Below are positions 1 to 53,620 of a DNA stretch of 53,620 nt, one piece after another. The translations under genes and the position numbers were made by a program. Position 1 is the stretch's first letter, and each line of letters begins with the position of its first letter. This stretch comes from Geobacteraceae bacterium (GTDB lineage Bacteria; Desulfobacterota; Desulfuromonadia; Geobacterales; Geobacteraceae). The DNA is taken from contig JANXYN010000172.1 in NCBI GenBank assembly GCA_025356035.1, positions 1 to 53,620 of the forward strand, given 5' to 3'. The notes beneath the pieces are model-generated. The model was given only the letters and a program-made list of their open reading frames with translations, made no database searches and was not told where the DNA came from.

Positions 1-2
1 CC

Positions 3-629
3 CACGACCAGACCTGGTTGGGGGATATCACCAAGTTGTTGGGACCGCAGAAGTGGAGCTACTTCTACCTCTATGTGATCCTCGACATCTTCAGCCGCTA
101 TGTGGTGGGCTGGATGGTTGCCACCTGCGAATCAGCGGTACTGGCCGAACGGTTGATCAGGGAAACCTGTGAGAAACAGGGCATTCAGAAGGGTCAGTTG
201 ACGATTCACGCCGACCGCGGCTCTTCCATGAAGTCTAAGCCAGTAGCCTTCCTTTTGTCCGATCTGGGAATCACCAAAACCCATTCAAGGCCCTACACCA
301 GCGACGACAACCCTTATTCGGAAGCCCAATTCAAGACCCTGAAATATCGCCCCGACTTCCCGGGCCGGTTCGGCAGCATTCAGGATGCCCGGCAGTTTTG
401 CCAGACGTTCTTCCTCTGGTACAACAAGGAACACCGGCATACCGGCATCAGCCTGCTGACGCCAGAGGTCGTCCATTACGGTAGAGCTGAATCAGTAATC
501 AAAGAACGGCAACAGGTATTGAGTGCAGCCTATGCGGCGCATCCGGAACGATTCGTCAAGAAAATGCCAGCGCCACAACCGTTACCAGAAGCAGCATGGA
601 TCAACCAGCCAAAGGCGGCAACGAGCTAA
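3..629 (+). CDS. IS3-family transposase OrfB, C-terminal part (cut by window start)
   Basis: This is the catalytic half of an insertion-sequence transposase of the IS3 (OrfB, retroviral-integrase-like) type. The frame is open from base 3, reading H-D-Q-T-W-L-G-D-I-T, so the start lies outside the window. The DDE residues are visible: Asp in WLGDIT, Asp in HADRGSS, and Glu in NPYSEAQFKTLKY about 35 residues later. The FLWYNKEHRHTGI stretch and the following TPEVVHYGR tail are typical of this family. No break is seen in the visible part. An IS3-like end may lie around 655-677 (TGTCTCAAAG followed by TCATTGACA). Whether a partner OrfA is present cannot be judged. The family call is firm; the subgroup is not. 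Confidence 0.88.
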   Translation, partial: HDQTWLGDITKLLGPQKWSYFYLYVILDIFSRYVVGWMVATCESAVLAERLIRETCEKQGIQKGQLTIHADRGSSMKSKPVAFLLSDLGITKTHSRPYTSDDNPYSEAQFKTLKYRPDFPGRFGSIQDARQFCQTFFLWYNKEHRHTGISLLTPEVVHYGRAESVIKERQQVLSAAYAAHPERFVKKMPAPQPLPEAAWINQPKAATS

Positions 630-709
630 AAGGCGCTACACTAAATTCGCAAGGTAAGTGTCTCAAAGTCATTGACAGATTCCGCAGATTCCGGATACCG
701 TTGTTGGAG

Positions 710-1675
710 TCAAGCAGTTTTTATGTTGTAAGCTGGGTCAAACGGTTTTCCGTTTTTGATGACGCCATAGATGATATGCACCAGCTTTTTCATGCAAGCG
801 CAGGCTATGATCATTCCGTTCTTTGATTTTGCTTTCAATCTGTCGTATAAGGCCTTTACGAATGGATTGCTCCGTATTGCCGAAAGGCTCGGCATGTAGA
901 GCACTTTTCGCAATCTTGCGCTGCCGGTCTTACAGAGAGCGGCCTTGCCTTTTACCGAGGTGCCGGAAGTATGCTCTTTCGGGGAAAGTCCCATAAAGGC
1001 AACCACCTGCTCGACAGTGTCGAATCCCTCAAAGCCATTGGCTTCAGAGAGGATGGCCTCAGCCGTGATATCACCTACGCCTGGAATGGTCTTAAGCAGG
1101 TCCCGTTTTTTCCGCAAGCCGTCATGCTTGTTGATATGTTCTTTGATAGCGGTGCTGATAAGTTCAATTTCTTCGTTCAGGAAAGCGATCACCTTCTGAA
1201 CGGACTCGTTAACTGAAGGGTCAGGACCACCAAGTCGATTGACTTCCTGAGTCCTAATATTGATTAGGGCATCCCGGCGGCGTCCAAGCATTCGCAGATG
1301 CTCGATTTCGGGAGGATCAGGTTGCCATGCTACTGGTTTATGGGCCTCACAGAAGCGGGCAATTAATTTGGCATCGGTCTTGTCATTCTTGGTACGCAGC
1401 AATTCAGATTCACCGAACGCCTTGATCCGGGCCGGATTAACGACGCTGACCTTATGCCCGGCCTCGAAGAGAAACCGGGCAAGAGCATCCCCATATGCAC
1501 CAGTAGCCTCCATGCAGGCGTGAAACGAGGCTACGTCATGCTGCTTCAGCCAAGCAGCAAGGGCTCCAAACCCAAGAGGTTTGTTCTCAAAGGACTTGGT
1601 TTTGTACTTACCGTTTCTGTAAAGGGCTACGTCGAACTTGTTTTTTGCCACATCAATACCGAGAATAGCTACCAT
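710..1675 (-). CDS. IS110-family transposase (DEDD, serine-dependent)
   Basis: A complete 321-residue IS110/IS1111-type transposase. The N-terminal RuvC-like DEDD domain shows GIDVAK (first Asp), MEATG (Glu) and KNDKTDAKL (two Asp) within the first 105 residues. A helical middle region leads to the C-terminal Transposase_20 domain with IPGVGDITAEAIL and CKTGSARLRKVLYM, whose serine is the expected nucleophile. The start is ATG at 1675 with an AAAGGAGA Shine-Dalgarno just upstream. Length is only slightly below the usual 330-400. The element sits directly beside the IS3 remnant, and the coding strand is opposite. The long structured region before the gene (1676 to about 1920) fits the family's non-coding end. 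It appears intact and possibly active. Confidence 0.93.
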   Translation of the reverse strand: MVAILGIDVAKNKFDVALYRNGKYKTKSFENKPLGFGALAAWLKQHDVASFHACMEATGAYGDALARFLFEAGHKVSVVNPARIKAFGESELLRTKNDKTDAKLIARFCEAHKPVAWQPDPPEIEHLRMLGRRRDALINIRTQEVNRLGGPDPSVNESVQKVIAFLNEEIELISTAIKEHINKHDGLRKKRDLLKTIPGVGDITAEAILSEANGFEGFDTVEQVVAFMGLSPKEHTSGTSVKGKAALCKTGSARLRKVLYMPSLSAIRSNPFVKALYDRLKAKSKNGMIIACACMKKLVHIIYGVIKNGKPFDPAYNIKTA

Positions 1676-1920
1676 TGGCTTCTCCTTTCGCTAGTGACGC
1701 GGAAGAAATTGACTTTGTTCCGATTACCCTTGCTTACACAAGCTCATCCTGAAAACAGGAGGCCTAAGATACCGTCCAAGCTTGGGAACAAAGTACATGG
1801 GAAAGGGATCTCATCTCCCCCACAGGTTCGAAACCTCGGGTTAGGAACAGATTCACCTTTCCCCATTACTCCAGCGTCCCGGAGTAAACTTGGTAACAGT
1901 TTAACAATATAAACTTCTAT
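1676..1920 (-). ncRNA. candidate IS110 bridge RNA / left-end non-coding region
   Basis: About 240 bases upstream of the IS110 transposase contain no gene but several short inverted repeats. Examples are TACTCC (1867-1872) with GGAGTA (1881-1886), AGGTT-cga-AACCT near 1828-1840, CCAAGCTTGG near 1779, and GGGA/TCCC around 1806. IS110-group elements are known to encode a structured guide (bridge/seek) RNA in the non-coding end next to the transposase start, transcribed in the transposase direction. Placement and hairpin density fit that. The exact RNA ends, the two guide loops and the element boundary cannot be fixed from one copy. Confidence 0.4.
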
Positions 1921-1937
1921 GTATAGTACAAGGGTTA

Positions 1938-1989
1938 GGGAGGGGGAAAATTAAGCATATTTTCTCAGCAACCGCTGATCCCCCCTCCC
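1938..1989. repeat. G-rich/C-rich inverted repeat upstream of the protease gene
   Basis: GGGAGGGGG at 1938-1946 is matched exactly by CCCCCTCCC at 1981-1989, with 34 bases between. The arms are purine/pyrimidine-biased. It lies between the IS110 end and the 2077 gene, and could be a hairpin or part of the insertion boundary. No T-tract follows, so a terminator role is doubtful. Confidence 0.5.
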
Positions 1990-2076
1990 CCCGCTTGGGG
2001 AAGGAGTTAGTTTTGTCCAGTTGGCTGAAGCATAGCGCTAATCGGAATCCAATTTGCCACTAAGAGGAGGACGGCG

Positions 2077-2997
2077 ATGACCGGTCCTGACCATCCTGAC
2101 AACAGCGCCCAGCTGGAGCCCCAATACGCTTTGCCTGATTATGTATCGCCTGATTTTCAACAGGGTTCGACACAACAACAGACAGAGCTAGTGCCGCCAG
2201 AGCCGAAAAAACAATGGCTGCAAAAATTGGGGCCCGTCGGTGTTGCCCTCGCGTTCGCCTTTGGCAAGCTTAAATGGCTGCTGCTCATCCTGAAAGTGAC
2301 CAAGCTCGGGACCCTCATCACCATGCTGCTCGCCATCTGGGCTTATGCGATGCTGTGGGGAGCCCCCTTTGCCATAGGTTTTGTCCTGCTGATCTTTGTC
2401 CACGAGATGGGCCACGCCCTGATGCTTCGCCAGCAGGGGATTCCTGCCGGCGCACCGGTATTCATCCCGTTTGTCGGCGCGTTTATCGCCATGAAGGGGC
2501 AGCCGCGCGACGCCTATGTCGAAGCGCTGGTCGGTATCGGCGGCCCCGCCCTCGGCGCGCTGGCAGCCCTGGTTTGTCTTGTTATCGGCTATGGAACCGG
2601 CTCCCTGATCTGGTTTGCGTTGGCTTCTTCCGGATTTTTTCTCAACCTGTTCAACATGCTGCCGGTCAGCCCCCTGGACGGTGGCCGGATAACCGGAGTA
2701 ATCAGTCGCTGGCTCTGGCTCCCCGGCTATTTGGTTGGGATTGCGGTCCTGTTCGTCAATTTCTCGCCGATCTTGGTCCTCATCCTGATCCTTGGCCTGG
2801 TGAACCTCTGGGGCCTGCGCAAAAACAGGGACCCGGCATATTACCAAGTCCCTGCTCCAAGGCGCATAGCCATGGGTGTCGCATTTTTCGGGCTGCTGGC
2901 GCTGCTTACACTCGGCATGTGGCTGGCAGACTCCCCCTTGAAGGCCCTACACAATAAGGCTCAGGAATCGGGGGTCAGCGGCGCACACCGGTCATGA
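2077..2997 (+). CDS. site-2 protease (M50)-type membrane metallopeptidase
   Basis: A 306-residue integral membrane protein with the M50 metalloprotease signature. The zinc motif HEMGHALML follows a hydrophobic segment at about residue 110. The second motif, NMLPVSPLDGGRI (Asp as the third zinc ligand), lies near residue 205. Several hydrophobic stretches before, between and after these fit a multi-pass protease. The first about 55 residues are hydrophilic and proline/glutamine-rich. AGGAGG precedes the ATG by about 8 bases. Family members cleave membrane-embedded substrates, but many short stand-alone versions have no known substrate. It is a single gene, convergent with the thioesterase gene, so context gives no target. 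Confidence 0.85.
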   Translation: MTGPDHPDNSAQLEPQYALPDYVSPDFQQGSTQQQTELVPPEPKKQWLQKLGPVGVALAFAFGKLKWLLLILKVTKLGTLITMLLAIWAYAMLWGAPFAIGFVLLIFVHEMGHALMLRQQGIPAGAPVFIPFVGAFIAMKGQPRDAYVEALVGIGGPALGALAALVCLVIGYGTGSLIWFALASSGFFLNLFNMLPVSPLDGGRITGVISRWLWLPGYLVGIAVLFVNFSPILVLILILGLVNLWGLRKNRDPAYYQVPAPRRIAMGVAFFGLLALLTLGMWLADSPLKALHNKAQESGVSGAHRS

Positions 2998-3042
2998 AGC
3001 TTTGGCCGACAGTTAGAGCTTCACGATTTACTGATGACCCAC

Positions 3043-3435
3043 TCACGGCTGTTCAGCCCGGATTACCTGGAGCAGTTCCTCCGGTAGCCGCTTGGGCTTC
3101 ATTCCCGGCCCGACGCAGACCAGTGTCACCCTCCCGTCGGCCAGCACCTTGCCATCAATGTCGCGCAGCACCTGCTGCCCTAGGGTAAAAGAGGTCTTCC
3201 CCACTTCCAGCACCTCGGTTGCCACCCGCAGCAAATCGTCAAGAACTGCCGGCGCCCGGTAGTCGATCTCCAGCCGCACCACCGGAAAGATGTAGCCCCG
3301 CTCGTGCAGGTCCCTCACCGACAGACCCAGCTCCCGCAAGAATTCGGTCCGGCCCCGCTCGAAGTAGCCGAGATAATTGGCATGGTAGACCACCCCGCCG
3401 GCGTCGGTGTCCTCATAATATACTCGCATATCCAT
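3043..3435 (-). CDS. ybgC: YbgC-like acyl-CoA thioesterase (hot-dog fold)
   Basis: A small 4-hydroxybenzoyl-CoA-thioesterase-type hydrolase. The catalytic loop reads YYEDTDAGGVVYHANYLGYFERGR near the N-terminus, the classic YbgC pattern with an Asp in DTDAGG. It would hydrolyse acyl-CoA or acyl-ACP thioesters in the cytoplasm. In many Gram-negatives the gene sits with tol-pal, but not here. The ATG at 3435 (M-D-M-R-V) is preferred because GGAGGA lies 6-7 bases upstream. A GTG at 3453 would extend it by 6 residues but would bury that ribosome site. It is separated from the upstream lipoprotein gene by a strong hairpin terminator, so it probably has its own promoter. Confidence 0.88.
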   Translation of the reverse strand: MDMRVYYEDTDAGGVVYHANYLGYFERGRTEFLRELGLSVRDLHERGYIFPVVRLEIDYRAPAVLDDLLRVATEVLEVGKTSFTLGQQVLRDIDGKVLADGRVTLVCVGPGMKPKRLPEELLQVIRAEQP

Positions 3436-3476
3436 CGTTCCTCCGCATCTCACAATTTAGTAGTAGTCGCGAAAAT

Positions 3477-3501
3477 AAAAAGAGGCGGCACGCCTCTTTT
3501 T
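3477..3501. terminator. intrinsic terminator after the glycine-zipper lipoprotein
   Basis: AAAAAGAGGCG (3477-3487), a GCA loop, then CGCCTCTTTTT (3491-3501) form a perfect 11-bp stem ending in a U-tract when read on either strand. It lies just after the stop of the minus-strand lipoprotein gene (3524) and before ybgC. Confidence 0.85.
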
Positions 3502-3523
3502 AACCTACCGATACAAGTTATAG

Positions 3524-4249
3524 CTAAAACTTCAGTTCAATCATACGTACTTTGCCGGTTTCCTTTTCCCGGAACTGCAGCCGCAGTCCCTTGGCTGAGG
3601 TCGCCTCAGCCGGGAAGAAGAGGAAGCCATTGGCAATATACTCGTCAGGAATCACCTTCCCTTCGAGCCCTTTATTCCTGATATCGTCGGTTATCCGGTA
3701 CTCCCGTTCCGGAGATGTCCCTTCCTTGACCCCGCCGATAATTGCTCCGCCCGCAGCACCAGCTGCGCCCCCCTTCAATGCCGCTTCGCCGACACTATGC
3801 CCGGAAACGATGCCGATTGCCGCGCCAAGGATTGTCCCACCAACGACGCCGAGTACGGCCCCCTTACCAGCCCCCTGCCCCAGAAAAGCAGCCATCTGCG
3901 TCGATTGTTCCACCCGGTCAACCGCAGTATTGGTGGGGATGGTGTTCCAGTAGCGGTTGTCGCTATCCACCAGGAACGTCTGTGCAGGCACCAGCTCCAG
4001 GTTGTTGCCACTCTTGTTGTCCAGCACTAACTGCACCGGCAGCAGACCCGCCCCTTTGATATCAAAACCAAAGGCCTTTTCCGCTGCATCTTTTTCTGCG
4101 TACGCCTCACCACCGATGGTTACGCCAGCTACCACCTGCTTGTTCGGGTAGGCCTCTGCCGGCCTGAAACCGACAAACTGGGTCTTGTAGGCGGTACAGC
4201 CCGAAAGAAAGAACAGTGGCAGGATAATGACTGCAATAATTCTACGCAT
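3524..4249 (-). CDS. glycine-zipper outer-membrane-type lipoprotein, function unknown
   Basis: A 241-residue predicted lipoprotein. The signal sequence MRRIIAVIILPLFFLSGC ends in a clear lipobox (LSGC), placing Cys18 as the lipidated residue. Residues about 125-170 are a Gly/Ala-rich double glycine zipper (GKGAVLGVVGGTILGAAIGIVSG and a second GGAAGAAGGAIIGG block), which usually packs in or against a membrane. The region after the lipobox and the C-terminal part look like soluble beta-rich sequence. AGGAGG precedes the ATG. No specific function is recognised. A terminator follows and about 450 bases without a gene precede it, so it is probably monocistronic. Confidence 0.8.
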   Translation of the reverse strand: MRRIIAVIILPLFFLSGCTAYKTQFVGFRPAEAYPNKQVVAGVTIGGEAYAEKDAAEKAFGFDIKGAGLLPVQLVLDNKSGNNLELVPAQTFLVDSDNRYWNTIPTNTAVDRVEQSTQMAAFLGQGAGKGAVLGVVGGTILGAAIGIVSGHSVGEAALKGGAAGAAGGAIIGGVKEGTSPEREYRITDDIRNKGLEGKVIPDEYIANGFLFFPAEATSAKGLRLQFREKETGKVRMIELKF

Positions 4250-4699
4250 TGGGTTGCCTCCTATGCCACTAAGAGCTTAAATGATTATCTTCAGCATACC
4301 ATTCGCCAGCATTTGTGCAAGCCAGGGGGAAGATACCAGCAGGTGAGTTGAGCCACGCAACTTTTGCAGCTTGCCGGCAATTTCCAGGATTGGACGTCAG
4401 GATTTTCAGGGGAAAAAGGTGCAGATAGTTGCTTCTTTCGAGCTCCGGAAGGGCAAAGCAGAAAGATGCCGATAGGCATCCAGCGGCGGCCAAAATATAT
4501 TGTAGTTACGGGCGGTTACAGCAGGGGCGCAAATCCCCTATCCTGTAAGACTTTTCACCCCGGTCAAACCCTAAGCCAGCTTTTCGCCGCCACGGTGATT
4601 CAGCGGCAAATCTGGCCAATTCAGGACAACTTTCGCTTTCCGCCTAATTTCTTCTCAACCTAGTGCTACTCCCTACTAAATCTGGGCCCGTAACGACTA
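4250..4699. other. 450-base stretch without a convincing gene
   Basis: This gap between rsmG and the lipoprotein gene has only weak ORFs with poor starts and no family resemblance. It must hold the promoter of the minus-strand lipoprotein. A small perfect hairpin, GATGCC-gata-GGCATC (4465-4480), is present, and GGGG-cgcaaat-CCCC lies near 4535-4549. A c-di-GMP (GEMM) riboswitch was considered and not supported. Confidence 0.5.
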
Positions 4700-5368
4700 C
4701 TATTCACCTAACATGCCCTGCTTTCCCAGCACCACCAGACACCTGGCGTCGCCACTCAAGGGGAGCTTGAATTCCTTTGCCTGCAGTACCCTGATCCCCA
4801 TTGCCAGCAACCCAGGTTCTGCTGCGACCGCCTCTTCCGCGCCTCTGCTTCCCTTCATGGCAATGATCCGTCCATCTTCCTTGAGCAGCGGCAGGGCCAG
4901 CCGGACAAAACTGGCGAGATCGGCAAAGGCCCGAGAGACCACCCAGTCAAAGTGACCCGAGTAGTCCTGCACCAACCTTTCCCCCCGTTCATGGATTGCG
5001 GTAAACCCCTGCAGGGCAAGCAGCCGCCCCATGTGCCGCTGAAACATGATCTTTTTCGCCACGGCATCCACCGACACCACCTCAAGCTCCGCCAGCACTA
5101 TCTTCAGAGGCAGCGCAGGAAAACCCCCTCCCGAGCCGAGATCCAGCAGCCGTCCGGTCTCGCCAATCACCTGCCGCAGGGTGAGGGAATCGAGGAAGTG
5201 CTTGACCACTATCTGCTCATCGGCGGTGACCGCCGTGAGGTTGATTTTGTTATTCCACTTTTGCAGCTCATTGGCAAGGGTGCGGAATTTATGAAGCTGA
5301 AGCTCCGTCAGGGGTACTCCAAGCTCCGCCGCCCCCTTTGCCAAAAGTTCCGTCGCTTTACTGGTCAT
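4700..5368 (-). CDS. rsmG: 16S rRNA (guanine-527-N7)-methyltransferase RsmG
   Basis: RsmG (GidB) methylates N7 of G527 in 16S rRNA using S-adenosylmethionine. The 222-residue length is normal. The sequence shows NLTA at 43-46, HFLDS at 57-61 and the SAM-binding LLDLGSGGGFPALPLKI at about 74-90, then the VSVDAVAKKIMF motif. The ATG overlaps the mnmG stop by 4 bases (ATGA), so the two are translationally coupled at the end of the rpmH-to-rsmG operon. Loss of rsmG gives low-level streptomycin resistance in other bacteria. parA/parB, common next genes in this cluster, do not follow. Confidence 0.96.
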   Translation of the reverse strand: MTSKATELLAKGAAELGVPLTELQLHKFRTLANELQKWNNKINLTAVTADEQIVVKHFLDSLTLRQVIGETGRLLDLGSGGGFPALPLKIVLAELEVVSVDAVAKKIMFQRHMGRLLALQGFTAIHERGERLVQDYSGHFDWVVSRAFADLASFVRLALPLLKEDGRIIAMKGSRGAEEAVAAEPGLLAMGIRVLQAKEFKLPLSGDARCLVVLGKQGMLGE

Positions 5369-7239
5369 CGGGCGGCCCGCATCTTCAAGGCGATCGAGAG
5401 GACCGTGATCGCTGCCGGCGTCATCCCAGCAATGCGTGAGGCCTGGCCTAGGGTATCGGGTCTGAATTTCTGCAGTTTTTCCCGCACCTCGGCGGTAAGC
5501 CCCGCCAGTTCCTGGTAATCAAGATCTTGGGGGATCCTAGCGGATTCCAGTTTTTTCGACCGTTCCACCTGCTCCACCTGCCGCTCGATGTAGCCCCGGT
5601 ATTTGATCTGGATCTCCACCTGCTCGCTCACCACCGCCGGAACCTCCTCGGCCTGTCGGTCAATGCGGGCCAGATCCGCGTAGGTAAAATCAGGGCGCCT
5701 TAACAGCTGCTCCAGGGTCAATGCATTCTGCAGACCGGCCAGGTCATACTGTTCTACCAACCACGGATCGAGCGCCGACGGGAGCACTTTTTCCCGCTGA
5801 ACCCGGGCGAGTTCATCCTGAATCCGCGTCAGCTTAGTCAAAAACTGGCGATACTCCGTCTCTGGAAGCAGGCCAGCCTCGTACCCCTTTTCCCGCAACC
5901 GGATATCGGCGTTGTCTTCTCGCAGCAGTAACCGGTATTCGGCCCGGGAGGTAAACATTCGATACGGTTCCTTGGTCCCCAAAGTCACCAGGTCGTCAAT
6001 CATCACCCCGATATATGCCTCACTGCGGCCAAACACCAGCGGCTCCCGATCTTTGGTCCGAAGCGCGGCATTGATGCCGGCCATCAGTCCCTGGGCAGCA
6101 GCCTCCTCATAACCGGAAGTGCCGTTGATCTGCCCGGCATGGTAGAGGTTGCGGACCAGCTTGGTCTCCAGGGAGGCGTGGAGCTGAATCGGATCAACAT
6201 AATCATACTCGATGGCATAGGCGGGACGCATGATCTCCACCTGTTCCAACCCTGCAATGGAGCGATAAAAGGCGATCTGCACATCGATCGGCAGCGACGT
6301 CGACAGGCCGCTCGGGTAGACCTCCACCGTGTCCCGCCCCTCTGGCTCAATAAAGGTCTGATGCCGTTCCTTGTCGGGAAAGCGGACCACCTTATCCTCG
6401 ATGGAGGGGCAGTATCGTGGGCCGACCCCCTCAATCACCCCGGAATAGAGCGGTGAACGGTCCAGCCCGGCGCGGATTATCGCGTGACTTCGTTCGTTGG
6501 TATAGGCGATGTGGCAGGGGACCTGGGGCTGTTCGATCGCTACAGTGGAAAAGGAAAAGGGAATCGGCGGATCGTCGCCATACTGGGGTTCCAGTCTACT
6601 GAAATCAATTGACCGGCCATCAAGCCGTGCCGGCGTGCCGGTCTTCAGTCGCCCGACAGCAAACCCCAACTGGGCCAGATGTTCGGACAGGCCAATAGAC
6701 GGGAGATCGCCGGCCCTGCCACCAGGGTAGTTAGTCAACCCTATATGGATCAAGCCACGCATGAACGTGCCGGTGGTCAGGATCACCGTGTTGCCGCGGT
6801 AGCCAATCCCGTTTTTGGTTGCCACCCCCAGCACGGTCCCTTCCTCCACATGAAGGGCGGTCACTTCCCCCTGCTTCAGATCGAGGCGATCCTGCTGTTC
6901 CAACACCAGCTTCATCCGCAACCGATACTGCTGCTTGTCGGCCTGGGCCCTGGACGCTCGCACTGCGGGACCCTTCTTGGTATTGAGGATGCGGAACTGA
7001 ATACCCGTGGCATCGATATTTTTCCCCATCTCCCCGCCCAGGGCATCTATCTCCTTGACCAGGTGTCCCTTAGCCAATCCGCCAATGGCAGGATTGCACG
7101 ACATAAGGGCAATGGCATCCAGGTTGATGGTCAGCAGCAGGGTCTGGCATCCCATCCGTGCCGAGGCCAACGCCGCTTCACACCCCGCATGGCCACCTCC
7201 CACAACTATGACATCATAATTCTTCTCATACACAAGCAC
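5365..7239 (-). CDS. mnmG: tRNA uridine-5-carboxymethylaminomethyl modification enzyme MnmG
   Basis: MnmG (GidA) is the FAD-dependent partner of MnmE. Together they install the carboxymethylaminomethyl or aminomethyl group on U34 of tRNAs reading NNA/NNG codons. At 624 residues it has the expected length. The FAD-binding GGGHAGCEAA motif is at 14-23, followed by NPAIGGLAKGHLVKEIDALGGEMG, and the C-terminal helical part ends in RIAGMTPAAITVLSIAL. The start chosen is GTG at 7239 with GAGG about 9 bases upstream; a GTG at 7233 is an alternative. mnmE lies immediately upstream with about 120 bases between. Confidence 0.96.
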   Translation of the reverse strand: MLVYEKNYDVIVVGGGHAGCEAALASARMGCQTLLLTINLDAIALMSCNPAIGGLAKGHLVKEIDALGGEMGKNIDATGIQFRILNTKKGPAVRASRAQADKQQYRLRMKLVLEQQDRLDLKQGEVTALHVEEGTVLGVATKNGIGYRGNTVILTTGTFMRGLIHIGLTNYPGGRAGDLPSIGLSEHLAQLGFAVGRLKTGTPARLDGRSIDFSRLEPQYGDDPPIPFSFSTVAIEQPQVPCHIAYTNERSHAIIRAGLDRSPLYSGVIEGVGPRYCPSIEDKVVRFPDKERHQTFIEPEGRDTVEVYPSGLSTSLPIDVQIAFYRSIAGLEQVEIMRPAYAIEYDYVDPIQLHASLETKLVRNLYHAGQINGTSGYEEAAAQGLMAGINAALRTKDREPLVFGRSEAYIGVMIDDLVTLGTKEPYRMFTSRAEYRLLLREDNADIRLREKGYEAGLLPETEYRQFLTKLTRIQDELARVQREKVLPSALDPWLVEQYDLAGLQNALTLEQLLRRPDFTYADLARIDRQAEEVPAVVSEQVEIQIKYRGYIERQVEQVERSKKLESARIPQDLDYQELAGLTAEVREKLQKFRPDTLGQASRIAGMTPAAITVLSIALKMRAAR

Positions 7240-7362
7240 GCCAACACCTCACTCAACGCCCACCGCAGCCATTGTTTCACAAACTACTTCAGTGGATACT
7301 GTATACCGCCATATTCATCTTTATATTTAGATGGTTAGCGATAATGTTTCACGTGAAACATT

Positions 7363-8733
7363 TTATTTGCCGATACAAAAACGCTGAAAAATCAGATCCA
7401 ACACCTCATCTGGCGTGGTATCGCCGATCACCTCGCCGAGAGCCCGCAGCGCCTCGTGAAGATCGACGGCCAACAGGTCGGAGCTGAGCTGTGCGGCAAT
7501 ATTACTCTGGAAGCCGAGCAGGACCCCTCTCGCCTTCAGCAGTGCATCACGATGCCGGGCTTGGGAGAGCGCCACCAGTTCGCGACGATCAACGGTGGTG
7601 CCATGGAGAAAGGTGGTAAAGATCATCTCCCGCAACGCGGCGATGCCGGCACCGGTCTGGGTTGAGATCGAAAGAACCGGAGCGGACGCTAGGGAGGTGG
7701 GGAGCTGCAACACCGGGGGGAGATCAGCCTTATTCGTAACCACAAGGAACCGATGGCTGGCGAGGGTCTCGGCAATCTGCCGATCCTCCTCATCGAAGGG
7801 CCGGGAAGCATCCAGCAGGAATAGGACCAGGTCAGCCAGGGGGATCTGTTCAATGGTGCGACGCACCCCCTCCTGTTCGACGATATCCTCCGAAGCGCGG
7901 ATCCCGGCCGTATCGAGCATCCTGACCGGCAAACCGTTGATGTTGACTATCTCCTCAATAATATCACGGGTAGTCCCGGGGACGGAAGTAACAATGACGC
8001 GCTGCTCTTGCAGTAAGGTGTTCAACAGACTTGACTTCCCAACGTTAGGCTTGCCGGCTATCAGCACCGCCACCCCCTCCCGCAGGACCCGCCCTTCATC
8101 GAAACCGGCCAGCAACGACTCGATCTGTGCCAGTGCCTTGCCGACAAACCGGCCAATCTCCTCACCGGCGGCCGCCCCCAGATCCTCTTCGGGGAAATCG
8201 ATATACGCCTCCACCAGCGCCAAACTATGCAGGACATCCTGCTTGACTGCCACTATCCGTTGCGATAGCAGGCCCTGCCGCTGATGCTGAGCCAAGGTCA
8301 AAGCTGCATCGGTCTTGCCACGAATGAGATCGATTACCGCCTCGGCCTGGAGCAGGTCGATGCGACCGTTGAGAAAGGCGCGCTGGGTAAATTCGCCGGG
8401 CTGGGCCAGCCTGGCTCCCGCCCCGATTGCCAGGGACAGGACTTTCTGCACCAGCAGATAGCCGCCATGACAATGGATCTCCGCAACATCCTCGCGAGTA
8501 TAGGAACGGGGGGCACGCATCACCACCAGCATCACCTCGTCGAACACCTCACCGGTGGCGGGCTCAACTATAGTGCCATAATAAAAACGGTGGCTCGATA
8601 AGCCACCGTTGCGGTTATTTCTGAATAGTTTTTCGGCGATGGCGACTGCCTGGCTGCCGCTCACCCGGATGATGCCGATGCCGCCTTCCCCTAAGGGGGT
8701 ACTGATTGCGGCGATGGTGTCATGAATATACAT
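7363..8733 (-). CDS. mnmE: tRNA modification GTPase MnmE
   Basis: MnmE (TrmE) is the GTPase half of the U34 modification complex. The 456 residues include the N-terminal tetrahydrofolate-binding domain (1 to about 118), the helical domain, and the inserted G domain. The latter shows GKPNVGKSS at 227-235, GTTRDIIEE at about 253, DTAG at 274-277 and TNKADLP. The C-terminus is the invariant CIGK, whose Cys is catalytically needed. The ribosome site before ATG 8733 is weak. yidC ends 30 bases upstream, without the jag gene often found between them. A perfect 10-bp inverted repeat lies within its early coding region (8586-8610). Confidence 0.96.
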   Translation of the reverse strand: MYIHDTIAAISTPLGEGGIGIIRVSGSQAVAIAEKLFRNNRNGGLSSHRFYYGTIVEPATGEVFDEVMLVVMRAPRSYTREDVAEIHCHGGYLLVQKVLSLAIGAGARLAQPGEFTQRAFLNGRIDLLQAEAVIDLIRGKTDAALTLAQHQRQGLLSQRIVAVKQDVLHSLALVEAYIDFPEEDLGAAAGEEIGRFVGKALAQIESLLAGFDEGRVLREGVAVLIAGKPNVGKSSLLNTLLQEQRVIVTSVPGTTRDIIEEIVNINGLPVRMLDTAGIRASEDIVEQEGVRRTIEQIPLADLVLFLLDASRPFDEEDRQIAETLASHRFLVVTNKADLPPVLQLPTSLASAPVLSISTQTGAGIAALREMIFTTFLHGTTVDRRELVALSQARHRDALLKARGVLLGFQSNIAAQLSSDLLAVDLHEALRALGEVIGDTTPDEVLDLIFQRFCIGK

Positions 8734-8762
8734 ATGTCTAATCTCGTAAGCGGGTTAGTCGG

Positions 8763-10346
8763 TCACTCCTTGACCAACTTGTTGATATAATACTGCTGGG
8801 CAATGGTCAGGATATTGTTGACCATCCAGTAGAGCACCAGACCCGCCGGGAAGTTAAGGAACATGACGGTGAACACTACCGGCAGGAACATCATCATCTT
8901 GGCCTGCACCGGATCCATGTTCGTCGGCGTCATCTTCTGCTGGAGGAACATGGTGCCACCCATGATGATCGGGGTAATGTAGTATGGGTCCTTCGCTGCC
9001 AGGTCGTGGATCCAGAACATGAACGGGGAGTGGCGCAATTCGATGGAATACATGAGGGCATTATAGAGCGCGATGAACACCGGGAACTGGATCAGCATGG
9101 GGAGACAGCCGCCGAGCGGATTGACTTTGTGGGTCCGGTAGAGTTCGAACATCGCCTTGTTCATCGCTTCTTTATCGTTTTTATACTTCTCCTTCAACTC
9201 CGCCATCTTCGGTTGCAGCTTCTGCATATCCTTCATGGAGGTATAGCTTTTATGGGTCAGGGGAATGAACAGGACCTTGATGATCAGGGTGATGATGATG
9301 ATCGCCAGGCCATAGTTATGCACATACTTGTAAAAGAACTTCAATACCGAGAGAAGCGGTTTGGCGATGACCGAAAACCACCCCAGGTCGAGGGACCGTT
9401 CCAGACTGTGCCCCTGGGCCTTCATGATATCCAGATCCTTTGGCCCGAAATACATGCCGTAGGCAACCGTAACAGTTTCACCGGGATTGACCGTTACGGC
9501 CGGGGAAGCGATAATCGACTCAACATAGTTACGGGAAGTATTCTGGATATTCACCGTCCGGATGCTGTCCCGCTCGGCCGTTACCGCAGCAAGGAAGTAT
9601 TTGTCGGCAAAGCCACTCCACGCGATGTTTGTCTCATATTTTTTCGCCTCTTTTGCCAGCTTATCGATCTTGTCGGCATGAAGCTTATCATCAGTGACGG
9701 TGACCGCGCCATTTGCCTCGAATCTGCTGAATTTATCAAGGGGCACTGTCCTGTAAGGGAAAACGGTCTGCAGCGTCCCGGACAATGGCTGGGAACCGCC
9801 GTTGGTCAGCTGGTAGGTCAACCCAATGCCGTAGCTGTCACCGGAAAAAGTATAGACCTTTTTGAAAAAGAGTCCCTGGGGAGAGGTGAGGGTGAACTCC
9901 AGCCGTTGCTTCTCTCCTCGGACAAGCTTGAACCCCTCGGCGCTCGCATGATAAAGAGCGCCCCGCTCCACGCCAAAACCGACGGCGGCACTCTGCAGTG
10001 CAAAGTTCTCGGCATTATCCTCGGCGACCAGGGACACCGCCTTACTATGAGGATCAGCGGTCTCGGTGTACTTCTTCAGTACGAAGCGTTTAAGGGCAGC
10101 ACTCTGACTGGTAAATACCGCCGTATAGTCTTCGGTTTCCACCGTGATATCTTTGGCCGCCGCAGCTGGTAACAATCTTGGTACTTTAACAGCTGCGGCA
10201 ACAGGCGTCGCAACCGGACGAGCCGAGCTCAACTGTGCCTGGGGAGGCGCCTGAACCGGCTTAGTCGATGGAACAGAGAAAAAATACGTCCAGACAGAAA
10301 ATACCGCGAGCGATAACACGATGGCCAATAAAGCTCTTTTTTCCAT
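8763..10346 (-). CDS. yidC: membrane protein insertase YidC
   Basis: YidC/Oxa1 inserts and folds inner-membrane proteins, alone or with SecYEG. The 527 residues match Gram-negative YidC. There is an N-terminal membrane anchor (about 5-25), an Ala/Pro-rich linker, a large periplasmic beta domain to about 330, then the conserved insertase core. The core begins at FYKYVHNYGLAIIIIT and includes KLQPKMAELKEKYK and NPLGGCLPMLIQFPVFIALY. The ATG at 10346 has GAGGAG upstream. It follows yidD by 17 bases in the rpmH-rnpA-yidD-yidC order seen in many bacteria. Confidence 0.97.
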   Translation of the reverse strand: MEKRALLAIVLSLAVFSVWTYFFSVPSTKPVQAPPQAQLSSARPVATPVAAAVKVPRLLPAAAAKDITVETEDYTAVFTSQSAALKRFVLKKYTETADPHSKAVSLVAEDNAENFALQSAAVGFGVERGALYHASAEGFKLVRGEKQRLEFTLTSPQGLFFKKVYTFSGDSYGIGLTYQLTNGGSQPLSGTLQTVFPYRTVPLDKFSRFEANGAVTVTDDKLHADKIDKLAKEAKKYETNIAWSGFADKYFLAAVTAERDSIRTVNIQNTSRNYVESIIASPAVTVNPGETVTVAYGMYFGPKDLDIMKAQGHSLERSLDLGWFSVIAKPLLSVLKFFYKYVHNYGLAIIIITLIIKVLFIPLTHKSYTSMKDMQKLQPKMAELKEKYKNDKEAMNKAMFELYRTHKVNPLGGCLPMLIQFPVFIALYNALMYSIELRHSPFMFWIHDLAAKDPYYITPIIMGGTMFLQQKMTPTNMDPVQAKMMMFLPVVFTVMFLNFPAGLVLYWMVNNILTIAQQYYINKLVKE

Positions 10347-10363
10347 GGCTGCTCCTCAAAAAC

Positions 10364-10576
10364 TTATTTAACAGGGTCAAATCCGCCGGGATGAAACGGA
10401 TGGCATTTCGTCAAGCGCACAATAGTATACCAGCTACCCCGGAAAAAACCGTGCTTTTCCAGGGATTGAAGGGAATATTGAGAACAGGAGGGGTAGAAAC
10501 GACAGGAAGATCCCAGGAAGGGGGAGATACATCGCTGATACGTAATAATACACGCCATGGCAAATTTGTTAAGCAT
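10364..10576 (-). CDS. yidD: membrane protein insertion efficiency factor YidD
   Basis: YidD is a small amphipathic inner-membrane-associated protein that aids YidC-dependent insertion. The 70-residue product carries the family core [19 protein letters not shown] followed by [12 protein letters not shown], with three conserved cysteines, and the C-terminal [13 protein letters not shown]. It overlaps the end of rnpA by 8 bases, a common arrangement that suggests coupled translation. Length is usual for the family. Confidence 0.95.
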
Positions 10577-10925
10577 CTGGGGTCTGCTGTCCGCGTAAAA
10601 CTCGGTCTAACTCCCTGCACAGATCGGCATACACAAGGAGGGCTGCTCCCTTTTTGGCGATTACGTTACAATCCTTCTCCCCAAAAAAAGGTTTGTGCAG
10701 CCGATAATACTCTCGGATCAACCGCTTAACCCGATTCCGCTGAACCGCATTGCCCACCTTTTTGCTGACGGTAATGCCGATTCTGCCCAGGGGACGCTGT
10801 GGGGTAGTACAGACAATCAGAAAATGCAAGGTGTGGATTTTGCGCCCAGCATGGGAAAGCCGGAGGTAATCGGCCCTGGTTAAGAGCCGCTCAGCCTTGG
10901 TAAACCGGTGGCAGACGCCGACCAC
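10569..10925 (-). CDS. rnpA: ribonuclease P protein component
   Basis: RnpA is the protein subunit that helps the RNase P RNA bind pre-tRNA leaders. The 118 residues include the N-terminal [17 protein letters not shown] segment and the signature [18 protein letters not shown] at about 56-73, whose Arg/Lys residues contact RNA. The likely start is GTG at 10925, two bases after the rpmH stop codon, giving tight coupling to rpmH. An internal ATG is not evident near the N-terminus. The gene overlaps yidD at its 3' end. Confidence 0.95.
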
Positions 10926-10927
10926 TA

Positions 10928-11077
10928 CTACTTGGCAGCGATGGAGACTGCCAACCTTTTGCGCCCCTTGGCACGACGACGTTTTATCACCAAACGGCCA
11001 TTTTTTGTGGACATCCGAACAAGAAAACCGTGGGTTCTTTTTCTGCTGGTGTTACTGGGTTGAAAGGTCCTTTTCAT
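10928..11077 (-). CDS. rpmH: 50S ribosomal protein L34
   Basis: A 49-residue protein, [18 protein letters not shown] continuing to [16 protein letters not shown] and ending IAAK. This is unmistakably ribosomal protein L34, a basic protein in the large subunit. It runs from ATG at 11077, with GAGGAG 7-8 bases upstream, to TAG at 10928-10930. The length is slightly above the common 44-46. It is the first gene of the leftward rpmH-rnpA-yidD-yidC-mnmE-mnmG-rsmG operon and is divergent from dnaA, the classic origin arrangement. Confidence 0.96.
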
Positions 11078-11131
11078 GGCTATATCTCCTCATCAATGCA
11101 GGTAAAATTGTCGACAGTAAGTAAAGGATTA

Positions 11132-11161
11132 CTATTAACCACATCAGCCGGGGAAAGTCAA
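11132..11161 (-). promoter_or_regulatory. predicted sigma-70 promoter of the rpmH operon
   Basis: On the minus strand TTGACT (11156-11161) is followed after 18 bases by TAATAG (11132-11137), about 55 bases before the rpmH start. Five of six bases match the -35 consensus, and the -10 is a weaker match. The position is right for the leftward operon. Confidence 0.5.
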
Positions 11162-11162
11162 C

Positions 11163-11193
11163 GGTTATTTTGCCATCGCCACAAAAAATAACC
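11163..11193. repeat. inverted repeat in the rpmH-dnaA intergenic region
   Basis: GGTTATTTT (11163-11171) pairs with AAAATAACC (11185-11193) across 13 bases. It lies just upstream of the predicted rpmH promoter and could be a regulator site or part of the origin structure. No function is established. Confidence 0.4.
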
Positions 11194-11269
11194 TTGCAAA
11201 TTAGAGGGGCCTCTGCTAACCTTCACTACCTCGAAGAGAACGAGTTTGCGACCCCAAAATTTTCATCTC

Positions 11270-11345
11270 AAATTGATCATAACTACCTAATTTCAAAATC
11301 ATATTCTGCTTATCAACAACTGTTGATATCCTTGTGTATAACTTT
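11270..11345. other. putative origin sub-region with DnaA-box-like 9-mers upstream of dnaA
   Basis: An AT-rich stretch directly before dnaA carries TTATCAACA at 11310-11318 and an inverted TGTTGATAT at 11321-11329. It also has TGTGTATAA at 11333-11341, which on the other strand is TTATACACA, a match to TTATNCACA. Clustered boxes next to an AT-rich tract and dnaA are the usual signs of oriC or of dnaA autoregulation. A cumulative GC-skew plot was not possible. Confidence 0.6.
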
Positions 11346-11362
11346 CCTGGATGAGGGTTGAA

Positions 11363-12712
11363 ATGGAAAAGGTTTGGCTTGAAGCCCTCGCAAATATCGA
11401 AAAAGTGCTTACGCCACAGACCTTCATTACCTGGCTCAAACCGCTCAAATTTATCACCGCCAAAAAAGAAACTCTTTATGTGGAGGTGCCGGACAAGTTC
11501 TTCAAGGACTGGATCCGGGATAACTACCTCGCCATGTTGGAAGAGGCGCTAAAAGCACTCACCAATTCAGCCTGCCGGATTGAGCTGAAAACCCCGACTA
11601 AGCAGAAAAAAGAAAAGGAAGCAGACCCCCTCGAACTGGCAGAAGACCAGCAACCAGTGTACCCGCCCCAGGTAAGTACCAACAACGACCCGCTATCCAC
11701 CCTCAACCCGAAATACACCTTCTCCACCTTTGTCTGCGGCGCCAGCAACCAGTTTGCCCATGCAGCAGCCCAGGCGGTGGCAAATAATCCAGCCACCAAT
11801 TACAATCCACTCTTTATCTATGGTGGGGTCGGGTTGGGAAAGACCCACCTGTTGACCGCCATCGGTAACCTTGTGCTTGCCAAAAACCAGAAGGCCCGGG
11901 TTTCCTACTACACCTCAGAAAAGTTTATGAACGAGCTGATCAACTGCCTGCGCTACAACAAGATGGAGCAATTCCGAAATAAGTTCAGAAGTATGGACGT
12001 CCTGCTCATCGATGACGTCCAGTTTATCGCCGGCAAGGAACGAACCCAGGAAGAGTTTTTTCATACCTTCAATTCGCTCTACGAATCCCACAAACAGATC
12101 GTTGTTACCTCGGACAAATTCCCGAAAGATATGCCCGGTCTCGAAGAGCGCCTCCGCTCAAGATTCGAATGGGGTCTAATCGCCGACATCCAACCGCCAG
12201 ACATCGAAACCAAGGTTGCCATTCTCAAAAAAAAGGCGGAGATCGCCAAGATCCATCTCCCCGATGACGTGGGCCTGTTTCTGGCCACCAGTTCCTCCAC
12301 CAACGTCAGAGAACTGGAAGGGATGCTGATTCGGCTCGGTGCCTATGCGAGTCTCACTGGCAACGCCATTTCGCTCGGGATGGCACGGGACGTCCTTAAA
12401 GACATTATCGTCGATAAGAGCAAAGATATCACCATCGAGATGATCCAAAAGCACGTTGCCGAAAACTATAATATCAAAGTTTCCGAAATGAAATCCGAAA
12501 AACGGATCAAAACGCTGGTTGTGCCTCGCCAGATTGCCATTTACCTTTGCCGCGAACTTACCAAGGCCTCCTATCCCGAAATCGGCGAAAAGTTTGGTGG
12601 CAAAGACCACTCCACCATCATTCATTCGGTTAAAAAAATAGATAAGCTGCTGCTGCAGGACTATGAGCTGAAAAACACCCTGGAAAATCTGCGCAAGGGG
12701 TTGTTAAGTTAA
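11363..12712 (+). CDS. dnaA: chromosomal replication initiator protein DnaA
   Basis: DnaA binds DnaA boxes at the origin and opens the duplex in its ATP form. From the ATG at 11363 the product is 449 residues, starting MEKVWLEALANIEKVL. An ATG at 11351 adds four residues, but GAGGG lies 5 bases before 11363. Domain I (about 1-80) is followed by a short linker. The AAA+ domain shows Walker A GGVGLGKTHLL near 154-164, Walker B LLIDDVQFI, and RLRSRFEWGL. The C-terminal helix-turn-helix includes GGKDHSTIIHSVKKI. It heads the rightward dnaA-dnaN-recF-gyrB-gyrA series. Confidence 0.98.
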   Translation: MEKVWLEALANIEKVLTPQTFITWLKPLKFITAKKETLYVEVPDKFFKDWIRDNYLAMLEEALKALTNSACRIELKTPTKQKKEKEADPLELAEDQQPVYPPQVSTNNDPLSTLNPKYTFSTFVCGASNQFAHAAAQAVANNPATNYNPLFIYGGVGLGKTHLLTAIGNLVLAKNQKARVSYYTSEKFMNELINCLRYNKMEQFRNKFRSMDVLLIDDVQFIAGKERTQEEFFHTFNSLYESHKQIVVTSDKFPKDMPGLEERLRSRFEWGLIADIQPPDIETKVAILKKKAEIAKIHLPDDVGLFLATSSSTNVRELEGMLIRLGAYASLTGNAISLGMARDVLKDIIVDKSKDITIEMIQKHVAENYNIKVSEMKSEKRIKTLVVPRQIAIYLCRELTKASYPEIGEKFGGKDHSTIIHSVKKIDKLLLQDYELKNTLENLRKGLLS

Positions 12713-12937
12713 GCTGTGGTGATGCTGTTAATAACTGCCAGCGGAATGTGAACATTGCCGGCAGCTGTGTATAAGACCTGAGTTATAAAAACACCTGGGC
12801 TGACTTGTTACACAGTAAAAACCTGGTGGTTCACCAGGATAGGATGGTTTTCCACAAATCCACAGCCATCTACTATCTGTTACTAAAAAGCTTTATAACT
12901 ATAAAAGAAGATAAGAACTGTGAATAAAGGAGGTCCG
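12713..12937. other. dnaA-dnaN spacer with DnaA-box-like sites (possible origin part)
   Basis: This 225-base spacer has no gene. Box-like 9-mers are TGTGTATAA at 12766-12774 (TTATACACA on the other strand) and TTTTCCACA at 12848-12856, one base from TTATCCACA. AAATCCACA at 12856-12864 is a third. The 3' part is AT-rich before dnaN. Boxes on both sides of dnaA suggest a bipartite origin like that of some other bacteria; this is inference. Confidence 0.5.
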
Positions 12938-14056
12938 ATGGAGTTCACTATTCAAAAAGATGTATTCTTGAAAGCCTTACAGCGAGTCCAGGGGATCGTA
13001 GAAAAAAGAAATACCATGCCCATCCTCTCCAATGTGCTGATTGAAGCAACCGCGGATCGCATAGAACTGACGGCTACCGACCTGGAAGTAGGCATGAAAT
13101 GTGCCTATACTGCCACCATTGCCATGGAAGGGAGAATCACGGTTTCCGCGAAAAAGCTTTACGAAATCATCAAGGAATTACCCGACAAAGACATCCATTT
13201 TAGTACCAAAGAGAACGACTGGGTTGAAATCCGCTGCGGCAAGGCACATTTCAATATCGTTGGCCTGTCATCGGCTGAATTCCCTTACTTCCCAAAGGTA
13301 AACGAATACAAATTCGTCAAGATAAATAGCAACATCCTCAATGAAATGATTGAAAAAACCGCCTTTGCTATCTGTCATGACGAGACAAAATATAATCTCA
13401 ACGGCATATTTATCAAGTCGCTTGAAACGAACGGTGCCACTGTCTTAAAAATGGTGGCAACCGACGGGCACCGGCTGGCAATCACGGAAAAAGAACTCGA
13501 TGGAGAAGTGAGCGAAGAGCTGAACAAAGGAGTAATCTTCCCGAAAAAAGGTATTTTCGAGATCAAAAAACTGAGCGAGGAAGGAAACTGTGAGTTATTG
13601 CTCGGTTTTCTGGACAACAGCGCCGTGATCAAGAAGGGTGATATGACCGTGGTGATGCGTCTGGTTGATGGGGAATTCCCCGACTATACCCGGGTGGTGC
13701 CAGCAAACAACGACAAATCAATCGCCATCAACCGTGACGATTTTCTCCATTGTCTGAAACGGATGGCGATCCTCTCTAGCGAGAAATACAAGGGGATAAA
13801 ACTCGAACTCCGTACTGGCAGCATGGAAATCTCGTCCAGCAACCCTGAAGTCGGTGATGCCCGGGAAGAAGTCGAGGTAAATTATGCCGGCGAAACCGTA
13901 ACTATTCGCTTTAATGCCCGTTACCTCATCGATGTGCTGTCTGTCCTGCAGGAAGACGAGATCGAGCTGAGCATCAAGGATGATCTCTCTCCAGCCATAG
14001 TGAAACCGGCTGTGGCAAAAGACTTTCTGTCGGTGATCATGCCGATGCGGCTCTAA
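12938..14056 (+). CDS. dnaN: DNA polymerase III beta subunit (sliding clamp)
   Basis: DnaN is the ring-shaped clamp that holds polymerases on DNA. From ATG at 12938 the product is 372 residues with three similar clamp domains. MEFTIQKDVFLKALQRVQGIVEKRNTMPIL is the typical N-terminus, DGHRLAI is in the middle, and the C-terminus PAVAKDFLSVIMPMRL includes the invariant MPMRL tail of the protein-binding pocket. AAAGGAGG at 12926-12933 decides this start over a GTG at 12920. recF follows 57 bases later. Confidence 0.97.
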   Translation: MEFTIQKDVFLKALQRVQGIVEKRNTMPILSNVLIEATADRIELTATDLEVGMKCAYTATIAMEGRITVSAKKLYEIIKELPDKDIHFSTKENDWVEIRCGKAHFNIVGLSSAEFPYFPKVNEYKFVKINSNILNEMIEKTAFAICHDETKYNLNGIFIKSLETNGATVLKMVATDGHRLAITEKELDGEVSEELNKGVIFPKKGIFEIKKLSEEGNCELLLGFLDNSAVIKKGDMTVVMRLVDGEFPDYTRVVPANNDKSIAINRDDFLHCLKRMAILSSEKYKGIKLELRTGSMEISSSNPEVGDAREEVEVNYAGETVTIRFNARYLIDVLSVLQEDEIELSIKDDLSPAIVKPAVAKDFLSVIMPMRL

Positions 14057-14113
14057 GCGAGATCGAGCAGGCGCAGTAAATATAATCATGATAAAGATTA
14101 CAACAAGCCGTGG

Positions 14114-17606
<3,493 letters not shown>

Positions 17607-17649
17607 ACAGCGGTTTTTCTGAAAATATGAAATGACTTGAGGTCTGGTA

Positions 17650-20214
17650 ATGATAGAAAACATGAACAAGATATCCGTCAACATCGAAGACGAAATGAAG
17701 CGGTCGTATATGGACTATGCCATGTCGGTCATTATCGGCCGGGCTCTCCCCGACGTGCGGGACGGCCTGAAGCCGGTACATCGGCGTTGTCTCTACGCCA
17801 TGTACGACATGGGCAACGACTATAACAAGCCATACAAGAAATCGGCCCGCGTAGTCGGCGATGTGATCGGTAAATACCACCCCCACGGTGACACGGCGGC
17901 CTACGATACCATCGTCAGGATGGCCCAGAGCTTCTCGCTGCGCTACCCGCTGGTGGACGGCCAGGGAAACTTCGGTTCGGTGGACGGCGATTCACCGGCC
18001 GCCATGCGTTACACCGAGATCCGGATGAAGCAGCTGGCCCACGAGCTCCTCGCCGACCTGGACAAGGAAACCGTGGATATGGGGGCCAACTACGACGACT
18101 CCCTGCAGGAGCCGCTGGTCTTCCCGGCAAAGTTCCCCAACCTGCTGGTCAACGGCTCATCAGGCATCGCGGTTGGCATGGCCACCAACATCCCCCCCCA
18201 CAACCTGGGGGAGGTGATCGACGGGGTCGTTGCGGTGATAAATAACCCGCAGCTCACCTTCGAGGAGTTGCTGGAGCTGATCCCCGGTCCGGACTTCCCG
18301 ACTGCCGGATACATCTACGGCCGGGAAGGAATCATTCAGGGGTACCGGACCGGCCGCGGCATCATCCAGATGCGGGCCCGGGCCGAGATCGAGACCCACA
18401 AGAAGAGCGAACGCCAGGCGATCATCGTTACCGAGATTCCTTATCAGGTGAACAAGGCCAACCTGATCAGCAAGATCGCTGAACTGGTGCGGGAAAAGAA
18501 GCTGGAAGGGATCTCCGACCTGCGCGACGAATCAGACCGGGAGGGGATGCGGATCGTCATCGAGCTGAAGAAGGACGAAAACCCCCAGATCGTCCTGAAT
18601 CACCTCTACAAACAGACCCAGATGCAGTGCTCCTTCGGCATCAACATGCTGGCCATCGTCAACAACCGGCCAAAGCTCCTGACCCTGCGGGACGCCATCA
18701 ATCACTTTATCGACCACCGCCGGGAAATCATCACCCGCCGCACCATCTTCGAGCTGAAAAAGGCCGAGGCCCGGGCCCATATACTGGAAGGATTCAAAAT
18801 TGCGTTGGATTGGCTGGACGCAGTCATCACCCTGATCAGAGGGTCAAAGACACCAGCGGAGGCCAAGGACGGGCTCATGTCTGGTATCTTCTCCGACGAG
18901 GAGTGGTTGAAGAAGCTGGAGCTTGAACTTCCGGCAAACCATGCCGAATATGCAAAACCTGTCCGGCTTACCGATATTCAGGCCCAGGAAATACTTAATA
19001 TGCGCCTGCACCGCCTGACCGGCCTGGAGCGGGACAAAATCATCACTGAATACCAGGAAATCCTGCGTTTTATCGCTCGCCTTAAGGAGATTCTCGGTTC
19101 GGAGGCGGAAATCCTAAAGATCATTGTCGGCGAGCTGCTGGAGGTGAAGGAGCGGTTCGGCGACCGGCGCCGTACCGAGATTGTCAGCCAGAGTGCCGAG
19201 ATCTCCCTGGAAGACACCATCGTCGAAGAGGACATGGTGGTGACCATCTCCCACAGCGGCTATATCAAACGTAATGCCGTGACCCTTTACCGCGCCCAGC
19301 GCCGTGGTGGCAAGGGAAAGACCGGGATGAAGACCAAGGAAGAGGATTTTGTCGAGCACCTGTTCATCGCCTCTACCAAGGACTACATGCTGTTCTTCAC
19401 CGATGCCGGTAAGGTTTACTGGCTGAAGGTCTACGAGGTGCCGGAAGCAGGGCGTGCGACCCGGGGGAAGGCGATCGTTAACCTGCTCAACCTGGCGGAC
19501 AACGAAAAGATCACGGCGATCCTGCCAGTCAAGGAGTTTGTCGAGGACAAATTCATCATGGTGGCCACCAGGCTCGGGGTGGTAAAGAAGACTGCCCTCC
19601 TCGAATACTCTCACCCACGGGTTGGCGGGATCATCGCCCTGAACCTGGACGAGGGGGACAAGCTGATTTCCGTGTCCCTCACCGATGGGAAGCAGGACGT
19701 GCTGCTGGCGAGCAAGAACGGCAAATCGATCCGCTTCAAGGAGTCGGATGTCCGATCGATCGGCCGGGTCGGCCGCGGGGTACGGGGAATGACCCTCGAG
19801 GAGGATGACCGGGTGATCGGCATGGAGATTTTAAATGAGCAGTTCACCGGCTCCACCCTCTTCACCGTGACCGAAAACGGCTTCGGCAAGCGGACTGAGC
19901 TGTCTGAATACCGTTTGCAGTCCCGCGGCGGTAAGGGGATCATCACCATCAAGACTACCGAGCGGAACGGCTGCGTGGTTGACATCAAGCAGGTCACCGG
20001 TGACTACGATCTGATGCTGATCTCCGACCAAGGGAAAATTCTTCGCATCCCGGTGGCAGGGGTCTCGGTCATCGGCCGCAACACCCAAGGAGTGCGGCTG
20101 ATGGTCACCGAGGAGAACGAGCGGATCGTCGCCGTGGCCAGGCTTGCCGAGAAGGAAGAGGTAGACGAAACGTTGCTGCAGGAGGACGCAGAACCTGCGG
20201 AAGGGGAGGAGTAG
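17650..20214 (+). CDS. gyrA: DNA gyrase subunit A
   Basis: GyrA cuts and rejoins DNA. The 854 residues start [20 protein letters not shown], with GAGG upstream of ATG 17650; ATG 17662 is an alternative. The winged-helix core contains [17 protein letters not shown], where Thr sits at the position of E. coli Ser83, and [10 protein letters not shown] with the catalytic Tyr. The C-terminal pinwheel contains the GyrA box QRRGGKG, which separates gyrase from ParC. An acidic tail ([19 protein letters not shown]) ends the protein. Confidence 0.98.
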
Positions 20215-20246
20215 CCCCGGGTTAGAGCGCCACGCGGAACGTAATC

Positions 20247-21833
20247 ATGAAAACAGCGCCGCTACAACAGCCAAAAAAGGTCGATAAGAGCCTCAAGGAG
20301 CGCCACGGTATCATCAGACTGCTGGAAAGCCTGAAAAAAGAGGATATTACAGTTGGCGAGATCGAGGATATCGGTGCAAAGTTGCAAAAATCGGGGCGGC
20401 GTGCCCTGTTACCCCTGGTCAGAAGGCTCTGGCGGGAAAAAAGCGGCGATCTCATCTCCAAATACACGTATCTGCTCGATTTCTTCGAGGAAGACAATTG
20501 GCTGGAACAACTGATCCGGATGACGTTGCAGCGCAAGGATTTGGATGAGGAAGGGAAAGCGGCGCTGTTGGCCGCTCTGGAGGGGTATGGAGTGGATGTG
20601 AGTGCCCCCCCCTTCGCCAGATTTCTCCAGGACCTGGGTGGTTCACTGCAGCAGACCCTGCCGAAATTACTTGCCAAGGGGGATGAGGGGCTCGTCTGGT
20701 TCATGGAGGAGTTTCTCCAGTTGTCGACCGAGGTCCAGCTCGGGATAGTCAGGTTGTTGCCGACAGTGGTTGCCCCGGAGCTCATCTCGCTGCTGGAGGT
20801 GCTGCTCGGCTTTGATGACCGGGTCATCATCGGCGAGGCTCTGTTGGCGCTGGGAAAAGTCAGGACCGCCGAGGCTTTGGCTACACTGCACGGTTTTCTC
20901 CAGGAGCAGCCGGATCAAGAGCTGCAACAACTCGCCGAGCGGAGCATCAAACGACTGCGGTTTTTGGGAGTGGAGTCGACGGTGTCGATCCCGGCTCCTG
21001 TGTTGCCATTTCATGCCGCTTATCTGGGATTGGTGGATGGTACCGGCAACAGGTCGTTGCTCATCTCTCGCCAGACTGCGGATGATGGGCTGGCACTGCT
21101 GATGCTGCAGATAAATGACGCCTACGGTCTGTGGGACGCTTACGGTTACCGCAATCTGCGTCGCGACAGGTACGAAAAGCGGTTCAACGAGGTGGTGGCG
21201 GAAGAGCGGCTGATTGAAATCAGCACGGAATATGCGATCATGCTGGTCAAAGATGCACTTTGCCAGAGCGGCAAGCAGATGACGCAGCTCCCCGCCCAAT
21301 TTTATGTCGGGCGAGGCATCTTCAGCGGCGTCGACATCGCCCCGGCGCAGTATCTTCCCGCCTTTGGCGGTTGGGATCTTGAATCGATCGCGGCTTCTTC
21401 GCGGTTGGTTGCGGAAAGCGCGCTGCTGCTGGATGATGAGTATTTCGAAGGCTGGTTTTTGATGAATTCGCGGGTCTGCGATTTTGCCGAGGAGCTGCAG
21501 GCTCTGGAAACCAAGAGGGAGCCGTTGGGCCAGGCAAACACTCTGGAAGCCCTGCTCGAAAAGTTTTGCCTGGAACTGGTAACGCCCCACAGCGAAAGGA
21601 TCGTCCGGCGGCTGTTGTTAACCGCGGATTTTTTGCAAAAAACAGGCTGGGAGCCGTTGCTGGTGGAAAGAACCTTGGCTGCAGCATTGAGCATTGCCCC
21701 GTCAAGGCAGTCCCATCATCTCCATCCTTTCCTCAGACGGCTGGCCCTGGAGAGCATCGATCTGGCCGGCGAGGCCCTGGCTGAGGGATATGATCTGCGG
21801 AAGTATGCGGACGATTGGGATTATGAGGAGTGA
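20247..21833 (+). CDS. HEAT-repeat-like protein, function unknown
   Basis: A 528-residue soluble protein without a signal peptide or membrane segment. The first half is Leu-rich with repeating helical pairs, resembling HEAT-type alpha-solenoid. Examples are ALLPLVRRLWREKSGDLI, WLEQLIRMTLQRKDL and ALLALGKVRTAEALATLHGFLQEQ. The second half has mixed sequence with no motif I recognise. It starts 32 bases after gyrA on the same strand, so it could be read through from the gyrase genes. The start at 20247 has only a weak ribosome site. A scaffold or binding role is inferred from fold alone. Confidence 0.75.
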   Translation: MKTAPLQQPKKVDKSLKERHGIIRLLESLKKEDITVGEIEDIGAKLQKSGRRALLPLVRRLWREKSGDLISKYTYLLDFFEEDNWLEQLIRMTLQRKDLDEEGKAALLAALEGYGVDVSAPPFARFLQDLGGSLQQTLPKLLAKGDEGLVWFMEEFLQLSTEVQLGIVRLLPTVVAPELISLLEVLLGFDDRVIIGEALLALGKVRTAEALATLHGFLQEQPDQELQQLAERSIKRLRFLGVESTVSIPAPVLPFHAAYLGLVDGTGNRSLLISRQTADDGLALLMLQINDAYGLWDAYGYRNLRRDRYEKRFNEVVAEERLIEISTEYAIMLVKDALCQSGKQMTQLPAQFYVGRGIFSGVDIAPAQYLPAFGGWDLESIAASSRLVAESALLLDDEYFEGWFLMNSRVCDFAEELQALETKREPLGQANTLEALLEKFCLELVTPHSERIVRRLLLTADFLQKTGWEPLLVERTLAAALSIAPSRQSHHLHPFLRRLALESIDLAGEALAEGYDLRKYADDWDYEE

Positions 21834-21944
21834 GCGGCCGCGCTTGCCGAGCAGCAACCGTGCGGAAGGGCGTTTTTCGTGAGATGGTTTGGCGGCAGAA
21901 CTAGGAGCCGGGGCAATGCGCCTGCAGGCAAAGTGAGGTAAGGA

Positions 21945-22952
21945 ATGCTGGAGCATATAGGGGTAATCGGTGCGGGAAGCTGGGGTACGACCCTGGCGAA
22001 TCTGCTGGCGAAAAAGGGGAAGGCAGTCACCCTTTGGGCATATGAGAAGGAGTTGGTTGTCGAGATGGCAAGCAGCAGGGTCAACCACCCATTTCTCCCC
22101 GGCATCAAGCTTGCCCCCCAGTTGCAATTTACCAATTCGTTGGAAGAGGCTGTTTCCGGCAAGGGACTGGTGCTGTTCGTGCCACCCTCACAGGTGCTGC
22201 GCGGGGTGCTCAAGAACGCCCTGCCGTTCCTGCAGGATAACGCTATTATCGCCTGCGCTTCCAAGGGGATCGAGCTTGACTCGCTGATGACCATGTCCCA
22301 GGTCTTTGCTGTAATACTCCCCGTGGAGCGATACCGCAGTTTCGGGGTCCTTTCGGGGCCGAGTTTTGCTAAGGAAGTGGCGATGGAGATGCCGACCGCG
22401 GTGGTAGCAGCGGCAGCGGACCTCGATATAGCGCGGCAGGTGCAACAAACCTTTACCACCAATTATTTCAGGGTCTATACCAACAGCGATATGGTTGGCG
22501 TTGAGCTCGGTGGCTCCATCAAAAACGTGATCGCCATTGCCGCCGGCATCTCCGATGGGCTCGGCTTTGGCTACAATACTAGAGCCGCCCTCATTACCCG
22601 TGGCCTTGCGGAAATGACCAGGCTTGGCAAGGCCATGGGCGCAGAGTCGACCACATTTGCTGGCCTGGCAGGGATGGGCGACCTGGTTCTCACCTGCACC
22701 GGCGACCTATCCCGCAACCGTAGTGTTGGTATTAAGCTGGGAGAAGGGGCGCTCCTCAAGGATATCCTGGCGCAGTCGCGAATGGTGGCCGAAGGGGTGA
22801 AAACCGCCGAGTCTGCCTATAATCTCGCAACACGACTCCAGGTGGAGATGCCAATCACTGAAAAAGTATACCAGATCCTCTATGAGGGAAAATCTCCCCG
22901 AGCGGCGGTGCTGGAGCTCATGACCAGGGATTTGAAGGCTGAAAGTGCCTAG
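21945..22952 (+). CDS. gpsA: glycerol-3-phosphate dehydrogenase [NAD(P)+]
   Basis: GpsA reduces dihydroxyacetone phosphate to sn-glycerol 3-phosphate, the backbone for phospholipids. The 335 residues show the Rossmann motif IGAGSWGTTLANLLAKKG at about 6-23. The family features GPSFAKEVAMEMPTAVV, GSIKNVIAIAAGISDGLGFGYNTRAALITRGL and GLAGMGDLVLTC are all present, including the catalytic Lys in GSIKN. The length is normal and the gene intact. GTAAGGA precedes the ATG. A kinase cluster starts about 110 bases downstream. Confidence 0.97.
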   Translation: MLEHIGVIGAGSWGTTLANLLAKKGKAVTLWAYEKELVVEMASSRVNHPFLPGIKLAPQLQFTNSLEEAVSGKGLVLFVPPSQVLRGVLKNALPFLQDNAIIACASKGIELDSLMTMSQVFAVILPVERYRSFGVLSGPSFAKEVAMEMPTAVVAAAADLDIARQVQQTFTTNYFRVYTNSDMVGVELGGSIKNVIAIAAGISDGLGFGYNTRAALITRGLAEMTRLGKAMGAESTTFAGLAGMGDLVLTCTGDLSRNRSVGIKLGEGALLKDILAQSRMVAEGVKTAESAYNLATRLQVEMPITEKVYQILYEGKSPRAAVLELMTRDLKAESA

Positions 22953-23059
22953 CCCCGGGCGGGGCAACGGCCAGATCTGGCGTGACAGCTTTGCGTAAGT
23001 TGTCAGCGGCCTGTTCGACGAGGTTTATCCTTTTTTTCCCGTGGGAAAAGGTCAAAGCC

Positions 23060-25339
23060 ATGAAGTTTCGCCTCGGCATACGTAGTAAATTATTTTTCTC
23101 CATCCTGCTGATCCTCCTCCTCTCTTACTCGACGCTCATCTATAGCACCGTCAAGACTCTCAACGCGACGCTTGAAGAAAAGATCGGCAGAGATCTCGAA
23201 GCGAATCTCAAGTTTGCCCATTTCCAGTATCTTGCCCGTGCCGAGCAGATGAAGTATACCCTGCTGCAGCCAGCCATGGCTCCTCCCGCGCAGCAGCACT
23301 TGCAGGCAAGGGATAAGGTCTGGTTGAAGAAGGCGCTGCATCGCTGGCAAAAAATCCTCCCCTTTGTGGACCTCCTCACCATAGTGGACAGCCGGAAACT
23401 GGTGGTGGCCAGGGTCAATGGCAATCTTGCCGGGGATGCCTTCGAGCTTGGGGGAGTGCTGGATAGGGCGTTCAATGGCAAACAGCCGGTTATTTCCACG
23501 GAACTAGTTCCGTACAGGCTCTTGAGGAGGGAGGGGGAGGTTGAATACAGCGCAGCGCTGACAACCGGTGAGGCGATGATGCTGACCGTCGTTATTCCCG
23601 TTGTCACTGAAGAGGGGGAACTGCTCGGTGGCATTGTTGCCGGTGACGTCATCAACCGAGACCCGCACATCCCCTACCAGGTGCAGGAGATTTTCGGTAA
23701 TGATGCAGTAGTGAATATCACGCAGCGGGATGTAAGGATCGCCAGCAGCATTGGTACCGAGTTCTCCCTCCCCACCACCCTAGCCCCGCAAGTTTATGAG
23801 CGCATTGAGCGACGCCAGCCGTTCCGCGGCGAAACCCAGATTGGCAGTCGGCTCTATAAAACCGCCTTTGAGCCGATCACTAACGCCAACGGCGAGGTAA
23901 TCGGCTCCCTTTCCGTCGCACTTCCCGGCACGGACATGGAAAAACTGAAACGGGCGAACCTCCGCAATATTATGACTTCAGCGGGGATCGGCATTTTCCT
24001 TTCTTTTGGCATTGCCTATTTTGTCGCGCGAAGACTTGCCAGGCCGCTCAGAGAGCTGGCTCGGGGGGCGCAGAATATTGCCTCCGGTTATCTTGACCAG
24101 CGTGTAGTGGTTGGCAAAATCTATGAATTTGCCCTGCTGGCCGATTCCTTTAACAAGATGGCAGCTGCCCTGCAGGAAAGGGACCTGACGATCCGGAACA
24201 AAACCGTTGCCCTGGAGGAAGTCAATAGCCGTTTGCAGGAGTCAAATGAGCTGCTGGAAAAAAGGGTCGGGGAAAGAACCGCAGAGCTGCAAATGGAAAA
24301 AGGGCGGCTGGAGGCAATTCTGACCAGCATGGCCGAAGGGGTGGTCGTTACCGATTGTGACAACAAGGTAATTCTGTTCAATCCCGCTGCCCAGCGAATT
24401 TTTGAGATGGTCCCGTTCTGGATGCTGGATAAGCCATTTGCGGAGGTGTGCGAAAGTCGTGGCTTCTGTCCTCTTTCAGGCTACATTGAGGAGATTCGCA
24501 ATGGCCCGGACACAGCCACGGTGCGCGAGGTCAATATCAAGGTTAAAGGGAAGCAGCTGAAGGTGCAGCTGTCCCCCTTCTTTGACGCTACTGGTGGTTT
24601 TGCGGGGGTGGTCATGTCGATCCGGGATATGACCCTGGAGGGGGAGGTCGACCGGATGAAGAGTGAGTTCATTTCGACCGTATCCCACGAACTGAAGACC
24701 CCGTTGACTTCCATGAAAGGGTCGTTACAGCTGCTGTTAAGCAAGGAAGATAGGAGCGCTGCTGCGGATCGTGAACTGCTGGAAATCTGCCTGCGCAATA
24801 CCGACCGGTTGATCAGACTGATCAATGATATCCTCGACATATCCAAAATCGAGGCGGGGGGGATGGAGTTCAGCTTCAAGCCGGATTCTATCGCCGAGTT
24901 GGTCGCCTACGCCGTGGCCGAGATCAAAGGATTTTCTGCCCAGCATAATGTGCCGATCATTAATCTGGTAGGTCATGACCTCCCCCTCGTTTATGGCGAC
25001 CATGACCGGCTCATCCAGGTCATCACCAACCTCCTTGCCAATGCGGTGAAGTTTTCGCCGGAAGAAGCGGTGGTTACGGTAATCGCGGAACGGCGGGCGC
25101 ACTATGTGGAGGTTTCCGTGGTTGACCGGGGGGAGGTAATTCAGTGGGGGGACAGGGACAAGCTGTTTAAAAAATTCCAGCAACTGGAAGGCGCGGAAAC
25201 CAAGGGGAGCGGTACCGGGCTGGGACTTGCCATCTGTAAAGAGATCATCGAGAAGCATCATGGGAAGATTTATTACCGTGCCGGCGGGGAGGGGGGGAAC
25301 AACTTCACCTTTACCGTGCCGGTATATGAGGAACAGTGA
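23060..25339 (+). CDS. membrane sensor histidine kinase (extracytoplasmic sensor-HAMP-PAS-HisKA-HATPase)
   Basis: A 759-residue kinase from ATG 23060; a GTG at 22982 would add 26 residues that spoil the membrane signal. Order: transmembrane helix about 12-32, extracytoplasmic sensor (probably Cache-like) to about 302, second helix about 303-325, HAMP to about 375, coiled coil, PAS (AILTSMAEGVVVTD), then HisKA with TVSHELKTPL (His about 543). The ATPase domain has NLLANAVKF and GSGTGLGLAI, but the G1 box reads D-R-G-E-V-I (689-694) instead of D-x-G-x-G-I. Its stop overlaps the next gene's ATG by one base. The signal is unknown. Confidence 0.9.
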   Translation: MKFRLGIRSKLFFSILLILLLSYSTLIYSTVKTLNATLEEKIGRDLEANLKFAHFQYLARAEQMKYTLLQPAMAPPAQQHLQARDKVWLKKALHRWQKILPFVDLLTIVDSRKLVVARVNGNLAGDAFELGGVLDRAFNGKQPVISTELVPYRLLRREGEVEYSAALTTGEAMMLTVVIPVVTEEGELLGGIVAGDVINRDPHIPYQVQEIFGNDAVVNITQRDVRIASSIGTEFSLPTTLAPQVYERIERRQPFRGETQIGSRLYKTAFEPITNANGEVIGSLSVALPGTDMEKLKRANLRNIMTSAGIGIFLSFGIAYFVARRLARPLRELARGAQNIASGYLDQRVVVGKIYEFALLADSFNKMAAALQERDLTIRNKTVALEEVNSRLQESNELLEKRVGERTAELQMEKGRLEAILTSMAEGVVVTDCDNKVILFNPAAQRIFEMVPFWMLDKPFAEVCESRGFCPLSGYIEEIRNGPDTATVREVNIKVKGKQLKVQLSPFFDATGGFAGVVMSIRDMTLEGEVDRMKSEFISTVSHELKTPLTSMKGSLQLLLSKEDRSAAADRELLEICLRNTDRLIRLINDILDISKIEAGGMEFSFKPDSIAELVAYAVAEIKGFSAQHNVPIINLVGHDLPLVYGDHDRLIQVITNLLANAVKFSPEEAVVTVIAERRAHYVEVSVVDRGEVIQWGDRDKLFKKFQQLEGAETKGSGTGLGLAICKEIIEKHHGKIYYRAGGEGGNNFTFTVPVYEEQ

Positions 25340-26868
25340 TGCAACGAGACCGGATTCTCATCGTTGATGACGAGAGCGACATTGCCCTAATCCTGAAACT
25401 GAAGCTGGAAGACGCCGGCTACGCCACCGTGCGTGCCCGGGATGGAGTCGAGGCCCTTGAGTGTCTCGACCGGGAAAGCTTTGCCCTGATGCTGCTGGAT
25501 ATCAAAATGCCGAGACTGGACGGGATTGAGGTGCTGGTAAGGGCGCAGGTCGACCACCGGGACGTGGCGGTCATCATGATGACTGCCCACGGCAGCGAAG
25601 ATATTGCCGTGGAGGCAATGAAAAAAGGGGCGGTTGATTACATTCCCAAACCGTTTTCCACCGAAGATATCCTGAAGAAGGTCGATAGGGCCTTGCAGTT
25701 CAACCGAACCAGACTGGAAAACCTCCGGCTGCAACGGGAGGTGGAGGCGGAACGGAACAAGCTGGAAGCTATTCTGCAGGGAATGGCAGACCTGCTGGTG
25801 GCAGTTGATGACCAGGGAAAGGTGATCGTGGTAAACCGCAGGGCCGAGGAACTGTTCGGGGTTGGTCGCAATGAGCTGTATGGCAAGCCGGTACAAGAGG
25901 TGTTGAAGTCGGATATCGGGCCGGAGCAGCTCCCCTGCATGATTGTACTGGCGACGCAGGCCCCCTGCCTGGATGTGATGTATAACCTCACTGCAGGCAG
26001 CCGCAAAATCCCGGTACTGTCGAGTGCTACCCCCCTGCTCAACAACTCCGGCAAGGTGGTGGGGAGTGTCGAGATCATCCGGGACATCTCGACACTCAAG
26101 GCGCTCGAGCAGGAAAAGGAAGATTTTGTCAGCATGCTTTCCCACGATCTGAAATCGCCACTTACTGCGATTGTCGGCTCCATAGACCTGGTCCGGGAAG
26201 AGCGGTTGGGAAAGATCAACCAGGAGCAGAAAGAGTACCTGGATGCGGCGATGGAAAGCAGCAACGAGGCGGTTGAAATGATCAACACCCTCCTGGATGT
26301 CCACAGGTTTGAGGCGGGGAAGATGAGCCTGACGTTCAGCAATGAAGAGCCACAGCCCCTTATCCAGCGGGTAATTGCCGGCTTCGGACCGGTCGCCACC
26401 CGGGGCCATATCCGCCTGCTCACCACTTTACGGGAACCTCTCCCCCCCGTTCCGGTCGACCGCAAGGCATTTGTCCGCCTGCTGGGTAATCTTCTGTCAA
26501 ACTCCTTGAAATTTACCCCGGAAGGAGGGGATATCACGGTGCACGCCGAGCTGGTTGACGAGCCGACGACCTTTGCCGGGAGGATTCCCGCCGCAATATA
26601 TCCGCAGCTGCGGCTCGCCGAACAAGGAAGCTATTTGTGCATAGCGGTCCGGGATTCCGGCGTCGGGATTCCCCAGGAAGCATTGCCAACCATCTTTGAC
26701 AGGTTCGTCCAAGCGCGGAACCGTAACATGGGGAAGACGGCCGGAACCGGTCTCGGTCTCGCCTACTGCCGTAAAGTGATGGATGCGCATCGAGGGTATG
26801 TCTGGGCAGAAAGCGTGACGGGGGAAGGGAGCACCTTTTTCCTCCTGTTCCCGCTCACGATGCAGTAA
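25339..26868 (+). CDS. hybrid response regulator-PAS-histidine kinase (cytoplasmic)
   Basis: A 509-residue protein from ATG 25339, whose A is also the last base of the upstream kinase stop. The N-terminal receiver has the acidic pair in LIVDDESD, phospho-acceptor Asp54 in LLDIKMP, Thr in MMTAHG and Lys in PKPF. A PAS segment (LEAILQGMADLLVAVDDQGK) and a complete kinase follow: SMLSHDLKSPL, NLLSNSLKFTPEGG, DSGVGIP and GTGLGLAYC. No membrane helix is present. Coupling to the membrane kinase suggests it receives phosphate or regulates that kinase. Confidence 0.92.
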   Translation: MQRDRILIVDDESDIALILKLKLEDAGYATVRARDGVEALECLDRESFALMLLDIKMPRLDGIEVLVRAQVDHRDVAVIMMTAHGSEDIAVEAMKKGAVDYIPKPFSTEDILKKVDRALQFNRTRLENLRLQREVEAERNKLEAILQGMADLLVAVDDQGKVIVVNRRAEELFGVGRNELYGKPVQEVLKSDIGPEQLPCMIVLATQAPCLDVMYNLTAGSRKIPVLSSATPLLNNSGKVVGSVEIIRDISTLKALEQEKEDFVSMLSHDLKSPLTAIVGSIDLVREERLGKINQEQKEYLDAAMESSNEAVEMINTLLDVHRFEAGKMSLTFSNEEPQPLIQRVIAGFGPVATRGHIRLLTTLREPLPPVPVDRKAFVRLLGNLLSNSLKFTPEGGDITVHAELVDEPTTFAGRIPAAIYPQLRLAEQGSYLCIAVRDSGVGIPQEALPTIFDRFVQARNRNMGKTAGTGLGLAYCRKVMDAHRGYVWAESVTGEGSTFFLLFPLTMQ

Positions 26869-26924
26869 GCCGCGTTGACCCAGATGTGGTTACGCGCAGA
26901 TAATCTCAACACAACGAGGATCCC

Positions 26925-27374
26925 ATGGGAAATGGATTGGTACTGCTGGTGGAAGACAACCCGGATGACGAGGCGCTGATCAGGCGTGTCATGACAAAAA
27001 ATGGAATCCAGGTCGAGCTGGTGGTGGCCCGTGATGGAGAAGAGGCTTTGGAGTATCTGTTTGCAACCGGCAGGTATGCAACGGTAGAGAAGACCCCTCT
27101 GCCGACCTTCGTCCTCCTTGACCTGAAACTCCCTAAATTGAATGGCCTGGAAGTATTACGGCGGATTCGGGACAATGACCGAACCTGCCTGCTACCGGTG
27201 GTGATATTTTCCTCTTCCAATGAAGAGCGGGAAATTCTCAACTGCTACCGGCAGGGGGCCAACAGTTATGTCCGAAAATCGGTAGATTTTACCAGATTCA
27301 ATGAGGCAGTGCGGATCCTCTGTCACTATTGGCTGGATATCAATGAAGCTCCGTTACTTGCTGCCGCCAAATAG
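26925..27374 (+). CDS. stand-alone response regulator receiver (Rcp1/phytochrome-partner type)
   Basis: A 149-residue single-domain receiver with the long-loop form typical of Rcp1-like regulators. LLVEDNPDDEALIRR gives the acidic pocket, LLDLKLPKLNGLEVL the phospho-acceptor Asp66, FSSSNEE the switch Ser, and VRKSVDF the Lys. No output domain is attached, so it probably acts by protein interaction or phosphate relay. It lies between two kinases on the same strand, 56 bases after one and 99 before the next. Confidence 0.92.
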   Translation: MGNGLVLLVEDNPDDEALIRRVMTKNGIQVELVVARDGEEALEYLFATGRYATVEKTPLPTFVLLDLKLPKLNGLEVLRRIRDNDRTCLLPVVIFSSSNEEREILNCYRQGANSYVRKSVDFTRFNEAVRILCHYWLDINEAPLLAAAK

Positions 27375-27473
27375 TGTCCATCCGTAAACTTGGATGGGCA
27401 CTGGTTATGTTTTCAATTCGGGAACGGTCCGCTTCCGGCTGAAAACCAAATAAGAAGGGAAGGAAACAGCTGG

Positions 27474-29639
27474 ATGGGAAAAGCACTGCGGGTACTGCTG
27501 GTAGAGGATTCAGAAGACGATGCAATTCTGGTGATTCGGGAGTTGCGTCACGGGGGATACGAACCACACTTTTGCCGGGTCGATACCGGGCCGGATATGG
27601 AAGCGGCCATTGGCGGACAAGAGTGGGACGTGGTCATTTCCGATTACAATATGCCGCAGTTCAATGCGTTGGCAGCGTTGGAAGTTGTGCGGAACAGCGG
27701 CCATGATTTGCCATTTATCATCGTCTCGGGAAAGATCGGCGAAGACCTGGCTGTGACGGCGATGAAAGCCGGAGCCAATGATTATCTGATGAAGGGGAAC
27801 CTGGCGCGACTGGTCCCTGCCATTGAACGCGAGTTGCGTGAGGCGGACCGGCGGAGCGACCAGCGTAGAATTGAACATGCCATCCTCCAGGGTAAGCGGG
27901 AGTGGGAAGCAGCCTTTGACGCTGTCTCGGACCTGATCATCCTCACCGAGATGGAAGGAGAGATAATCCGCTGCAACCGGCGGGTGGTTCAGCATTTCAG
28001 CTCCAGTTACCAAGACCTGATCGGCAGGCGTATCACCGAACTGTTTTATGGCGCCCACCCCCCAACCTGCAATGCCTTTCTGTTCCCCGAAAACAGGTGC
28101 GGCGCCAGTGAGGAACATGACCTGGATGATGTCAGTTTCCCCAATCTGCCCGGATGGTTTAATGTTGACTGTTATCCGATGCATTCCGTGGAGGACAAGC
28201 TCCATGGCGTCGTCTATATTATCAAAGATATTACCCGGCGCAGGTTGATGGAGGAAGAGAAACGGGTCAGCGACCGGGAGCTCCTGACTCTCTATGCCAT
28301 CTCCTTCAGGTTGACTTCTGAACATGGCGTCACCAAAATCATCGGCGACATCCTCTTCCAGTTGCACAACATGCTCAAGATCGACTTCTCGATGGTGCAT
28401 CTCCTCATGGAGGATGGCTCCCTCAAGCTAAAGGCCTTTCTCGGGATTTCTGCCGAGTTTGAAGCTGCCATCGGCACGATACCGAAGGAGACGGCGTGGG
28501 TTAACCAGATCCTGGCGGGCAAGCCGTTCACGGCCCGTGATCTGGCGGGCGATTTTCCCGCCGTCATCGCAACAGCTGCTGCGGCTATGGGGGTGCAGAG
28601 CTGGTGTGCCGTTCCGCTGAAAACGGGGGCCAAGGTTATTGGGGTCCTGACGGTCGCGCACAAGGAGGCAAAAGATTTTACCGACCGGCAGGTGTTTCTG
28701 TTGGGCTCCATTGGGAACCAGTTTGCGGTACTCATCGAAAACCACCTCCTTTACGAACAGATGAAAGAGAAAGCGGCCGAACTGGAGAAGAGCAGAAAAA
28801 TCCTGAAGAAAAATCTGGAGGAAATCAAGCAGGCCAATATCGAGCTTGGCCGACTCAATGCGGCAAAAAATACCTTTATCGGGATGGCTTCCCATGAACT
28901 GAAAACCCCCCTTACCTCGATTTTGGGTGGATTGCAGTTTCTCTATCAGTATGGCGACCTGCAGATGAGCGAGGAACAGCGGTCGATCTTCACCTCAGTG
29001 TACGAAGGGGTCGTTGAGTTGAAAAAATTGGTCGAAGATCTCCTTTCGGTTTCGCGCATCGAGACCCAGGGGATCATGCCGGAGAAAAAACCGTTTAACC
29101 TGACCAAGCTCAGTCAGGAGGTCTATGAAACGTTTGCCTTGCCGCTTTCTAAACGGCGAATCAGGGTGGAGATCAACAAAGATGAGGTTTCGGTAGCCGT
29201 AGACGATGGGTTGTTCAGGCTGGCAGTCAGAAATCTGTTGGAAAACGCCATCAAATTTACCCCCGATGGTGGGGTGATAGTGGTGGCCGGACGGCGGGCG
29301 CAACGGAGCGAGGTGCTAGCCGAGCAAGATATGCTCCCATTTTATCCCCACCTTCCACAAGGCTTAAGCGACGCCATGACTTTCTACCGGCTGGATATAA
29401 CCGATACCGGGATTGGCATTCCGCTGCAGGAGCGGGTCAGGGTCTTCGACAAGTTTTACGGCGTCGGCGACATCGCATATCACTCTTCCGGTAAAACCGA
29501 CTTCATGTCCAAGGGGAGCGGCCTGGGGCTATCCATCGTCAAGGGGATCATGGATGCCCATGCAGGGCTAGTTTGGAACACGGCCGGCGCGGCTGGTTCG
29601 GGAAGTATTTTTTCACTGCTGTTTCCACTGGAAGATTAA
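27474..29639 (+). CDS. response regulator-PAS-GAF-histidine kinase (cytoplasmic)
   Basis: A 721-residue hybrid sensor from ATG 27474, with AAGGAAA upstream; the longer frame from 27390 lacks a ribosome site. The receiver (about 4-125) has LLVEDSEDDA and phospho-acceptor Asp57 in VISDYNMP. A PAS domain (about 140-260) contains CN-A and CGASEEHD segments with several cysteines. A GAF domain (about 275-420) precedes a coiled coil, HisKA with MASHELKTPL, and an ATPase with NLLENAIKFTPDGG, DTGIGIP and GSGLGLSIV. Soluble. It is the last of four consecutive two-component genes. Confidence 0.92.
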   Translation: MGKALRVLLVEDSEDDAILVIRELRHGGYEPHFCRVDTGPDMEAAIGGQEWDVVISDYNMPQFNALAALEVVRNSGHDLPFIIVSGKIGEDLAVTAMKAGANDYLMKGNLARLVPAIERELREADRRSDQRRIEHAILQGKREWEAAFDAVSDLIILTEMEGEIIRCNRRVVQHFSSSYQDLIGRRITELFYGAHPPTCNAFLFPENRCGASEEHDLDDVSFPNLPGWFNVDCYPMHSVEDKLHGVVYIIKDITRRRLMEEEKRVSDRELLTLYAISFRLTSEHGVTKIIGDILFQLHNMLKIDFSMVHLLMEDGSLKLKAFLGISAEFEAAIGTIPKETAWVNQILAGKPFTARDLAGDFPAVIATAAAAMGVQSWCAVPLKTGAKVIGVLTVAHKEAKDFTDRQVFLLGSIGNQFAVLIENHLLYEQMKEKAAELEKSRKILKKNLEEIKQANIELGRLNAAKNTFIGMASHELKTPLTSILGGLQFLYQYGDLQMSEEQRSIFTSVYEGVVELKKLVEDLLSVSRIETQGIMPEKKPFNLTKLSQEVYETFALPLSKRRIRVEINKDEVSVAVDDGLFRLAVRNLLENAIKFTPDGGVIVVAGRRAQRSEVLAEQDMLPFYPHLPQGLSDAMTFYRLDITDTGIGIPLQERVRVFDKFYGVGDIAYHSSGKTDFMSKGSGLGLSIVKGIMDAHAGLVWNTAGAAGSGSIFSLLFPLED

Positions 29640-29665
29640 AAATTACAGTCGCTTGACGGGTTTCC

Positions 29666-30592
29666 ATGCGCACAGCCATCTCACTAAAAGGCATCACTAA
29701 GGATTACGGCAGTCTGACGGCGGTGGCCGATTTCTCGCTCGATGTTGAGCGGGAGAGCATTTTTGGCCTGCTCGGACCAAACGGCGCCGGCAAAACTACC
29801 CTGATCAAGATCCTGACCACGCTGATGCGCCCCACCTCCGGTGATGCACTGGTTGAAGGTTACAGCGTGTTGAATGCCGCCAAACAGGTGCGGCGTTTGA
29901 TCGGCGTGGTACCCCAGGCGAACAACCTGGACCGCTATCTGACCGCCCGGGAGAATCTAATCCTCCATGCCAGATTGCATGGCATGTCGCCCAAGGAATA
30001 CAACCCAAGGATTGACGAGCTGCTGGAGCTGATCGGTCTTGCCAGCCGGCAGCGGGACTTTCCCGACATATTTTCCGGCGGAATGCAGCGTCGGCTGGTG
30101 GTAGCGCGCGCATTGCTGCATAATCCGAGGGTGCTGTTCCTCGACGAACCGACCACTGGTCTCGATCCGCAATCACGGCGCGCGGTGTGGGAATATATCC
30201 AGTCCCTGCGCAGCAAAATGACCATCTTTCTCACCACCCATTACATGGAAGAGGCGGATTCCCTCTGCGACCGGATCGTCATCATGGACGAGGGGAAGGC
30301 TTTGGTGGACGGCAGCGCTGCCCAACTGAAAGAGGCCGTCGCCCATTCCCACATCTATGAGATCGAGTTCAAGGGGAACGCTGACCACTACGAAGGGTTG
30401 CTCCGCTCCATGCCGTTTGTGGAGTCCCTGGAACGGAACCGGGACAGTTTCCGGGTGGCGCTCAAGGATGAAAAGGATCTGAAGCCGTTTATGGAGAAGA
30501 TCGTCGGCGCCGACATCAAAAGGATCTTCCTCAAGGAGCCGACCCTGGAGGATGTATTCATCGAACTGACCGGCCGGAACATCCGGGAATAG
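29666..30592 (+). CDS. ABC transporter ATP-binding protein (ABC-2/DrrA type)
   Basis: A 308-residue nucleotide-binding subunit with Walker A GPNGAGKTT, Q-loop VVPQANNLD, signature FSGGMQRR, Walker B VLFLDEPTTGLDPQ and H-loop TTHYMEEAD. The C-terminal extension after the ATPase core is typical of DrrA/NatA-like exporters. It pairs with the permease downstream. The substrate cannot be told. The spacer to the permease is filled by CGTCGCAC repeats. Confidence 0.93.
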   Translation: MRTAISLKGITKDYGSLTAVADFSLDVERESIFGLLGPNGAGKTTLIKILTTLMRPTSGDALVEGYSVLNAAKQVRRLIGVVPQANNLDRYLTARENLILHARLHGMSPKEYNPRIDELLELIGLASRQRDFPDIFSGGMQRRLVVARALLHNPRVLFLDEPTTGLDPQSRRAVWEYIQSLRSKMTIFLTTHYMEEADSLCDRIVIMDEGKALVDGSAAQLKEAVAHSHIYEIEFKGNADHYEGLLRSMPFVESLERNRDSFRVALKDEKDLKPFMEKIVGADIKRIFLKEPTLEDVFIELTGRNIRE

Positions 30593-30594
30593 GA

Positions 30595-30675
30595 CGTGCG
30601 ACGTTGTTCGTGCGACGTGCATGAAAATCTACGTCGCACGCAGCACGTCGCACGTCGCACGGGTAACGTCGCACG
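30595..30675. repeat. cluster of GTGCGACG / CGTCGCAC repeats
   Basis: Two copies of GTGCGACG (30596-30603, 30610-30617) are followed by four inverse copies CGTCGCAC (30632-30639, 30646-30653, 30653-30660, 30667-30674) in an 80-base gap between two cotranscribed ABC genes. The RNA could fold into a strong hairpin. Confidence 0.85.
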
Positions 30676-30694
30676 AAACAGAGTGAGGCAATAA

Positions 30695-31450
30695 ATGTTC
30701 AGAGGTGCTTATTCCATCTGGGGCCGGGATATGCTGGTGTTGCGCCGGAGTATCCTGTCGGAACTGCTGGCGGTTATGGCCTATCCGCTCACGCTCTACC
30801 TCGCCTTCGGCGTGGGGCTCAAGGGATATATCGCCGATGTGGGGGGGATTCCCTATCCGGTCTTCATCGCGCCGGGGCTGATCTCCATGACCGCTGTCAA
30901 TGCAGCCTTCGACGAAAGTGCGTGGAGCATGTGGTTCCACCGGAAGGTGCAGCGGACCATCGAGGAATATCGGGTCACCCCGATCACGGTCTATGACATC
31001 GTCATTGGCAAGATCTTTTCCGGCTTCTCCCAGGGAGCCATCAAGGGGGTGGCGGTGGCGGTGGTCATCTTCTTCATGACGCCGTTCCGTTTTCAGTTCT
31101 CCTATCTCCTTTTCTACCTGGCCTACATCGTCCTCGGCTCCATGATCTTTTCCTGCCTCGGCACCATCTGCGGCACCCTGATCGACAAGCCGGAGAACAT
31201 CGGACGGGTGCAGGCGGTGGTCATCGTCCCGCTAATCTTTATGGCCGGCATCTTCTTTCCCCTTTCAGCCTACCCCACCGCCATTCTCCCCTTCATCAAG
31301 GCGCTACCGACAACCGCCATGTTCGAGGGAGCCAGGCAGGCCCTGGTGTATGGGGTGTTTGCACTGAATTACATCGTGACGCTGGTCATCACGGCGGCGG
31401 TGACCTTTGCCCTGGCGGTGGTTACCTTCAACCGGAAGATGTCCGAGTAG
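30695..31450 (+). CDS. ABC-2 type transporter permease
   Basis: A 251-residue membrane protein with about six hydrophobic helices. The conserved segment FEGARQALVYGV near the C-terminus and the FNRKMSE tail follow the ABC-2 permease pattern. TIEEYRVTPITVYDIVIGKIFSGF matches the cytoplasmic coupling region. ATG at 30695 has GTGAGGCA upstream. It forms an exporter with the ATPase just upstream. Proteins of this class export drugs, polysaccharides or lipids; the substrate is not predictable. Confidence 0.9.
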   Translation: MFRGAYSIWGRDMLVLRRSILSELLAVMAYPLTLYLAFGVGLKGYIADVGGIPYPVFIAPGLISMTAVNAAFDESAWSMWFHRKVQRTIEEYRVTPITVYDIVIGKIFSGFSQGAIKGVAVAVVIFFMTPFRFQFSYLLFYLAYIVLGSMIFSCLGTICGTLIDKPENIGRVQAVVIVPLIFMAGIFFPLSAYPTAILPFIKALPTTAMFEGARQALVYGVFALNYIVTLVITAAVTFALAVVTFNRKMSE

Positions 31451-31630
31451 CACGGCGGAGCCCTCCAAAATAGCGCATCAACAACATGGTTTAATCATTT
31501 TGCAAGAGGCTCAGTCTATCTAACACATTGAAAGACCGTATATGGCGGACCGGCTTTGCGTAACTTAAACAGCTGAATGCATCACTAAACGGTAGCTGCA
31601 GAACCGCGTTCCGAGAGATCTCCCCTCCGA

Positions 31631-32362
31631 CTACTCAACTAAATCCTTGATCACCGGCTGTTTCTGCAGCCGTTTGTAGTAGAAGTTCTGACCGTAGAGG
31701 ACCGCCACAGGGTTGTGGCCGGTGACTCGGTCTTTTGCCACCAGGGTGGTGACCGGTGCCTTGGAGTACTTGGTAAACAGCATGTCGTGGCCGACGCAGA
31801 GGCCGACGATGATGTTCATTTCGGTGCCGATCCGGTTAAGAATCTTGGCCTGGGCAATCGGGTTGCAGGCGGGCTCGAAGCCCCCCGGCCGGACCTTGTC
31901 CTGCTCCGTCAGACCTAACTCCAGCTTGTCGATACTTCCCGCCTTACAGCAGACGCTCTGGGGCTCGAGCGCCTGGGCCTTCAGGATCGCAACCAGATGC
32001 TCTGTTTCCGCTAAAAGGCCGATGCAGGTGGCAATGCCGATCTTCTTCCATCCCATGAGTTTTGCCAGGGCAACGGTATCCTCCACCCTGTTCCAGCGGG
32101 CGTTCACCGCATCGCTTCCCGGCACCGGCTGATAGCAAAGCCCTTCCACCCGGGCCGCGACCTGGGCGAGCCGGGCATCTTCAGCATCGCCCCGGTACTC
32201 CTCAAAAGCCGCCTCGATGAGATCGCCATGCTGTTCCGACGGGCAGTTGCCCGGTTTCGGTGGCCGGCTGGCAGGATCGCTCCAGCAGTTGGTGGTGCCG
32301 CACTTCTGCCAGACCGCGCTGCATTTGCTGCAGGAAAGGGGGGTCTCGTCACCGCTTGTCAT
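31631..32362 (-). CDS. DUF1847 cysteine-rich metal-binding-type protein
   Basis: A 243-residue protein with a cysteine-rich N-terminus (LSCSKCSAVWQKCGTTNCW) and further conserved Cys motifs (ATCIGLL, SVCCKAGSID, EPACNPIAQA, GLCVGHDML). This pattern matches the DUF1847 family found in anaerobes. The cysteines suggest metal or Fe-S binding, but no function is established. AAAGGAG precedes the ATG. A repeat with 18-bp terminal inverted repeats lies just upstream. Confidence 0.8.
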   Translation of the reverse strand: MTSGDETPLSCSKCSAVWQKCGTTNCWSDPASRPPKPGNCPSEQHGDLIEAAFEEYRGDAEDARLAQVAARVEGLCYQPVPGSDAVNARWNRVEDTVALAKLMGWKKIGIATCIGLLAETEHLVAILKAQALEPQSVCCKAGSIDKLELGLTEQDKVRPGGFEPACNPIAQAKILNRIGTEMNIIVGLCVGHDMLFTKYSKAPVTTLVAKDRVTGHNPVAVLYGQNFYYKRLQKQPVIKDLVE

Positions 32363-32376
32363 ACATATTCTCCTTT

Positions 32377-32522
32377 AACAGGTTGTTGAAAAACGTAGCG
32401 AGGAAGGCCAGATGCAAGGCGCACGGAGCGCAGAGCCCGAGACATATCAAGTAGATAGGAGAGGGAGCGAGCACCGCGCAACGCAGCAGATGGCCTCCGC
32501 AGTAGTTTTTCAACAACCTGTT
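32377..32522. repeat. mini-element with 18-bp perfect terminal inverted repeats (copy 1)
   Basis: AACAGGTTGTTGAAAAAC at 32377-32394 is repeated exactly in reverse complement at 32505-32522, enclosing 110 bases. Inside the ends, GTAGCGAGGAAGG (left) and CATCTGCTGCGTTGCG on the complement of the right recur in copy 2 at 39244-39320, in opposite orientation. It has no ORF and ends 4 bases from the DUF2288 stop. It resembles a MITE or REP-type element. Confidence 0.85.
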
Positions 32523-32525
32523 AGG

Positions 32526-32816
32526 TCAAAGCTTTTCCTGAATCAGGACAAAGGGGCTTATAATCAAAGTGGAAAAGCGCTTTTCCCGCTGCTCGTTCCA
32601 GGCAGCAAGCTGCTCCTGCGAAGGCTTGGCGAGTTTCCCTGAGGCAATCAACCCATCGACCGCAGCAGCATCGTTGCTGGCGACTTTGCTGCCGGTATCG
32701 ACCAGGTCGAGTTCCGGTGCCACCACGATCAGCCCGCCACGCTCTAGGTGGGCGCGAAGCCAGTCCCATTCCGCTTCGTCAACAGTCAGCGCCAATTCTT
32801 CCTTTGTGGGTAACAT
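32526..32816 (-). CDS. DUF2288 family protein
   Basis: A 96-residue protein with the DUF2288 pattern DEAEWDWLRAHLERGGLIVV, ELDLVDTGSKVASND, GKLAKPSQEQLAAW and the C-terminal LIISPFVLIQE. The function of this small family is unknown. AGGAG stands 8-10 bases before the ATG. The stop lies 4 bases from the end of the mini-element, which may act as its transcript terminator. No membrane segment or signal peptide is visible. Confidence 0.8.
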   Translation of the reverse strand: MLPTKEELALTVDEAEWDWLRAHLERGGLIVVAPELDLVDTGSKVASNDAAAVDGLIASGKLAKPSQEQLAAWNEQREKRFSTLIISPFVLIQEKL

Positions 32817-32863
32817 GCATCATACTCCTGCTCTTCGATTATTTAAATCCACCCAGCGCGGCA

Positions 32864-33334
32864 TTAGAGGGGACAGTGGGACCGCCCTCGCGTTGCCAGG
32901 TACTGTTGGTGGTACTCTTCGGCCCGCCAGAAGGTAACGGCCGGCGTGATTTCGGTGACGATGGGGCGGCTGTACCTGCCGGAGTGCTGCTCCTTCTCCA
33001 GAGAGGCGCGGGCGGCCCGTTCCTGGTCCTGAGTATGGTAGAAGATCACCGAGCGGTAGTTGCTGCCGATGTCCGGCCCCTGGCGGTTAAGCTGGGTGGG
33101 GTCGTGGCAGTTCCAGAAGTGGCCGAGCAGCTCTTCGTAACTTATTTGGGCCGGGTCGTAGGTCAGCTCCACCACCTCGGCGTGGCCGGTGGTGTGGGCA
33201 CAGACCTCTTCATAGGTGGGGTGGGGCTTGCTCCCCCCCATGTAACCGACCTGGGTGGCCACCACACCATGCAGCTGGCGGTATTCCTCTTCCACATGCC
33301 AGAAGCAGCCGGCGCCGAACGTCGCTTTGTTCAT
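32864..33334 (-). CDS. msrA: peptide-methionine (S)-S-oxide reductase
   Basis: MsrA repairs the S-sulfoxide of methionine. The 156-residue product from ATG 33334 starts [18 protein letters not shown], where the Cys in GCFW is catalytic; the usual following Gly is His here. [49 protein letters not shown] and the C-terminal YHQQYLA are family markers. AGGAGGAGG before the ATG selects this start over the longer frame to 33409. It appears cytoplasmic, with no signal peptide. Confidence 0.95.
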
Positions 33335-33466
33335 GGTCCCCTCCTCCTTGGCTGCCGGCAGGACGCTCCGGCCTGGCCAGCCCACATCTTGTTGCCCCTT
33401 CAGGAACACGCCACATCCAAGCCTGCCGTTCCATCATACAAAATCCTACCAAGATTTTCCAGCCAA

Positions 33467-34210
33467 TTACGGCAACCAAACGGGCGGGACCGCGTGTCGC
33501 CAGCCGAGCCGGTCGAGGAGGAGGACAAAGGGTTCGTCCAGTGGTGCGGCGATCGTGAGCATCTCGCCAGTGCTAGGGTGCGAAAAGGAAACTTCCGCAG
33601 CATGGAGCAGGAGGCGCTGACAGTGAAATTCATCGCGGAACAGTCGATTGTGGCGACCCTCACCGTAGTTGGTGTCACCGATGATCGGATGCAAAAGATG
33701 CTTCAGGTGCCGGCGGAGCTGGTGCCGGCAGCCGGTCAGGGGGTTGGCTGCGAGCAGGGAGTAGCGGCTGGCTGGATAACGCCCCACCGCAAAGGGGAGC
33801 TCCACCGTGGCGAGCCGGCGAAACTCGGTGATTGCTCCCTTGGTTTCGAAGGCAGTCTGGGGCTGATCATGCAGCAGCCGGTCCGGCTCCTCTGCCAGCG
33901 GGTGATCGATGATCCCTGCCGTTTCGGGAACGCCACGGACCACAGCCAGATAGGTCTTCTCCACTTGCCGTGAGGCGAAGCACCGGGTAAGTTGGGCCGC
34001 GGTTGCTGGGGAAAGGGCAAATAGAAGCACGCCGGAGGTGGGCTTATCGAGTCGGTGGACTGGGTAGACATGGCGGCCAAGGTGGTCACGGAGGAGCTGC
34101 AGGGCGAAGCGGGTCTCGTGGCGGTCGATGTTGCTCCGGTGGACCAAGAGGCCGGCAGGCTTGTTGACGGCAACAAGCTGTTCGTCCTTGTAGAGTAAGG
34201 TTAACTCCAT
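33467..34210 (-). CDS. truC: RluA-family tRNA pseudouridine synthase (TruC-like)
   Basis: A 247-residue pseudouridine synthase. The catalytic motif is YPVHRLDKPTSGVLL with Asp as nucleophile. The later RHQLRRHLKHLLHPIIGDTNYGEGRHNR segment and QRLLLHAAEV match TruC, which modifies U65 of some tRNAs. The frame can be extended to 34318, but ATG 34210 (MELTLLYKDEQLVAVNKPAG) is the natural start, 5 bases after the Nudix gene stop. The fold is certain; the exact target is inferred. Confidence 0.87.
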   Translation of the reverse strand: MELTLLYKDEQLVAVNKPAGLLVHRSNIDRHETRFALQLLRDHLGRHVYPVHRLDKPTSGVLLFALSPATAAQLTRCFASRQVEKTYLAVVRGVPETAGIIDHPLAEEPDRLLHDQPQTAFETKGAITEFRRLATVELPFAVGRYPASRYSLLAANPLTGCRHQLRRHLKHLLHPIIGDTNYGEGRHNRLFRDEFHCQRLLLHAAEVSFSHPSTGEMLTIAAPLDEPFVLLLDRLGWRHAVPPVWLP

Positions 34211-34214
34211 AGAA

Positions 34215-34793
34215 TTATAGCCTTGCGATGAGATCGAGGAACTGCACCACCAGCCGGTAAGTGAGCCCCCAGAGGAGGGGCTTTCCCGGTGGTGATAGAC
34301 GAATGGCGGGGTGTCCATGGGCGCGTTTGTCGAAGCTAACCGATCCCTCTACGCGCTGTTCAAGATTAACTAACTCCATAAGCGGCACCCAGAAGGCGTC
34401 ACGCACTTCGCCACTCAAATTGAATGGCCTGGCTTCCCCTATTCCGTAGACAAAACAGGAGACCCGGACTGGTAAGGAGGCGCCGCTTACGTCGGAGAGT
34501 TGGCCGAGATAACGCGCGCTCCGCAGATCGAGACCGATTTCTTCCCGAGTTTCCCGTTCCGCTGCCTGTCGTAGGCTAGCGTCATCCGCCTCGATCTTGC
34601 CGCCGGGAAAAGCCAGGTCCCCCGACCAGGGGTCCCGTTCATGGGCGGCTCGTTCGATGAAGAGCATTTCCAGACCGCTCCTAGCCTCGCGGAGGATGAG
34701 GGCAACGGCCGCAGGGTTTTTCTGATCAGCCGGGAGCAGTGCTGGTTCATGGGTGACCAGGATGTGCCGAATGTCGTCAAGTGTTGTCATCAT
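34215..34793 (-). CDS. Nudix hydrolase, CoA pyrophosphatase-like (NudL/YeaB type)
   Basis: A 192-residue Nudix protein. The box GGKIEADDASLRQAAERETREEIGLDL has the GX5EX7REUXEEXGU spacing in full. The preceding LFIERAAHERDPWSGDLAFPGG matches the extra motif of coenzyme A pyrophosphatases, which split CoA into phosphopantetheine and adenosine 3',5'-bisphosphate. Substrate assignment is inferred from that motif. The start ATG ATG at 34793 has a poor ribosome site. It is close-coupled with truC downstream. Confidence 0.83.
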   Translation of the reverse strand: MMTTLDDIRHILVTHEPALLPADQKNPAAVALILREARSGLEMLFIERAAHERDPWSGDLAFPGGKIEADDASLRQAAERETREEIGLDLRSARYLGQLSDVSGASLPVRVSCFVYGIGEARPFNLSGEVRDAFWVPLMELVNLEQRVEGSVSFDKRAHGHPAIRLSPPGKPLLWGLTYRLVVQFLDLIARL

Positions 34794-34835
34794 AAATATA
34801 ATAAACGAAGGGTTACGCTGCTAACTGGCGGCCTG

Positions 34836-35495
34836 CTATTCGAACTGGGCCTTGAACGCGCCGACCGCCAGCCGCAGTTCGGCGACTTCCGCACGCAGGG
34901 TGGCCACTTCCTCTTCCAGTCTGACAAGCCGTTCTTGGTCGGCCCTTAAGGGCTGACGGGCCGATTCCGGCACTGGGGCAAGATCATCGGTGGCAAGCTG
35001 TGGCTCTCCGGCGAACAGATGCGCGAAGCGGGATTCCTTCCGGCCTGGTTGGCGGGGGAGCCGGGTAACGAGAGGTGGCGTGCGCGCCAGCAGCTCTTCC
35101 AGAACCGCCTCGACCGCGGCCAGGTCGGCGAACTGGTGCATCCGCTCGGACCTGTTGCGGAGTTCCCCAACCGTCTGCGGACCGCGCAACAGGAGTTCGG
35201 CGAGCAATGCCAGTTCCGGCGGGTCGAGGCGCAGCCGCTCTGCCAATATGTGACGGTACTTGGAGGCTCTCCCGCCCTCGGCCGCCTGGATTGCCAGATG
35301 CTTCATCCGCAGTGCGTCAAGGGTGCGGACCACCTCGGTATCCTCGAGGTTCATCAGCGGGTCACGGTTCGACTTCTGGTTGCAGGCGTTGGTCAGGGCG
35401 TTTACGGTAAGGGGGTAGTACTCCGGGGTGGCCAGTTCCTTTTCGATCAGGCAACCGAGTAACCGTACCTCAAATTCATCCAGGATCGGCTCCAT
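34836..35495 (-). CDS. yceH: YceH-family (DUF480) protein
   Basis: A 219-residue protein with the strongly conserved YceH N-terminus: LDEFEVRLLGCLIEKELATPEYYPLTVNAL and ACNQKSNRDPLMNLED. The fold is two winged-helix domains. The C-terminal segment from about 170 (EEEVATLRAEVAELRLAVGAFK) is a coiled coil. The biochemical role is unknown, though the winged helices suggest nucleic-acid binding. AAGGAG 7-8 bases before ATG supports the start. Confidence 0.9.
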   Translation of the reverse strand: MEPILDEFEVRLLGCLIEKELATPEYYPLTVNALTNACNQKSNRDPLMNLEDTEVVRTLDALRMKHLAIQAAEGGRASKYRHILAERLRLDPPELALLAELLLRGPQTVGELRNRSERMHQFADLAAVEAVLEELLARTPPLVTRLPRQPGRKESRFAHLFAGEPQLATDDLAPVPESARQPLRADQERLVRLEEEVATLRAEVAELRLAVGAFKAQFE

Positions 35496-35587
35496 CAGGC
35501 ACTCCTTCTCTGCATTCGCGACATTTGAATTTAAAGTTTACCGACATATACGAAAAAAGCACATACGGGACGTCGTCCCACAGTCTG

Positions 35588-36211
35588 CTAGTCGGAAAAG
35601 CCGCCTGCATAGTCGATGACGCAAACGGTTCGGAAGCCGGGGTGAGGTCCGCAGCTAGCCCCGGCCGTAGCGAACGCCGATTTATAGATGTTGCTCCGAT
35701 GGCCACGATTTTTCACACCGTCGTCGATGATTAGCTGCATCACCACCAGCCGCGCCTGATCTGGGCCGTAGGCGATGTTTTCGCCGATGGTAGTCTGCCA
35801 ATGGCCATGGCGCTCGATGCGGGTTTTCATATCGCCGCTTTTCTTTCCCACATGGCCGGTGGCGCCATTCTCCCCTTGTTCCTGTGCCAAATCTGCGGCC
35901 GCAAGGGCAAGACCTTCAGACCAGGTGAGTTGCGGAACCGGCTTCTGTTTTTCGAGAAAGTGGAGCGCCTCGTCCACAGCCGGCAGCCCTTCCTGGGTGA
36001 TGATGTGGGTATTTTCTGCGCCGGGGAGCGTATAGTAATTGTCGCGATAACGGGCACGAAATGCGCGGATAAAGCCGGCATAAGCCTGGGGGTTGGTGCG
36101 GGCGAGACTCATTTCCTGCACAATCCCCTCTTCAAGGGACGAGCCGGCCCGGGCGTTGACGGCGGTCAACAATAAGGCGAAAAGACAAGCGGAACGCAAA
36201 ATATGGGGCAT
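35588..36211 (-). CDS. secreted CAP/SCP-domain protein
   Basis: A 207-residue protein with signal peptide MPHILRSACLFALLLTAVNARA. The CAP (SCP/PR-1) domain shows NPQAYAGFIRA, LTWSEGLALAAADLAQEQGENGATGHVG, HGHWQTTIGENIAYG and GHRSNIYKSAFATAGASCG. The conserved His and Glu residues (GHVG, IGENI, GHRSN) line the usual cleft. Bacterial CAP proteins are extracytoplasmic and mostly of unknown role. AAAGGAAG precedes the ATG. It is transcribed away from the glutaredoxin-like gene. Confidence 0.88.
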   Translation of the reverse strand: MPHILRSACLFALLLTAVNARAGSSLEEGIVQEMSLARTNPQAYAGFIRAFRARYRDNYYTLPGAENTHIITQEGLPAVDEALHFLEKQKPVPQLTWSEGLALAAADLAQEQGENGATGHVGKKSGDMKTRIERHGHWQTTIGENIAYGPDQARLVVMQLIIDDGVKNRGHRSNIYKSAFATAGASCGPHPGFRTVCVIDYAGGFSD

Positions 36212-36517
36212 CTATTTCTTCCTTTGAAGAGAAAATTTGTGGCGCGCACTCAATGCCAGCCGCCTGCCGTGCTTGCCACCCGGCTAAAGGGGCGGCATAA
36301 CTATAGCAGTTTTTAGCAGGAGGTGCATCGGTTTTCAGAACTTATCCGTAGATTGCAGACAGACGGCAATGCGGGGACTTTCATCGCGGCTCGGCTGGTT
36401 GAATGGTCGAAGAAAATCGGTTGTGGCACGCCCTGGAATCGGGTAAGATAACCATCGTAGCTCAGCACTGAATTGCCGAATAGCCTGCAGTGGTCGCACT
36501 GCGGAAAAGGATCAGCG
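36212..36517. other. 306-base divergent intergenic region, nothing recognised
   Basis: This region lies between the divergent CAP gene and the Sec-glutaredoxin gene, and must hold both promoters. I see no conserved motif, riboswitch or coding frame. A short minus-strand ORF across it lacks any family feature and a ribosome site. Confidence 0.5.
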
Positions 36518-36886
36518 TTGAAACAGGCAAATATTCTCTTTCCTTCCCTCCTCATGCTTGCACTATGCCTTGGCATTGGGACAGCCATGGCCCGCCCACC
36601 TGCTTCTGGCTCTGTGGACATCGTCATCTACGTCGGCGCCGGATGACCATACTGCAGCCGAGTGGAAAGTTATTTCACCAAAAAAGGTATCCCCTATATC
36701 TGCCGTGACATCAGCCAGGACAAAGTGGCGCGCCGGGAGTGGCGCGAGCGCTTCGCTGGCGAGATCGTGCCGACAGTGGTCTTTAACGGAGGGAGGCGGG
36801 TCGTGGATGGCTTCGACATCCCCTCCATCGAACGGGCCCTCCGGGAACTGACCGCAGCTCCTCCCCGCGTATCCAAGACCAACTGA
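36518..36886 (+). CDS. exported glutaredoxin-like selenoprotein (UPYC motif, in-frame UGA)
   Basis: The frame reads through a TGA at 36644-36646 placed exactly where the first Cys of a glutaredoxin CPYC motif should be: IVIYVGAG-U-PYCSRVESYF. Start TTG 36518 has AAAAGG 7 bases upstream and gives 122 residues. Residues 1-24 (LFPSLLMLALCLGIGTAMA) form a signal peptide, Sec is residue 43 and Cys 46. The cis-Pro element VPTVVFNGG follows near 95. Just after TGA the RNA can fold CC-at-ACT, loop GCAGCCG, AGT-GG (36647-36665), as a bacterial SECIS-like hairpin with G opening the loop. An exported thiol/selenol redox protein is inferred. A nonsense mutation is the alternative. Confidence 0.82.
36647..36665 (+). 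promoter_or_regulatory. possible SECIS-like hairpin after the UGA
   Basis: Immediately after the TGA, CC (36647-36648) and ACT (36651-36653) pair with AGT (36661-36663) and GG (36664-36665). The two-base bulge is AT and the 7-base loop starts with G. Bacterial SECIS elements are short hairpins just downstream of UGA with a G at the loop start. The stem is short, so support is moderate. Confidence 0.45.
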
Positions 36887-37029
36887 GCGACCCATCTGCA
36901 GAATTTGAAGGCAGCCGTGGAATTCCAGGCGAGCGTCGTTTTTTGCTGGACGGAACGGCATGGTTCAACGTAACATATTTCAGATACAGCCTCCGGCTGT
37001 ACAACACCACAGACGAAAAGGACAACGTA

Positions 37030-37530
37030 ATGGCACTGGCAAAAAAAGGGGATAGAGTAAAAATCAACTTCACCGGCACCCTCGAAGACGGGACCATCTT
37101 CGAGTCGACCCTGGAGGATACGGATTGCGGCAGCGATGACTGTGGCAGCGACGATTGCGATAGCGATGACTGCGGTTGCGGCTGCGAAGCGGGGCCGATG
37201 GAACTCACCATCGGCGAGGAGGAGTTTTTCAGCCAGGTGGAGGAGGCGCTGATCGGCATGGCCCCCGGCGAGAAAAAGAAGGTGATCATCCCCGCCGAGG
37301 ACGCCTTCGGCGAGTACGACGAGGAGCAGATCTTCACCATCGGCCGGGATCAGGTCCCTGCCGGTGTCACCCCCGAGGTGGGGGAGGAATTCGAGCTCAC
37401 CGATGATGACGACGAAGTCATTGAGGTGACGGTGGTTGAGGTGACCGACACCGAGCTGGTCCTCGACGCCAATCACCCCCTGGCCGGAGAAGACCTCACG
37501 TATGAATTCGAGTTGGTGGAGATTCTCTAG
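37030..37530 (+). CDS. SlyD-like FKBP peptidyl-prolyl isomerase with Cys/Asp-rich insertion
   Basis: A 166-residue FKBP-type cis-trans prolyl isomerase of the SlyD class. It starts MALAKKGDRVKINFTGTLEDGT at ATG 37030, with AAAAGGA upstream. The EEEFFSQVEEALIGMAPGEKK and AEDAFGEYDE segments flank the IF (insert-in-flap) domain, and DANHPLAGEDLTYEFELVEIL ends it. Residues 31-52 are an unusual insertion of four DDCGS-like units followed by GCGC, with six cysteines and many Asp. Ordinary SlyD carries its metal-binding cysteines in a C-terminal tail, which is absent here. It lies 143 bases downstream of the Sec-glutaredoxin. Confidence 0.9.
   Translation: MALAKKGDRVKINFTGTLEDGTIFESTLEDTDCGSDDCGSDDCDSDDCGCGCEAGPMELTIGEEEFFSQVEEALIGMAPGEKKKVIIPAEDAFGEYDEEQIFTIGRDQVPAGVTPEVGEEFELTDDDDEVIEVTVVEVTDTELVLDANHPLAGEDLTYEFELVEIL
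37120..37182 (+). repeat. 15-base tandem repeats coding DDCGS units
   Basis: Four imperfect 15-base units (37120-37134, 37135-37149, 37150-37164, 37165-37179) encode TDCGS, DDCGS, DDCDS and DDCGC inside the SlyD-like gene, followed by a GGCTGC pair. Wobble-position differences show they are not freshly duplicated. Confidence 0.85.
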
Positions 37531-37576
37531 TCTGCTAAGCGACGGCCAATTTCCGCACACAAACGATTTGCAAAAT

Positions 37577-37605
37577 AACAGAGGTGGCCAATGGCCACCT
37601 CTGTT
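37577..37605 (+). terminator. hairpin terminator after the SlyD-like gene
   Basis: AACAGAGGTGGCCA (37577-37590), one base, then TGGCCACCTCTGTT (37592-37605) form a perfect 14-bp inverted repeat about 50 bases past the stop. The T-tract is weak (TTGCG), so it may be partial or also act as a transcript 3'-end protector. Confidence 0.7.
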
Positions 37606-37690
37606 GCGTATGGGCCCCCACAGGCCGGCTGAAGGAAGCAGCAAAGATGTCCGATAAATCCGTAACGACGCAAAACCAGGGAACGCCCCA

Positions 37691-38698
37691 ATGAATCAGG
37701 CACCATTGCTAAACCGGGTCTCGGACGGACCTGTCACGACAGTTCAACTCCCATGGCCGCCTGGGAGTGCTCCTCTGATGCTGGCACCGATGCAGGGTCT
37801 GACCAACCACGCCATTCGCTCGCTGTTTATCGACTGGGTGCGGCCAGATCTGGTGTTCACCGAATTCATGCGGGTCAATCCGGTTGCTCCCATCCGGCGC
37901 CTTTCAGCGGGGGATCTGCGCGAGATCAGCACTGCAGAACAAAAAGTACCGCTGGTTGTCCAGCTGGTCGGGCATGGCAAAGAAGCGTTGGTGTCTGCTG
38001 CTCTAGCCGCCGAGGCCGCCGGAGCTCTGCACATCAACCTCAATATGGGTTGTCCCTATGGCCGCATGACGACAGGTCTTACCGGCGGCAAGATGCTGCG
38101 GCGTCAGGAGGATCTGGTGGAGATCATCCCCGCCCTGCGCCAGGCCATTTCCGGGACTTTTTCCATCAAGCTGCGCGCCGGTTACGAGGATCCCCAGCAG
38201 ATATTCAGTCTGCTCCCCCTCTTTGAGAGTGCCGGGGTAGATTTCCTGGTGCTTCACCCCCGTACGGTACTGCAGGAATATACTGGCTCCGCTGACCACG
38301 CGGTCACTGCAGAAGTGGTGCGGCAGACCCGCTTGCCGGTCATTGCCAACGGCGATATCCGTAGCGCTGCGGACGGCTGGCGGGTTTTGCGGGAGACCGG
38401 TGCCGCCGGGCTGATGCTCGGCAGGGGTGCTATTGCGGACCCGATGCTGTTTGAAAGGTTGCGGGGGAAGGGAGCCCCAGAGCCGGATCAGCAGGAAAAG
38501 GGCGCGCTGCTCGGCCGGTACCTGCGGGAAGTACTTGCGCGTTACAGAGCAATTTATTGCGGCGAGGCCCAGGTGCTCGGCAAACTCAAGGCGATCATCG
38601 TCCATATGGAAGAACCCTGCTTCGCCAAAACCCTTAAACGACTGAAGAAGACCAACAGCCTGCAGCAATTTGCTGCCGTGCTCGATGAGCTTGGCTAA
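37691..38698 (+). CDS. tRNA-dihydrouridine synthase family protein
   Basis: A 335-residue FMN-dependent enzyme that reduces uridines in tRNA. Motifs: MLAPMQGLTNHAIRSLF at the N-terminus, HINLNMGCPYGRMTTGLTGG containing the active-site Cys, KLRAGYEDP, VLHPRTVLQEYTGSADH, and the FMN-phosphate motif ANGDIRSAADGWRVLRETGAAGLMLGRGAIADP. The C-terminus is a helical RNA-binding bundle. It differs from DusA/B/C enough that the position modified is not assigned. It ends 3 bases before the DUF3820 gene. Confidence 0.9.
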   Translation: MNQAPLLNRVSDGPVTTVQLPWPPGSAPLMLAPMQGLTNHAIRSLFIDWVRPDLVFTEFMRVNPVAPIRRLSAGDLREISTAEQKVPLVVQLVGHGKEALVSAALAAEAAGALHINLNMGCPYGRMTTGLTGGKMLRRQEDLVEIIPALRQAISGTFSIKLRAGYEDPQQIFSLLPLFESAGVDFLVLHPRTVLQEYTGSADHAVTAEVVRQTRLPVIANGDIRSAADGWRVLRETGAAGLMLGRGAIADPMLFERLRGKGAPEPDQQEKGALLGRYLREVLARYRAIYCGEAQVLGKLKAIIVHMEEPCFAKTLKRLKKTNSLQQFAAVLDELG

Positions 38699-38701
38699 AC
38701 T

Positions 38702-38926
38702 ATGGAATCTCTTCTCCCCAACGATTATCAGGCGCTGTTGGAGCTGGCCCGGATGCGGATGCCCTTCGGCAAGTACCAGGGATTGCGGCTGATTGATCTA
38801 CCCGAGCCCTATGTGGTCTGGTTTGCACGCCAGGGGTTTCCGGAGGGGAAGCTGGGGGAGATGCTGCGGGCGGTCTACGAGATCAAGGTCAATGGACTGG
38901 AGTTTCTGTTCGAGCCGTTGCGCTAG
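38702..38926 (+). CDS. DUF3820 family protein
   Basis: A 74-residue protein with the family core MPFGKYQGLRLIDLPEPYVVWF, followed by FPEGKLGEMLRAVYEIKVNGL. This small family is sometimes labelled a quorum-sensing-regulated virulence factor, but its function is unknown. It starts 3 bases after the dihydrouridine synthase stop, so the two are cotranscribed and closed by the hairpin at 38947. Confidence 0.85.
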   Translation: MESLLPNDYQALLELARMRMPFGKYQGLRLIDLPEPYVVWFARQGFPEGKLGEMLRAVYEIKVNGLEFLFEPLR

Positions 38927-38946
38927 CTGCGGCCAAGAGGCCAGAC

Positions 38947-38983
38947 GCAAAAGGGGCCCGGCATATCCGCCGGACCCCTTTGC
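38947..38983 (+). terminator. intrinsic terminator after DUF3820
   Basis: AAAGGGG-C-CCGGC (38950-38962), loop ATATCC, then GCCGG-A-CCCCTTT (38969-38981) form a stem with one mismatch, and the flanks GC/GC extend it. A short T-run follows. Confidence 0.75.
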
Positions 38984-39034
38984 ACCAATTTTTCATTTTA
39001 CTCTCATATATTTATAAATAATAGCCTGTATTTT

Positions 39035-39240
39035 GCGATTTCCGGAGGTAGAATTCAGACAGGTAGCGCTACCTGCAACAGAATGCCAACACAAGGAGGG
39101 TGACGTATAGAGGAAGTAACTCCAGCTCACAATCTAAGGCATTATCTGACCGGTGGCAGTATCGCGCCGGTATGACCCTTGAAAAGGGTGACACGGAAAC
39201 ATTAATAACAGAGGCCCGCCTATATGGCGGGCCTTTCATT
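39035..39240 (+). ncRNA. candidate small RNA of multiple hairpins with terminator, no known family
   Basis: After an AT-rich stretch (38985-39022, with TATAAA at 39013-39018) comes a chain of hairpins: CAGGTAGC-GCTACCTG (39060-39075), ACCGGTG/CGCCGGT (39149-39155/39165-39171, 9-base loop), ACCCTT-gaa-AAGGGT (39175-39189), and a 9-bp terminator stem (39212-39234). GGA motifs occur at 39044, 39095, 39112 and 39195. An ORF from GTG 39100 would run past the terminator and lacks a sensibly placed ribosome site, so I favour non-coding RNA. A regulatory leader is less likely because no gene on this strand follows within 1 kb. Confidence 0.55.
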
Positions 39241-39241
39241 T
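39212..39241 (+). terminator. intrinsic terminator of the small-RNA candidate
   Basis: AGGCCCGCC (39212-39220), loop TATAT, GGCGGGCCT (39226-39234), then TTCATTT. A perfect 9-bp stem with a U-rich tail, about 10 bases before the second mini-element copy. Confidence 0.85.
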
Positions 39242-39243
39242 GT

Positions 39244-39320
39244 CAGGCTGTTGAAAAACCACTGCAGAGGCCATCTGCTGCGTTGCGCTAACCTTCCTCG
39301 CTACGTTTTTCAACAGGCTG
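39244..39320. repeat. mini-element copy 2 (inverted, internally shorter)
   Basis: CAGGCTGTTGAAAAAC (39244-39259) and GTTTTTCAACAGGCTG (39305-39320) are terminal inverted repeats with one mismatch. The inner ACTGCAGAGGCCATCTGC and CTTCCTCGCTAC match the right and left interiors of the 32377-32522 copy, in opposite orientation. This copy is 77 bases against 146, lacking the middle. Confidence 0.8.
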
Positions 39321-39337
39321 TTATTGGACTTTGCGGC

Positions 39338-40324
39338 TCACGGCAATTCCAGCGGCGGCTCTTCGAGTGCTGCCAGTTGCTCGCGTAGTTCGAGGATCTG
39401 CTCGCCCCAGTACCGGACGGTATTGAACCAGGGAAAGGTGGCCGGGAAGATCGGGTCTTGCCAACGGCGGGCCAGCCAGGCGCTGTAGTGGAGCATTCGC
39501 AGGGCGCGTAGAGCTTCTATCAGGCGAAGCTCCCGTGGCTGGAAGTCGCAGAACTCGTGGTAGCCTTCGATGAGGGCATCCAGCTGGGCGATCTGTCGTG
39601 GCCGGTCGCCGGAGAGCATCATCCAGAGGTCCTGCACCGCCGGGGCCATCCGCGCGTCGTCGAAATCGACGAAATGCGGCGCTGCGTCCCGCCAGAGGAT
39701 GTTGCCGGCATGGCAGTCTCCATGGGCGCGAATGTAGCGAATTTCGCCAGCCTCGGCAAGAATCGCATCGATCGCCGTCAGCAGTTGGCCAGTCACGGCG
39801 GTGTAGCTCGGACGGTACTCGTCCGGGATGAACTGTTCAGTAAGCAGGGCCACGCTGGCGTGGCCGAAGCTCTGGCTGTCGAGGGTGGGGCGGTGCGCGA
39901 ACGGTCTAACCGCGCCGACGCTGTGGATACGGCCGAGCATTCGGCCTAGGATCAGCAGGTTGTCCAGATTGTCGAACTCCGGAGCGTGGCCCCCCTGGCG
40001 TGGGTAGAGGGCGAAGCGAAAGCCGTCATGTTGGAACAGGCTCTCGCCCGCGTTGTTTAACCGTGGCGCCACCACCGGCAACTCGTGCTCGGCCAGTTCC
40101 AGGCAAAATTGGTGTTCCTCGATGATCTGGGCGTCGCTCCAGCGGCCGGGGCGGTAAAATTTTGCGATGAGCGGCTGGCCGTCTTCGATCCCCACCTGGT
40201 ATACGCGGTTTTCATAGCTGTTGAGGGCTGAGGTGCGGCAATCGCAGCAAAACCCCTGGCTTTCGACGGCGTCGATGATGAAGCTGGGGGTAAGGGTCTG
40301 AAAAGGGTGCGGGCTCTCGGGCAT
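39338..40324 (-). CDS. srkA: SrkA/YihE-like serine/threonine kinase
   Basis: A 328-residue kinase of the stress-response SrkA (YihE, RdoA) family with an aminoglycoside-phosphotransferase-like fold. ENRVYQVGIEDGQPLIAKFYRPGRWSDAQI covers the nucleotide-binding Lys. RAHGDCHAGNILW is the catalytic loop and HFVDFDDARMAPAVQDLWML the metal-binding Asp segment. Start ATG 40324 has GGAG about 11 bases upstream; the 53-residue extension to 40483 does not resemble the family. In E. coli it protects against stress-induced death. Confidence 0.9.
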   Translation of the reverse strand: MPESPHPFQTLTPSFIIDAVESQGFCCDCRTSALNSYENRVYQVGIEDGQPLIAKFYRPGRWSDAQIIEEHQFCLELAEHELPVVAPRLNNAGESLFQHDGFRFALYPRQGGHAPEFDNLDNLLILGRMLGRIHSVGAVRPFAHRPTLDSQSFGHASVALLTEQFIPDEYRPSYTAVTGQLLTAIDAILAEAGEIRYIRAHGDCHAGNILWRDAAPHFVDFDDARMAPAVQDLWMMLSGDRPRQIAQLDALIEGYHEFCDFQPRELRLIEALRALRMLHYSAWLARRWQDPIFPATFPWFNTVRYWGEQILELREQLAALEEPPLELP

Positions 40325-40553
40325 CGGTCGTGAATCTCCGTGGCGGTGCAGTGTTATTTCAATGGGCAGATCACTCACTATAGCACCAATCAAGGCAGGA
40401 ACCAAGCAAAGCAGAGTATCGGCCGACCCCTGGGCGGCTTGGGGAGCAGCAAGGCAGAGGCTACCTCCCAAAAATGTGACCACTTCTTGCTAACCGCGAC
40501 TATTCTGCTAAAATTGAAACGCGTTCAAATTACTAATTACGGAAAGGAAGAAT

Positions 40554-41216
40554 ATGCGCAGACTTATCATGACCGCCCTAATCGCCCTGATCACAATCCC
40601 GGCTTTCGCCGCGGAAGAGCCAAAGACTGAAGAGCAGAAGACTCTTTATGCAGTAGGCCTGGTCATGGCCCGCCAACTATCCGTCTTCAGCCTCACACCA
40701 GCAGAATTCGAGTTCGTGAAACTGGGGTTGACGGATGGCGCTACCGGCAAGACGCCCCGTGTGGACCTAGACGCGTACACCCAGAAAATCCAGGACATGG
40801 CCACTGCCCGCCGAGATGTGCAGGGGGAAAAGCTTGCTGCCGAAGCAAAGGAGTTCCTCGAGAAGGCGGCCAAGGAGAAGGGTGCGGTCAAGACAAGCTC
40901 CGGCTTGATCTACCTGTCCCTGAAGGAAGGGAGTGGCGCCAACCCGACCGCCTCTGACAAGGTGAAGGTGAACTACCGGGGCACCCTCGTCGACGGCAAG
41001 GAATTTGACAGCTCCTACAAGCGCGGTCAGCCGGCCGAATTCCCGCTGAGCGGAGTCATTAAATGCTGGACCGAAGGGTTGCAGCTGATGAAACCGGGTG
41101 GCAAAGCCAGACTGGTCTGCACGCCGGAGATTGCCTACGGCAAACGCGGTTCCGGTCTCATCCCCCCCAACGCCACGCTGGTATTCGAGATTGAGCTGCT
41201 CGAGGTGCTAAAGTAA
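40554..41216 (+). CDS. exported FKBP-type peptidyl-prolyl isomerase (Mip/FkpA-like)
   Basis: A 220-residue protein with signal peptide MRRLIMTALIALITIPAFAA, an N-terminal helical dimerisation-type region (about 25-110), and a C-terminal FKBP domain. The latter shows VKVNYRGTLVDGKEFDSSYKRGQPAEFPL, VIKCWTEGLQLMKPGGKARLVC and PPNATLVFEIELLEV. These are the Mip/FkpA hallmarks of periplasmic prolyl isomerase chaperones. It has two Cys in the FKBP domain. GGAAAGGAAG precedes the ATG, and a perfect 20-bp terminator follows. Confidence 0.92.
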   Translation: MRRLIMTALIALITIPAFAAEEPKTEEQKTLYAVGLVMARQLSVFSLTPAEFEFVKLGLTDGATGKTPRVDLDAYTQKIQDMATARRDVQGEKLAAEAKEFLEKAAKEKGAVKTSSGLIYLSLKEGSGANPTASDKVKVNYRGTLVDGKEFDSSYKRGQPAEFPLSGVIKCWTEGLQLMKPGGKARLVCTPEIAYGKRGSGLIPPNATLVFEIELLEVLK

Positions 41217-41232
41217 TCCCAAGGGTTTGATC

Positions 41233-41276
41233 CGACAAATGAAAAGGCGGCCGATTGGCCGCCTTTTCATTTGTCG
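41233..41276. terminator. perfect 20-bp stem terminator
   Basis: CGACAAATGAAAAGGCGGCC (41233-41252), loop GATT, then its exact complement (41257-41276). The stem includes AAAAGG/CCTTTT, giving a U-tract-like end in either direction, so it can close both the FKBP gene and the small Lys-rich gene converging from the right. Confidence 0.9.
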
Positions 41277-41314
41277 AAAGAAATTAGCTGTGAGTGTCAA
41301 CAAACCTCTAATTT

Positions 41315-41419
41315 TTACTTCTTTTCAGCCTTTTTGATCTTTTTTTCGGCCTTTTTTTCCTTCGGGGTTTTTACTGGTTCCTTTTTGGATTCCTTCTTAC
41401 TGTCCTGGCCTTTGCTCAT
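41315..41419 (-). CDS. 34-residue lysine-rich small protein
   Basis: ATG at 41419 to TAA at 41315-41317 encodes MSKGQDSKKESKKEPVKT followed by PKEKKAEKKIKKAEKK, 34 residues. Fifteen are Lys and five Glu. The ribosome site AAGGAG lies about 9 bases upstream. It is too short for routine calling. The composition suggests a disordered basic protein that could bind nucleic acid or ribosomes, but no function is known. It sits between two minus/plus terminators and has its own untranslated leader. Confidence 0.65.
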   Translation of the reverse strand: MSKGQDSKKESKKEPVKTPKEKKAEKKIKKAEKK

Positions 41420-41550
41420 GATTTATTCTCCTTATCATTATGGTTATGATGAGTGACCAACACACACATGCTTCAATTTAAGTATACCACTCCAAACTGC
41501 CAGGAGTGGTTTTTTGCAGGAGGAGCGATTTAATTGGGGCCACGTGCGGG

Positions 41551-42930
41551 TCAGTTGCCTGCAGCTGTGAGGATTCTGACCTCGGCCGCTACCAAGTTCA
41601 GCCTTCCCTTCGTCTCGATGTGGTAAAGCCGGCCAGTCTTCCACTCTTTCTCGAATGGCAACCTGGCTGCGGTAGCCTTCCCTCTGCCGGTGACCGGGTC
41701 GGCGTCGATGGTGACCAAGCCGTTCCGGTAGCTGACAGTGACCGGGTGGGCCCCCTCCGGGGTCTTGAGGGAAACTTCTCTCGTTTCTCCATCGTTGAGG
41801 CGGGTAGTGAGCGGTTCTATCGGCTGGTACTTCCCTCTTATCTTCATCTGCACGGCAATGAAGCTGACATCGATTCTGCCGGGAGCGTTGCTTTCGATGG
41901 GAGCAGCTGCCGCCGGCCGATTTTTCTCCTGCAGTGGGATTTCTCGGACCGGCGTTACCGCTGGCGGAGTCGGGGCAGATACTGGTGGAGTCACTACGAC
42001 CTCGTTCCGCTGAGGGGTGGGCTTTGGCTCCTTGACGACCACGACCTGGGGTTGCGGTTTCTCTTCCTTGACGCCAGGCAGCTGTGGCTGTTGATGGTGG
42101 CGGGGCTGCTCGTCATTACGGACGATGACCTGGGGCGCAGGCGGTTGTGGCTTTTCGTCCCTAACAAGAATCACCTGCGTTTGTTGACGGCGGGGTTGTT
42201 CTTCCTTGACGATGATTACCTGCGGCTTTGGGGGCGGTGGCGCTGGCTGCTGGATGACAACGACCTGGGGCTGGGGCGCGATGCTAGTGGCTTTGTTCGG
42301 CACGCTGGCGACCTCAACCTGGACCTCGACCCCTCGTAACTGGAGAGGACCGGTTGTGCTGATACCGGTATAGAAACTTCCTCTTTCCCACTTCCGGTCG
42401 TAGCGGAGGCGCGCTGTGCTTGGTTTTCTCGTGTCGCCAGGGCCGTCAATTACCAATGCCCTGTCATCGTAGGCGACCGTGAGATTCGCCTGGTTTCCTC
42501 TGTCATCGGTGACGGTCAGTTCCCGGTATTCCCCATCGGCGATCTTGATGGTAAGCGGCTGGTAATGACGGTGCCTGCCGGCGATCCACATCTCGCCCCC
42601 CTCTATACTGACTCGCAAGAGGTCGCCATAGGCACCCTCGCCGCGGTGGATGGCTGCGATCCGCTCCTGGCGAAACCGCTCCTGACGCAGTCGCTCTGCC
42701 TCCGCGGCGCGGGCCTGTTGCTTGGCGCGCTCGATGGCGTTCAGCCGGGCACGCTCCTCCATGGCCATACGATTGGCGATCTGTCGCTCCTTGTAGATCT
42801 GCATAGCCTCCAGACGTTCCGGCTCGCTCATGGTGTCCCAGGTTAACTTGGGAACCCCGTATATATAGGGGGTACAGGCGGAAAGAAGGGCCAGCAGCAG
42901 GGCGAGAACCAGCATGATCCATCTATTCAT
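41551..42930 (-). CDS. lipoprotein with two copies of one domain joined by a Pro-rich repeat linker
   Basis: A 459-residue protein from ATG 42930 (AAAGGAG 7 bases upstream). Signal peptide MNRWIMLVLALLLALLSAC ends in a lipobox (LSAC). A charged coiled-coil region (MQIYKERQIANRMAM onward) follows. Two similar domains are seen: YQPLTIKIADGEYRELTV to GVEVQV, and YQPIEPLTTRLNDGETREVSL to AEVRIL. They share ADGE/NDGE, VTVSY-like and RLR/RLPFEKEW segments. Between them about 125 residues hold repeating PQV-I/V-V-K/R-E/D-E-x-P units. Function unknown; cell-envelope attachment with a spacer is inferred. Confidence 0.78.
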   Translation of the reverse strand: MNRWIMLVLALLLALLSACTPYIYGVPKLTWDTMSEPERLEAMQIYKERQIANRMAMEERARLNAIERAKQQARAAEAERLRQERFRQERIAAIHRGEGAYGDLLRVSIEGGEMWIAGRHRHYQPLTIKIADGEYRELTVTDDRGNQANLTVAYDDRALVIDGPGDTRKPSTARLRYDRKWERGSFYTGISTTGPLQLRGVEVQVEVASVPNKATSIAPQPQVVVIQQPAPPPPKPQVIIVKEEQPRRQQTQVILVRDEKPQPPAPQVIVRNDEQPRHHQQPQLPGVKEEKPQPQVVVVKEPKPTPQRNEVVVTPPVSAPTPPAVTPVREIPLQEKNRPAAAAPIESNAPGRIDVSFIAVQMKIRGKYQPIEPLTTRLNDGETREVSLKTPEGAHPVTVSYRNGLVTIDADPVTGRGKATAARLPFEKEWKTGRLYHIETKGRLNLVAAEVRILTAAGN

Positions 42931-43035
42931 CAAGATCTCCTTTGAGGCGGCAATACCGCGCACTTAATCGGCACTGCCTGGCGGGGTGACTGCCACAAAA
43001 TCTAATGCAAAATAGCGGCCAGGACAGGCCGTTAC

Positions 43036-43075
43036 GGAAAACGAAAGGCAGCCTCGCGGCTGCCTTTCGTTTTCC
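43036..43075. terminator. perfect 18-bp terminator of the arg-lys operon
   Basis: GGAAAACGAAAGGCAGCC (43036-43053), loop TCGC, and its exact complement (43058-43075). The minus strand ends in GTTTTCC-type U-rich sequence. It sits 2 bases after the dapL stop (43078). Confidence 0.9.
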
Positions 43076-43077
43076 AA

Positions 43078-44310
43078 CTACTTCAAATTCTGCCTGATCC
43101 GCGCCACCGCCTCAATCACACTATCCCGATTGCCGAAGGCCGAGAGCCTGAAAAATCCTTCGCCGCTCGGGCCGAAGCCGCTGCCGGGGGTGCCGACCAC
43201 GTTGCATTCGGTCAGGAGCTTGTCGAAGAAGTCCCAGCTGCTCATACCGCTCGGGGTTTTGAGCCAGATATAGGGGGCGTTGACTCCGCCGTAGACGGTA
43301 AGGCCGGCTGCCTTCATCCCCTCGCGGATGATCCGGGCGTTCTCCATGTAGTAGTCGATGATTTCCTTGGTCTGCTGCCATCCCTCGGCCGAATAAACGG
43401 CCGCGGCTGCCTTCTGCACCGGGTAGGAGGCTCCATTGAACTTGGTGGTCTGCCGGCGCAACCAGAGCTTGTTGACGCTGTACTTCTCACCATTGGTGGT
43501 GGTCCCTTCCAGCTCTTCGGGGACGACCACCAGGCCGCAGCGGACGCCAGTGAAGCCGGCGGTCTTGGAAAACGAGCGGAACTCGACGGCGCACTTCTTC
43601 GCCCCCTCGATCTCATAAATGGAGTGCGGGTAGCCCGGTTCGGTGATGAACGCCTCGTAGGCGGCGTCGAAGAGGATGATGGCGTGGTTTTGCAGGGCGT
43701 AGTCCACCCACCCTTTGAGCTGCGCCTTGGTGGCCACCGCGCCGGTCGGGTTGTTGGGGAAGCAGAGATAGATGATGTCCACCTTCTCTTTGGGATAGGC
43801 CGGGAAGAAGCCATTCGCCTCGTTGCACGGCATGTAGACGATCCCTTTGTAGTAACCCTTCTCGTCTGCCTCGCCGGTCCGGCCAATCATGACGTTTGTG
43901 TCATTGTAGACCGGGTAGACCGGATCGCCGATCGCCACCACGTTGTCGAGGGCGAAAATATCGAGAATGTTGGCGCAGTCGCACTTGGAGCCGTCGGAGA
44001 TGAACATCTCGGAGGTTTTGAGCGTGACACCGAGCGGGTTGTAGGACTTCTCGATGATGGTGTTGATCAGGAAGTCGTATCCCTGCTCCGGGCCATAGCC
44101 CGCGAAGGTCTCGACCCTGGCCAGATCGTCGACGGCTTCGTGGAACGCCTTGAGAATGGCCGGCGGCAAGGGGCGGGTCACGTCGCCTATCCCGAGGCGA
44201 ATCACCTTTGCTTGCGGGTTGGCCTCGGCGAAGGCGCGGACGCGACGGCCGATCTCGGGAAAGAGATAGCCGGCTTTCAGTTTCAGGTAGTTGTCGTTGA
44301 TATGGGCCAT
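43078..44310 (-). CDS. dapL: LL-diaminopimelate aminotransferase
   Basis: DapL converts tetrahydrodipicolinate directly to LL-diaminopimelate, bypassing the acylated steps. The 410 residues are the usual length. [15 protein letters not shown] at the N-terminus, [10 protein letters not shown], and [16 protein letters not shown] with the pyridoxal-phosphate Lys identify it. ATG 44310 ([20 protein letters not shown]) is chosen over 44382 because GGAGG lies 9 bases upstream. It is the last gene of the lysA-dapA-dapB-dapL run. Confidence 0.96.
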
Positions 44311-44347
44311 TACAAAAAAACCTCCAAAAAAATATAAATCTATTCTT

Positions 44348-44527
44348 TGCCACAGAGACACAGAGATACGGAGGAAAACCAAAAACCGAATTAACTGGGA
44401 TATCCAGGATATTCAGGATTAAAGGCTGTTGGATTCGAATACAAAACTAAATAGGTTTTTTGGTTTTATCCTGATTATCCTGGATATCCCTGTTAAAACG
44501 CCGTGGCTTTCGATGTACTCCGTGTCT
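44348..44527. repeat. intergenic inverted-repeat cluster between dapB and dapL
   Basis: Left arm at 44391-44423 (GGGATATCCAGGATATTC) is mirrored at 44464-44496 (ATTATCCTGGATATCCC), a near-perfect inverted repeat of about 30 bases. Outer flanks CCACAGAGACACAGAGATACGG (44350 region) and the CTCCGTGTCTGG end resemble a second, looser pair. No gene. Confidence 0.7.
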
Positions 44528-44530
44528 GGT

Positions 44531-45334
44531 TTACTTGAGTCCCAGCACGTCCTGCATGTCCCATAGCCCCGGCTTTGCCTTCACCACCCACTTGGCGGCG
44601 CGCACGCTGCCACGGGAGAACATGTCGCGGGTGTGGGCGCGGTGGGTAAGCTCGATCCGCTCCCCCATGCCGATGAAGTAAACGGTATGCTCGCCGACGA
44701 TGTCGCCGCCGCGAATGGTCTGCATGCCGATCTCTTCTTTGGTCCGCTCGCCACAGATCCCTTCGCGATGGAAATTGGCGACCTTGTTGTAGTCGCGCCC
44801 CAAGGCCGTAGCTACCACCTCACCCATGCGGACTGCGGTGCCCGAAGGACTGTCTTTTTTGAGCCGATGATGGGCTTCGACAATCTCCACGTCGAAGTCA
44901 TCACCGAGGATTTTCGCCATATCGGCCAGCACTTTGAAGGCTACGTTTACTCCCACCGACATGTTTGGGGCCAGCACGACAGAAATATCCTTGGCCAGCT
45001 CCTTGGCCAGAGCCCTTTCCTCGGGGGTGAAGCCAGTGGAGCCGATGACGATCGACTTCTTCTGGAGGGCGCAGATCTCAAGGTTTTTCAACGACACCTT
45101 GGGCGAGGTGAAGTCGATGAGGACGTCACACCCCTTGACCACGGCATTCAGGTCGTCGCTGATGGCAATACCGATGGCGCCCAGGCCGGCGTTGAAACCG
45201 GCATCCTGGCCGAGCATCGGGTGGCCCGGTCGCTCCAGCGCCCCGGAAAGCTCAACCCCATCCGCTTCCTTGACGGCGGCGATGATCCGTCCACCCATGC
45301 GCCCGGCGGCACCACAGACGGCAATTTTAACCAT
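44531..45334 (-). CDS. dapB: 4-hydroxy-tetrahydrodipicolinate reductase
   Basis: DapB reduces the DapA product to tetrahydrodipicolinate with NAD(P)H. The 267 residues start MVKIAVCGAAGRMGGRIIAAV (nucleotide-binding loop). DFTSPKVSLKNLEIC, GSTGFTP, APNMSVGVNVAFKV and EIVEAHHRLKKDSPSGTAVRM (substrate-binding and catalytic Lys region) are typical. ATG 45334 has AAGGGG 8 bases upstream; the longer frame to 45367 is not supported. It is followed by dapL after a repeat-filled gap. Confidence 0.96.
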   Translation of the reverse strand: MVKIAVCGAAGRMGGRIIAAVKEADGVELSGALERPGHPMLGQDAGFNAGLGAIGIAISDDLNAVVKGCDVLIDFTSPKVSLKNLEICALQKKSIVIGSTGFTPEERALAKELAKDISVVLAPNMSVGVNVAFKVLADMAKILGDDFDVEIVEAHHRLKKDSPSGTAVRMGEVVATALGRDYNKVANFHREGICGERTKEEIGMQTIRGGDIVGEHTVYFIGMGERIELTHRAHTRDMFSRGSVRAAKWVVKAKPGLWDMQDVLGLK

Positions 45335-45352
45335 TGATAAACCCCTTGACTT

Positions 45353-45439
45353 ACCACGAAGACACAAAGGGCACGAAGAAAACCCAACAAAAATATTTGC
45401 CTTTCGGACTAACTTTGTGCTCTTCGTGCCTTCGTGGTG
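45353..45439. repeat. ACCACGAAG inverted-repeat element between dapA and dapB
   Basis: ACCACGAAGACACAAAGG starts the left arm at 45353, and CTTCGTGCCTTCGTGGT ends the right arm at 45439. On the right, the complement gives ACCACGAAGGCACGAAG, sharing the first 9 bases and a CACGAAG repeat with the left. Such elements recur in Geobacter-type spacers. Confidence 0.7.
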
Positions 45440-45446
45440 AATTCGA

Positions 45447-46319
45447 TTATATAAGCTTATATTCCTTCATGATGGCGGTCAGTTTCGCCCGGTTCGCCTC
45501 AGCCAGCGGTGCCAGCGGCAGCCGCACTTCGTCGCGGCATTTCCCCAGTAGGGAAACGGCGGTCTTAACCGGCACCGGGTTGGTTTCGATAAACATGGCG
45601 TTGCTGATCTTCAGCAGCTTCAGGTGCCATTGACGGGCTTCTTCCAGTTTGCCGACGTTGAATGCGTCGACAAGGGCCGCCACTTCCCTCGGCATGATGT
45701 TGGCCAGGACCGATATTACCCCTTTGGCGCCACACGCCATCATCGGAAATGTGATGAAATCGTCGCCGGACAGAACGTCGATCTTGTCGCCGCAGAGGGC
45801 GAGGATTTCGGAAGCCTGCTGCAGCGAGCCGGTGGCCTCCTTGATGGCGACGATGTTCTTGTGCTCTGCCAGCCGCGCCACCGTCTCCGGGAGGAGGTTG
45901 ACGCTGGTCCGTCCTGGCACGTTGTAGAGGATTTGGGGGAGCGCCACCGCGTCGGCAACGGCCTTGTAGTGGAGAAAAAGACCTTCCTGGCTCGGTTTGT
46001 TGTAGTAAGGGGTCACCAGTAAAGCACCGTCAGCGCCGAGTTGCTTGGCGTGGGCGGTCATTTCGATCGCTTCCTTGGTGGAGTTGGAGCCGGTGCCGGC
46101 GATGACGGGCACCCGCTTCTTTACCTGCTGCACCACGATTTCGATGACCCGGTCGTGTTCCTCGTAATCGAGGGTCGACGATTCGCCGGTGGTGCCGCAC
46201 GGCACAATGCCGTCGGTGCCGCCTGCGATCTGGAACTCCACCAATTCCCGGAGTTTTTCCTCATCAACCGCGCCGTTTTTAAACGGGGTGACAATGGCGA
46301 CGATGCTACCCTTGAACAT
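45447..46319 (-). CDS. dapA: 4-hydroxy-tetrahydrodipicolinate synthase
   Basis: DapA condenses pyruvate and aspartate semialdehyde, the first committed step to lysine and diaminopimelate. The 290 residues start MFKGSIVAIVTPFKNGAVDEEKL. PCGTTGESSTL, the GADGALLVTPYYNKPSQEGL motif, LYNVPGRTSVNLLPE, and VAIKEATGSLQQ with the Schiff-base Lys are all present. TAAAGGAGG precedes the ATG. The product feeds DapB next. Confidence 0.97.
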   Translation of the reverse strand: MFKGSIVAIVTPFKNGAVDEEKLRELVEFQIAGGTDGIVPCGTTGESSTLDYEEHDRVIEIVVQQVKKRVPVIAGTGSNSTKEAIEMTAHAKQLGADGALLVTPYYNKPSQEGLFLHYKAVADAVALPQILYNVPGRTSVNLLPETVARLAEHKNIVAIKEATGSLQQASEILALCGDKIDVLSGDDFITFPMMACGAKGVISVLANIMPREVAALVDAFNVGKLEEARQWHLKLLKISNAMFIETNPVPVKTAVSLLGKCRDEVRLPLAPLAEANRAKLTAIMKEYKLI

Positions 46320-46361
46320 GGCTATCCTCCTTTAGAGGTAATAAATATTGACTATCGGCAG

Positions 46362-46417
46362 CCCTCACCCCCAGCCCCTCTCCCATTGGGAGAGGGTGGC
46401 CTAAGGCCGGGTGAGGG
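46362..46417. repeat. nested palindromic repeat between lysA and dapA
   Basis: CCCTCACCC (46362-46370) pairs with GGTGAGGG-type sequence (46409-46417), and inside it CCCTCTCCC-att-GGGAGAGG forms the core hairpin. This is a widespread intergenic palindrome type in many bacteria. Confidence 0.75.
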
Positions 46418-46425
46418 ATGAATAT

Positions 46426-47679
46426 TTACAGAAACGCCGGAATCGTTTCGCCCTTGATCAGCTCTTCTACGGTCTCCCGCGCCCGCACCACCTCGAACTG
46501 GCTCCCCTTCACCATCACCTCGGCTACCCGCGGCCGGCTGTTGTAATTGCTGCTCATGGTGAAGCCGTAAGCACCTGCTGACATGAAGGCGATCAAGTCG
46601 CCTTGGGTGAAGGCGGGGATCTCCCGGTCCTTGGCGAGGAAGTCGCCCGATTCGCAGATGGGCCCGACGATGTCGGCAATCACGGTACCGCTCTGGCAAT
46701 TATTAACCGCCTGGACGCCGTGGAAAGAGCCATACAGGGAAGGCCTGGCCAGGTCGTTCATGGCCGCATCGACGATGACGAAGTTCTTCTCGTCCCCCTT
46801 CTTGGTGAAGAGGCATTTTCCCACCAGAATGCCGGCGTTTCCGACCAGGTTCCGCCCCGGCTCGAACAGCAGGTGGAGGCCTAATTCCTTGGTTTCCTCG
46901 ACGATGGCTTTGCCGTATTCGGCGGGTAGCGGCGGCAGTTCGTCATTGTACTGGATGCCGAGGCCGCCTCCCAGGTCGAGATACTTGATGCTGATCCCCA
47001 TCTCCTTGAGGCCAGTAATCAGGCGTTTCAGCTTCTTGATGGTGTCGACGAACGGTGCGACCTTGGTTAATTGGCTGCCGATGTGGCAGTCTATGCCGAT
47101 GATGGAAAGATGCGGCATCGCCTTGGCGCGCTTGTACTGATCCAGGGCTCTCTCGATATTGATACCGAACTTGGCCTTTTTCAGGCCAGTGGTGATGTAG
47201 GGGTGGGTTTCCGGGTCCACGTCCGGGTTGACGCGGATGGCAATCCCCGCCTTTTTCCCAATCCTGCCGGCCACCTCGTTAATCCGGTCCAGCTCTTGCT
47301 CCGATTCCACGTTGAACATCAGGATGCCGGCGTTGAGTGCATATTCAATTTCGTCGTCCTTCTTCCCTACGCCGGAATACACAACTTTTTGCGGGTCCAC
47401 GCCCGCCTTCAGGGCGCGGAACAGCTCGCCGCCGGAAACGATGTCGACTCCGCCCCCAAGGTTGATGAAGGTCTTGAGGACTGCCAGGTTGGAGTTGGCC
47501 TTTACCGAGTAGCAGATGGTGTGTGGCACGGCGGCAAACGCCTCGTCCATGGCCTTGAAGTGGCGCGCCAGGGTCGCCTGTGAATAGATGTAGACCGGGG
47601 TCCCGACCTTGGCCACAATCTCCTTGATCGCCACCTCTTCGGCAAATAAATCATTCCCTTTGTACTGAAAATGGTGCAT
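46426..47679 (-). CDS. lysA: diaminopimelate decarboxylase
   Basis: LysA decarboxylates meso-diaminopimelate to lysine using pyridoxal phosphate. The 417-residue product from ATG 47679 (GGAGG 6 bases upstream) starts MHHFQYKGNDLFAEEVAIKE. CYSVKANSNLAVLK holds the cofactor Lys, and GIDCHIGSQL, LDLGGGLGI, EPGRNLVGNAGILVG and GPICESGDFLAKDREIP fit the fold III family. It is preceded by the LptM-like lipoprotein gene and followed by dapA. Confidence 0.96.
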   Translation of the reverse strand: MHHFQYKGNDLFAEEVAIKEIVAKVGTPVYIYSQATLARHFKAMDEAFAAVPHTICYSVKANSNLAVLKTFINLGGGVDIVSGGELFRALKAGVDPQKVVYSGVGKKDDEIEYALNAGILMFNVESEQELDRINEVAGRIGKKAGIAIRVNPDVDPETHPYITTGLKKAKFGINIERALDQYKRAKAMPHLSIIGIDCHIGSQLTKVAPFVDTIKKLKRLITGLKEMGISIKYLDLGGGLGIQYNDELPPLPAEYGKAIVEETKELGLHLLFEPGRNLVGNAGILVGKCLFTKKGDEKNFVIVDAAMNDLARPSLYGSFHGVQAVNNCQSGTVIADIVGPICESGDFLAKDREIPAFTQGDLIAFMSAGAYGFTMSSNYNSRPRVAEVMVKGSQFEVVRARETVEELIKGETIPAFL

Positions 47680-47834
47680 CGCAATCCTCCAATCGTAATG
47701 TATAAAGTGCAAACGCGGTGGAAAAACCTCGTTCTATTCAAAGTAAAGTGGTTCTATGTACCATATGGGGAGGGAAAAGTCAAAAATATTACCAGCCTGA
47801 TCCGATACGGGTGACGGGCAGTTGCCGCTGCGTC

Positions 47835-48593
47835 TTACTCCGGCTGGGTCAACGCACCTTCCGCCTCATTGGAGAGGGCGCTCTCCACCAGTTCGCCATT
47901 AATTTTGGCGACGGTGCGAACGCCATACAGGTAGGTAACGCCTCGCTCCTGGCCTAGATCCTCATATTTCACCCCGGTCAGCGGAGTGCCGGTGAGTGGC
48001 TGCAACGAAAAATTGGCTTCGCTGCGCTGTTTCCGGTAGATATGGTAGCCTTCAACCTTCCCGTTGCCGGGGGGGGTGACCGGTTGCCATTCCAGCAAGA
48101 TGCTGGTGGGGGTGGAGACAGCTTTGAGGGTCGTAACATCCGGCGGGGTAACCTTCTTGCGACGCGCCCTATTGGAGGGGCCGCTTTCGATACCGTCTCT
48201 CTTCACCGAGATGGCCTTGAACTGGTAGGTTGTGTCAGTCTTGAGGTCCGCACCGATAAAGAAGAAGCGACTGTCGGAGCGGAAGGTGTCTTGCAGATAT
48301 TCGGCATCCACCGACTTTATCAGATGGTAGGCGGTTGGACATTCCTCGCAGTCCTCGGCCGGTGGGAGCACCTCACGCCGGTAGATCATGAAACCAGCCA
48401 AGTCCGGTAATGGCCTGCCGGCATCATCCTTGGTCGGTGCCGACCAGGAAATATAGAAGGCTTCCCCCCTCTGGGCGGTTTGCAAATCACCGATGGGAGC
48501 CGGCGCCATCGCCTCCGGCGGGATCAGTGCCCCCTTTTTGCCGCAGGCGGCAAGGGAGAGTATGGCAAGGAGCGTAACAAGCAGTCGTTTCAT
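47835..48593 (-). CDS. lipoprotein with LptM-like N-terminus and fibronectin type III-like repeats
   Basis: A 252-residue lipoprotein, signal MKRLLVTLLAILSLAAC. The lipidated Cys is followed by GKKGALIPPE, like the CGLKGPL motif of LptM/YifL, which lies beside dapF/lysA in other bacteria. After it come two fibronectin type III-like domains (about 35-145 and 150-245), with WSAP, YIYRR/HIYRK and YQFKAISV/YLYGVRTV patterns. A CEEC pair sits near residue 86. AAGGA precedes the ATG. An envelope role linked to LPS transport is speculation from the first 25 residues. Confidence 0.8.
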   Translation of the reverse strand: MKRLLVTLLAILSLAACGKKGALIPPEAMAPAPIGDLQTAQRGEAFYISWSAPTKDDAGRPLPDLAGFMIYRREVLPPAEDCEECPTAYHLIKSVDAEYLQDTFRSDSRFFFIGADLKTDTTYQFKAISVKRDGIESGPSNRARRKKVTPPDVTTLKAVSTPTSILLEWQPVTPPGNGKVEGYHIYRKQRSEANFSLQPLTGTPLTGVKYEDLGQERGVTYLYGVRTVAKINGELVESALSNEAEGALTQPE

Positions 48594-48641
48594 ATGGTCC
48601 TTCGTTTCGGCTAGGGTCTGGGTTCGCTACCTTTCCGACAG

Positions 48642-50018
48642 CTATTTGCCGGCCTTGCACCGCTCGATCTCGGCCTTGACCCTTGTCAGAGCGGTCCCGC
48701 CGGTGGCGCTACGGGCGTTGACGCTCGCCTCAAGGGTAATGGCGGCGAAAATATCCGGCTCGATACTATTGGAGAAGCCTTGCCATTCGGCAATGCTCAA
48801 CTCCGGCAACTCCTTTTGCTGGTCGATGCAGTAGCGAACCGCCTTTCCCACTACCTCATGGGCATCCCGGAACGGCATCCCTTTTCGCACCAGATAATCG
48901 GCTACATCGGTGGCCGTGGAGAAACCCTTGGCCGCAGCTTCCCGCATCTTGACCGGATCGATCCGCATCTCCCGGATCATGGCGGCGAAGATCTTCAGAC
49001 TCCCTTTGACGGTGTCGATGGTGTCGAACAGCGGCTCTTTATCCTCCTGCATATCCTTGTTGTAGGCAAGCGGCAACGATTTCATCACGGTGAGGAGTGC
49101 CAGCAGATTGCCGTAGACCCGGCCGGTCTTTCCCCGTACCAATTCCGGCACGTCAGGGTTTTTCTTCTGCGGCATGATCGATGAGCCGGTACAAAAGCCA
49201 TCGGAGAGCTCAATGAATTTGAACTCGCTGGTGGACCAGAGGATCAGCTCTTCGGAAAAGCGTGAAAGGTGCATCATCAGGATCGATGCGGCGGCCAGGA
49301 ATTCCACGGCAAAGTCCCGGTCAGAAACCGAATCAAGCGAATTTCTGCTTACCTCGGGGAAATCAAGGAGTTCCGCCACATACTCCCGGTCGATGGGGAA
49401 GGTGGTGCCAGCCAGGGCGCCAGCCCCGAGCGGCAGGACGTTGGTTCGCTTCAGGCAGTCCTCCATCCGCCCCTTGTCCCGCTTGAACATCTCCACATAG
49501 GCGAGCATGTGATGGGAAAAGAGGATAGGCTGGGCGGTCTGCAGGTGGGTAAAGCCCGGCATGATGACCCCCAGCTGCTTTTCGGCCTGGAACAGCAGGC
49601 TGTCGATGAGCAGGTCGAGGTAGGTGGCAATGTCGGTCAGCTCGTCGCGCATGTAGAGACGGATGTCGAGGGCTACCTGGTCGTTTCTGGAGCGGCCGGT
49701 GTGGAGACGTTTTCCCGCTTCGCCAATCTTGGCGGAGAGGCGCGCCTCGATGTTCATGTGAATGTCTTCCAGCGCCACCGAGAAGTCGAACTCACCCTTT
49801 TCGATCTGCTGCAGGATCTCCTGGAGGCCATGAACAATGGCTGCTACGTCCGCAGGGGGGATGATTCCCTGTTTCCCGAGCATCTGGGCATGGGCGATGG
49901 AGCCACGGATATCTTGATGGTAGAGTCGCTTGTCGAAACGGATCGAGGCGGTGAATTCTTCGACGAATTTGTCGGTCGGTTGGGCAAAGCGCCCCCCCCA
50001 CAGTTTGTCTTTAGCCAT
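48642..50018 (-). CDS. argH: argininosuccinate lyase
   Basis: ArgH splits argininosuccinate into arginine and fumarate. The 458 residues start [26 protein letters not shown] at ATG 50018, with AGGAG 7 bases upstream. [13 protein letters not shown] and [15 protein letters not shown] are family motifs, and [20 protein letters not shown] is the signature loop with the catalytic Ser. It follows the nitrilase-like gene and precedes the LptM-like gene on the same strand. Confidence 0.97.
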
Positions 50019-50040
50019 GTTGAATCTCCTGTTTACGGGT

Positions 50041-50087
50041 GTAGGGGCGCATGGCATGCGCCCAGGGCGAACGCCGTTCTCCCCTAC
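50041..50087. repeat. GTAGGGG-type palindromic repeat before argH
   Basis: GGGCGCATG (50045-50053) pairs exactly with CATGCGCCC (50055-50063). GTAGGGG (50041-50047) pairs with CCCCTAC (50081-50087). The outer arm overlaps the stop codon of the nitrilase-like gene. A related palindrome lies at 51781-51807. Confidence 0.8.
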
Positions 50088-51247
50088 GATTCTGCCCCGA
50101 TCTCGAATCCACCGACCATCTCCTCGCCGGAAACCCGCAGCCACTTACCCTCCGGGGACCAGCGCAGGATCGCGTGGACCTTCAGCGGCACCCGCGAGGT
50201 GCGGGGGTCGAGCTCATGGTGCAGTGGCAGGTTGAAATAATACAAGCGGGTGCCGCTGCCAAAACGGAGCCGGCAGACTGGTGCGCCGTTGAAATCGTCA
50301 GTGGCAAATTCGGACAGCTGAACCGTGGCCAGTTTGTGGTGTCGGTTGATCACCACGAAGGAATTACCGAACCCCTTCTCTGTCTCCAGCCCTGCCAGCC
50401 GGGTTTCGTCCGAGCTGTTGGCAAAGACGGTGATGGTTTCTCGCACCCCCGGCAGATCCTCCAGGTATTCGCCGTAAAAGCCCCTGATTACTTCCTGGTA
50501 GGCACGGTGCTCGGGCTTCGGGTTGCACTGGATCACGAACAGTGTGTCGAGCCCTTGCCGGCTGGAAAAAAAGAGCCGGTTGGCATGGTCGATGATCTGC
50601 TTGATGTTGGAGGCGTACAGGTCCCGATAGAGGTAGTCAAGACAGATCAGTGTCATGAAATTAAAGCAGGCCGGCTTGCTCCGGAACAGGTAAAGGTGCC
50701 GGCCTCGATAAAGGTCGTGGTACTTGTCGAGAAATTCCTCACCGGAGAACGGGTGTGTCTTTGCCTCCAGAAATACCCGGAGCCTGCCGGAAGCCTCCTT
50801 GATGGCGACACAACACCAGTTTACCGGCATCTCCAGCACATCGCCGGAGTCGATATCCTTGTCGACCAGTTCCAGCGCCTCGCCGTTATCCTCGCGGAAG
50901 CGCTCCAGCAGCAACCGGTATTCTTTCAGCCGGATATGCTCCATGCCGAACATGGTGACGGTATTGGCGCGGAAGCCGGTCTCAATGACCGCCAGCAGCT
51001 GGTTAAAGCGGGCAAAAGGGACGGAGGTTTCGGGCAACATGAGGAAATGGAGCTTCTTCAGATTCCCCTCGCCGGCCGTCACCAGATCGAGGATCGACTT
51101 GACCTGCAACCACTTCTGTTCCGGGTCGACCAGGGCAAACCCTTGCTCCGAGCGGCGCAGATGATTAGGGAGCTGAGCGATGAGACAGTGGAGGTGGTGC
51201 CCCAGCGGGAATTCCAGGTTGACCTTTTTGTCGATGATCTGGACCAT
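50084..51247 (-). CDS. nitrilase-superfamily-like protein of unknown function
   Basis: A 387-residue soluble protein starting [20 protein letters not shown] at ATG 51247 (GGGG run upstream). It shows a possible carbon-nitrogen hydrolase triad in order: Glu in [12 protein letters not shown] (about 85), Lys in [13 protein letters not shown] (about 160) and Cys in [14 protein letters not shown] (about 200). Spacing and flanking hydrophobic strands resemble the nitrilase fold, though similarity is weak. It is placed between argH and a Nudix gene in the arginine cluster. Substrate and activity are unknown. Confidence 0.6.
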
Positions 51248-51328
51248 TGAAAAACCCCGTTTGTCACTGCGACACAAAGAAAAACTCGAAACCTACGGCA
51301 ATTAACGGGAATAGAGAGCGTCAGTAGC

Positions 51329-51772
51329 TCAGATATCGGAGCTGCACAGTTCCGGGAAGATCTTGCCGAGAATGAACCTGGTGCCGTCCGGCATCTTGTA
51401 TGACGAAAGCTCAGCGCGCGGCACCCAGTGAGCTTCTGCGACCTCTTCGGCGTTGTGGTTGATGGCACAGTAGAGGGGGCGGCAGCGGTAATAGAGGATG
51501 ATGAAGTGGTCGTTCTCCTCCCCCGGGGTCAGATGCTCGAATACGTCGATCAACTCTTCAACCTCCACCTCCAGGCCAACCTCTTCCATGACCTCTCGGT
51601 GCAGCGCCTCGATGATCGGTTCGCCCAGGTCGATCTTGCCGCCGGGCATCACCCACATGTGCTGAAAGGGGGGGATGCTCCGTTTGGTCAGCAACACCCG
51701 ATCCTCGGCATCGATGATCACCGCAACCACCGAGGTGACAATATGCGCTTTTTTGAAGGTGTTTTTGGCCAT
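51329..51772 (-). CDS. Nudix hydrolase (MutT-like)
   Basis: A 147-residue Nudix protein starting MAKNTFKKAHIVTSVVAVII. The box GGKIDLGEPIIEALHREVMEEVGLEV has the complete REXXEE pattern. HMWVMPGGK gives the usual lead-in. A nucleoside diphosphate derivative is the likely substrate class. The ATG 51772 is preferred: the GTG at 51790 falls inside a palindromic repeat. No convincing ribosome site is visible for either. It lies between argG and the nitrilase-like gene. Confidence 0.87.
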   Translation of the reverse strand: MAKNTFKKAHIVTSVVAVIIDAEDRVLLTKRSIPPFQHMWVMPGGKIDLGEPIIEALHREVMEEVGLEVEVEELIDVFEHLTPGEENDHFIILYYRCRPLYCAINHNAEEVAEAHWVPRAELSSYKMPDGTRFILGKIFPELCSSDI

Positions 51773-51780
51773 AGAACAAG

Positions 51781-51807
51781 GTAGGGACACGGCAGCCGTG
51801 CCCCTAC
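51781..51807. repeat. GTAGGGA/CCCCTAC palindromic repeat
   Basis: GTAGGGACACGGC (51781-51793), one base, GCCGTGCCCCTAC (51795-51807): a 13-bp inverted repeat with one mismatch. The same GTAGGG...CCCCTAC ends occur at 50041-50087. Confidence 0.8.
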
Positions 51808-51860
51808 TGAATTTCTCCCAGAGGACAGGTGCGGCGTAGCCCCTCCGCCCCTGCCATAAC

Positions 51861-53081
51861 CTATTTCTTTTTGCCGGCCTGCATAAGGGCGCGGATCCGC
51901 AGCCGCAACGAGTTGATCTTGATAAACCCTTCGGCGTCCTTTTGGTTGAACACTTGATCCTTCTCGAAGGTGGCGAAATCCAGGTTGAACAGCGAGTCGG
52001 TGTCGGACTTGCGGCCGACGGTGCGGCAGTGCCCTTTGTAGAGCTTGATTCGCGCCACGCCGTTGACCGTCTTCTGCGATTCGTCGATGAGGGTCTGCAG
52101 CATCTCCCGTTCTGGCGAGAACCAGTAGCCGGCGTAGATCATCCGCGCGTATTCGGGGATCAGGCTGTCACGGACGCGCATCACCTCACGGTCCATGGTG
52201 ATCTGCTCCACCGCCATGTGTGCCTCGCGGAGGATGGTGCCGCCGGGGGTCTCGTAGATGCCGCGGGATTTCATCCCCACCGACCGGTTTTCCAGAAGGT
52301 CGACCCGGCCGATGCCGTGCTCGCCGCCGATGAAGTTGAGGTGGGCAAGGAGCTGGGCCGGCGTCATCTTTTCGCCGTCCACCGCCACCGCGTTGCCGTT
52401 CCTGAATTCGACCTCGACGTACTGGGGCTTGTTCGGGGCCTTCTCCGGCGCCTTGGTCAGGACGAACATGTTTTCCGGCGGAGCCGCCCAGGTGTCCTCG
52501 AGAATCCCTCCTTCGAAGGAGATGTGCAGGAGGTTGCGGTCCGACGACCAGGGGCGCTTCTTGGTGACCGGGATCGGAATGTCGTTCCGCTTGGCATAGT
52601 TGACCAGCGCCTGACGGCTGTTCAGCTTCCAGTCCCGCCAGGGGGCGATCACGGTGATGGCCGGGTTGAAGTGGTAATAGGCGAGCTCGAAACGGACCTG
52701 GTCGTTCCCCTTGCCGGTGGCGCCGTGGGAAACCGCGTCGGCGCCTTCGAGCTTGGCGATCTCCATCTGCCGTTTGGCGATCAGTGGCCGGGCAATGGAG
52801 GTGCCGAGCAGATAATGTCCCTCATAGATGGCGTTGGCACGGAACATGGGGAAGACGAAGTCGCGGGTGAACTCTTCTTTCAGGTCGTCGATGTAGACTT
52901 TGTCGGCGCCGGTGGCCAGAGCCTTGTCGCGGATCGGGGTCAGCTCGTCGCCCTGGCCCAGGTCGGCGGAGAAGGTGACTACCTGGCAGCCGTACTCGTT
53001 TTTCAGCCACTTCAGGATAATCGAGGTATCAAGTCCGCCTGAGTAAGCAAGGACGATCTTTTTCACATCTTTTTTGGCCAT
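51861..53081 (-). CDS. argG: argininosuccinate synthase
   Basis: ArgG joins citrulline and aspartate using ATP. The 406 residues start [22 protein letters not shown] at ATG 53081, with AAAGGAG 7 bases upstream. The N-type ATP pyrophosphatase PP-loop is [17 protein letters not shown]-like [15 protein letters not shown] and [23 protein letters not shown] are typical, as is [17 protein letters not shown]. It follows argF on the same strand. Confidence 0.97.
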
Positions 53082-53164
53082 GGTACGCTCCTTTTGCAAT
53101 TAATTTATATGGTTAAGCAAACAATTGGAACACGGAGTAACGGTGCGACAGGAAACAAGCATAT

Positions 53165-53620
53165 TCAGGGTTTGCCCAGCAAAGTGGCCATGATGGCCTT
53201 CTGCACATGGAGCCGGTTTTCAGCCTCGTCCCACACCGCAGAATGGGGCCCTTCGATGACGTCGCCGCTTATTTCTTCGCCGCGGTGGGCAGGAAGGCAG
53301 TGGAGCACCATGCAGTTTCCCTTGGCCAGGTCCAGCAGCTCTTCGTTAAGTTGATAGCCTGCAAAGGCCTTCTCGCGAATCTTCTGCTCCGCCTCCTGGC
53401 CCATGCTCGCCCAGACATCGGTATTGAGGACGTCAGCATCCCTGGCTGCCTCGCGCGGGTCGGTAGTCAGAACAATCCGGGAGGTGGCTTTGGTGATAGC
53501 CCACTCCATGACCCTCTGGTCCGGCGCGTACCCCTCGGGACAGGCGAGGGTCAGATCGAAGCCGAAGATGGCGGCCGCCTCGAGCCAGGTGTTGGCCATG
53601 TTGTTGCCGTCTCCCACCCA
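53165..53620 (-). CDS. argF: ornithine carbamoyltransferase, C-terminal part (cut by window end)
   Basis: ArgF makes citrulline from ornithine and carbamoyl phosphate. Only about the last 152 residues are in the window, entering as WVGDGNNMANTW. LTTDPREAARDADVLNTDVWASMGQE and the active-site HCLPAHRGEEI, with Cys and His for ornithine, identify it. The tail ENRLHVQKAIMATLLGKP is normal. The remaining N-terminal half lies beyond base 53620. It heads the visible arg-lys run. Confidence 0.95.
   Translation of the reverse strand, partial: WVGDGNNMANTWLEAAAIFGFDLTLACPEGYAPDQRVMEWAITKATSRIVLTTDPREAARDADVLNTDVWASMGQEAEQKIREKAFAGYQLNEELLDLAKGNCMVLHCLPAHRGEEISGDVIEGPHSAVWDEAENRLHVQKAIMATLLGKP

Follow-up and report, generated by a model that had tools for sequence, protein, structure and literature searches.

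A probable selenocysteine-containing glutaredoxin, predicted to be exported, in a Geobacteraceae genome and its relatives in the order

The window is the whole stretch of DNA that was analyzed, 53,620 nt of a Geobacteraceae bacterium genome (contig JANXYN010000172.1). On its forward strand, positions 36518–36886 are open in one frame throughout, save for a single TGA at codon 43. The features of the locus are as follows:

36518–36886, forward strand: putative Sec glutaredoxin gene with a TTG start, Sec codon TGA at 36644–36646 and stop TGA at 36884–36886; 122 aa (from the translation with TGA as U, the Pfam Glutaredoxin match at 3.6e-13 and 23 orthologues)
36504–36510, forward strand: AAAAGGA, resembling a ribosome-binding site, ending 7 nt 5′ of the TTG start (from the sequence)
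36518–36592, forward strand: signal-peptide-like N-terminus, MKQANILFPSLLMLALCLGIGTAMA, with type-I-like cleavage after AMA (judged by eye; model pLDDT ~50; N-terminus hydrophobic in 24/24 orthologues)
36644–36646, forward strand: in-frame TGA, read as selenocysteine 43, the first residue of UPYC (TGA here in 24/24 orthologues)
36653–36655, forward strand: TGC, the resolving Cys46 of UPYC (invariant in 24/24)
36661–36679, forward strand: SECIS-like hairpin with stem 36662–36667/36673–36678 and AGUUA loop 36668–36672 (from pairing, compensation and codon identity)
36767–36787, forward strand: IVPTVVF, the cis-Pro motif of the glutaredoxin/thioredoxin fold (from the sequence and translation)

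Translated with TGA as U, the frame encodes LKQANILFPSLLMLALCLGIGTAMARPPASGSVDIVIYVGAGUPYCSRVESYFTKKGIPYICRDISQDKVARREWRERFAGEIVPTVVFNGGRRVVDGFDIPSIERALRELTAAPPRVSKTN, residue 1 being Met. It matches Pfam Glutaredoxin (PF00462) at 49.9 bits against a gathering threshold of 22.9 (E = 3.6e-13). The ordinary open reading frame in the ORF list, GTG 36662 to 36886, gives 74 aa and loses strand beta-1 and the active site. An earlier note on this DNA had placed TGA 36644 at the first Cys of a CPYC motif, with a signal peptide and ribosome site ahead of TTG 36518 and a glutaredoxin fold with a cis-Pro running on to a proper stop, and had warned that gene calling from GTG 36662 would drop the active site. 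Each point holds at the locus: the signal-like segment is followed by RPP, and the 74-aa frame carries no UPYC. A promoter and terminator scan found none.

Six-frame searches covered 48 genomes of the family, and the wider set comprised 141 genomes of the order. The family yielded 12 orthologues at 54–64% identity, each with one in-frame TGA (one locus is also listed with its own terminal TAA). The order added 11, giving 24 sequences including the window copy and thus 23 other genomes, several of them complete or single-contig. Relatives named in a contig pattern scan were Geobacter sp. AOG1, Geobacter sp. H2geo, and Geomonas edaphica, oryzae, diazotrophica, propionica, and azotofigens. The codon is TGA in 24/24 and TAA, TAG, TGC, or TGT in 0/24, within the motif G-U-[PSTGL]-[YH]-C. 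The beta-strand IxIYVGSG just before the UGA is conserved among the orthologues. The ratio pN/pS is 0.19–0.41 3′ of the UGA; the 5′ stretch, being short and variable, does not allow a useful test.

Cys/Sec exchange among homologues, which the earlier note had suggested looking for, was not seen. The subfamily is Sec-only in every genome searched, and searches at class level (277 genomes) and phylum level (395 genomes) found no Cys version at E ≤ 1e-20. None of about 70 other Pfam Glutaredoxin matches in the 48 family genomes has an internal TGA, and a TGA-bearing glutaredoxin domain occurs only in the Sec orthologue group. Matches ranking below the orthologues are mostly 25–38% identical and lack the active-site TGA; they belong to a separate group of exported CPHC glutaredoxin-like proteins. 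A tree groups the 24 Sec proteins in a single clade, distinct from 17 Cys paralogues (support 100/98). One deviant exported glutaredoxin-like protein, L033 (G029:C1:513924-514232), has CKSC in place of CPHC and sits on a long branch.

The 24 sequences were aligned gap-free from the UGA. A hairpin begins about 15 nt past it (columns 18–24/30–36), with an AGUUA-type loop common to all 24 and its apical-loop G at 36669, 23 nt past the UGA. Across the set, 99.4% of hairpin cells are paired. Pair 20-34 is U-A in 17 sequences and C-G in 7, a change that needs GTG→GCG (Val→Ala) and ACC→GCC (Thr→Ala) jointly. At pair 24-30, also compensatory, 23 sequences have A-U and one has G-C; pair 22-32 is G-U or A-U. 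These two compensated pairs, against none in slid controls, represent few independent events because related sequences share the main change. The covariation score was reached by 0/500 shuffles; measures counting pairs or types were less striking (22/500 and 500/500). Among pairs encoding the same residue, codon identity is 0.98 in codons +5 to +11 versus a mean of 0.60 elsewhere (Mann-Whitney p ~1e-5), with Glu always GAA, Ser AGT, Phe TTC, and Thr ACC.

The window hairpin is the weakest of the set at −3.6 kcal/mol, and its outermost pair, 36661-36679, is A-C where all relatives have G-C. Its folding energy is not significant by itself, so the comparative test was used. No Rfam SECIS model matched the Sec glutaredoxin, but the genome's own selD, which also encodes Sec, goes unmatched too, so the Rfam test is blind here. 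Like the other checks from the earlier note that were run, the SECIS check favored its reading: a hairpin lies at SECIS distance with covariation and synonymous-codon constraint. The covariation and codon constraint are direct comparative evidence for a putative bacterial SECIS element.

The source genome (3.40 Mb, 227 contigs, 99.8% complete) encodes the full selenocysteine pathway that the earlier note had asked for. tRNA-Sec (selC) scores 76.6 bits (gathering 47), SelB 376 bits (cut-off 242), SelD 370 bits, and SelA 610 bits. The selD gene (L061, G000:C164:30095-31018) carries a single in-frame TGA, within KAAGUAAKLGP, and is itself a selenoprotein gene. SelB exceeds its cut-off in 24/24 orthologue-bearing genomes; this co-occurrence adds little because selB is common in the order (121/141 genomes). 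Some genomes of the order have two full-length SelB matches over cut-off: G037 (C38, C89), G006 (C3, C72), and G027 (C1, C19).

AlphaFold, given the 24-row alignment, predicts a glutaredoxin fold with block-mean pLDDT of 87–95 over residues 31–110 and ~50 in the signal region. In the model, Sec43 directly precedes helix 44–56, at the N-terminus of helix 1. Top Foldseek matches are BC3987 (3zit, TMt 0.91) and cGrx1 (7c10, 0.88). The latter (PDB 7c10/7c12) is the selenoprotein glutaredoxin of Alkaliphilus/Clostridium oremlandii. By eye, the N-terminus is hydrophobic in 24/24 orthologues; about 11–12 of the 24 have canonical-looking lipoboxes (LVGC, LPGC, LLGC, LLSC, and others), and type-I-like signal peptides are seen in the window copy (AMA|R) and in the g27 group (AEA|V). 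The protein is predicted to be exported, and about half of the orthologues look like lipoproteins while the window copy appears to have an ordinary signal peptide.

The locus is very probably (roughly 0.92) a genuine selenoprotein gene, in which UGA 36644 is read as Sec43 through SelB and the hairpin to give an exported UPYC protein of glutaredoxin fold. This reading draws on a TGA that is conserved, a full set of Sec genes, a SECIS-like hairpin with covariation, and a predicted fold with Sec at the start of helix 1. The hairpin, beginning ~15 nt past UGA 36644, would guide SelB in bringing Sec-tRNA(Sec), and the UGA would be translated as selenocysteine 43. The product would be exported by the Sec route and cut near AMA|RPP, leaving a mature glutaredoxin-fold protein of ~97 aa whose active site is U-P-Y-C. 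Its selenolate would attack disulfides (or selenenyl or oxidized thiols) of periplasmic partners, and a Sec43-Cys46 selenenylsulfide would form within the molecule. A periplasmic thiol reductant would reset it, a CcdA/TlpA-type conduit being favored over glutathione. In about half of the orthologues, the same domain is apparently membrane-tethered as a lipoprotein.

One alternative is a nonsense mutation or pseudogene, or a TGC or TGT that became TGA through an error in sequencing or assembly. The assembly behind the window has 227 contigs, and TGA is one base away from the Cys codons. However, the same codon is TGA in 24/24 genomes, single-contig ones included, the frame 3′ of it is open and under purifying selection, and the hairpin carries compensatory changes. 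The chance of this explanation is negligible; error, which the earlier note had named as a refuting case, and pseudogene are ruled out by the 23 independent orthologues. It is also very unlikely that the true product is the truncated protein from GTG 36662 and the upstream frame accidental. GTG 36662 is a usable start in an open frame, but its product would lack beta-1 and the active site, whereas 24 genomes retain the upstream frame, including a signal peptide or lipobox and the IxIYVGSG strand. The GTG sits in the stem and is GCG, which is no start codon, in 7 orthologues, and codons +5 to +11 show the synonymous-site constraint of an RNA hairpin. The truncated start was rejected on the upstream frame, the hairpin codons, and GCG in those 7. 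Near-cognate readthrough could instead insert Trp or Cys, as low-level UGA readthrough is general and an open frame by itself leaves the residue unspecified. Insertion of a residue other than Sec is nevertheless highly improbable: the position is the catalytic Cys of glutaredoxins, the genome has a full selA/B/C/D set, the covarying hairpin lies at SelB distance, and TGA is kept with no drift to TGC, TGT, or TGG.

The selenoprotein reading may still concern a gene already listed elsewhere. The accession WP_010943784.1 is presumably the G. sulfurreducens Sec glutaredoxin; this link is assumed. Tables from 2006 record Sec glutaredoxins in G. sulfurreducens, Alkaliphilus, and Moorella (PMC1794560), and a 2026 review gives Grx UxxC as WP_010943784.1 in a table without organism names (PMC13188914). 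If that protein is orthologous to this subfamily, the gene and mechanism are the same; this is a real possibility, at somewhat worse than even odds. Against it, the contig pattern scan, with strict patterns, found 8 relatives, 0 of them labeled G. sulfurreducens, and two reviews, one of them PMC13188914, leave a lipoprotein or secreted glutaredoxin unmentioned. A search within a limited literature collection likewise turned up no Sec glutaredoxin described as exported or as a lipoprotein. Selenoproteins outside the cytoplasm have a precedent in Geobacter, where ExtKL, a c-type-cytochrome-like selenoprotein, has been proposed (PMC5877670). The plausibility that the earlier note saw in a Sec glutaredoxin of a Geobacter-type genome is borne out by the sel genes; Sec glutaredoxins as such were already known (PMC1794560). 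What is unusual, as that note had said of export, lies in the export, judged by eye, together with the Sec-only subfamily. The protein appears to be a Sec-only, exported variant of known Sec glutaredoxins, and the G. sulfurreducens protein could be the same gene.

Like the UxxC Sec glutaredoxins (cGrx1 and the G. sulfurreducens entry), the window protein has a glutaredoxin fold, Sec for the first Cys, the resolving Cys, and a UGA with a downstream hairpin. cGrx1 is an 84-residue chain without a signal sequence, whereas the window protein is predicted to be exported, with roughly half of the orthologues resembling lipoproteins, and belongs to a Sec-only subfamily. BC3987 and NrdH-like redoxins (PDB 3zij, 3zit, 4hs1) are the closest folds, with TMt 0.91 for 3zit. 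These redoxins are small, cytosolic, Cys-containing, and not tied to glutathione. Exported CPHC glutaredoxin-like proteins of the GlrX_YruB type (NCBIfam TIGR02196) share the predicted export, the likeness to glutaredoxin, and the genomes, but they have Cys rather than Sec, a CPHC motif, and a separate clade (100/98). Uxx-star (seleno)proteins (NF041212, NF041114, NF041211) are small, glutaredoxin-like and named by NCBI; the window protein keeps the resolving Cys, whereas PMC13188914 lists Uxx-star family 1 as UxxT. On the window protein, all NCBIfam models stay below their cut-offs: NF041212 scores 40.0 bits (cut-off 66), with NF041114 and NF041211 lower still, TIGR02196 scores 55.0 (88.55), and Glutaredoxin 3 TIGR02181 scores 29.2 (90).

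Ordinary gene calling halves a selenoprotein subfamily that no NCBIfam model names at cut-off, and published Geomonas-type genomes may miss or truncate it. The locus would take selenium-based glutaredoxin chemistry beyond the cytoplasm, in a bacterium whose genome gave no glutathione synthetase match, which raises the question of the reductant. It also offers a clean natural case in which keeping an RNA hairpin intact has entailed two amino-acid changes (V→A with T→A).

A search limited to GshB gave no match in the source genome. Glutaredoxins usually have a Lys three residues before the active site. The subfamily has Gly or Ala at that position, though it keeps a DGxD stretch similar to the GGxD site. 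The lack of a GshB match and of the Lys make glutathione an unlikely partner. The genome encodes CcdA, with a TlpA/ResA-like lipoprotein frame just upstream of ccdA, and this pair is a plausible electron source for the Sec glutaredoxin. A CcdA/TlpA-type conduit is likelier than glutathione because GshB was not found and the Lys at −3 is absent. The role inferred is periplasmic or membrane-tethered, GSH-independent thiol/disulfide exchange via a Sec-Cys selenenylsulfide. A more specific proposal, speculative and on balance unlikely, is a Sec-obligate, glutathione-independent glutaredoxin of the Geobacter order, periplasmic or membrane-tethered and fed by a CcdA-type route, that would serve the order's large c-type cytochrome and metal-reduction machinery. 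It might, for example, keep CXXCH haem-binding thiols reduced or handle periplasmic selenite or oxidized thiols.

No operon or partner gene is conserved across the orthologue lineages. Neighbors are lineage-specific and give no clue to function. By names read from sequence, they are a histidine kinase/response regulator and a transporter in Geomonas, radical-SAM genes in g6, and radical-SAM (HpnH-like) and TatD genes in g27. In the window, they encode a CAP-domain protein and an FKBP. A Cys-type MsrA (Pfam PMSR, 1.7e-63) at 32864–33409 lies ~3 kb upstream on the other strand and is not adjacent to the Sec glutaredoxin. The A. oremlandii Sec glutaredoxin is said to be the reductant of a Sec-MsrA. 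A secreted CAP-domain (SCP) protein at 35588–36211 is divergent from the Sec glutaredoxin. An FKBP-type isomerase at 37030–37530 has an unusual Asp/Cys-rich insert (DCGSDDCGSDDCDSDDCGCGCE), like the metal-binding tail of SlyD placed internally.
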